A stretch of DNA of 37,087 nt from Rubrivivax sp. Its GTDB lineage: Bacteria; Pseudomonadota; Gammaproteobacteria; Burkholderiales; Burkholderiaceae_C. Positions 1 through 37,087 of this stretch are shown in pieces. The notes under the pieces are model-generated. The model saw nothing but the letters and a program-made list of their open reading frames with translations, was not told the origin of the DNA and did no database searches. The position numbers were made by a program, and so were the translations under genes. Where the stretch lies: positions 1 through 37,087 of the forward strand of contig JAEUPF010000127.1 of assembly GCA_016790425.1 (NCBI GenBank), given 5' to 3'. Each line of letters starts with the position of its first letter. Position 1 is the stretch's first letter.

Positions 1-14
1 CGCTTGGCGCCGCA

Positions 15-171
15 GGGCACTCGAATGCCCCCTTTACCTCGCTGAGGCGACCACCCGGTGGCCTCGGCACCGCACCGGCACTGTTGTCGGCGATCGAGAG
101 TGCCACCGGCGGTGCCGATCGGGCCGGCGGGGTGCCCTGCGCAGCGAAGTAAAGGAGGCATTCGGGCGCCC
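15..171. repeat. Long imperfect palindrome, probable dispersed repeat element
   Basis: Bases 22-37 and 149-164 are inverted copies with one mismatch. The similarity extends outward and inward to 15-44 against 142-171, about 26 of 30 positions. A second inner pair, 65-82 against 99-117, is also inverted, so the whole stretch folds around a centre near base 90. Both strands read a similar short peptide through the arms (QRxKGGIRxPxxA), as expected for an inverted duplication. A minus-strand frame from an ATG at 200 stays open to the window edge, but its composition does not resemble a known protein. No transposase is nearby. I infer a MITE-like or REP-like dispersed repeat; a chance GC-rich hairpin is less likely given the arm length. 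Confidence 0.55.
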
Positions 172-255
172 AGCGACGCTGGGCGGCCGAAAGAGGACAT
201 GAGCGGAGCAGGGCAACCCGCCGGCCCGATCTCGCCACCACCCTTCAGACGCCGC

Positions 256-291
256 CTTTCGGCTCGACTCGATCTTTCGGCTCGACTCAAT
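256..291. repeat. Two-copy 18-bp tandem duplication
   Basis: The 18-base unit at 256-273 is repeated at 274-291 with one difference. The second copy runs into the last codons and the stop codon of the aldo/keto reductase gene (stop at 287-289, minus strand). It is probably a small slippage duplication at the 3' end of that gene. No function can be assigned. Confidence 0.6.
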
Positions 292-1276
292 CGGCCAGCG
301 CAGCCGTCACGGCGTCGATGCGTGCCAGCACTTCGGGCGTCAGGCGCTCGACGAGGGCCATCGCACCGAGGTTGCTGGCCAGTTGCTCGCGGCTCGAAGC
401 GCCGGTGATGACGGTGCTGACGTGCTCGTTGCGCGCCGCCCAGGCGACGGCCAGTTGCGCCAGCGTGCCGCCCAGCTCGGCGGCGATCGGCTCCAGCCTG
501 GCCACGGCAGCGTTGCGCGCGGCATCGGTGAGGTTGCCGCGCATGAAGGCCATGTTGTCCATCGCGCCGCGGCTGCCGGCGGGGATGCCGGCGCGGTACT
601 TGCCCGTCAAGAGGCCACTGGCCAGCGGGCTCCACGTCGTGAGGCCGAGGCCGATCTCGCCGTACAGCGGCGCGTACTCCACTTCGACGCGCTTGCGGTG
701 GAACAGGTGGTACTGCGGCTGTTCCATCAGCGGCTTGTGCCAGCCATGCCGGTCGGCCAGCTGCCAGGCGGTGCGGATCGCCTCGGCCGGCCATTCGCTG
801 GTGCCCCAGTACAGCGCCTTGCCGGCGACGATGATGTCGTTCATCGCGCGCGCCGCTTCTTCCACCGGCGTCGTCGGGTCGGGGCGGTGGCAGTAGACGA
901 GGTCCACGTGCTCCAGGCCCAGGCGCTTCAGGCTGCCGTCGATGGCCTGCATCAGGTACTTGCGGTTCAGCGTGTCGCGGCGGTTGACGGCCCGCTCGGC
1001 CGGCACGCTGCGATCGATGCCCCAGAAGAACTTCGTCGAGACGATGTAGTTCAGGCGCGGCCAGCCGAGCTGGCGCAGCGCCGCGCCCATGATCTCCTCG
1101 CTCTTGCCGAGCGCGTAGGCCTCGGCGTTGTCGAAGAAGTTGACGCCGGCGTCGAAGGCCGCGGCCAGCATCTCGGCGGCGAGCTTGGCGTCGACCTGGT
1201 TGTGGTACGTGATCCACGAGCCGAGCGACAGCGCGCTCACGCGCAGGCCGCTCTTGCCGAGGTGGCGGTATTGCAT
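287..1276 (-). CDS. Aldo/keto reductase, potassium-channel beta-subunit-like family
   Basis: The product is 329 aa, normal for the family. It should be a cytosolic TIM-barrel NADPH-dependent reductase of carbonyl compounds. The catalytic tetrad is visible as D49 and Y54 in FFDNAEAY, K82 in STKFFWG and H130 in LVYCHRPDP. The opening [14 protein letters not shown] and the FWGIDR segment point to the Kv-beta/YghZ-type branch rather than the AKR1 branch. The start is ATG at 1276, without a strong ribosome-binding site. It is the last gene of the minus-strand run that holds the aminopropyltransferase and the FAD lipoprotein, 132 bases after the latter. It could therefore be cotranscribed, and might reduce an aldehyde made by amine oxidation, but that link is inference. 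The substrate cannot be read from sequence. Confidence 0.9.
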
Positions 1277-1340
1277 GGCTGGGTTCTGTTGCAGTGGGGT
1301 GTGTGCCCGAGGGTACCGCAGCGCCTCGCCGCGAGCGCTC

Positions 1341-1373
1341 GCCCCTGCTGTCTTCCGCGAGCGGGGCAGGGGC
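1341..1373. repeat. 8-bp inverted repeat in the gap between two genes
   Basis: Bases 1341-1348 and 1366-1373 are perfect inverted copies (GCCCCTGC and GCAGGGGC) separated by 17 bases. They lie between the FAD lipoprotein gene and the aldo/keto reductase gene. No T-tract follows in the direction of transcription, so a classical intrinsic terminator is not supported. It could be a weak attenuator or chance pairing in GC-rich DNA. Nothing else is seen in 1277-1408. Confidence 0.25.
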
Positions 1374-1408
1374 TGACGCGGATGCGGCCGCTTCGGAAGG
1401 CTCGTGGC

Positions 1409-3163
1409 CTACACGCGCCAGGGCAGCAGCGGCGGCAGCGCGGCTTCGCACCCGGCAGTGAAGGCTTCCTCGAAGACCGAGTAGCCGGCGAGGTCGGCGT
1501 GGGCGAAGCGCAGCCGCCCGTTGGCCGCGCGCAGCGCAGCGAGCGCGGCATGGCGCTGCAGGCCCGGGCGCGGCACCGCCATCGCGTGGCCGTAGCGCGC
1601 GAGGTCGATGCGCTGCACGCGCCAGCGCAGCTCGCGGTGCGCGGTCTCGATCTCGCCCAGCACCCGTTCGGCCCAGGGCCGCGGGTCGTCGGCGAGCAGC
1701 GCGCCGCGTTCGCCGGCACCCAGCGCGTGGTACGCGGTCAGCACCGGCTGCTCGCCCGGGCCGGGCACCGGGCTCAGCCGCTGGTGCGTGGCGTCGACGT
1801 AGCCGAGGCCGCGGCCGCCGTGGATCACGTTGTCCCACGCCGGCGGCGCGCCTTGCACGTTGTCGAACAGCGGCCGCTCGAGCAGCAAGTTGGCCACGAG
1901 CCAGGGCGCGGTCGTCACCGCCTCGCCGGCGGCGCGCAACGCCGAGGCGAGCGCGGCCGAGGCCGGCTGCACGACGTGCCGTGCCACCTGCAGCGGCAAT
2001 GCGACGACGACGGTGCCGGCTTCCCACGCCCGCGGCTGCTGCAGCGCCTCGTCGAACGCGAGCACCGTGACGCGGTGGCGTTCCTCGCGCACGGCGAGCA
2101 CGGTGTGCGCGGTGTGCAGGCGGCGGCCGCCGCCTTGGCCGGGCCGGGCCTCGCCAAGCGGCGCGGCCAGGCGCCGCGTCAGCCAGGCATTGCCCTCGGG
2201 CCACGTGAACACCGCTTCGCGTGCCGAGCCGGCGCCGCTCTCGGGCGCCTCGCCGTCGCCCGGCGCAGCGAAGCCGTGCCGGCTGGCGAAGTAGTGCACG
2301 CCGGCCCAGGCCGAGACTGTGGCGATGCCGGCGCCGTAGTCGTCGCGGCAGCAGTAGTCGAGGTAGGTCGTCAGCACCGGGTCGGTGATGGCGTTGGCGG
2401 CGAGCCAGCGCGCGAAGGTCGTCGCGTCCAGTGCGGCCAGCTCGGCCGTCCAGCGCGAGCGGTGCGCCGGCAGCGCGAAGGCCGGGCCGCCGCGGTTCGG
2501 GCCGGCGCCGCCGCCCGGCCGCTGCAGCGCCGAGACCCGCGCGGCGAAGCGGCGGTACTGCGCCAGCCTTGCCGAGCCCGCTTCGGCCGGCGGCAGCAGC
2601 CCTTCGATCCAGCGGCCTTCGAAGAAGAGGCGCTCCTGCGGGCTGTGGCACAGGTGCCGCTCGTCGGGGCGAACGCGGCCGGCGGCGTCGGTGTGCAGCA
2701 GGCCGATCTCGTGCAGCCACTCGGCCACCTCGTGCGCCTGCGCGCCGGGCAGCGGCAGGTAATGCGCGCCCAGCGGGCAGGCGGTGCCGCCGAGCGCATG
2801 CGCGCGGGCGTTGCCGCCGGCGCTGTCCTCCAGTTCGAGCACCTGCACGTCGTCGATGCCGCGGCGGGTGAAGGCGCGCGCGGCCGCGAGGCCGGCGACG
2901 CCGCCGCCGAGCACCAGCACCGCCGCGCGCTGCGCCGCCCCCGGCACAGGCCAGGCGCGGCCGACGAGGGCATCGCGCCAGGCAGCGTCGCGCAGCCGGT
3001 GCCCGCGCGGGTGCGCCGCGCCGCCGACCCAGCGCAGTTCGATGTCGCGCCCGGGCGCCGGCCGGTGCGGCCCGTTCGCCTCAGGCGGCCGGCGTCCGCA
3101 CGCCAGCAGCGCGGCGCTGCTGCCCGCTGCCGCCGCCGTCGCCAGCAGCGTCCTGCGCTTCAT
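1409..3163 (-). CDS. Tat-exported FAD-dependent amine-oxidase-like lipoprotein
   Basis: The product is 584 aa. The N-terminus MKRRTLLATA carries a twin-arginine motif and is followed by a hydrophobic Ala-rich stretch and a lipobox ALLAC (C22), so export by Tat and lipid anchoring are expected. An FAD-binding Rossmann motif GGGVAG lies at residues 86-91, followed by an acidic strand end (LELEDSAGGNA). The C-terminal segment around GRLRFAHADLAGYS resembles the second FAD-contact region of flavin amine oxidases. The family oxidises amines or related substrates. Folding with a cofactor before export fits the Tat route. It follows the membrane aminopropyltransferase gene by 60 bases in the same direction, so a polyamine-type substrate is a reasonable inference. 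Phytoene-desaturase-like or other amine-oxidase-fold activity is also possible. Confidence 0.8.
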   Translation of the reverse strand: MKRRTLLATAAAAGSSAALLACGRRPPEANGPHRPAPGRDIELRWVGGAAHPRGHRLRDAAWRDALVGRAWPVPGAAQRAAVLVLGGGVAGLAAARAFTRRGIDDVQVLELEDSAGGNARAHALGGTACPLGAHYLPLPGAQAHEVAEWLHEIGLLHTDAAGRVRPDERHLCHSPQERLFFEGRWIEGLLPPAEAGSARLAQYRRFAARVSALQRPGGGAGPNRGGPAFALPAHRSRWTAELAALDATTFARWLAANAITDPVLTTYLDYCCRDDYGAGIATVSAWAGVHYFASRHGFAAPGDGEAPESGAGSAREAVFTWPEGNAWLTRRLAAPLGEARPGQGGGRRLHTAHTVLAVREERHRVTVLAFDEALQQPRAWEAGTVVVALPLQVARHVVQPASAALASALRAAGEAVTTAPWLVANLLLERPLFDNVQGAPPAWDNVIHGGRGLGYVDATHQRLSPVPGPGEQPVLTAYHALGAGERGALLADDPRPWAERVLGEIETAHRELRWRVQRIDLARYGHAMAVPRPGLQRHAALAALRAANGRLRFAHADLAGYSVFEEAFTAGCEAALPPLLPWRV

Positions 3164-3223
3164 CGCCGCGGCACCGTCGGCATCGGCCTCAGCCGGGCGC
3201 GGCGCCGGCGTCTGCGGCGCTGC

Positions 3224-4849
3224 TCACCGCACCTTCCCCCACTCTTCCTCGAACGTGCTCACCAGCACCTGGTTCGAAAGGCGATTGGGCTCGGCGGCCA
3301 CGCGCGCCATGTCCGGCGGGAACTGCAGCAGCGCCGGCATGCCTTCGACGGTGAGGAAACGCAGGCCCGGCGGCAGCGCGCGCACGCCGGGCCACGGGCG
3401 GCGGCCTGCAAGCACGAAGCCCCATTCGCCGAAGCTGGGCACGAGCGCGTGGTAGGGCCAGGTCGCGAAGCCCACTGCCTCGAGCGTGGCGACGACGGTC
3501 CAGAAGCTGCGCCGCGCCACCAGCGGCGAGGTGGTCTGCACGACGATCCAGCCGCCGGCGGCGAGCACGCCGTCGGCGCGCTGGTAGAAGCTTGTCGTGT
3601 ACAGCTTGCCGAGCGCGTAGTTGCTCGGGTCGGGGAAGTCGGCGATGACGATGTCGAACGGCGCCGCGTTGCCGGCGGCGATGGCGCGCGCGTGCTGTTC
3701 GAGCCAGCCGAACGCGTCGGCGTTGACGACGCGCACCTTGGGGTTCGTCAGCGCGTGCCCGTTCAGCTCGGCCAGCAGTTCGTGGCGCGCGAAGAGCCGG
3801 GTGATGTGCGGGTCGAGGTCGACCAGCGTCACCTGCTCGACGCCGGCGTGGCGCAGCACCTCGCGCACCGCCAGGCCGTCGCCGCCGCCCAGCACCAGCA
3901 CGCGTTTCGGCGCGCCGTGCGCCGCCAGCGCCGGGTGCACCAAAGCCTCGTGGTAGCGGTATTCGTCGCGCGAGTGGAACTGCAGGTTGCCGTTGAGGAA
4001 GAGGCGGATGCTGCTCCCGCCGCCGGCCCCGCCGCCGCTGCGCGTGACGACGACGCGCTGGTACTCGCTGCTCTCGCGCAGGATGATGCCTTCGCCGTAG
4101 AACTGGTCCTCGGCCCAGGTGGTGAGGCGGGCCGCGCCGAGCATCGCCGCGGCGAGCACCGCCAGCACCATCGCGCAGGCGAGCGCGTGGGCTCGCCAGC
4201 GGCGCAGCTCGCCGCGAAAGAGCACCAGCGCCCACACCGCCACCGCGGCGTTGAGCAGCCCGAAGAAGACGCCGGTGCGCACGAGCCCCAGGTGCGGCAC
4301 GAAGACGAGCGGGAACGCCACCGCCACCACCAGCGCGCCGAGGTAGTCGAACGTCAGCACCTCGGAGACCAGCTCCTTCAGCGCGTAGCGCTGGCCGAAG
4401 TGGCGCTTGAGGATGCGCATCACGAGCGGGATCTCCAGCCCGACGAGCAGCCCGACGAGCAGCACGCAGCCGTACAGCAGCACGCGGAACGCCGGGCCGC
4501 CGCCGAAGCCCCATTCGTGCGGCATCAGGTTGTAGGCGGCGAAGAGCGCCGCCGGCATCAACCCGCCGACCAGCCCGACGAGCAGCTCGATGCGCAGGAA
4601 CTGCGCGACCAGTTGTCGCTCGACCAGGCGCGACAGCCATGAGCCCAGGCCCATCGCGAACAGATACGTGCCGATGACGGTGCTGAACTGCAGCACCGAG
4701 TCGCCCAGCAGGTAGCTGGCCAGCGCGCCTGCGGCCAGCTCGTAGACGAGGCCGCAGGCGGCGACGACGAAGACGCTGGCCAGCAGCGCCACCTCGGCCG
4801 GCGCGGGGCGCGGCCGGGCCGCGCTCGCGGCGGTGGTGGATGGCGTCAC
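3224..4849 (-). CDS. Membrane-embedded spermidine-synthase-like aminopropyltransferase
   Basis: The product is 541 aa, about twice the size of a soluble spermidine synthase. The first ~230 residues hold about seven hydrophobic helices. The C-terminal half is a spermidine-synthase fold with the nucleotide-binding motif LVLGGGDGLAVREVL near residue 320, an acidic strand end VDLDP, and the likely active-site loop IADFPDPSN near residue 400. Soluble relatives transfer the aminopropyl group of decarboxylated AdoMet to putrescine; here the acceptor is unknown. The start is GTG at 4849; no ATG lies closer to the first helix. It sits between the DUF350 gene and the FAD lipoprotein gene in one minus-strand run. 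No AdoMet decarboxylase gene is present in the window. The fold call is strong; the substrate is inference. Confidence 0.88.
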   Translation of the reverse strand: MTPSTTAASAARPRPAPAEVALLASVFVVAACGLVYELAAGALASYLLGDSVLQFSTVIGTYLFAMGLGSWLSRLVERQLVAQFLRIELLVGLVGGLMPAALFAAYNLMPHEWGFGGGPAFRVLLYGCVLLVGLLVGLEIPLVMRILKRHFGQRYALKELVSEVLTFDYLGALVVAVAFPLVFVPHLGLVRTGVFFGLLNAAVAVWALVLFRGELRRWRAHALACAMVLAVLAAAMLGAARLTTWAEDQFYGEGIILRESSEYQRVVVTRSGGGAGGGSSIRLFLNGNLQFHSRDEYRYHEALVHPALAAHGAPKRVLVLGGGDGLAVREVLRHAGVEQVTLVDLDPHITRLFARHELLAELNGHALTNPKVRVVNADAFGWLEQHARAIAAGNAAPFDIVIADFPDPSNYALGKLYTTSFYQRADGVLAAGGWIVVQTTSPLVARRSFWTVVATLEAVGFATWPYHALVPSFGEWGFVLAGRRPWPGVRALPPGLRFLTVEGMPALLQFPPDMARVAAEPNRLSNQVLVSTFEEEWGKVR

Positions 4850-4919
4850 GCGTGCGCCCCGTTCCCGTTCCCGTCCGCACGGCCGCGCGCTGCGCGGCCG
4901 GGCGCGGCAGGAAGCAACG

Positions 4920-5144
4920 TCAGCCGTGCACGGCCGCGGCGACGATGAGGCCGATGGCGATGCACATCGAGCCGAGGAGGATTGCCAGCGCCAGGTTCTT
5001 CTTCTCGACGATCTCGCCCCACAGGTCGTAGGGCGTGAGCTTGTCGATGATGACGAAGGCGATCCAGAACACCGCCACGCCGATCAGCGCGTACAGCAGC
5101 GAGCCGAAGAAGGCGCTCGGCTTCAGCCATTCCAGTCCGATCAC
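4920..5144 (-). CDS. DUF350 small membrane protein
   Basis: The product is 74 aa with two hydrophobic helices (about residues 13-33 and 50-72) joined by a charged loop containing DLWGEIVEKKN, which is characteristic of DUF350 (YjfL-like). Family members are small inner-membrane proteins of unknown biochemical role, and some carry several copies of the unit; this one has a single copy. The GTG start at 5144 is supported by an excellent ribosome-binding site AGGAGGT at 5157-5151, seven bases upstream. It lies between the DUF4178 gene and the aminopropyltransferase gene, 70 bases from the latter. DUF350 beside SPFH and DUF4178 genes suggests a shared membrane complex (inference). Confidence 0.88.
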   Translation of the reverse strand: MIGLEWLKPSAFFGSLLYALIGVAVFWIAFVIIDKLTPYDLWGEIVEKKNLALAILLGSMCIAIGLIVAAAVHG

Positions 5145-5225
5145 TTCAGCACCTCCTGGGCCGCTGCGGCCCTTGTGATGGGTTCACGTCGTCTCGCGCC
5201 GTCGTCATGCCGGTCGGGCCCTTGG

Positions 5226-6953
5226 CTACTTGTGCCCGCCGCCGCCGCCCCCGCTGCCCCAAGAGCCGCCGCCGGTGCGCCCGCTGCTGCCCGAGCTGCG
5301 CTGCGCCAGGCATTGCCGGTACTCGTTGCTGTTGGGACCGTACGACAGCTTCAGGTCGTCGCAGCGGTCGCCGCCGCTGCCGCACTCCGACAGCACGCTC
5401 AGCACGATCAGCAGCAGCACGACGACGATGATGACCTTGCCGAGGCCCATGCGCTTGCCCGAGCCGCTGAGCGGGGCCACGTCGCGCTGCATCGCGGCGC
5501 GCTCGCCGGCGGCGATGCCGAAGGCGTCGGCCACCTTGGCGGCCTCGATCACTGCGCCGGCCGACCACACGACCTCGCTGCCGCCGCGCTCGCCGGGCCG
5601 GCCCGCCTCGCTGCGCGTCTCCTCGCGCGACAGGCGCTTGCGGCTGTCGCCGCCGGTGCCCGTGTAGTCGGTGACACGGGCGCGCTCGCCGCGCAGCACG
5701 CGCCAGTAGAACTCGCCCTGGACCCAGGTGACCTTGGCGTCGTACGTGTACTTCTTCTGGTAGCCCGCGCCCTGGAACTGCGCCCGGTCGCCCTTGACCT
5801 GCGGCGCGCCGGTGACCGGGCGCACCCAGCTCCAGCCGTCCTCCTCGGAGTCGACGAGGAAGGCGAAGCCGAGCTCGCGGTTGTAGAGCAGGTACTCGCG
5901 CCAGAAGGTCTGCTCGTCGTCGCTGCCGGGCTCGGGGACGTCGCAGCGTTCCTGGTAGCCCACCACCTGCCAGGGCTTCGCTTCGCTGGTGCCCAGCGCC
6001 AGGCTGCCGGTCTTGCCGAGCGCGATCTGCGGCCCGAGGCCGCCCGCGGGGGTGTTGCTCTGCGTGTAGTGGGCCAGCTCGCCGCCGACGCCGGCCGAGA
6101 GATCGACGACCGCATTGCACTGGCCGCAGGTGATGCTCCGGGTGCTGGCGAGCTTGACCTCCAGCGGTGTGCCGCAGTTCGGGCATTGGACGCCGCGCGC
6201 GCCGAGCGTCTTCTCCTTCGGCTCGCTGGCCAAGCCGCTCATCGCCAGCGCCGACAGCAGCACCGGCCGGCCCGTGGACCAGCCGATGCGCCCGGGGTCG
6301 CTGGCGTCGAGCGTGCCCACCTCGTCGTCGCCGCGGCGCAGGTCGGCGACGAGGAAGTCGCCGTGCAGCTGCGGCGGCCGCGGCAGCTCGCCCTGCGCGG
6401 CGATGAGGTGCGCCTTCACCACCGAGGCCACGTCCCACGCGCGGCCCTCGACGGCGATGCGCTGGCCGGCGGTGAGCGTTTCCAGCGCCGGCACGCCGGC
6501 CGGCGGCTCAGGCGCGTCGAACGCCATCACGTAGGCGCCGTTGTCCTCCGAAAGCCAGCCGCTCTTGCCGGTGTCGAAAAGGGCGTGCCACTCGTTCCAG
6601 GTGCCGCCAAGAGCCGATCCGCCTATGCCGGGCGGCCCTTGCTCCGCGGGGGGCGGCGAAGGCGAAGCCGGCGCCAGGGGACCCCAGGAATAGCCGTACT
6701 GCAGGCGGCCGACGAGGGTGAACGCGCTGCCCTGGAACGAACCGCCCGCGCCCAGCTGCAGCGGCGAGTGGTCGTCGAACAGCTCGGCGCTGGTGCCGAT
6801 GCGCAGCAGGGCCTCGCCGTCGCGCACGAGCGTGCTGCGGCAGAAGCTGCACACGGCGCTGGCCGAAGCGGCCGAGGCGAACTCGACCGGCGCGCCGCAG
6901 TTCGGGCAGGCCGCCCGGTAGGCGCGCTGCGGGGATCCCGCTGTCGTGGCCAC
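5226..6953 (-). CDS. DUF4178 protein with two zinc ribbons and a C-terminal membrane anchor
   Basis: The product is 575 aa. A CxxC...CxxC zinc ribbon (C16, C19, C35, C38) opens the protein, and a second similar ribbon lies at about residues 256-281 (CPNCG and CGQCN). Each is followed by a beta-rich region with the look of DUF4178, so the protein reads as a duplicated ribbon-plus-DUF4178 unit. A single hydrophobic helix (about 505-522, VVVLLLIVLSVLSE) follows. The tail has two Cys in a short ordered patch and ends in a Gly/Ser-rich run with a final HK. The GTG start at 6953 fits the first ribbon. It lies between the SPFH gene (67-base gap) and DUF350 (81-base gap). Function is unknown; a membrane-anchored adaptor is inferred. 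Confidence 0.82.
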   Translation of the reverse strand: MATTAGSPQRAYRAACPNCGAPVEFASAASASAVCSFCRSTLVRDGEALLRIGTSAELFDDHSPLQLGAGGSFQGSAFTLVGRLQYGYSWGPLAPASPSPPPAEQGPPGIGGSALGGTWNEWHALFDTGKSGWLSEDNGAYVMAFDAPEPPAGVPALETLTAGQRIAVEGRAWDVASVVKAHLIAAQGELPRPPQLHGDFLVADLRRGDDEVGTLDASDPGRIGWSTGRPVLLSALAMSGLASEPKEKTLGARGVQCPNCGTPLEVKLASTRSITCGQCNAVVDLSAGVGGELAHYTQSNTPAGGLGPQIALGKTGSLALGTSEAKPWQVVGYQERCDVPEPGSDDEQTFWREYLLYNRELGFAFLVDSEEDGWSWVRPVTGAPQVKGDRAQFQGAGYQKKYTYDAKVTWVQGEFYWRVLRGERARVTDYTGTGGDSRKRLSREETRSEAGRPGERGGSEVVWSAGAVIEAAKVADAFGIAAGERAAMQRDVAPLSGSGKRMGLGKVIIVVVLLLIVLSVLSECGSGGDRCDDLKLSYGPNSNEYRQCLAQRSSGSSGRTGGGSWGSGGGGGGHK

Positions 6954-7020
6954 GCTCGCTTGCGCGGGTCTTGTTATCGCGGTGTTGGCTGGCGCTGGCG
7001 CAGCGGCTTGGCGCGTGCGG

Positions 7021-8088
7021 TCACACGAGTTTCTTCAGCAGCTCGGCCTTCTTGGCGCTGAATTCCTCGTCGGTGAGGATGCCCTTGGCCTTCAGCTCGC
7101 CCAGCTTCTCCAGCAGCGCCATCACGTCGTCGGCCTTGACGCCGCCGGCGGCGGCACCGGCGGCCTGCGCAGCCTGCGCCGCCGCTGCGGCCGCGCCGGC
7201 GCTGGCCCCTTGCAGCCCCTGGTTCAGCTGCTGCGCCATCACCTGCCCGAGCGCGACCCCGGCGCCCAGGCCCATCGCGTCGCCGACGACGCCGCCGCCA
7301 CCGCCTGCGGCGCCCTTGGCCATCTCGGGGATCGCCTGCGCCGTCTGGTACTGCATGAAGCGGCCCATGTCGCCGCCGACCATGCCCATGCCGATCTTCT
7401 GGTCGAGGACCTTCTGCAGCTCCTCGGGCAGGCTGACGCTTTGCAGCGTCACCTTGTCCAGCGCCAGGCCGAGCGCGGTGAACTCGGCCGCGGTGGCTTC
7501 CTGCAACTGTTTGGCGAACTCGACCTGGTTGGCCGCCAGGTCGAGGAACGGCACGCCGCTTTGCGCCACCGCGTCGCTGATGTGCTGCAGCATCAGGCCG
7601 CGCAACTGCCCGTCGAGGTCTTCGACGGTGTAGCGCTCGCGCGTGCCGCTCACCGCGGTGTGGAAGACCTTCGGGTCGGCGATGTGGTAGGCGTAGTTGC
7701 CGAAGGCGCGCAGCCGCACGGCGCCGAAGTCCTTGTCGCGGATGGTGACCGGCTGCGCCGTGCCCCAGCGGCGGTCGAGCTGCTGGCGGGTGCTGAAGAA
7801 GTACAGGTCGCTCTTGAACGGGCTCTGGAAGAGCTTGTCCCAGTTCTTCAGGTAAGTGAGGACGGGAATCGTCTGCGTCGTCAGCTTGTACATGCCGGGG
7901 CCGAAGACGTCGGCCAGCTTGCCCTCGTTGACGAACACCGCCATCTGGCTCTCGCGCACGGTGAGCGAGGCGCCGTACTGGATCTCGTTGCCGGCCATCG
8001 GGAAGCGCCACGCGAGCGTGCCGTCGCCGCTCTCGGTCCATTCGAGGATGTCGATGAACTGTTTCTTGATGAAGTCCATCAGCGCCAT
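7021..8088 (-). CDS. SPFH-domain (YdjI/'virion core'-type) protein with C-terminal SHOCT-like segment
   Basis: The product is 355 aa from the ATG at 8088. This start is chosen because AAGGAG lies nine bases upstream and the conserved opening MALMDFIKKQFIDILEW begins here; a longer frame upstream is non-coding in character. Residues ~20-230 form the SPFH/band-7-like domain, with no N-terminal membrane helix. An Ala/Gly/Gln-rich flexible region follows (about 245-315). The protein ends in LGELKAKGILTDEEFSAKK, the hallmark of a SHOCT oligomerisation tail. SPFH proteins assemble into membrane-associated rings or microdomain scaffolds. As first gene of the minus-strand run it probably drives expression of the DUF4178, DUF350, aminopropyltransferase and FAD genes. 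The scaffold role here is inference. Confidence 0.88.
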   Translation of the reverse strand: MALMDFIKKQFIDILEWTESGDGTLAWRFPMAGNEIQYGASLTVRESQMAVFVNEGKLADVFGPGMYKLTTQTIPVLTYLKNWDKLFQSPFKSDLYFFSTRQQLDRRWGTAQPVTIRDKDFGAVRLRAFGNYAYHIADPKVFHTAVSGTRERYTVEDLDGQLRGLMLQHISDAVAQSGVPFLDLAANQVEFAKQLQEATAAEFTALGLALDKVTLQSVSLPEELQKVLDQKIGMGMVGGDMGRFMQYQTAQAIPEMAKGAAGGGGGVVGDAMGLGAGVALGQVMAQQLNQGLQGASAGAAAAAAQAAQAAGAAAGGVKADDVMALLEKLGELKAKGILTDEEFSAKKAELLKKLV

Positions 8089-8137
8089 GTCGCCTTGCTC
8101 CTTCGGCCCTGCAACGGGGGTGCGCGGGGTGCGGCGA

Positions 8138-8143
8138 ATAATA
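8138..8143 (-). promoter_or_regulatory. Possible -10 element for the SPFH operon
   Basis: The hexamer TATTAT on the minus strand is the only AT-rich patch in the 88-base divergent gap between the SPFH gene (start 8088) and the UbiH-like gene (start 8177). It would give a 5' leader of about 45 bases. No convincing -35 is seen at the usual distance. The overlapping plus-strand reading TAATAC could equally serve the UbiH-like gene. Confidence 0.3.
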
Positions 8144-8176
8144 CGGCGCATGTGCAACGCGAAGGCGTGACCCGGC

Positions 8177-9409
8177 GTGAATCGAACCGCGTGGCGCGTG
8201 GCCGTCATCGGCGCCGGCCCGGTGGGGCTGGCGCTGGCGCTGCACGGCGCCCGCCTGCTGCCCGAGGCGAGCTTCACCGTCTACGACGCGCGCGCCGCCG
8301 GCCGCGATGTCGCGGCCGACCCGCGCACGCTGGCGCTGGCGCTGGGCAGCATGATGTTCCTGCAGCGACTGGGCTGCTGGCCGGCGGCCGCCGCGGCGCC
8401 GATCACCTCGGTGCACGTGTCGCAGGCACCGCCTTCCCCCGGTCAGCCCGAGGTGCTGATCGAAGCCCGCGAGATGGCGGTGAAGCAGCTGGGCGCCGTG
8501 CTCGGCTACGGCGCCCTGGTGGCGCCGATGCAGCAAGCCTGGGAAGCGGCGTGCGCGGCAGAGCCGGCGCGGCTTTCGCTGCGGCTGGGTGCGCCGGTGG
8601 CGAGCGTCGCGACCGTCGGCGCCGAGGTGGCGGTGCAACTGCCAGGCGGCGGCGCCGCGCAGCACCACGACCTGGCCGTCGTGGCCGAGGGCGGCGTCTT
8701 CGCCGAGCAGGCGAAGAAGGGCGTGGCGCGCGACTACCGGCAGACGGCCTGGGTGGGCAGCGTCGTGCTCGAAGGCCGGGACCCCGGTGCCGCCGACGTG
8801 CGCGGCCGCGCCTACGAACGTTTCACGCGGCAAGGGCCGGCGGCGCTGCTGCCGCTGCCCGATGCGGGTGGCGGCCGCCGCACGGCGGCGCCGTCGGAAG
8901 GGCGCCGCCGCGCCGCCTTGGTCTGGTGCGTGAACGCCGACGACGACCCGGTGCGGCCGCTGGCGCCGGCGCAACGCCTGGCGCTGCTGAACACCGTCTT
9001 CCCGGCCGAGGCCGGCCGCATCGTCGAGCTGTCGGCGTTGAAGGACTTCGCGCTCGGCCTCAACGCCGAGCGCACGCTGGTGCAGGGCCGCGTCGTGCGC
9101 ATCGGCAACGCGGCGCAGACGCTGCACCCGGTGGCCGGCCAGGGCCTGAACCTCGGCCTGCGCGACGCGCACGCGCTGGTCGCCGCGCTGCGCGACGCCG
9201 ACGACCTGGAACGTGCGCTGAAGCGCGTCGAATGGCAGCGCGCGCCCGACCGCTGGACGATGATCGCCGCCACCGATTTCCTCGCCCGCTCGTTCACCTG
9301 GGGCGCGCCGGGCATGGGCACGCTGCGCGCCGCCGGGCTGGCCGCGGTGCAGCGCCTGCCGCTGCTGAAGGACGCGCTGGCGCGCCGGATGATGTTCGGC
9401 GCCCGGTAG
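8177..9409 (+). CDS. ubiH: FAD-dependent ubiquinone-biosynthesis hydroxylase, UbiH/COQ6 family
   Basis: The product is 410 aa, standard for the family. The N-terminal dinucleotide-binding motif GAGPVG lies at residues 12-17. The second FAD motif reads GNAAQTLHPVAGQGLNLGLRD near residue 312; the GNAAQ variant in place of GDAAH is what I recall for UbiH itself, so UbiH is preferred over UbiF or UbiI. The enzyme would use O2 and NAD(P)H to hydroxylate a ring position of the prenylated quinone precursor at the membrane face. The start is GTG at 8177; no other start gives the complete FAD motif. It is transcribed divergently from the SPFH operon and converges on an MFS gene. Confidence in the family is high, in the exact paralogue moderate. 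Confidence 0.85.
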   Translation: MNRTAWRVAVIGAGPVGLALALHGARLLPEASFTVYDARAAGRDVAADPRTLALALGSMMFLQRLGCWPAAAAAPITSVHVSQAPPSPGQPEVLIEAREMAVKQLGAVLGYGALVAPMQQAWEAACAAEPARLSLRLGAPVASVATVGAEVAVQLPGGGAAQHHDLAVVAEGGVFAEQAKKGVARDYRQTAWVGSVVLEGRDPGAADVRGRAYERFTRQGPAALLPLPDAGGGRRTAAPSEGRRRAALVWCVNADDDPVRPLAPAQRLALLNTVFPAEAGRIVELSALKDFALGLNAERTLVQGRVVRIGNAAQTLHPVAGQGLNLGLRDAHALVAALRDADDLERALKRVEWQRAPDRWTMIAATDFLARSFTWGAPGMGTLRAAGLAAVQRLPLLKDALARRMMFGAR

Positions 9410-9420
9410 GCGGCCGGCCA

Positions 9421-9447
9421 CCGGCGCGGGACTGCGAAGCGCGCCGG
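9421..9447. terminator. Possible bidirectional terminator hairpin
   Basis: Bases 9421-9428 and 9440-9447 are a perfect 8-bp GC inverted repeat with an 11-base loop. The hairpin sits in the 64-base gap between two convergent genes, the UbiH-like hydroxylase and the MFS transporter. There is no T-tract on either side, so it is only a candidate. Confidence 0.35.
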
Positions 9448-9473
9448 CGGCGCTGCCGCGCGGTTCGTGCGCT

Positions 9474-11015
9474 TCAACGCGGCCTGGCGCAGACGCGTGG
9501 GTCGGGCCGGTCGTGCGGTTCGTGCGAATCGTGCGGCTCGTGCGGCTGGTGCGGCTCCGGCGACTCGTGCGGCTGCGGCGACTCGTGCGGCTGCGGCGGT
9601 TCCGGAAGCTCGCGCGGCGGGCCGTGGTGCGTGCGCAGGCCGGCGAGCGCGACGAAGCTCAGCGTCATCCAGGCCCCGGCGGCGAGCAGCGCACGCTCGA
9701 CCACGAAGCGCTCGCCGGCGGCGGCCTCGCCTGCGCCGCGCGCCATCGCCCCGAGCAGCACGCTGCCGCCCAGAAGGCCGACGTTCGTCAACAGGGCCAC
9801 CGCGCTTTGCGCCAGGCCCTGGCCCGCCGCCGGCACCGCGCGTGCCGCGGCGTAGCGCAGCGGGCCCCCGCACAGGCCGACGATGCCGAAGCCGAAGGCA
9901 CCGGCACCGGCCATGAACGCCAGCCGCGAAGGGGGCGCCAGCACCGCGAGCAGCGCGCCGACCGACGCTGCGGCGGCGCCCAGCGCCAGCAGGCGGCGAG
10001 CGCCGAAGCGGTCGAGCGTTGCGGTGACCAGCAACGTGGCGGCGATCCCCCCGGCCACCAGCGGCAGCATCAGCACCGAGGTGGCCAGCGGCGCCACGCC
10101 CAGCCGCGCGATGGCCAGCGTCGGAAACCACACCAGCATCGCCTGCCCGACGCCGGTGCCCAGCGCCAGCACGGCGATGGCCACCGTTTCGCGCTGCCAG
10201 AGCCAGGTGCGCGGGCCCGCCGGCGCGGCGACCCGGTCGCGCGCCTGGCCCGCATCGGCCGCGCGCTGCGCGGCCGACACGGCGGCACCGCTTTCCCCGG
10301 TGCGCGACCAGGATGCGGCCGATCGACTCGTCGTGGCCAGCGCCGAGGCCGTGGCGAACACGCTGAGCGCGAAGCAGGCGCGCCAGCCGCCCCATTGCAG
10401 CAGCGGCGGCGCGACCGCCGTCGCGGCGAGGAAGGCCACGCCGTAGGCGAGCGACAAGGCGCCCAGCAGCCGACCTTGCCGCGCCGGCGGCCAGCGCTGC
10501 GCCACCAGTGTCGCCGCCAGCGGCAGAAGCGGTCCTTGCCCGAGGCCCTGCAGCAGGCGCGCCGCGAGCACCGGCGCGATGGCTGCCGAGGCCAGCGCGA
10601 GCAGTGCGCCGGCCAGCGCCAGCACGAGCGCGGCGCGGTACAGGCGCAGTGCGCCGCAGCGCGCCACCGCGCTGCCGGCCAGCGGGATGCCCGCCAGCAT
10701 GCCGGCGACGTACAGCGAAACGAACCAAGAAGCGGTCTGCGCGTCCGCACCGGTGGCCAGGCGCAGGGCCGGCAGCACGTAGCCCACGGCACCGGCGTCG
10801 AAGCCGCTCGCCGCGGCACCGAGCAGCAGTGCGGCCGCGGCCGCGCCACCGCCACCACCGTCGCCGGCGCTGCTGCCGCTGCCGCCGCTGCCGCTGCCGC
10901 TGCCGCTGCCGCTGCCGCTGCCGCTGCCGCTGCCGATGCCGATGCCACCGCCGCTGCCACCCGCGCGCTCGGCTGCGGCCAGCCCGGGTGGTCGTCCTGC
11001 TGCGGCGGCGTTCAC
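9474..11015 (-). CDS. MFS transporter with Gly-Ser repeat N-terminus and His-rich C-terminus
   Basis: The product is 513 aa with about twelve hydrophobic helices between residues ~50 and ~470, and an MFS motif-A-like loop (TLDRFGARR) in the second half. The start is GTG at 11015, overlapping the stop of the phospholipase-D-like gene in GTGA; no ATG exists before the first helix. The first ~45 residues are low complexity, with about ten Gly-Ser units encoded by a hexanucleotide repeat. The last ~35 residues are Pro/Glu/His-rich with seven His in a repeating PH(E/D/Q) pattern. The helix core is a general major-facilitator exporter or importer whose substrate cannot be told. The two tails are unusual and should both face the cytoplasm. 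Confidence 0.8.
   Translation of the reverse strand: MNAAAAGRPPGLAAAERAGGSGGGIGIGSGSGSGSGSGSGSGSGGSGSSAGDGGGGGAAAAALLLGAAASGFDAGAVGYVLPALRLATGADAQTASWFVSLYVAGMLAGIPLAGSAVARCGALRLYRAALVLALAGALLALASAAIAPVLAARLLQGLGQGPLLPLAATLVAQRWPPARQGRLLGALSLAYGVAFLAATAVAPPLLQWGGWRACFALSVFATASALATTSRSAASWSRTGESGAAVSAAQRAADAGQARDRVAAPAGPRTWLWQRETVAIAVLALGTGVGQAMLVWFPTLAIARLGVAPLATSVLMLPLVAGGIAATLLVTATLDRFGARRLLALGAAAASVGALLAVLAPPSRLAFMAGAGAFGFGIVGLCGGPLRYAAARAVPAAGQGLAQSAVALLTNVGLLGGSVLLGAMARGAGEAAAGERFVVERALLAAGAWMTLSFVALAGLRTHHGPPRELPEPPQPHESPQPHESPEPHQPHEPHDSHEPHDRPDPRVCARPR
10885..10944. repeat. Hexanucleotide tandem repeat coding for Gly-Ser units
   Basis: Eight perfect copies of CCGCTG run from 10885 to 10932, followed by two CCGATG variants to 10944. 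On the coding (minus) strand they read Gly-Ser repeats near the N-terminus of the MFS transporter. Because the unit is six bases, copy-number change would alter length without shifting frame. Confidence 0.9.
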
Positions 11016-12397
11016 TGGAAGTCGCGGAACGCGCGGTCGAACCAGCGCAGCCGCGTGGCGCCTTGCAGCCACTGCTGCACTTCGGCGGGCGTCGCCGCCA
11101 TCGCTTCGGACCAGCCGCTGTCGAAGAACGCCAGCAGCTCGCGTGCCAGCCGCGCGTCGTCGACGACGAGGTTGGTCTCGCAGCAAAAGCGCGGCGAGAA
11201 GTAGTCGAGGTTGTGGCTGCCGAAGCTGACCCAGCGGCCGTCGACGACGAGGTACTTGCAGTGCAGCGTGCGGCCCTTGCCGCGGCGCAGGTGAACGGCG
11301 CAGCCGCCTTCGAGGATTCGCCGCAGCCCTTCGTAGGTGGTCCAGGTGGCGAAGGGCAGATCGTTCGAGGCGGCCGAGTTGGTGAGCAGGCGCACCGCGA
11401 CGCCGCGGCGCGCCGCCGCCGCCAGCGCCTCGACGAGCGGCTCGTGGGCGACGAAGTAGGCCAGTTCGAGCTCGACGCTGCGGCTGGCGGCGCCGATGGC
11501 CGCGAGCGCGAAACGCATCATCGGGTCGGCGAGCACGCCGGCCGGGGTGTGGTCCAGCCAAGGCGCCACCTGCGGCACCGCGCGTCCGATGGCAGCGCCG
11601 CTGCCCTCGGCGGCACCGGCCGCCGCCGCCACCCACACCGCTTCGAACAGCCGCGCCAGCGGCGCCACCGAGGGCCCGTGCAGCACGAGGTCGAGGTCGC
11701 GCCAGGCGTCGCCGCGGTAGTGGTCGGCGAAATTGCGCCCGCCCACCAGGGCCGCCGCGCCGTCGACGATGATCATCTTGCGGTGGTTGCTGTCGTAGGG
11801 GCGCTGCGGGTCGTGCCACTGCCGCAGCGCGATGCCGCCGGCCACGGCCTCGGCCAGCAACGCCGGCAGGCCTTCGACCTCCTGCGTCTTCTTGAAGGTC
11901 ATGAAGCGGTCGACGAGCAGCCGCACGCGCACGCCGCGGCGCACGGCGCCCAGCAGCGCCCGCACCGTGGCGCGGCCGGTCGCGTCGGATTGCAGGTAGT
12001 AGCTGGCGATGTCGATCGAGCGCGCCGCGCCTTCGTACAGCGCCTCGCGGCGGGCGAACCCGGCGGCGCCATCGGCCACGAGCTCGATGCGGTCGTCGGC
12101 GTGCAGGCGGTGCTGCTCTCCGGCGAGCGCGTCACGCCGCTGCGCCGCGTCGCCGCCGCTGGCCTGGCGCCACGCGCGGTGCACCTCGCGCCAGCCGGGC
12201 GCGCCGCGCAGCAGCGCCCACAACCGCGCCTGCAGCATGTAGGCGATGCCGGCGGCGTAGCTGCGCACTTCGCCCTCGCCGAGTGAGGCCAGCGCCGGCG
12301 GACGGCCCAGCCGCCGCAACGCCAGCAGCGGCGTGGCCAGCGCGGCGGTCAGCAAGGCTGGCGGCATCGGGCATGCGGCGAGAAGGCACGCGAGCAT
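11012..12397 (-). CDS. Phospholipase-D / cardiolipin-synthase-family protein
   Basis: The product is 461 aa from the ATG at 12397. Two intact HKD motifs are present: HRKMIIVD at residues 205-212 and HCKYLVVD at 379-386, each followed by the usual GxxN/SxN signature (GGRNF, GSHNL). The family makes or breaks phosphodiester bonds; bacterial two-motif members of this size commonly act as cardiolipin synthases. The N-terminus begins with a short hydrophobic stretch containing LLAAC, which could be a lipobox or a membrane anchor. A second ATG at 12367 is possible, and neither start has a clear ribosome-binding site. Its stop overlaps the GTG start of the MFS gene, so the two are translationally coupled. 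It is divergent from the dehydratase-like operon across 84 bases. Confidence 0.87.
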   Translation of the reverse strand: MLACLLAACPMPPALLTAALATPLLALRRLGRPPALASLGEGEVRSYAAGIAYMLQARLWALLRGAPGWREVHRAWRQASGGDAAQRRDALAGEQHRLHADDRIELVADGAAGFARREALYEGAARSIDIASYYLQSDATGRATVRALLGAVRRGVRVRLLVDRFMTFKKTQEVEGLPALLAEAVAGGIALRQWHDPQRPYDSNHRKMIIVDGAAALVGGRNFADHYRGDAWRDLDLVLHGPSVAPLARLFEAVWVAAAAGAAEGSGAAIGRAVPQVAPWLDHTPAGVLADPMMRFALAAIGAASRSVELELAYFVAHEPLVEALAAAARRGVAVRLLTNSAASNDLPFATWTTYEGLRRILEGGCAVHLRRGKGRTLHCKYLVVDGRWVSFGSHNLDYFSPRFCCETNLVVDDARLARELLAFFDSGWSEAMAATPAEVQQWLQGATRLRWFDRAFRDFQ

Positions 12398-12481
12398 AAG
12401 GGCGGTGCGGCCGCAGCGGAAGGCGCCGCGGCGGCCCGCGTGTACATTGATCCGGACCCCAGAAGAACGAGGAGACGCGCG

Positions 12482-14197
12482 ATGGCCGAGCCTGCAGGCG
12501 AGTCTGCCGTGGCCGCTACGGCGGCCGCCCCACCCCCGGGTGGCGGCGGCCGCCGGACGATCCGCATCGCCGTTGCTGCCGAGGCGGCCGGCACGCCGGC
12601 CCGGCGCGGCACGCCAGCGGGGACTGCCGGGCCCCGCGTGCCGCCGAAGCCAGCCGCCGGCCAACTGCCCTACCGCGCCTATCGCCCCGGCCCCTACACC
12701 GAGGCCGAGAAGGGCGAAGTGACAGTCCTCTTCGGCGGCCTGCACTGGCGCGTCGAGCGGCTGTTGCAAGGCGTGCTCGAGAACCTCGGCCACCGCGTGC
12801 GCGTGCTGCCCGCCGCCACGCACGCCGACCTGATGGCCGGGCGCGAGGCCGCCGACATCGGCCAGTGCAGCCCGACCAGCTTCACCACCGGCAACCTGGC
12901 CAACTTCCTGCGCGGCGAGGCCGGGCGCATCGGTGCCGACGCGGTGGCGCAGCGCTACATCTATCTCACCGCGGGCTCCTGCGGCGCCTGCCGCTTCGGC
13001 CAGTACCACCAGAGCTACGAGCTGGCATTGCGCAACGCCGGCCTCGACGCCTTCCGCATGTACCTGCTCGGCCAGGGCGACATGGACCAGGGCGCGGCGC
13101 CCGGCGGCGCGCTGCGGCTGGACCTGCCGGCGACGCTGGGCGCGGTGTGGGCGATCGTGATGAGCGATGTGGTGCAGGACCTCGAATACCGCGTCAGGCC
13201 TTACGAGCGGGTGCCCGGGGCGACGCAGCGCGCGGTCGAGGCGGCGATCGACGAGCTGCACGAGGCCATGCGGCAGCGCCCGCGGCGCGGCGGTGCCGGG
13301 CTCGGCAACGCGTTCTGGCACCTCGGCACCGGCTACTTCGCCGCGGCGATGAAGCGCGTGCGGCGGCACTTCGACGCCATCGAGCTCGACCGGCTGCGCG
13401 TCAAGCCGATCGTCAAGATCACCGGCGAGTTCTACCTGCAGACGGTGGAAGGCGAGCCGAACCACCACCTGCACCGCTGGCTGGAGAGCGAAGGCGCCGA
13501 GGTCTACCCGGCGGCGATCACGGTGTGGCTGGACTACCTGATGCGGCTGGCGGCACAGGACCACGAAGACCGCGCCGGCCTCAGGCGCGGCGCGCGCCGC
13601 CGGGCGATGGCCATCCGCGCCGCCCAGCACCTGCTGCGCTGGACGCATCGGCGCATGCGGCACACGCTGGCCGACGTGCCGCGGGCGCTGCCACCGCAGG
13701 ACGAACTGCGCGCCCTGGCGAAGCCGTGGTTCCACAGCCGCCTCAACGGCGGCGAGGGCGACATGCTGGTGGGCAAGGCGCTGTGGTCGCACCTGCACCA
13801 CAAGGCGCACATGGTGTGCGAACTGTCGCCGTACTCGTGCATGCCCAACACGATGAGCGTCGGCGCGATGGCCGGCGTGCTCGGGCGCTACCCGGCGCTG
13901 CTCTATGCGCCGATCGAGGTCAAGGGCGACGCCGAGGTGCACGCGTTGTCGCGTTGCCAGATGGTGCTGACCGAGGCGCGCAAGCGCGCCCAGCGCGAGT
14001 ACGAAGCGGTGCTGGCGCGCATCGGTCTGACCGAACCGCAGCTGCGCGACATCGCGCTGCGCCGTCCGGCGCTGAACCGCGCGACGACGCCGATCCCGCA
14101 GCACGAAGGCGTCACCGGCTCGGCGGCGAACTTCGCGCTGCACCTGGCGACGCTGGCCGGCGCCGCGGCGGTGCCGCAGCAGGGCGCGCGCGCATGA
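12482..14197 (+). CDS. 2-hydroxyacyl-CoA dehydratase-like component (HgdB-related)
   Basis: The product is 571 aa. The ATG at 12482 is chosen because GAGGAG lies about seven bases upstream; a GTG at 12440 is less likely. The first ~75 residues are Ala/Gly/Pro-rich and look disordered. The rest resembles the C-terminal dehydratase-like part of the giant fused activase-related proteins. Conserved Cys are seen in GQCSPTSF (C129), GSCGACRFG (C167, C170) and CELSPYSCMPNT (C446, C453), plausible iron-sulfur ligands. Classical members remove water from (R)-2-hydroxyacyl-CoA by radical chemistry, but this subgroup has no known substrate. It overlaps the next gene by ATGA and heads a three-gene operon with its presumed ATP-dependent electron donor. 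Confidence 0.78.
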   Translation: MAEPAGESAVAATAAAPPPGGGGRRTIRIAVAAEAAGTPARRGTPAGTAGPRVPPKPAAGQLPYRAYRPGPYTEAEKGEVTVLFGGLHWRVERLLQGVLENLGHRVRVLPAATHADLMAGREAADIGQCSPTSFTTGNLANFLRGEAGRIGADAVAQRYIYLTAGSCGACRFGQYHQSYELALRNAGLDAFRMYLLGQGDMDQGAAPGGALRLDLPATLGAVWAIVMSDVVQDLEYRVRPYERVPGATQRAVEAAIDELHEAMRQRPRRGGAGLGNAFWHLGTGYFAAAMKRVRRHFDAIELDRLRVKPIVKITGEFYLQTVEGEPNHHLHRWLESEGAEVYPAAITVWLDYLMRLAAQDHEDRAGLRRGARRRAMAIRAAQHLLRWTHRRMRHTLADVPRALPPQDELRALAKPWFHSRLNGGEGDMLVGKALWSHLHHKAHMVCELSPYSCMPNTMSVGAMAGVLGRYPALLYAPIEVKGDAEVHALSRCQMVLTEARKRAQREYEAVLARIGLTEPQLRDIALRRPALNRATTPIPQHEGVTGSAANFALHLATLAGAAAVPQQGARA

Positions 14198-16440
14198 GCG
14201 CCATCACGGTCGGCCTGGACGTGGGCTCGACCACGATCAAGGCGGTGGCGGTGCGCGACGGAACGATCCTGTGGCAGCACTACCAGCGTCACCACACGAA
14301 GCAGGCCGAGACGGCGCTCGCCTTCCTCGAGCGGCTGGAGCAGGAATGCGGCCTGGCCGCCGGCCGCGACCGCGTCTACATCACCGGCTCGGGCGGCGGT
14401 GCGCTGGCGCCGCGGCTGAGCGCGAAGTTCGTGCAGGAGGTGGTGGCGGTGGCCGCGGCGGTGGAGCAGCTGCACCCGGAAGTGCACTTCGTTTCCGAGA
14501 TCGGCGGCGAGGACATGAAGACGCTGTTCTTCACGCCGGCCGGCGGCGCCGACCCCGACGGGAAGAGCGCCGGCAAGGGCAAGCAGGTCTTCATGCAGAG
14601 CGCCTGCAGCGGCGGCACCGGGACCTTCGTCGAGAAGACGGCGCGCAAGCTGCACATCGCACCCGAGCAGCTGGCGGCGATGCGCTATGCAGGCCTGACG
14701 CTGCACAAGGTGAGCAGCAAGTGCGGCATCTTCGCCGAGGCCGACGCCAACTCGCTCGTCAAGTCCGGCGTGCCGGTCGAGGAGATCATCGCCAGCCTGT
14801 TCGAGGCGGTCGTGCACCAGAACCTGGCCACGTTGACCAAGGGCAATGTGCCCAGGCCCGGCGTGCTGCTGCTGGGCGGGCCGAACCTGTTCTTCGCCGG
14901 CCTGCAGGAAGCGTGGCGGCACCACCTGCGCGAGTTGTGGGCCGAGCGCGGCGTGCCGGTGCCCGACGGGGCCGACCCGGTGCAGGTGCCCGAGCAGGCG
15001 CTGTACTACGCGTGCCTGGGCTGCGTGGCGGTGGCGGCCGCCGAGCCCGTGGAGGTCGGACGTTATGCCGGCACCGCGGCGCTGCGGCAGTGGATCGACG
15101 TCGGCCAGTGGGAACACAAGGCGCGCGAAGGGGCGGGCGGCCTCGTGCGCGATGCCGGCGATCTGCAGGCGTTCATGGGCCGGTACGGGCCGCCACCCGG
15201 GTCGCCGCGGCCCGTCGAACCGGCGGCGCCGGCGTCCGCGGCTGCCGGCGGGCCGCCTCAGGAACCGGTGTTCCTCGGCTGCGACTTCGGCAGCACCACG
15301 GCCAAGGCGGTGCTGCTCGCCGGCGATGGCCGGCTGCTCGCGAGCTGCTACGAGCCCTCGGCCGGCAACCCGATCGAGGACGCCAAGGCGCTGCTGCGCC
15401 AGGTGCGTGCCGCGGGCTTCGCGCGCATCGCCTCGCTGGGCATCACCGGCTACGGCAAGGACCTGCTGCGCGACATCGTCGGCGCCGACGCCAGCGTCGT
15501 CGAGACGGTGGCGCACGCGAACGCGGCGCTGCACTTCTTCCCCGACGCCGATGTCATCTGCGACGTCGGCGGCTGCGACGTGAAGATCATGATCCTGCGC
15601 CAGGGCACGGTGGCCGACTTCCGGCTGAACTCGCAGTGCTCGTCGGGCAACGGCGCCTTCCTGCAAGGCGTGGCCGAGCGCTACGACGTGCCGCTGGCCG
15701 ACTACGCCGGCCGCGCCTTCCAGGCGAAGACGATGCCCGCGCTGGCGATGGGCTGCGGCGTCTTCCTGCAGTCGGACATCGTCAACCAGCAGCGCAAGGG
15801 CTGGTCGAGCGACGAGATCATGGCTTCGCTCGCCGCGGTGCTGCCGTTGAACGTGTGGGTCTACGCCGGCCAGCTGCAGAACCTGGCCGCGGCCGGGCGC
15901 AAGTTCGTGCTGCAAGGCGGCACCCATCGCAACCTGGCGGTGGTGAAGGCACAGGTCGACTTCATCGGCCAGAAGGTGCCCGATGCCGAGGTGGTGGTGC
16001 ACCCGCACTGCGGCGAGGCCGGCGCCATCGGGGCGGCGCTGGCGGCGCGCGACGAGCACCGCCGGCGCGCCGCAGGCACGCCTTCGCGCTTCCGCGGCTT
16101 CGAGGCGATCGAGCGGCTCGAGCACGTCAGCATCACCAGCGACGACACGGTGTGCCACTGGTGCGCGGTGAACTGCCGCCGCACCTTCATCGACGTCAAG
16201 CTCGAAGGCGCCGCCGGCCGGCCGTGGAGCAAGGTGCCGCTGCAGGCCGGCTGGGCGCGCGTCATCAGCGGCAACACCTGCCCCAAGGGACTCGTCGAGA
16301 ACGTCGACGAGATGAAGATCGTCAAGGCCGAACTCGAAGGCGTGCGAAGTGCCCACCCCAACATTGCTGAGATGGTTCGCGACCAGGCCTTCAAGCCTGC
16401 GCGAGCCGGCGCCGGCGTCGGCAACACCGCCGTCGCCTGA
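14194..16440 (+). CDS. BadF/BadG/BcrA/BcrD-type ATPase activase, two fused domains
   Basis: The product is 748 aa made of two activase units. Domain 1 starts with VGLDVGSTTIKAVAV near residue 5; domain 2 starts with FLGCDFGSTTAKAVLL near residue 365. Each has an ASKHA phosphate loop and a Cys pair: C138/C177 in domain 1 and C482/C521 in domain 2, both spaced by exactly 39 residues. A third Cys-rich patch near the end, CHWCAVNC (C654, C657, C661) with GNTCPKG (C696), is likely another metal site. Activases of this family hydrolyse ATP to inject a low-potential electron into a dehydratase. The start overlaps the upstream gene by ATGA. The 3' end overlaps the next gene by about 92 bases if that gene's GTG is used. 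Confidence 0.87.
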   Translation: MSAITVGLDVGSTTIKAVAVRDGTILWQHYQRHHTKQAETALAFLERLEQECGLAAGRDRVYITGSGGGALAPRLSAKFVQEVVAVAAAVEQLHPEVHFVSEIGGEDMKTLFFTPAGGADPDGKSAGKGKQVFMQSACSGGTGTFVEKTARKLHIAPEQLAAMRYAGLTLHKVSSKCGIFAEADANSLVKSGVPVEEIIASLFEAVVHQNLATLTKGNVPRPGVLLLGGPNLFFAGLQEAWRHHLRELWAERGVPVPDGADPVQVPEQALYYACLGCVAVAAAEPVEVGRYAGTAALRQWIDVGQWEHKAREGAGGLVRDAGDLQAFMGRYGPPPGSPRPVEPAAPASAAAGGPPQEPVFLGCDFGSTTAKAVLLAGDGRLLASCYEPSAGNPIEDAKALLRQVRAAGFARIASLGITGYGKDLLRDIVGADASVVETVAHANAALHFFPDADVICDVGGCDVKIMILRQGTVADFRLNSQCSSGNGAFLQGVAERYDVPLADYAGRAFQAKTMPALAMGCGVFLQSDIVNQQRKGWSSDEIMASLAAVLPLNVWVYAGQLQNLAAAGRKFVLQGGTHRNLAVVKAQVDFIGQKVPDAEVVVHPHCGEAGAIGAALAARDEHRRRAAGTPSRFRGFEAIERLEHVSITSDDTVCHWCAVNCRRTFIDVKLEGAAGRPWSKVPLQAGWARVISGNTCPKGLVENVDEMKIVKAELEGVRSAHPNIAEMVRDQAFKPARAGAGVGNTAVA

Positions 16441-17644
16441 AGCTCCGGCGGCGCCGGCTGCCGGCACCGCGCCGCTGGCCAAGCCGCGCGAGCTGTTGCG
16501 GGTGGGCATGCCGCGCGCGCTGAACCTGTGGTCGACGCACCAGTTCTGGGTCGGCTTCCTCGTTGCGCTGGGGTTCGATCCGCGCCGCGTCGAGTTCTCT
16601 TCCGACACCTCCGACGCGCAAGGGCGCGAGTTCGGCATGGGCCGCGGCACGGTGGACTGCTGCTACCCGGTGAAGTGCATGTCCGGCCACTACGGCGAGC
16701 TGCTGGCGCGCCAGAAGCGGCCGATCGACCTCCTGCTGACGCCGATGATCGCGGCGCTGCCGTCGTTCCTGGGCGGCCACGTGATGGGCTCGCTCGCCTG
16801 CCCGCGCGTGATGGCCGCGCCGGAGAACATCCGCGCCGGCTTCCAGCGCAGCGGCGATGCGTTCGCCGCGCAAGGCATCCGCCACGTCGCGCCGCTGGTC
16901 AACCTCGACGAGCCGGCGCTGGCGGCGCGCCAGCTGCACGCGGCGTTGAAGGACGTGCTGCCGGGGCTGCGCCCGGCCCAGACGGCGCGCGCGGTGCAGG
17001 CCGGCATGCAGGCGCTGGCCGCCTTCGCCGAGCGCATGCGCGCGAAGTCGCGCGAGATCCTCGTGCAGTGCGCACGCGAGAACAGGCCGTGCCTGCTGGT
17101 GCTGGCGCGCCCGTATCACATGGACCCCGGCATCGGCCACGAGATCGAGGTCGACCTGCAAGGTTGCGGTTACCCGGTGCTGTGGTCGCAGCACCTGCCG
17201 CTGGACGACGACTTGCTGCGCTGGATGTTCCGTGCCGACCTCGAGGCCGGCGCGATCCGCTCGCCGCTGGACATCGCCGACGTCTGGCCTTCGTCCTACA
17301 GCGCCAACACCAACGAGATCCTGTGGGCCGCGAAGTTCGCGGCGCGGCTGCCGTGGGTCGTCTGCGCGGTGCGGCTGTCGTCCTACGAATGCGGCATGGA
17401 CCAGCCGACCTACACGCCGGTGCAGCGCATCGTCGAGAGCTCGGGGACGCTGTTCTTCTCGTTCCAGGACCTCGATGCGACGAAGCCGGCGGGCTCGGTG
17501 AAGATCCGCGTCGAGACGATCGACGCGTACCTGCGCTCGATGTCGGCAGGGATCATCGAGCGCAAGCGGGCGGCGGCGGGGCCGGGGTGTCCGTTGCTGT
17601 TGCCCGGCTCTGCGAATGCCGGCACTGCGCCGCCGGCCGGGTAG
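16349..17644 (+). CDS. DUF2229-type acyl-CoA dehydratase activase-related protein
   Basis: The product is up to 431 aa. The recognisable domain begins at LLRVGMPRALNLW (about residue 50) and continues with the Cys-rich DCCYPVKCMSGHYGELL, the RPYHMDPG segment and SSYECGMDQPT. This matches the middle (DUF2229) section of giant activase fusions. The GTG at 16349, with GAAGG eight bases upstream, is the best visible start but overlaps the preceding gene by 92 bases. The first ~45 residues are Pro/Ala-rich and not convincingly native. Alternatives are TTG at 16364, a later non-ATG start, or expression by a frameshift from the gene before. It probably works with the two upstream products. The substrate is unknown. 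Confidence 0.78.
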   Translation: MPTPTLLRWFATRPSSLREPAPASATPPSPEAPAAPAAGTAPLAKPRELLRVGMPRALNLWSTHQFWVGFLVALGFDPRRVEFSSDTSDAQGREFGMGRGTVDCCYPVKCMSGHYGELLARQKRPIDLLLTPMIAALPSFLGGHVMGSLACPRVMAAPENIRAGFQRSGDAFAAQGIRHVAPLVNLDEPALAARQLHAALKDVLPGLRPAQTARAVQAGMQALAAFAERMRAKSREILVQCARENRPCLLVLARPYHMDPGIGHEIEVDLQGCGYPVLWSQHLPLDDDLLRWMFRADLEAGAIRSPLDIADVWPSSYSANTNEILWAAKFAARLPWVVCAVRLSSYECGMDQPTYTPVQRIVESSGTLFFSFQDLDATKPAGSVKIRVETIDAYLRSMSAGIIERKRAAAGPGCPLLLPGSANAGTAPPAG

Positions 17645-17666
17645 GCGCCGCTCCGCGCGGGACGGG

Positions 17667-18926
17667 TCACTCCAGCACGCCCAGGTCCACCACCTCGAAC
17701 GCCCAGAACCCCAGCACCATGTGCGACACCGACACCCCGGCCAGCGAGCGCTGGCGCGCATAGAGCCAGCCCCAGAAGAGCCCGGCCACGAAGGCGGTGA
17801 CCGACAGGCCCGGCGAGATGTACAGGTGCGCCGCCGAGAAGATGATGTTGGAGCCGATGATCGCCAGCGCGCGCCGCCACGGCCCGGTGAGGAAGTGCTC
17901 GAGTGCGCCTTGCAGGCCGCCGCGGTAGATGAGTTCCTGCAGCGGCACGAAGACCACGTAGGCCAGCGTCAGCCAGGGGTTGAAGGTGCTGGCCGGCATC
18001 CCCGGCGCCGGCGCCGCCCCCATCTGGATGAGCGGCTGGCCCTGCATCGAAGCGACGTTGTGCACGAGCCACCACTTGAGCGCCACCGCGACCGCCATCC
18101 ACGGCAGCGTCAGCAGCAGCGCTTGCAGCACGTGCCGCCCGGCGCGTTTCGTCGTCAGGCCGAAGAACGCTGCCGGGTAGCCCGACGAGCGCATGAACCA
18201 GAACAGCATCGTCACGGTGATGATCACCGCCGGCAGCGTCACGAGCTCGCTGCGGCCGAGCGCCTGCTTCACCTGCGTCGCCGTGCCCAGCACCCACGTG
18301 TACAGCGAGTAGGTGACGATGAGCATGAAGGTGAACTTGCCCATCGCGATGCGCGTGCGCTCCTCCTGCAGCCGCAGCTCGAGCGACTGCACCACGGCCG
18401 CCGTGGAGCCGCGCAGGCGCTCGGCCACCAGGCGGGCCATGCCGAGCAGGCCCACCGCGAAGCCGGGTCGCTCGCCGGCCAGCGCCAGCACTTCGGCGAT
18501 CGGGATCGCCAACGCCCGCGCGGGCCCGGCGGCGCGCACCGTGGCCGAGCGCGGTGCCGGGTCGATGAGGGCCAGCTCGCCGATGCAGTCGCCTTCGTGC
18601 AGGCGGTTGACCTCGTGCTCGCCGCTGCCGTCGCCGTTGCGCTTGAGGACGCGCGCGCTGCCCTCGGCGATGACGAGCAGGCGCGACGCCGGCTCGCCCT
18701 CGCGGACGATGTCCTCGCCGTCGGCGTAGCGGATGAAGGCGAGGCCGGGCGCATGCGCGACGAGCGCAGCCAGGTCGGCCGCCGTGAAACCGCGGAACAC
18801 CGGCGCCGCGGCGAGCAGCGAGCGCGCCGCGTCGGCCTCGGCCGAACCGATGGCCACGCCGATGCCGCCGCTGGTGCGCGTCAGCGCCGGCTCGGCGTGC
18901 AGGTGGCCTCGTTCGCGGGGGTCCAT
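17667..18926 (-). CDS. Cyclic-nucleotide-binding domain fused to CPBP (CAAX-like) intramembrane protease
   Basis: The product is 419 aa. Residues ~35-160 are a CNMP-binding domain, with GELALIDPAPRSATVRA as the phosphate-binding cassette; its Glu and Arg are both present, so nucleotide binding is plausible. About seven to eight hydrophobic helices follow. CPBP protease motifs appear as QELIYRG (Q330-E331...R335), FSAAHLY (H367) and SHMVLGF (H402). The family's first motif is EExxxR and its last is usually HxxxN; here the first Glu is Gln and the final position is Gly. Hydrolysis may therefore be lost or altered. It is the last of three minus-strand genes with the desaturase and the amidase, 19 bases after the desaturase gene. 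Confidence 0.83.
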   Translation of the reverse strand: MDPRERGHLHAEPALTRTSGGIGVAIGSAEADAARSLLAAAPVFRGFTAADLAALVAHAPGLAFIRYADGEDIVREGEPASRLLVIAEGSARVLKRNGDGSGEHEVNRLHEGDCIGELALIDPAPRSATVRAAGPARALAIPIAEVLALAGERPGFAVGLLGMARLVAERLRGSTAAVVQSLELRLQEERTRIAMGKFTFMLIVTYSLYTWVLGTATQVKQALGRSELVTLPAVIITVTMLFWFMRSSGYPAAFFGLTTKRAGRHVLQALLLTLPWMAVAVALKWWLVHNVASMQGQPLIQMGAAPAPGMPASTFNPWLTLAYVVFVPLQELIYRGGLQGALEHFLTGPWRRALAIIGSNIIFSAAHLYISPGLSVTAFVAGLFWGWLYARQRSLAGVSVSHMVLGFWAFEVVDLGVLE

Positions 18927-18945
18927 GGGCGGTTCGTCCGGGTCT

Positions 18946-20016
18946 TCAGCCCCGGGGCCGGCGCAGCGCGGCGAACGCCACCATGCGCCCCTGCGCCTCG
19001 TCCCAGAGGTGGCAGCGCAGCGTCGCGAGGCTCGTGCGCAGCGTCAGCGTCGGCGCCTGCTGCAGCTGCGGCTGCTCGCGATGGCACTGCGCCAGGCGGT
19101 AGTTGGGGATGCGCGGCGACAGGTGGTGGATGTGGTGGTAGCCGATGCTCGCGGTGAACCAGTCCAGCAGCGGCGGCAGGCGGTAGAACGAGCTGCCGCG
19201 CATCGCCGCCGCGTAGGCGTCCCACCGCCCCTGGCGGGCCCAGTGCGTGTGCTCGAACTGGTGCTGCACGTAGAAGAGCCACAAGCCCGCGAGACTGGCC
19301 AGCCAGAACACGGGCAGCAGCACGAGCAGCACCTCGCGCCAGCCGAGCAGCGCCATCGCGCCGCCGTACAGCAAGAGGAGTGCGGCGTTGGTGCGGGGCA
19401 CGCTGCGCCAGGCCAGCGGCGGCGCCGGCCGTGGCCTGAGGCGGTTGTAGAGCGTGAACTTCACGAGCGGCAGCAAGCCGAACAGGAACGCCGGGTGGCG
19501 CGAGACGCGGTAGACGAAGCGCCGCGCGCCCGGCAAAGCCAGATACTCGGTCACCGTCAGGGTGTCGTAGTCGCCGGTGCCGCGGCGGTCCAGGTGCGAC
19601 GAGGTCGCGTGGTGCACGGCATGGATGTGGCGCCAGTAGTGGAACGCTTCCCAGACGAGCAGGCTCAACACGCGGCCGGCGCGCTCGTTGGCGCGCGGCG
19701 AAGCGAACAGCGTGCCGTGACCGCAGTCGTGGAAAAGCACGAAGGTGCGTGCCAGCAGGCCGGCGGCCGGTACCGCCAGCAGCAGCGTCACCACGGAGGG
19801 ACCGCGCAGCGAGATGAACATCGCCGCCAGCAGCGCCAGGTAGGGCGGCACCGTGCTGGCGAGCTGCCGCCAGGCGACGCGATCGTCGCTGTGGCGGTAG
19901 CGCTCGACGAGGGCCCGCCACGGCGGCGCTTCGGCAGGCGCAGGCGCCGCAGGCCCAGCCGCAGCAGCTTGCGCTGCTACCGGCTCGGTTTCGGCAGCGG
20001 CGTTGCCGTGCATCAC
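18946..20016 (-). CDS. Membrane fatty-acid desaturase
   Basis: The product is 356 aa. The three histidine boxes of the di-iron membrane desaturases are all present: HDCGH at residues 96-100, HAVHH at 132-136 and HHIHH near residue 293. Hydrophobic pairs of helices lie between the boxes, as usual. The first ~30 residues are Ala/Pro-rich and disordered. Spacing and the pattern FHDCGHGTLF place it with delta-12/omega-6-type acyl-lipid desaturases, which put a double bond into membrane lipid acyl chains using O2 and ferredoxin-like electrons; the exact position is not predictable. Its start overlaps the stop of the upstream amidase gene by four bases. Cotranscription with the cyclic-nucleotide/CPBP gene is likely. 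Confidence 0.9.
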   Translation of the reverse strand: MMHGNAAAETEPVAAQAAAAGPAAPAPAEAPPWRALVERYRHSDDRVAWRQLASTVPPYLALLAAMFISLRGPSVVTLLLAVPAAGLLARTFVLFHDCGHGTLFASPRANERAGRVLSLLVWEAFHYWRHIHAVHHATSSHLDRRGTGDYDTLTVTEYLALPGARRFVYRVSRHPAFLFGLLPLVKFTLYNRLRPRPAPPLAWRSVPRTNAALLLLYGGAMALLGWREVLLVLLPVFWLASLAGLWLFYVQHQFEHTHWARQGRWDAYAAAMRGSSFYRLPPLLDWFTASIGYHHIHHLSPRIPNYRLAQCHREQPQLQQAPTLTLRTSLATLRCHLWDEAQGRMVAFAALRRPRG

Positions 20017-20927
20017 GCGCCGGCCGCGCTGAACGGGCCCACCGCGCCGAGCCGGCGGTGCGCCAGCGCCGGCAGCTGGCGCCGCACCGCAGCCAGGCGC
20101 GCCGCGTCGATCTCGGCCAGCACGACGCCCTCGCCCTCTTCACGTCGACAGGCGAGCACCTCGCCCCAGGGGTCGACGACGATGCTGTGGCCGAACGTGC
20201 GCCGGCCGTTCTCGTGCAGGCCGCCTTGTGCCGCAGCGATCACGTAGCACTGGTTCTCCACCGCGCGGGCGCGCAGCAGGACTTCCCAGTGCGCCTGGCC
20301 GGTGGTGTGGGTGAACGCCGAGGGCACGGCAACGAGGTCGCAGGGCGGGTGCATCAGCGCGCGGTACAGCTCGGGGAAGCGCAGGTCGTAGCAGACCGAC
20401 AGGCCCAGGCGCAGCGGCGCAGCCGCAGCCTGGCCTGCTGCATCGCCCCAGCCGGGCAGCGCGAGGTCCACCGCCACGGGCTCGCTGCCGGCGGCGAGCG
20501 TGCGGCCTTCGTCGTAGCTCTCGCGGCCGTTGTCGAAGGCGAAGAGGTGGATCTTGTCGTAGTGCGCCGCCTCGGTGCACGCCGGCGTGAAGACGCAGCA
20601 GCGGTTCAACACATGCGGCGCGGCGCCGCTGCCCTCGCGCGGACCGGAAGCCGGCGCGCGCACCGGCAGCGTGCCGCCGACGATGAATACCCCGTGCCGC
20701 TTCGCCGCATCGGCGAGGAAGCGCTGGATCGGCCCGGTGCCCGGCGCTTCGGCCGCGGCGAGCTTGTCGGTGTCGCGCCGGCCGAGCAGGCAGAAGTACT
20801 CGGGCAGCGACACCAGTGCCGCGCCGGCAGCGGCGGCCCGGGCCATCAGCGCGCCGGCTGCTTCGAGGTTGCGCGCCACGTCGGGCGTGGACACCATTTG
20901 CACGGCGGCGATCTTGACGGTGGTCAT
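20013..20927 (-). CDS. Carbon-nitrogen hydrolase (Nit1/Nit2-like amidase)
   Basis: The product is 304 aa. The nitrilase-superfamily triad is clear: E43 in SLPEYFC, K125 in HYDKIHLFAF and C179 in LSVCYDLRFPELY. These signatures fit the Nit1/Nit2 branch, whose members act on deaminated glutathione or omega-amides, rather than true nitrilases. It is soluble and cytosolic with no signal peptide. The start is ATG at 20927, first gene of the minus-strand trio with the desaturase, and divergent from glnE across 176 bases. A GlnE-amidase neighbourhood is familiar to me from betaproteobacteria, although the genes are usually in the same direction; that is recall, not seen here. Confidence 0.92.
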   Translation of the reverse strand: MTTVKIAAVQMVSTPDVARNLEAAGALMARAAAAGAALVSLPEYFCLLGRRDTDKLAAAEAPGTGPIQRFLADAAKRHGVFIVGGTLPVRAPASGPREGSGAAPHVLNRCCVFTPACTEAAHYDKIHLFAFDNGRESYDEGRTLAAGSEPVAVDLALPGWGDAAGQAAAAPLRLGLSVCYDLRFPELYRALMHPPCDLVAVPSAFTHTTGQAHWEVLLRARAVENQCYVIAAAQGGLHENGRRTFGHSIVVDPWGEVLACRREEGEGVVLAEIDAARLAAVRRQLPALAHRRLGAVGPFSAAGA

Positions 20928-21103
20928 GCCGGCATTGTGTTCCCGCGCATCGGCCGGCGTTATCGGGGCTTTCGCAACAGGCGCCGCCGCAATGACCCCC
21001 GCGGCCGCTAGGCCAAGCGTGCGTGGCGCCGCGCACCGTGCCTCTTCTGCACTACGCTTCGCCGCCCAGGGAGTGAAGCGCTCGCGTCAGCGGAGGAATG
21101 TCG

Positions 21104-24037
21104 ATGCCGTTGCAGCCGGCCGAGGGCAGCGGATTGCACGAGTCAGCAGGGTCGGCAGCGGATGCGCCGGGCGGTGCCGTCGCCGCCCGGGTGCCGCCGC
21201 CGAGTGCACCGGTGGCGGGCGCGCCCGCTGCGGCCGCACCGGGCGCGAGCGCTCCCGTCGCGGCCGACGCCGCGCACAGCCGCTTCGTGCAACGCGTGCG
21301 CCGCCGCTTCGCCGAAGAGCTGCCGCTGTTGCCGCCCGGCGTGCCCGACGCTGCCGCGATGGCTGCGCTGGTGGCTGCGCTGCGCGAGCGCGGCCGCGCG
21401 CTGCCGGCGGCGCTGCGCGTGGCGCGCCACCTCGTCATCGAGCGCCTGGCGACGCTGGACGTGAGCGGCCGCGCGACGCTGGCCGAGGTCACCGGCGCCA
21501 TGACCGAGCTCGCCGAAGTGGCGCTCGATCTGGCGCTCGCCGCCGCGCTGACCGAGGCCGACGAACGCCACGGCCCACCGCTGGACGCCGCCGGCCAGCG
21601 GGTCGAGTTCTGGATCGTCGGCATGGGCAAGCTCGGCGCGCGCGAGCTCAACGTCTCCTCCGACATCGACCTCGTTTACGTCTACGACGAGGAAGGCGCC
21701 GGGCGGCTGACGGGCGGCGCCAGGCCGGTGTCGTTCCACGAATACTTCAGCTTCGTCGCCAAGCGGCTCTATGCGCTGGTGGGCGACGTCACCGACGAGG
21801 GCTTCGTCTTCCGCGTCGACCTGGCCCTGCGCCCGAACGGCAACTCCGGCCCGCCGGTGGTGAGCCTGGCGATGCTCGAGGAGTACTTCCAGGTGCAGGG
21901 GCGCGAGTGGGAGCGCTTCGCGTGGCTGAAGAGCCGCGTCGTCGCGCCGCGCGGCGCCGCGGCCGGCGGCGGCGTGCAGGCGCTGCGCTCGCTGGTGACG
22001 CCGTTCGTCTACCGCCGCTACCTCGACTACGGCGTCTTCGAGGGGCTGCGCCAGCTGCACCACAAGATCCGCGAGGAAGCGCAGCGGCGCGCCGCCGGCC
22101 GCCCCGAGCGCGCCAACGACGTGAAGCTCTCGCGCGGCGGCATCCGCGAGATCGAGTTCATCGTGCAGTTGCTGCTGGTCGTGCGCGGCGGCCAGTTCCC
22201 CGAGATCCGCACCCGGCGCACGCTGCGCGGCCTGCAGCGCGTGGTGGCGCGCGGGCTGATGCGCGCCGAGACGGCGAACCGGCTCGCCCAGGCCTACGAG
22301 TTCCTGCGCCGCGTCGAGCACCGCATCCAGTACCTCGACGACCAGCAGACGCACCTCCTGCCCGCCGACGATGCCGACCTCCACTGGATCGCGCGCAGCC
22401 TGGGGCTGGCGTGCCGGCGCGAAGCGTGCGAGCTGCTCGAGGCGCTGGGCGAAGTGCGCGAGTTCGTCGCTGCCGAGTTCGACGCGCTGCTGCGTGAGGG
22501 CCGCGAGGGCCGCGGCGGCACTGCCGGCGGCGGCAATGGCGGCGGCAACGGCGGCGCCTGCAAGGCTTGCGGCGCGCCGCCGATGACCATCGACAGTGCG
22601 GCGCTCGAAGAGCTGCTCGCCGGGTTCGGCACCGGCCAGCTCGCCGCGCGCGTGGCCGGCTTCGCCGCCAACCCGCGCGTGCGGGCGCTGCGCGACGAGA
22701 GCCGCCTGCGCCTGGGCCGTCTGGTGCAGCGCGCCGCCGAGGCGGTGCACGAGGGCTGGTGCAGCGAGGCGGCGGCGATGCACTTCGTCGACTGGGTCGA
22801 GCCGCTGCTGCGCCGCGAGAACTACCTGGCGCTGCTGGCCGAGCGACCCTCGGTGTTGCGCCGGCTGCTGCGCCTGCTGGGCCTGGCGCGCTGGCCGATG
22901 CGTTACCTGATGCTGCACCCGGGCGTCATCGACGAGCTGGCCGACGAGCGGCAGCTGCAGGACCGCTTCGACCGTGCCGCCTTCGAGGCCGAGCTCGACG
23001 AGCGCCGCGCCGCCTGGGCACGCAGCGGCGAGGACACCGAGGACAAGCTGCTCGACACGCTGCGCCATGCCCACCACGCCGAGGTGTTCCGCACGCTGGT
23101 GCGCGACGTCGAGGGCCGCCTCACAGTGGAGCAGGTGGCCGACGACCTCTCGGCGCTGGCCGACGCGGTGCTCGCCCTCGTGCTGCGCTGGGCCTGGTCG
23201 CACTTCGCGCGCCGGCACCGCGAAGACTGCGAGCTGGCCGTCATCGCCTACGGCAAGCTCGGCGGCAAGGAACTGGGCTACGGCAGCGACCTCGACGTGG
23301 TGTTCCTCTACGACAGCGCCGCCGACGCGAGCGAGGCCGACAAGCAGCGCGCGCAGGAGGTCTACGGCGCCTTCGTGCGCAAGGTCATCACCTGGCTGAC
23401 GCTGCGCACCGCGGCCGGCGAGCTGTTCGACATCGACACCGCGCTTCGGCCCAACGGCAGCTCGGGGCTGCTGGTGACGACGGTGGACGCCTACGAGCGC
23501 TACCAGGTCGGACGCGGAAGCAACACCGCCTGGACCTGGGAGCACCAGGCGCTGACGCGGGCGCGCTTCGCTGCCGGGCCGCTGGCGGTGGCGGCGCGTT
23601 TCGAGGCGACGCGGCGCGCCGTGCTGGCTGCCCCGCGCGAACTGGAACCGTTGCGCAACGAGGTGCGGGCGATGCGCGAACGCGTGCGCGGCGCGCATGC
23701 CGTGCCGGCCGGGCGCTTCGACGTGAAGCACAGCCCCGGCGCGATGATGGACGTGGAGTTCGCGGTGCAGACCCTGGTGCTGGCGCACTCCGGCCCGGCC
23801 GGCGGCGGCCATGCCGAGTTGCTGGACAACGCCGGCAACATCGCGCTCCTGCACCGTGCCGAGGCCGCCGGCCTGCTGCCCGCAGGGGTGGGCCACGCCG
23901 CCGCCGACGCCTACCGCGAACTGCGCCGCATGCAGCACCGCGCGCGGCTGGACGAGACGCCCACGCACGTGGAGCCCGAGGCGGTGGCACCGCAGCGCGA
24001 GGCGGTGCTGGCGCTGTGGCGTTGTGTCTTCGGCTGA
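21104..24037 (+). CDS. glnE: Glutamine synthetase adenylyltransferase/adenylyl-removing enzyme
   Basis: The product is 977 aa, normal length plus a ~55-residue Ala/Pro-rich N-terminal extension. Two nucleotidyltransferase domains are present. The N-terminal (deadenylylating) one has GMGKLGARELNVSSDIDL at about residues 172-190. The C-terminal (adenylylating) one has AYGKLGGKELGYGSDLDV at about 714-732. A Gly/Asn-rich linker lies near residues 465-485. The enzyme switches glutamine synthetase off and on in response to PII signalling. Two in-frame ATGs exist, 21098 and 21104. The ribosome-binding site GGAGG at 21092-21096 is one base from the first and seven from the second, so 21104 is chosen. 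The 3' end overlaps the rhombosortase gene. Confidence 0.95.
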   Translation: MPLQPAEGSGLHESAGSAADAPGGAVAARVPPPSAPVAGAPAAAAPGASAPVAADAAHSRFVQRVRRRFAEELPLLPPGVPDAAAMAALVAALRERGRALPAALRVARHLVIERLATLDVSGRATLAEVTGAMTELAEVALDLALAAALTEADERHGPPLDAAGQRVEFWIVGMGKLGARELNVSSDIDLVYVYDEEGAGRLTGGARPVSFHEYFSFVAKRLYALVGDVTDEGFVFRVDLALRPNGNSGPPVVSLAMLEEYFQVQGREWERFAWLKSRVVAPRGAAAGGGVQALRSLVTPFVYRRYLDYGVFEGLRQLHHKIREEAQRRAAGRPERANDVKLSRGGIREIEFIVQLLLVVRGGQFPEIRTRRTLRGLQRVVARGLMRAETANRLAQAYEFLRRVEHRIQYLDDQQTHLLPADDADLHWIARSLGLACRREACELLEALGEVREFVAAEFDALLREGREGRGGTAGGGNGGGNGGACKACGAPPMTIDSAALEELLAGFGTGQLAARVAGFAANPRVRALRDESRLRLGRLVQRAAEAVHEGWCSEAAAMHFVDWVEPLLRRENYLALLAERPSVLRRLLRLLGLARWPMRYLMLHPGVIDELADERQLQDRFDRAAFEAELDERRAAWARSGEDTEDKLLDTLRHAHHAEVFRTLVRDVEGRLTVEQVADDLSALADAVLALVLRWAWSHFARRHREDCELAVIAYGKLGGKELGYGSDLDVVFLYDSAADASEADKQRAQEVYGAFVRKVITWLTLRTAAGELFDIDTALRPNGSSGLLVTTVDAYERYQVGRGSNTAWTWEHQALTRARFAAGPLAVAARFEATRRAVLAAPRELEPLRNEVRAMRERVRGAHAVPAGRFDVKHSPGAMMDVEFAVQTLVLAHSGPAGGGHAELLDNAGNIALLHRAEAAGLLPAGVGHAAADAYRELRRMQHRARLDETPTHVEPEAVAPQREAVLALWRCVFG

Positions 24038-24737
24038 GGACGCAGACGCCGCTCGGCGCGCCGAGGTCGCCGCGGCGTCGTCGGGTGGCGACGACGGCCA
24101 GGCTCCCTTCGTCGCGCGCGGCTGGCTGCTGGTGTGCGGCGCACTGGCCGGCGGTTCGGCGGCCGCGTGGTGGCTGCCCAGCGCGCTGCTCGATTGGCAG
24201 CCGGCGCATGCGCTGGACCAGCCCTGGCGCTTCGTCACCGCCGCGTGGGTGCATTGGCATGAACAGCACCTGCTGGCCAACCTTGCCGGCTGCGCCGTGG
24301 TGGCGTGGCTCGGCGTGGCGGCGCGGTTGCCGAGTGCGGCGGCCGGGGCGCTGGCGGCCGCCTGGCCGCTGACGCATGCGGGGCTGCTGCTGCAGCCGGC
24401 GCTGGCGCACTACGGCGGCGCTTCGGGCGTGCTGCACGCGGCGGCGGCGGTGGCTGCTTGCTGGCTCGTCGTCGGCCGGCGCAACGGTGCGCTGGCGGGC
24501 AGCGGCCGCCGCGCGCGGCTGATCGGCGTGGCGATCGCCGCCGGCCTCGTTGCCAAGGTGCTGCTGGAGAAGCCCTGGGGCGGCCCGCTCGCCGCCGAGC
24601 CGGCGTGGGGCATCGCGGTGGCGGTGGCGGCGCACGCCAGCGGCGCGGCAGCCGGCGCGGTGGCCGCGCTGACGGCGATGGCAGCGCGGCGGACGCTGGC
24701 GCAGCGGCAAGGGGCATCCGGCCTGCCGCCACAATGA
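24024..24737 (+). CDS. rrtA: Rhombosortase (rhomboid-family intramembrane serine protease)
   Basis: The product is 237 aa with about six hydrophobic helices. Motifs in order are [20 protein letters not shown] (conserved His and Asn of rhomboids), [10 protein letters not shown] with the nucleophilic Ser, and AHASGAAAG with the likely catalytic His. This short arrangement with GxSGVLH matches rhombosortases, which remove C-terminal GlyGly-CTERM sorting tails from exported proteins. No GlyGly-CTERM substrate is seen in the window; targets are normally scattered on the chromosome. The start is GTG at 24024, inside the last 14 bases of glnE in another frame, so coupling to glnE is likely. The first ~30 residues are hydrophilic and may be shorter in reality. 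Confidence 0.82.
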
Positions 24738-24810
24738 CGAGCGACGAACCGCTGCGGCGGCCGCCCGGCCACCGCAGCGGACCGCTGCCGCGCTGTCACG
24801 GACCCAGACG

Positions 24811-25299
24811 ATGCCCACGCTTTCGCTCACCCTCAACGGCCGCGCCGTCAGCGCCGAAGTCGAGACTTCGACGCTGCTGGTCGAACTGCTGCGCGAGCAG
24901 CTCGGCCTCACCGGCACCCACGTCGGCTGCGACACCGCGCAATGCGGCGCCTGCACCGTGCTCCTCGACGGCCGTGCGGTGAAGAGCTGCAACCAGCTCG
25001 CCGTGCAGGCCGCCGGCCGTGCGGTGACCACCATCGAGGGCCTGGCCGCTGCGGTGCCGGGCGGCGGCGCGCTGCACCCGGTGCAGGAGGCGTTCATCGC
25101 CTGCCACGGCCTGCAATGCGGCTACTGCACGCCGGGCATGGTGATGAGCGCGGTGGCGCTGCTGTCGGAGAACCCGCGCCCGAGCGAGGCCGAGATCGTC
25201 GACGCGCTCGAAGGCAACCTGTGCCGCTGCACCGGCTACGTCAACATCGTCACCGCCGTGCAGCAGGCAGCGGGCGCGCTGCATGGAGCGAAAGCATGA
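24811..25299 (+). CDS. [2Fe-2S] subunit of a molybdenum hydroxylase (CoxS/XdhA-like)
   Basis: The product is 162 aa, standard for the small subunit. An N-terminal plant-ferredoxin-type cluster is bound by C40, C45, C48 and C60. The C-terminal helical-domain cluster uses C103, C106, C138 and C140 (CGYC and CRC motifs). It passes electrons between the molybdenum centre and an acceptor. The ATG at 24811 has only a weak ribosome-binding site. The gene overlaps the large-subunit gene by ATGA, confirming a heterodimer. The FAD-binding medium subunit found in many relatives is not adjacent. Confidence 0.93.
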
Positions 25300-27716
25300 G
25301 CGGCGACGCGGGAAGCGCGGCCAAGGCCGCCAGCCGCGCCGCCGATGCAGCCGGGGTGGCGGCCGCGGCCGCGGCCGAAGGGGCCGGGCGCTTCGGCAGC
25401 GGCCGGGCCGTGCGGCGCGTGGAGGACCCGGCGCTGGTGCGCGGCGAGGGCCGCTTCACCGACGATGTGACGCTGCCGCGCCAGGCATGGCTTGTCTTCG
25501 CGCGCAGCGACCGCGCGCACGCGCGCATCACCGCCATCGACACCGCCGCGGCGAAGGCGACGCCCGGCGTGGTGGCCGTGTTCACCGGCGCCGACCTCGC
25601 CGCCGCCGGCGTCAAGCCGCTGCAACTGCCGGCCGGGTTCAGGCGACCCGACGGCCAGCCTGCGTCGGCGCCGCCGAAGCAACCGCTCGCGCACGAGGTG
25701 GTTCGTTATGTCGGTGAGCCGGTCGCCGCCGTGGTGGCCGAGTCGCGCAGCGCCGCGCGCGCCGCGGTGACGGCGATCGTGGTCGAGTACGAGGAGTTGC
25801 CGGTGGTGGCCACCCTGGTGGCGGCGCTGGCCAGTGGCGCGCCCGAGGTCTGGCCGGGCGCACCCGGCAATGTGGTGGCCGAGGCGCGGTACGGCGATGC
25901 GAAGGCCGCCGCGGCGGCCTTCGACAAGGCGGCGGTGCGCGTGGCCGTGACGATCGACAACCAGCGCCTCGCGCCGAGCCCGATGGAGCCGCGCAGCGTG
26001 CTCGCTCATGTCGAGGGCGAGCGGCTGACGGTGCGCCTGTCCAGCCAGATGCCCAGCGGCGTGCGCGACAGCCTCGCCGCGGCGCTTCCGGGCCGCACGG
26101 TGGACAACGTGCGCGTGCTGGTGGGCGACGTCGGCGGCGGCTTCGGCATGAAGACCGGCGCCTACCCCGAGGACATCGTCGTCGCCTGGGCGGCGCTTTC
26201 CACCGGGCGGCCGGTGAAGTGGCAGGCCGACCGGCTGGAGGAGTTCACGAGTGCCAACCACGGCCGCGACGCGGTGAGCCGGGCCGAACTGGCGCTGGAC
26301 GCGGCCGGCCGCGTGCTGGCGCTGCGCGTGCGCACCTGGGCCAACGTGGGCGCCAGCCCCGGCGCAGTGGCGCTGGTGATTCCGCTGATGATCGGCCCGT
26401 GGGTCATCACCAGCGTCTACGACGTACCGCTGGTGGACCTGCACCTGAGCGCGGTGCTGACGCACCGCATGGCGATCGGCGCCTACCGCGGTGCCGGGCG
26501 GCCGGAGTCGATCTACCTCATCGAGCGGCTGATGGACGCGGCGGCGCGCGAGATGAAGCTCGACCCGGCCGAGCTGCGCCGGCGCAACCTCGTGCGCGCC
26601 GCGCAGATGCCCTACACCAACGCGCTGAAGCAGGTGTACGACAGCGGGCAGTTCGAACGCATGCTCGACCAGGGCCTGGCCCTGGCCGACTGGGCCGGCT
26701 TCACCGCGCGGCGCGAAGCGTCGAAGGCGCGCGGGCGGCTGCGCGGGCGCGGCGTCGCCACGTTCCTGGAGTGGACCGGCGGCAACGTGCTGGAGGAGGA
26801 CGTGCGCGTCGACGTCACCGGCGACGGCTTCATCGAGCTCTCCTCGGCGACGATGGCGATGGGCCAGGGCATCGCCACGAGCTACGTGCAGCTCGCGCAC
26901 GACATCTTCGGCGTGCCGCCGGAGCGCATCCGCGTGCTGCAAGGCGACACCGACCGCGTCAACGGCTTCGGCAGCGCGGGCAGCCGCTCGCTCTTCACCG
27001 GCGGCGGCGCGGTGCACGTGGCGAGCGTGCGCTGCGTCGAAGAGGCGACCAAGCTGGCCGGCCAGGCGCTGGAGGCGCCGCCGGCGGACATCGAGTATCG
27101 GGCCGGGCGCTTCGTCGTCGCCGGCACCGACCTCGGCATCGGCCTGTTCGAACTCGCCGCGCGGCAGCCGGGCGAGCGCATCGTCGTCAGCGGCACGGCC
27201 AAGGCGGGCGGGCCGAGCTGGCCGAACGCCTGCCATGTGTGCGAGGTGGAAGTCGACCCGGCGACGGGTGCCGTGGAGGTCGCGGCCTACGCCTCGGTGA
27301 ACGACATCGGGCGCATCGTCAGCCCGGCCATCGTGCGCGGGCAGGTCGACGGCGGCGCGGTGCAAGGCATCGGGCAGGCGCTGTGCGAGCGCATGGTGTA
27401 CGACGAACAGACGGGGCAATTGCTCTCGGCCAGCTTCATGGACTACGCGCTTCCGCGCGTGGATGGTTTCCGCGGCTTCAAGACCACCTTCGACGAATCG
27501 GTGCCCTGCCTGACCAACGTGCTCGGCGCCAAGGGCGTGGGCGAGCTGGGGACGATCGGCGCCACGCCGGCGGTGGTGAACGCGGTGGTCGACGCTCTCG
27601 CCTCGGCCGGCCTCGGCCGTGCGGCCGAGCGCGTGCAGATGCCGCTGACCGCCGAAGTGGTGTGGCGGGCGCTGCAAGGGCAGTTCCCGGCGTCGGTGCT
27701 GCCGGTGCGGGCCTGA
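25296..27716 (+). CDS. Molybdopterin-binding large subunit, form II CoxL/xanthine dehydrogenase family
   Basis: The product is 806 aa. After a ~30-residue Ala-rich start, the protein has the full molybdenum-hydroxylase layout: [15 protein letters not shown] for cofactor binding, AYRGAGR at residues 396-402, and the catalytic Glu in KGVGELG (E750). True aerobic CO dehydrogenase (form I) has AYxCSFR in the active-site loop; AYRGAGR marks form II, so this is a dehydrogenase of aldehydes, N-heterocycles or similar compounds, not a proven CO oxidiser. It needs the CoxS-like subunit whose gene it overlaps by ATGA. No FAD subunit, MoCo chaperone or AAA gene follows, so the electron acceptor may be a cytochrome or a partner encoded elsewhere (inference). 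Confidence 0.9.
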
Positions 27717-27882
<166 letters not shown>

Positions 27883-27886
<4 letters not shown>

Positions 27887-28854
27887 GCGACGACCGCCGG
27901 CTGCACCTGGACGCGCGCGCGGTGGCGCTGCTGCTCGCCTGCTGCGCGCTGTGGGGCGTGGCGCAGGTGGTGATCAAGGTCACGCTGGCCGAGATACCGC
28001 CGTTCCTGCAAGCGGCGGCGCGCTCGGGCGGGGCGGCGCTGCTGCTGCTGGCGTGGATGCGCTGGCGCGGGCAGGGGTTGCGGCCCGAGCGGGCGACGTG
28101 GCGCGGCGGCCTCGCCGCGGGGGTGCTGTTCGGGGCCGAGTTCGCCTGCATCTTCAGCGGCCTGCAGTTCACCAACGCGTCGCGCCTGGCGGTGTTCCTG
28201 TACACGGCGCCGTTCGTGGTGGCGTTGGGGATGCCCTTCATCGCCCGCAGCGAGCGGCTGAGCGCGGTGCAGGCGCTGGGGCTCGCCGGCGCCTTCGCCG
28301 GCGTGGTGTGGGCGTTCGCAGAGGGGTTCGGCGCGCAGGCCGGGCCGCGACAGTGGCTGGGCGATGCGCTGGGCCTGACGGCGGCTGTGCTGTGGGGGGC
28401 GACGACGCTGGTCGTGCGCGGCAGCGCGCTCGGGCGCGCCAGTGCCGAGATGGCGCTGCTGTACCAGCTCGCCGTGTCGGCGCTGCTGCTGGGGGTGGGG
28501 GCCTTCGTGGCCGGCGAGAGATGGCCGGTGTCGGTGAGCGCCACGTCGTGGGCGCTGCTCGCCTTCCAGGCCGCGGTGGTGAGCTTCGCCAGCTACCTCG
28601 TGTGGTTCTGGCTCGTGCGCCACTACCCGGCGACGCAGATCTCGGTGTTCACGCTCTTGACGCCGATCTTCGGCCTGCTGGCCGGCGTGTGGCTGCTCGG
28701 CGAGCCGCTGACGACGCGGCTGGTGGTGGCGCTGGCGGCGGTGTGCGCCGGCATCTGGCTCGTCAATGCGCGCCGATCGCGCGGCCGCGGCGCCGCCGCG
28801 CCCGCGCAACGGGACGACCCGCTCAGCGCGTCAGGGCCTTCAGCGCGAGCTTGA
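27883..28854 (+). CDS. EamA-family (DMT superfamily) permease
   Basis: The product is 323 aa with about ten hydrophobic helices arranged as two EamA repeats (about residues 12-145 and 160-300). Family signatures are seen around WGVAQVVIK in the first helix, the [14 protein letters not shown] segment, and [21 protein letters not shown] in the second repeat. Members export or import small metabolites such as amino acids; the substrate is not predictable. The ATG at 27883 overlaps the stop of the small repeat-derived frame. The 3' end overlaps the end of ruvA on the other strand by 32 bases, leaving no room for a terminator between them. The C-terminus is Arg/Ala-rich. Confidence 0.9.
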
Positions 28855-29398
28855 TGCCTTCGGCGACGCCCACGCCCGGCGACAGCGCCTTCAGCGCCGC
28901 CTGGGCTTCGCGCTCGTTGTAGCCGAGCGCCAGCAGCGCCTGCTGGATGTCGCCGTGGGCCCCGGCGGCCGGCGCGCCGCCGGCCGGCGCGACCTCCGGC
29001 GCGAGGCGGCCCTTCAGTTCGAGCAGCAGCCGCTCGGCCGTCTTCTTGCCGATGCCGGGCACCTTCACCAAGCGCGCGCCGTCCTGCAGCGCCACCGCCT
29101 GCGCCAGCTCTTGCACCGACAGGCCCGAGAGGATGGCCAGCGCCGTGCGCGGGCCGACGCCGCTGATGCGGGTCAACTCGCGGAACGTGCTGCGCTCGCC
29201 GGCGGTGAGGAAGCCGAACAGGAGCTGCGCGTCCTCGCGCACGACGAACTGCGTCAGCAGCACCCCCGGCTCGCCGAGCGCAGGCAGGTTGTAGAAGGTG
29301 CTCATCGGCACGTCGACCTCGTAGCCGACGCCGTGCACGTCGAGCAGCACCTGCGGTGGCGCCTTCGCCACCAGCGTGCCGGCCAGGCGGCCGATCAT
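28823..29398 (-). CDS. ruvA: Holliday junction DNA helicase subunit RuvA
   Basis: The product is 191 aa. It starts MIGRLAGTL and has the N-terminal OB fold (about 1-63), two helix-hairpin-helix motifs ([16 protein letters not shown] and [18 protein letters not shown], about 75-130), and the C-terminal three-helix domain near 145-191 ([16 protein letters not shown]). RuvA binds four-way junctions and directs RuvB-driven branch migration. It begins 16 bases after the upstream kinase-like gene. ruvB does not follow, because the downstream side is occupied by a convergent transporter gene. RuvB must therefore be encoded elsewhere. Confidence 0.97.
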
Positions 29399-29414
29399 CG
29401 GCCGCGAAGGCGCT

Positions 29415-30575
29415 TCAAGTGCCGTCGCCGACGAGGCGCGAGAGCTCGAAGCTCAGCGCTGCCGGCAACTGCTGCACGATGGCGTCGCGGCCGACGCTGG
29501 CGAACTGGCGGCCGTTCTCGTGCAGCAGCTCGAAGGCCTTGCCCTGCTCGGCGATCTGCACGAAGGCGAGATTGGGCACCGCGTCGAGCCACTCGGCGCG
29601 CAGGCGCTCCAGCCGCTCGCCGCGCAGCGTGCCTTCGTAGACCACCGCATGCGGCATGCTGGCGCGGCAGAACTGCGCCGCTTCGTCGAGCGAGGTGACG
29701 TAGTCGACCATCAGGCCCATGTTGCGCACCGCCTCGCGCACGGTGTTGCGCACCTCGCGCCGCGGCGCGACGACGAGCACGTGGCGGCCGGCCAGCGGCT
29801 GCGAGTTGGCGAACAGGGTGCCCGGCTCCTCGGCTTCGGTGTCGGTGCTGGCGATGAGCGAGTCGACGCGCGCCGGCAGCGTCTCGGGGAATTCGACCGT
29901 CAGCGTCGTGCGCCCGCCGTCGTCCTTGCGCTGCACGGTGAGCCCGAGCACCGCGGCTGTCTGGTGCAGCAGGCGCCACGACATCGTCTCGACCGTGCGC
30001 CCCCGCTCGGCTTCGAGCGAGGCGAAGTTGGTGTCGACGCGGTCGGGGTGCTCGAAGGCGAAGCTGCACACCAGGCGCGCGCGCGCGGGCCAGCTGCGCA
30101 CATCGAGTGCCAGGTCGACACGCGAGACGGCGTGCTCGAAGCACCAGTCGAGCACCGCCTGCAGGAACGAGAAGGACAGCGTCGTGTCGCTGGAGACTTC
30201 GGCCGGTGCCAGCACCTGGCGCACTTCGATGCCGCGCGACTCGATCTCGCGGCCGCGCTGGCGCAGCGCTTCGCGCAGCAGGTTGGTGAGGTTGAGCCGC
30301 TCGTGCGCGATGCGCACGCGGCCGGCGGCGAGCCGGCTGACCTGCTGGCCCATGATGGCGGCGCGGCGCGCATGATCGACTTCCTCGCGCAGCGCGCGCA
30401 GCGATGCGCGGTCGATCTTGCCGGTGGTGGCCAGCGTTGTCACGCGCTCCAGCGCCGTGGACAGCACGGCGGCGACCTCGCTGCCGAGCTGCGCGACGAG
30501 GTCGTGAGCGTCGGCCGCGATCATCGGCGCGCGGCGTGCACCGCCCGGCTTGCCTTTGACGTCTGAGAGATCCAT
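29415..30575 (-). CDS. Degenerate histidine-kinase-like protein with pseudo-receiver domain
   Basis: The product is 386 aa from the ATG at 30575. Residues ~50-110 are helical and look like a dimerisation domain. Residues ~110-230 have a faint GHKL-ATPase pattern: the segment [14 protein letters not shown] sits where the N-box (NLLxNA) would be, but without the Asn, and clear G-boxes are missing. From ~262 to the end the fold resembles a receiver ([19 protein letters not shown], then [11 protein letters not shown]), with Glu where the phospho-Asp is expected. Catalysis and phosphotransfer are therefore doubtful. It precedes ruvA by 16 bases. The start lacks a good ribosome-binding site. Function is unknown; a regulatory or scaffold role is inference. 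Confidence 0.65.
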
Positions 30576-30667
30576 GGGGAGAAAGGGGCCTCGACTTCGC
30601 CGCCGCCTGTCACGCGGCCCATTGGGGACAACGCCTCGGAAGACCCGGGGGCAGGCTGTGGCTGCAT
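30521..30667 (-). CDS. Possible 48-residue upstream ORF with a strong ribosome-binding site
   Basis: On the minus strand AGGAGG is followed about six bases later by an ATG at 30667. The frame encodes 48 residues (MQPQPAPGSSEAL..., Arg/Ala-rich end) and stops at 30521, overlapping the first 55 bases of the kinase-like gene in another frame. The ribosome-binding site is much better than that of the annotated kinase-like start. It could be a leader ORF that couples translation, or the real 5' end of the next gene separated by a frameshift. No family is recognised. Confidence 0.3.
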   Translation of the reverse strand: MQPQPAPGSSEALSPMGRVTGGGEVEAPFSPWISQTSKASRAVHAARR

Positions 30668-30678
30668 TGTGGCCCTCC

Positions 30679-30687
30679 TGTGGATAA
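30679..30687 (-). promoter_or_regulatory. Consensus DnaA box
   Basis: The minus strand carries TTATCCACA, the perfect consensus DnaA box, in the 191-base gap between the CoA-transferase stop (30767) and the kinase-like gene start (30575). A weaker related sequence, TGGGGACAA, lies near 30625. No AT-rich unwinding region or cluster of boxes is present, so this is not an origin. DnaA-linked regulation of the kinase-like/ruvA genes is possible but unproven. The rest of the gap shows no clear promoter. Confidence 0.4.
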
Positions 30688-30766
30688 CTGTGGTGGATGT
30701 AACTGAATGTGCCCATCCCATGTCCTCGGGGTTCACCCTAGGCATGGCGGGACGCGAGGGGCGAAT

Positions 30767-32032
30767 TCAACCGATGACGCCGCGTTCGCGCAAGTGCCCG
30801 ATCTCCTGCGCCGAGAGGTCGAACTCGCGCAGCACTTCCTCGGTGTGCTGGCCCAGCAGCGGCGGCGGCCGGCGCACCGAGACCGGCGTGGCAGACAGCT
30901 TGATCGGACTGGCGACCAGCTCGAGCGCCGGGTTCAGCGGGTGCTGCATCGTCACCGTCATGCCGCGCTCGCGCACCTGCGGATCGGCGAACACGTCGGC
31001 GAGGTCGTTGATCGGCCCGCATGGCACGCCCACCGCTTCCAGGGCGGCGAGCCACTGGCCGCGTGAGCGCTGCCGCATGCGCTGGGCCAGCAGCGGCACC
31101 AGCGTCTCGCGGTGGCGCACGCGCTCGGCGTTGCGTGCGAAGCGCTCGTCGCGGGCGAGCTCGGGGCAGCCGGCGACGGCACAGAACTTCGCGAACTGGC
31201 TGTCGTTGCCCACCGCGAGGATCATGTGGCCGTCAGCGACTTCGAACACCTGGTAGGGCACGATGTTCTGGTGCGCATTGCCGGCGCGGCGCGGCGCCTG
31301 CCGCGTGACGAGGTAGTTGGCGCCGAGGTTGGCCAGCATCGCCACCTGCGTGTCCAGCAGCGCCATGTCGACGGCCTGGCCCTCGCCGGTGGCGTCGCGG
31401 TGGCGCAGTGCCGCGAGAATGGCCACCGTGGCGTACATGCCGGTGAAGAGATCGGCCACCGCGACGCCCACCTTTTGCGGCCCGCCGCCGGCCAGGTCGT
31501 CGCGCTCGCCGGTGACGCTCATCAGGCCGCCGGCGCCCTGGATCGCGTAGTCGTAGCCGGCGCGTTCGCGATAGGGGCCCGTCTGCCCGAAGCCGGTGAT
31601 CGAGCAGTACACGAGGCGCGGGCAGGCCTTCAGCAGCGCGGCCGAATCGAGCCCGTAGCGGGCCATGTCGCCGACCTTGTAGTTCTCCACCAGCACGTCG
31701 CAGCGCGCGGCCATGCGGCGGATGAGCGCCTGGCCTTCGGGGCGCGAGATGTCGATGGTCACCGAGCGCTTGTTGCGGTTGGCGCCGAGGAAGTAGGCGG
31801 CCTCGGCGGTGTCGTGACCGGCGTCATCCTTCAGGAACGGCGGGCCCCAGCCACGCGTGTCGTCGCCGCCGGGATGCGTGGGGCCGCGCGGCCGCTCGAC
31901 CTTGATGACTTCGGCGCCGAGGTCTGCCAGCGTCTGCGTGCACCAGGGGCCGGCGAGCACCCGCGACAGGTCGAGCACGCGAACGCCTTGCAGCGCACCG
32001 GGCGTCACGGAGGAAGGGTTCGATGGCGTCAC
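30767..32032 (-). CDS. CaiB/BaiF-family (type III) CoA-transferase
   Basis: The product is 421 aa from a GTG at 32032; a GTG at 32008 would give 413 aa. Neither has a clear ribosome-binding site and no ATG is in frame nearby. Family signatures are plain: GVRVLDLSRVLAGPWCTQ at the start, GAEVIKVERP, and RNKRSVTIDI. The segment RAGYDYAIQGAGGLMS contains the probable catalytic Asp. It moves CoA between carboxylic acids through an aspartyl-CoA thioester and works as an interlocked dimer in the cytosol. The acyl substrate cannot be told. It is divergent from the lipoprotein gene across 48 bases, and is followed by the 191-base gap before the kinase-like gene. Confidence 0.92.
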   Translation of the reverse strand: MTPSNPSSVTPGALQGVRVLDLSRVLAGPWCTQTLADLGAEVIKVERPRGPTHPGGDDTRGWGPPFLKDDAGHDTAEAAYFLGANRNKRSVTIDISRPEGQALIRRMAARCDVLVENYKVGDMARYGLDSAALLKACPRLVYCSITGFGQTGPYRERAGYDYAIQGAGGLMSVTGERDDLAGGGPQKVGVAVADLFTGMYATVAILAALRHRDATGEGQAVDMALLDTQVAMLANLGANYLVTRQAPRRAGNAHQNIVPYQVFEVADGHMILAVGNDSQFAKFCAVAGCPELARDERFARNAERVRHRETLVPLLAQRMRQRSRGQWLAALEAVGVPCGPINDLADVFADPQVRERGMTVTMQHPLNPALELVASPIKLSATPVSVRRPPPLLGQHTEEVLREFDLSAQEIGHLRERGVIG

Positions 32033-32066
32033 CGCGGCATTGTCGCGGCTGCGCAGGCTGCGCCGG

Positions 32067-32072
32067 GATAAT
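32067..32072 (+). promoter_or_regulatory. Possible -10 element before the lipoprotein gene
   Basis: GATAAT is the only AT-rich hexamer in the 48-base gap between the divergent CoA-transferase and lipoprotein genes. It lies only nine bases from the ATG at 32081, so use as a -10 would give a nearly leaderless transcript. No clear -35 is seen. Confidence 0.25.
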
Positions 32073-32080
32073 CGCCGGCG

Positions 32081-32662
32081 ATGCGGGCTGCCTTGTCGAC
32101 TTTGCCCAAGCAGGGCGTCGATGCGACGCGGCCGCGGCGGCGGCGGCGCGGCGCGTTCAACCTCGCGCTGCTGCTGGCGGCGCTCGGGGCCTGTTCGCCG
32201 GCGCTCGACTGGCGCGAGGTGCGCCCGCCCGGTACCGCCTTGGTCGCGCTGATGCCTTGCCGGCCGAACGCCTCGGTGCGGCCGGTCTCGCTGGCCGGGC
32301 AATCGGTGCGGCTGTCGATGCACGCGTGCAAGGCGCAGGATCTGACCTGGGCGCTGGCCACCGCCGATGTCGGCGACCCGGCGCGCGTGGCAGCGGCGCT
32401 CGCTGCCCTTCGCGAGAGCATGCTGGCCAACCTCGAGGCCGACGTTGTCGGCGTCGAGCCGGCCACGGTGCGCGGCGCCAGCCCCGGCGCGCAACCGGCG
32501 CGCGTGCGCGTGGCCGGTCGCAAGCCCGACGGCAGCACCGCCAACGGACAGTTCGTCTTGTTTGCCCACGGCACGCAGGTGTTCGAGGCCGTCGTGCTGG
32601 GCGCGGCCGTGCCCGACGCCGCGGCCGGCACGTTCTTCGACTCGTTGCAGGTGGGCCGCTGA
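32081..32662 (+). CDS. Putative lipoprotein, conserved hypothetical
   Basis: The product is 193 aa. A long basic n-region with a run of Arg (about residues 18-23) precedes a hydrophobic stretch and a lipobox LGAC (C38), so export and lipid attachment are expected. The mature part begins SPALDWREVRPPG and contains two Cys, in MPCRP and MHACK, about 23 residues apart that could form a disulfide. I do not recognise a functional domain; the DWREVRP opening recalls a small uncharacterised family in Burkholderiales (recall only). The n-region is longer than usual, so the real start may be downstream at a non-ATG codon. Its stop overlaps the start of the MFS gene in TGATG, which suggests coexpression. 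Confidence 0.72.
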   Translation: MRAALSTLPKQGVDATRPRRRRRGAFNLALLLAALGACSPALDWREVRPPGTALVALMPCRPNASVRPVSLAGQSVRLSMHACKAQDLTWALATADVGDPARVAAALAALRESMLANLEADVVGVEPATVRGASPGAQPARVRVAGRKPDGSTANGQFVLFAHGTQVFEAVVLGAAVPDAAAGTFFDSLQVGR

Positions 32663-34020
32663 TGGCCGGGCCGGGCATGCGCGAACAGGGCGAGGACGCC
32701 TCGGGGCAGGTTCCCGCCGCACCGTTCGCGGCGTCGGCGCTGGCGGCGCTTTCCGTGGCCTTTGCCGGCGCCTACTTCCTCTCGGCGCTGCTGCGCGGCG
32801 TGACGGCGACGCTGGCGCCGGTGTTCAGCGTCGAGCTCGGCTTGCGGGCCGGCGATCTCGGGCTGCTGGCCGGCGCCTACTTCCTCGGTTTCGCCGCGAT
32901 GCAGTTGCCGCTGGGCCGCTCGCTGGACCGCTTCGGGCCGCGGCGCACGCTGCTGGCGTTGCTGGCGCTGGCGGTGCTGGGCTGCATCGCTTTCGCGCAC
33001 GCGCGCGGCCTCGTCTCGCTGGTGCTGGCGCGGATGCTGATCGGCGTGGGCGTCTCGGCTTGCCTGATGGCGCCACTGACCGGTTACCGGCGGTGGCTGT
33101 CGCCAGCGGCGCAAATGCGCGCCAACTCGTGGATGCTGATGACCGGCTCGCTGGGCATGGTGGCTTCGACGCTGCCGGTGCAGTGGCTGCTGCCATGGCT
33201 CGGCTGGCGCGGGGTGTTCTGGCTCGTCGCGGCGCTGCTGGCGCTGGCGATGGCCGGCGTGGCGTGGTTCGTGCCGCGTGACCGGCCGTTCGAAATGCCG
33301 GCGCCGCACCGGCCGGCGCCCGGCGCCGCTTCCGGCGCCGTGCCCGACGGCGGCGCCGCTGCCGCCTCGTACCGCCAGATCGTGTGCCACCCGCTCTTCG
33401 TGCGCACAGCGCCGGTGGGGTTCTTCATCTACGGCGGGCTGATCGGCGTGCAGGCGCTGTGGGCGGGTCCGTGGCTGACGCGCGTGGGCGGGATCGATGC
33501 GGCCGCTGCGGCGCGCGGCCTCTTCGCCATCAACGTGGCGATGCTGTTCACGTTCATGGCCTGGGGCGCGGTCATGCCGCGGCTGGCCGCGCGCGGCATC
33601 GACGCGATGCGGCTGATGCGCTGGGGCCTGCCGCTGGCGCTGGCGCTGCTGCTGCTGAACGTGGCGCTCGGCCCGGCAGCGCTGGCGTGGCACTGGGCGG
33701 CGTGGTGCATGGCCTGCACCTTCGTCACGCCCAGCCAGCCGGCGGTGGGCGCGGCGTTCCCGCCGGCGCTGGCCGGGCGCGCGCTGTCGGCATTCAACCT
33801 CGTGATATTCGCCGGCGTGTTCTCGATCCAGTGGGGCATCGGTCTCATCGTCGACGCCGCGTTGGCGCTCGGCGCCGACGACGCGGGCGCGTTCCGGGCG
33901 GCCTTTGGCGTGTTCGGCGCCTGTGCGCTGGCGGCCTACCTGTGGCTGCTGCGGCCGGCGCGGCGCGTTGCCGATAATCCAGCTTCGTTGCGCGGCGCAC
34001 CTTCGTCGCTCGAATCCTGA
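32662..34020 (+). CDS. MFS transporter
   Basis: The product is 452 aa with about twelve hydrophobic helices. MFS motif A is present after helix 2 as GRSLDRFGPRRTLLAL. A Pro/Ala-rich cytoplasmic loop separates the two halves (about residues 212-235). The architecture fits the general sugar-phosphate/anion or drug-proton families; the substrate is not predictable. The ATG at 32662 shares one base with the stop of the lipoprotein gene (TGATG), so the two are coupled. An ATG at 32677 is an alternative. The PTS genes follow 23 bases later in the same direction. Confidence 0.9.
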   Translation: MAGPGMREQGEDASGQVPAAPFAASALAALSVAFAGAYFLSALLRGVTATLAPVFSVELGLRAGDLGLLAGAYFLGFAAMQLPLGRSLDRFGPRRTLLALLALAVLGCIAFAHARGLVSLVLARMLIGVGVSACLMAPLTGYRRWLSPAAQMRANSWMLMTGSLGMVASTLPVQWLLPWLGWRGVFWLVAALLALAMAGVAWFVPRDRPFEMPAPHRPAPGAASGAVPDGGAAAASYRQIVCHPLFVRTAPVGFFIYGGLIGVQALWAGPWLTRVGGIDAAAAARGLFAINVAMLFTFMAWGAVMPRLAARGIDAMRLMRWGLPLALALLLLNVALGPAALAWHWAAWCMACTFVTPSQPAVGAAFPPALAGRALSAFNLVIFAGVFSIQWGIGLIVDAALALGADDAGAFRAAFGVFGACALAAYLWLLRPARRVADNPASLRGAPSSLES

Positions 34021-34043
34021 CCGGCCTTGCGACGGAACGCTCC

Positions 34044-34493
34044 ATGTCGTCGATGCTGCTCATCGTTGCCCACACGCCGCTGGCCTCGGCCCTGCGTGCC
34101 GTGGCGGCGCACGCCTTCCCCGAGCGGATGGGGCAGGTTGCGGCCGTCGACATAGCGCCCGACCAGGCCGAGCCGGAAGCGGCCGTGCGGCGCGCGCTCG
34201 ACGGCTTTGCCGGCCAGGACGTGTTGTTGCTCACCGACGCTTTCGGGGCCACGCCCTGCACGGCGTGCCAGCGCGCCACCGCCGGCGTGGCACGGGTGCG
34301 CGTGGTGGCAGGCGTCAACGTGCCGATGCTGTGGCGCACGCTCGGCAGCCCCGAGCTGTCGCTTGACGAACTGGCGCAGCGGGCGCTGTCCGGCGCGGTA
34401 CAAGGGGTGATGCAGGCCAACCCGACCCCGCGGCAGAACCAACCCGGCGCGATGCCAGGCCATGATCAAGTCGAACATCACGATCAGCAATAG
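34044..34493 (+). CDS. PTS EIIA component, mannose (ManX) type
   Basis: The product is 149 aa. The phosphoryl-accepting His is H10 in LLIVAHTPLASAL, and TDAFGATPCTACQR matches the conserved loop next to the active site in EIIA-Man. It takes phosphate from HPr. No EIIB, EIIC or EIID gene is nearby, so it is more likely a regulatory output than part of a sugar transporter, as recalled for other betaproteobacteria. The last ~25 residues (PTPRQNQPGAMPGHDQVEHH) are hydrophilic and overlap the HPr gene by 32 bases, so that tail may not be conserved. Confidence 0.88.
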   Translation: MSSMLLIVAHTPLASALRAVAAHAFPERMGQVAAVDIAPDQAEPEAAVRRALDGFAGQDVLLLTDAFGATPCTACQRATAGVARVRVVAGVNVPMLWRTLGSPELSLDELAQRALSGAVQGVMQANPTPRQNQPGAMPGHDQVEHHDQQ

Positions 34494-34731
34494 GCTGGGG
34501 CTGCACGCGCGGGCATCGGCGAAGCTCACCAAGCTCGCGGCCGGCTATCCCTGCGAAGTGCACCTCACGCGCAACGGCCGGCGGGTGAACGCCAAGAGCA
34601 TCATGGGGGTGATGATGCTTGCCGCGGGCATGGGCGCCGAGCTCGAGATCGAGACCGACGGGGCCGAGGAGGCCGCGGCGATGCAGGCGTTGCTGCAGCT
34701 CATCGAGTCGCGCTTCGGCGAAGGGGAGTGA
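34462..34731 (+). CDS. ptsH: Phosphocarrier protein HPr
   Basis: The product is 89 aa, normal size. The phosphorylated His is H15 in NRLGLHARASAKL, and the regulatory Ser is S46 in AKSIMGVMML, exactly at the expected positions. HPr carries phosphate from EI to EIIA proteins; an intact Ser46 leaves control by an HPr kinase possible, encoded elsewhere if present. The start is ATG at 34462, inside the end of the EIIA gene. EI follows after 91 bases. Confidence 0.96.
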   Translation: MIKSNITISNRLGLHARASAKLTKLAAGYPCEVHLTRNGRRVNAKSIMGVMMLAAGMGAELEIETDGAEEAAAMQALLQLIESRFGEGE

Positions 34732-34822
34732 GCACCATGCGGCTGGCCGGCGCGCAGTTCGGGGCCACGACCGCGGCGCGGATGGCGCGGGCCTGGACGT
34801 CAGGCCGCGCCCGGGAGCGCTC

Positions 34823-36619
34823 GTGAGCATCCAGGTGTTCGGCATCCAGGTCTCGCGCGGCGTGGCCATCGGCCGCGCGGTGCTGGTGGCTTCCAGCCGG
34901 GTCGACGTGGCTCACTACTACATCGGCGCCGATCAGGTGGCGTCCGAGATCGAGCGCCTGCGGCTGGCGCGCAATGCCGTTGCCGAAGAGCTGCAGGCGC
35001 TGAAGGCCGACATGCCGCCGGAGGCGCCGCACGAACTGGCCGCCCTGCTGGACGTGCACCTGATGCTCCTGCATGACGAGATGGTCATCACGGCCACCAA
35101 GAACTGGGTGCGGGACCGGCACTACAACGCCGAGTGGGCACTGTCGGCGCAGCTCGAAGTGCTGGCGCGGCAGTTCGACGAGATGGAGGACGCCTACCTG
35201 CGCGAACGCAAGGCCGACGTCGAACAGGTGGTGGAGCGCCTGCTGCGCGAGCTGTCGCGGTTGGCGGCCGAGGCGGCGCCCGGCGGCGCGGCCGGCAACG
35301 GCGCCTCGGTCGTGGCCGCGGCGCCCGCGGCCCGCGACTTCGCCGGGGAGGATCCGCTGGTGCTGGTGGCCGCGGACGTGGCACCGGCCGACATGCTGCA
35401 GTTCAAGCGCAGTGTCTTCACCGGGTTCATCACCGACGTCGGCGGGCGCACCTCGCACACGGCGATCGTGGCCCGCAGCATGGACATCCCGGCCGTGGTG
35501 GGCGCGCGCGAGGCAAGCCGCCTCATCCGCCAGGACGACTGGGTGGTGATCGACGGCGACGCCGGCGTGGTGGTGGTGAACCCGTCGCCGATCGTGCTGG
35601 AGGAGTACCGGTTCCGGCAGCGTCAGAGCGAGCTCGAACGGGCTCGCCTGAGCCGCTTGCGCCACACGCCCGCGGTGACGCTGGACGGGCAGGCCGTGGA
35701 GTTGCTGGCCAACATCGAGCTGCCCGGTGACGCCGCCGCGGCGCTGGAGGCGGGCGCAGTCGGTGTCGGCCTGTTCCGCACCGAGTTCCTGTTCATGAAC
35801 CGCGGGGGCGCCCTGCCCGGAGAGGACGAGCAGTTCGAGGCGTACCGCGCCGCGGTGGCTGCGATGCAGGGGATGCCGGTGACCATCCGTACCGTCGACG
35901 TCGGCGCCGACAAGCCGCTCGACCGCGCCGGCGACGGCCGGCATGACCATGGCCTCAACCCGGCACTTGGCCTGCGCGCGATCCGCTGGAGTCTGGCCGA
36001 GCCCGGCATGTTCCGGCAACAGCTGCGGGCGATGCTGCGTGCAGCGGTGTTCGGCCCCGTGCGCATCCTCGTCCCGATGGTGGCGCATGTCAGCGAAATG
36101 GTGGCCATCCACGAGGCGCTGGCGCGTGCCCGCCAGCAGCTCGACGATGGCGGCAAGCGGCACGGACCCGTGACGCTGGGCGCCATGATCGAAGTGCCCG
36201 CGGCGGCGGTGATGATCGAACGCTTTCTGCGCCAATTCGATTTCGTCTCGGTCGGAACCAATGATCTGATCCAGTACACGCTGGCGATCGACCGCGCGGA
36301 CGAGTCGGTCAGCCACCTCTACGATCCGTGGCATCCGGCCGTACTGGCGTTGCTGCGGCAGGTGATCGCGGCCTCTGTCGCGCATGGCAAGCCGGTCAGT
36401 GTCTGCGGCGAGATGGCCGGCGACGCCGCCTTCACCGAGGTGTTGCTCGCGTTCGGGCTGCGCAGCTTCTCGATGCACCCGTCCTGCGTGGCCGAGATCA
36501 AGCAGCGCGTCCTGCGGGCCGACACCCGGCAGCTCGAAGCGCTCGGGCGCTTGGCGCTGGACGCCGAGTCCCCGGCGTCAGCGGTGCGCGCCGCGCTCGC
36601 GGGCGCGCGAGAGAAGTAG
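34823..36619 (+). CDS. ptsI: Phosphoenolpyruvate-protein phosphotransferase (Enzyme I)
   Basis: The product is 598 aa from a GTG at 34823, with GGGAG about five bases upstream. The phosphohistidine is H212 in GGRTSHTAIVARSMDIP. The C-terminal PEP-binding barrel shows GLFRTEFLFMNR, the VGTNDLIQYTLAIDR motif and the active-site Cys in VCGEMAGD. It starts the PTS chain by moving phosphate from PEP to HPr. An Ala/Gly-rich insertion lies between the helical HPr-binding region and the His domain (about residues 152-172). It ends the PTS run; an rRNA operon promoter begins just downstream in the same direction. Confidence 0.95.
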   Translation: MSIQVFGIQVSRGVAIGRAVLVASSRVDVAHYYIGADQVASEIERLRLARNAVAEELQALKADMPPEAPHELAALLDVHLMLLHDEMVITATKNWVRDRHYNAEWALSAQLEVLARQFDEMEDAYLRERKADVEQVVERLLRELSRLAAEAAPGGAAGNGASVVAAAPAARDFAGEDPLVLVAADVAPADMLQFKRSVFTGFITDVGGRTSHTAIVARSMDIPAVVGAREASRLIRQDDWVVIDGDAGVVVVNPSPIVLEEYRFRQRQSELERARLSRLRHTPAVTLDGQAVELLANIELPGDAAAALEAGAVGVGLFRTEFLFMNRGGALPGEDEQFEAYRAAVAAMQGMPVTIRTVDVGADKPLDRAGDGRHDHGLNPALGLRAIRWSLAEPGMFRQQLRAMLRAAVFGPVRILVPMVAHVSEMVAIHEALARARQQLDDGGKRHGPVTLGAMIEVPAAAVMIERFLRQFDFVSVGTNDLIQYTLAIDRADESVSHLYDPWHPAVLALLRQVIAASVAHGKPVSVCGEMAGDAAFTEVLLAFGLRSFSMHPSCVAEIKQRVLRADTRQLEALGRLALDAESPASAVRAALAGAREK

Positions 36620-36631
36620 CGTGGCGCCGGG

Positions 36632-36640
36632 TGCTAGAAT
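36632..36640 (+). promoter_or_regulatory. Possible upstream extended -10 promoter of the rRNA operon
   Basis: TGCTAGAAT is an extended -10 (TGn followed by TAGAAT) thirteen bases after the ptsI stop. No TTGACA-like -35 is seen at the right distance, so it would rely on the extended element. It could be a first rRNA promoter upstream of the better one at 36732. Confidence 0.3.
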
Positions 36641-36724
36641 GCGCAGCTTCCAGCGACTGCCGCCCCGCCAGGGATGGGCCTGGTCGGGCAGAGCGCCAAG
36701 CCCTCGCGGCGGCGGCCAAGGCCC

Positions 36725-36761
36725 CTGAAGCTTGACAAGGGCTTCAGAAACATGCCAGAAT
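36725..36761 (+). promoter_or_regulatory. Probable rRNA operon promoter with dyad around the -35 element
   Basis: A perfect -35 hexamer TTGACA (36732-36737) is followed after 18 bases by CAGAAT (36756-36761), a four-of-six match to -10. A 7-bp inverted repeat, CTGAAGC (36725-36731) and GCTTCAG (36741-36747), encloses the -35 box exactly. Transcription would start about 190 bases before mature 16S rRNA, a normal leader length. The dyad could be an operator for a regulator, or form a small hairpin in readthrough from ptsI. Confidence 0.65.
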
Positions 36762-36790
36762 CGCTGTCTTCGCTGATGACAGGTCGGCGA

Positions 36791-36816
36791 CGCCGGAAGC
36801 GGCGAGCTCTTTAACA
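36791..36816 (+). promoter_or_regulatory. rRNA antitermination site: boxB-like hairpin and boxA
   Basis: A perfect 5-bp stem CGCCG/CGGCG with a GAAG loop (36791-36804) is followed immediately by AGCTCTTTAACA (36805-36816). The latter matches the rRNA boxA consensus TGCTCTTTAACA at all but one position. BoxA in the nascent leader loads NusB/NusE and protects rRNA transcription from Rho. The order hairpin then boxA is that of known rrn leaders. Confidence 0.8.
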
Positions 36817-36904
36817 ACATACAGCCGATAAGCGTGGGCGTTTGAAGGCGAGTGCCATCGGACGCGGGCTCACACCCGCATCCGCAAACGCTCCACGGAA
36901 CAGC

Positions 36905-36922
36905 AAGTGAAGAAGTTCACTT
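36905..36922 (+). other. Perfect 7-bp hairpin in the pre-16S leader
   Basis: AAGTGAA (36905-36911) and TTCACTT (36916-36922) pair perfectly around a GAAG loop, 30 bases before the 16S rRNA start. It lies where leader processing structures are found. The partner strand for an RNase III stem would be beyond the window, so a role in processing cannot be confirmed. Confidence 0.45.
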
Positions 36923-36951
36923 CAATTCCGTATTGAGCAAACCAAGAGATC

Positions 36952-37087
36952 GAACTGAAGAGTTTGATCCTGGCTCAGATTGAACGCTGGCGGCATGCCT
37001 TACACATGCAAGTCGAACGGTAACGCGGGGCAACCTGGCGACGAGTGGCGAACGGGTGAGTAATGCATCGGAACGTGCCCAGTAGTG
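36952..37087 (+). rRNA. rrs: 16S ribosomal RNA, 5' part only
   Basis: The universal 16S opening AGAGTTTGATCCTGGCTCAG begins at 36960, which places the mature 5' end near 36952 by alignment with the E. coli sequence from memory. The following bases (ATTGAACGCTGGCGGCATGC, then GTAATGCATCGGAACGTGCC) are typical of Burkholderiales. The gene is cut by the window edge after about 136 of ~1500 bases. Confidence 0.98.

Follow-up and report, generated by a model that had tools for sequence, protein, structure and literature searches.

A gene set around a protein that joins a seven-helix part to a spermidine-synthase domain was described by Ravi et al. in 2024, together with DUF350, DUF4178, PspA and a CesT-like protein (PMC11237479). 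In the passages of that paper considered here, further variants lack PspA and the CesT-like protein—one has a band-7 protein ending in SHOCT instead—and operon variants include an AdoMet decarboxylase and a polyamine oxidase, with 2TM also named. In the same passages, an intracellular location is predicted for the DUF4178 protein, and a suggestion, not an established function, is offered for the gene set (PMC11237479). Hence, the set itself is not new. The ydj operon of B. subtilis resembles the locus described here in its band-7 protein and zinc-ribbon membrane protein, encountered in a PspA context; unlike our locus, no transferase, DUF350 or oxidase is named for it in the respective passage (PMC11237479).

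A further relative in architecture is the fungal NHMT, which shares with our transferase the seven helices—N-terminal in NHMT—and the spermidine-synthase-like domain (PMC10349129). According to the parts of that paper considered, NHMT is ER-resident, requires its membrane part, which reportedly occurs in filamentous fungi only, and methylates only after exact signal-peptide cleavage, as far as the authors' tests suggest. An Ile replaces the dcAdoMet-binding Asp/Glu of the GxG(D/E)G motif that spermidine synthases need (PMC10349129). NHMT, whose enzyme domain is probably lumenal, provides a precedent for a seven-helix enzyme with a spermidine-synthase-like domain.

MFS–spermidine-synthase fusions encoded with speD and DUF350 apparently belong to the same protein family as our transferase. 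Li et al. (2019) reportedly proposed a non-putrescine acceptor for them: the AdoMet decarboxylases of such bacteria are said to be active, while spermidine is absent and a SpeE mutant is not complemented.

The locus lies in a window of 37,087 nucleotides of Rubrivivax sp. (contig JAEUPF010000127.1), the whole stretch of DNA analysed, and comprises five genes:

7021..8088, minus strand: SPFH/Band_7_1 protein of 355 aa with a C-terminal SHOCT domain (Pfam PF13421, 1.6e-75; PF09851, 5.8e-9).
5226..6953, minus strand: DUF4178 protein of 575 aa with two zinc ribbons, two beta-rich domains and one C-terminal hydrophobic helix (PF13785, 7.7e-27).
4920..5144, minus strand: DUF350 protein of only 74 aa with two hydrophobic stretches, as read by eye (PF03994, 1.7e-14).
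3224..4849, minus strand: fused transferase of seven membrane helices (residues 17-251) and a spermidine-synthase-fold domain (about 254-541) (NCBIfam NF002956, 666.6 bits, cut-off 472).
1409..3163, minus strand: flavin amine oxidase with a twin-arginine (Tat-like) signal and a lipobox-like cysteine (PF01593, 1.4e-18; N-terminus by eye).

The original prediction of four same-strand genes with short gaps holds in gene order and in the identity of all four proteins, the gaps being 67, 81 and 70 bp. Its operon range of 3224..8088 is right for these four genes and one gene too short, as it missed the oxidase gene, which follows on the same strand 60 bp downstream of the transferase gene. Third-position GC is 0.94-0.95 for all five genes. 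The five-gene grouping is not due to chance, and the oxidase belongs to the set. An aldo-keto reductase gene further downstream is an irregular neighbour, with 4 matches in the best 80 of at least 557 loci. With the band-7 variant of Ravi et al., as far as its description in the passages considered goes, the window has in common the 7TM-fused transferase, DUF350, DUF4178, the band-7 protein with SHOCT and the oxidase, and it differs in that the AdoMet decarboxylase gene lies outside the cluster (PMC11237479).

The set was also predicted to recur in other bacteria, and a gene-neighbourhood search bears this out. A contig scan confirmed at least 557 stretches, of which the best 80 loci were kept—a set that leans to close relatives, since the best matches were retained. 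Flanks of at least 4.5 kb upstream and at least 2.2 kb downstream are available for 54 of these 80. In these 54, a search of the transferase's strand up to 10 kb away gave DUF350 in 43, DUF4178 in 48, SPFH in 42 and the oxidase in 47, with all four in 34; speD was found on the same strand in 9 and on the opposite strand only in 18. More distant partners can escape detection, as the search profiles derive from the proteins of the window. Seven of the 54 loci are titled outside beta/gamma or unassigned Pseudomonadota, and loci were found under the titles Acidobacteria, Gemmatimonadetes, Solitalea and Fibrobacteres; the records titled outside Pseudomonadota are mostly MAGs. One Bryobacteraceae-titled locus (L130) carries a single run of SPFH, speD, two DUF4178 genes, DUF350, transferase and oxidase, and the Solitalea-titled locus bears the full set minus SPFH. 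In a phylum sample, 22 of 200 genomes carry the fused gene above cut-off. Within 20 regions of other sampled genomes—one of which (L164) belongs to the window's family—15 have DUF350 in the vicinity of the transferase and 10 have speD there. As had likewise been anticipated, no function is settled for this set: the one describing paper that was found gives a suggestion only, in the passages considered (PMC11237479).

A link to dcAdoMet is suggested by a sample of 100 genomes from the window's family, the window's own genome included. Above cut-off, the fused gene is present in 55, speD in 55 and DUF4178 in 54 of them. Fused gene and speD occur together in 51 genomes, each without the other in 4, and neither in 41 (Fisher 1.3e-18, kinship ignored); fused gene and DUF4178 occur together in 54, the fused gene only in 1, DUF4178 only in 0, and neither in 45 (Fisher 7.5e-28, kinship ignored). 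Three of the four fused-only genomes without a speD match are 65-89% complete and one is 97% complete. Of the four genomes with speD only, a stand-alone SpeE-like match exists in three and is absent from one (G296). In 45 genomes, the fused gene and speD occur without any stand-alone SpeE-like match above 100 bits, weaker spermidine-synthase-like matches not being counted; in six genomes speD may serve SpeE, as a stand-alone SpeE is present beside both. Fused gene and speD share one contig in 35 family genomes, and in 19 of them speD is found downstream, on the opposite strand and no more than 10 kb away; distances were measured in 31 of these 35, with 4 distant pairs left out. In the genome of the window (82% complete), the speD family and the spermidine-synthase family give a single match each; the spermidine-synthase match is the window gene, and speD, which other phyla carry inside the cluster, lies on another contig (C161, 22.7 kb).

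Where the enzyme domain resides relative to the membrane can be approached from the charges of the loops, for which we used an alignment of 24 diverse sequences and another of 61 closer sequences. In the former, loops 2-3, 4-5 and 6-7 carry 9.0 Lys and Arg residues on average, and loops 1-2, 3-4 and 5-6 carry 1.8, with the same sign in 24/24 and a smallest difference of 3; in the latter, the averages are 9.3 and 2.2, with the same sign in 61/61 and a smallest difference of 5. Under the positive-inside rule, these loop charges suggest a cytoplasmic N-terminus and a helix 7 that runs towards the outside, and with seven helices the spermidine-synthase-fold domain would therefore come to lie in the periplasm. 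Helix 7, which roughly matches the other helices in hydrophobicity, shows no amphipathic character (moment 0.10) and is followed by an acidic stretch. Hence, judged by a sequence rule and a model, the transferase domain may be located on the outer (periplasmic) side of the cell membrane. This outward orientation is the new proposal of our analysis, whereas the gene set is already published. The passages of Ravi et al. considered here contain no assignment of the transferase to the extracytoplasmic side (PMC11237479), and among the matches listed we found no publication that makes one, judging by titles and abstract starts. The enzyme domain is Cys-free in the window's transferase; in the two alignments, the same holds for 20/24 and 41/61 sequences, and eight stand-alone SpeE-like proteins average 1.03% Cys. 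We give this little weight, as the presumably cytosolic SPFH partner is equally Cys-poor (0.04%, or 0.0004 per residue). Acidic residues reside within helices 1, 3, 4 and 5: E37 and E88 in 23/24 sequences each, E139 and D168 in 24/24 each. Searches with Pfam and NCBIfam profiles revealed no transporter homology in the membrane part; with respect to MFS, residues 1-250 had no Pfam match, and structure searches spanned the enzyme domain only.

Two partner proteins fit an outward topology—the Tat oxidase and, in other clusters, a beta-domain between two helices. In the window, the oxidase N-terminus bears, by eye, a twin-arginine motif, a hydrophobic stretch and a lipobox-like cysteine; among the 63 usable N-termini from 69 oxidase frames in the best 80 of at least 557 loci, loose patterns find an RR motif in 62 and a lipobox-like motif in 52. 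The DUF4178 protein has eight zinc-ribbon Cys residues, invariant in 48/48 sequences, and its AF2 model (pLDDT 82.3), with the hydrophobic C-terminal helix at 504-525, yielded no confident fold match in structure searches. When the C-terminal 225 residues of twelve long DUF4178 proteins are used as a profile, 27 DUF4178 frames are recovered, none of them in a cluster of the window's own type; in six distant loci, the profile also matches stand-alone proteins encoded between DUF350 and the transferase (first-pass E 2.2e-8 to 1.7e-3). Inspected by eye, the DUF4178 tails and two of the stand-alone proteins (L158, L155) share a layout of helix, beta-rich part and helix. One lineage thus has this domain as a fusion to DUF4178 and another has it as a separate protein, which links the two. 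The same profile finds no beta-domain in any of the five window proteins. Whereas Ravi et al., in the passages considered, predict DUF4178 to be intracellular (PMC11237479), DUF4178 in other clusters here carries this beta-rich domain between two helices.

Taken together, our main reading is a conserved envelope system with outward-facing aminopropyl transfer from dcAdoMet to a non-putrescine envelope amine, in which the donor passes via the membrane part, a Tat oxidase edits the product, and SPFH and DUF4178 hold the assembly; we assign it a probability of roughly 0.42. Cytosolic SpeD, whose gene is present and co-occurring, would make dcAdoMet. The fused protein, with its N-terminus inside and its seven helices arranged as the charge distribution suggests, would expose its enzyme domain to the periplasm, and the four buried membrane acids might form a cation path that passes dcAdoMet outward. 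The outer domain could then aminopropylate an envelope amine—speculatively, the head group of phosphatidylethanolamine or an amine of an exported protein. The oxidase, presumably Tat-exported in view of its signal pattern, might oxidise or trim this product and thereby set its level, while the SPFH–SHOCT protein as a putative cytosolic-side scaffold and the zinc-ribbon DUF4178 protein would hold the complex from within. SPFH replaces the PspA and CesT-like protein of another cluster type, as the passages of Ravi et al. state (PMC11237479) and as one locus here (L158) illustrates, in which DUF4178 and a DUF350 large enough for eight helices come after the CesT and PspA genes.

The core of this reading—bacterial aminopropyl transfer outside the cytoplasm, whereby a seven-helix protein with buried acids conducts dcAdoMet to its own periplasmic domain, an envelope amine is modified and a Tat-exported oxidase edits it—is put forward tentatively, at somewhat short of even odds. 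Its step most open to doubt is the crossing of the membrane by dcAdoMet, as we know of no export or membrane crossing of this compound. The outward reading is further weakened by the many loci that lack one or more of the four partners, by the window's proteins bearing no beta-domain and its own speD lying on another contig, by the four family genomes with the fused gene and no speD match, one of them 97% complete, and by the six in which speD may instead serve a stand-alone SpeE.

The main rival is the mechanism of the original prediction, which we consider unlikely: a cytosolic transferase domain would use dcAdoMet to aminopropylate a lipid or protein at the inner face of the membrane, with SPFH and DUF4178 organising the site and the product being flipped out for the oxidase. 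The original interpretation is supported in part: its aminopropyl transfer agrees with the dcAdoMet-site residues kept in 24/24 sequences. As first formulated, with a putative SPFH ring as organiser, it contained neither the oxidase nor speD nor the likely outward topology. It is compatible with the suggestion of Ravi et al. as given in the passages considered (PMC11237479). By eye, SpeD—the source of dcAdoMet—has no visible export signal, and neither do the SPFH and zinc-ribbon DUF4178 proteins, as expected for an inward-facing site. However, such an orientation needs about nine positive charges on average in the outer loops in all 61 and 24 sequences, and it sets the transferase and its oxidase on opposite sides of the membrane.

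For the enzyme domain itself, the positions D324 (in GGGDG), D346, D378, D404, D407, Y299, H300 and Q264, which we take to be dcAdoMet-binding and catalytic, are identical in 24/24 and 61/61 sequences. Given this invariance of the donor site, decarboxylated AdoMet is most probably the donor. The closest solved structures are triamine/agmatine aminopropyltransferase (3anx/1uir) and thermospermine synthase (6bq2), with a match spanning about 242-520 only; these enzymes have no membrane part, a Glu where ours has Asp in GGG(D/E)G, and another acceptor loop. That all catalytic positions are kept, that the curated name of NF002956 is polyamine aminopropyltransferase and that the nearest structures are of triamine type would suit a membrane-tethered synthase of ordinary or long-chain polyamines—spermidine, thermospermine or similar—with a periplasmic oxidase that degrades exported polyamine. 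Yet we regard this as improbable: the transferase scores 124.3 bits against the curated SpeE model TIGR00417, under its cut-off of 249.55, an S-F-G-E/D-W-G acceptor loop occupies the position of PTYPSGLW in B. subtilis SpeE, and the bacteria of Li et al. (2019) reportedly showed neither spermidine nor complementation of a SpeE mutant. Ordinary cytosolic spermidine synthesis appears to be a poor fit as well, since the acceptor loop differs and the partner oxidase carries an export signal. Very improbable is a loss of aminopropyl transfer, with the domain now serving PSP-like envelope stress machinery as a methyltransferase or as a ligand sensor, for although a PspA/CesT cluster shares the gene and a spermidine-synthase-like domain became a methyltransferase in NHMT, the Asp of GxG(D/E)G—lacking in NHMT according to the parts of that paper considered (PMC10349129)—is the invariant Asp324 (24/24 and 61/61) here, and speD co-occurs with the fused gene.

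The fused gene is common in the window's family (55/100 genomes), and the set is found in several phyla. If the transferase does face outward, its reaction would be a cofactor-dependent alkylation that takes place outside the cytoplasm and is supplied through a dedicated donor path, and the bacterial envelope would gain a new polycation modification.

The region beyond the operon holds three further frames in the window:

8177-9409, plus strand, UbiH/UbiF-type flavin hydroxylase (NF005421, 284.9 bits, below the cut-off of 450)
9474-11819, minus strand, long frame that by eye contains a Gly-Ser repeat as well as a region resembling MFS proteins
11012-12286, minus strand, PLD-like protein (PF13091, 6.2e-39)

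The flavin hydroxylase gene and the SPFH gene form a divergent pair, and the stretch 9474-10728 of the long frame has no Pfam match at 1e-5. The PLD-like gene, which by eye resembles cardiolipin synthase, lies a few kb from the operon; Ravi et al. (PMC11237479) mention a related operon with phospholipase D.

Clusters of other genomes bear additional elements. An unnamed β-rich domain, which by eye is flanked by one membrane helix on each side, is fused to the C terminus of DUF4178 in L114, L121, L122, L136, and L108, and stands alone between DUF350 and the transferase at positions such as these:

L158:6818-7453
L148:7786-8442

Directly ahead of the transferase, PspA-type clusters encode a small protein with a single hydrophobic stretch and a Gly-Tyr-rich tail:

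L158:7416-7709
L155:7447-7791
L162:7816-8184

AdoMet decarboxylase (speD) and SpeE matches share one open frame in two sampled genomes (456 and 479 aa)—apparently SpeD–SpeE fusions that lack the membrane part:

G223:C16:3213-4412
G224:C4:295943-297067

An apparent oxidase–SpeD fusion at L125:4122-5597 was rejected as an artefact of an N run within the oxidase frame. In genome G296, profile searches found speD but no SpeE-like match, whether fused or stand-alone.

The window's own genome has a sole speD match:

L003:890-1315, minus strand, speD

By eye, this gene adjoins a transketolase-like gene, and a contig end is close by. Since speD in relatives often lies downstream of the operon and convergent to it, C160—presumably the window's contig—and C161, which carries this speD, may be adjacent.
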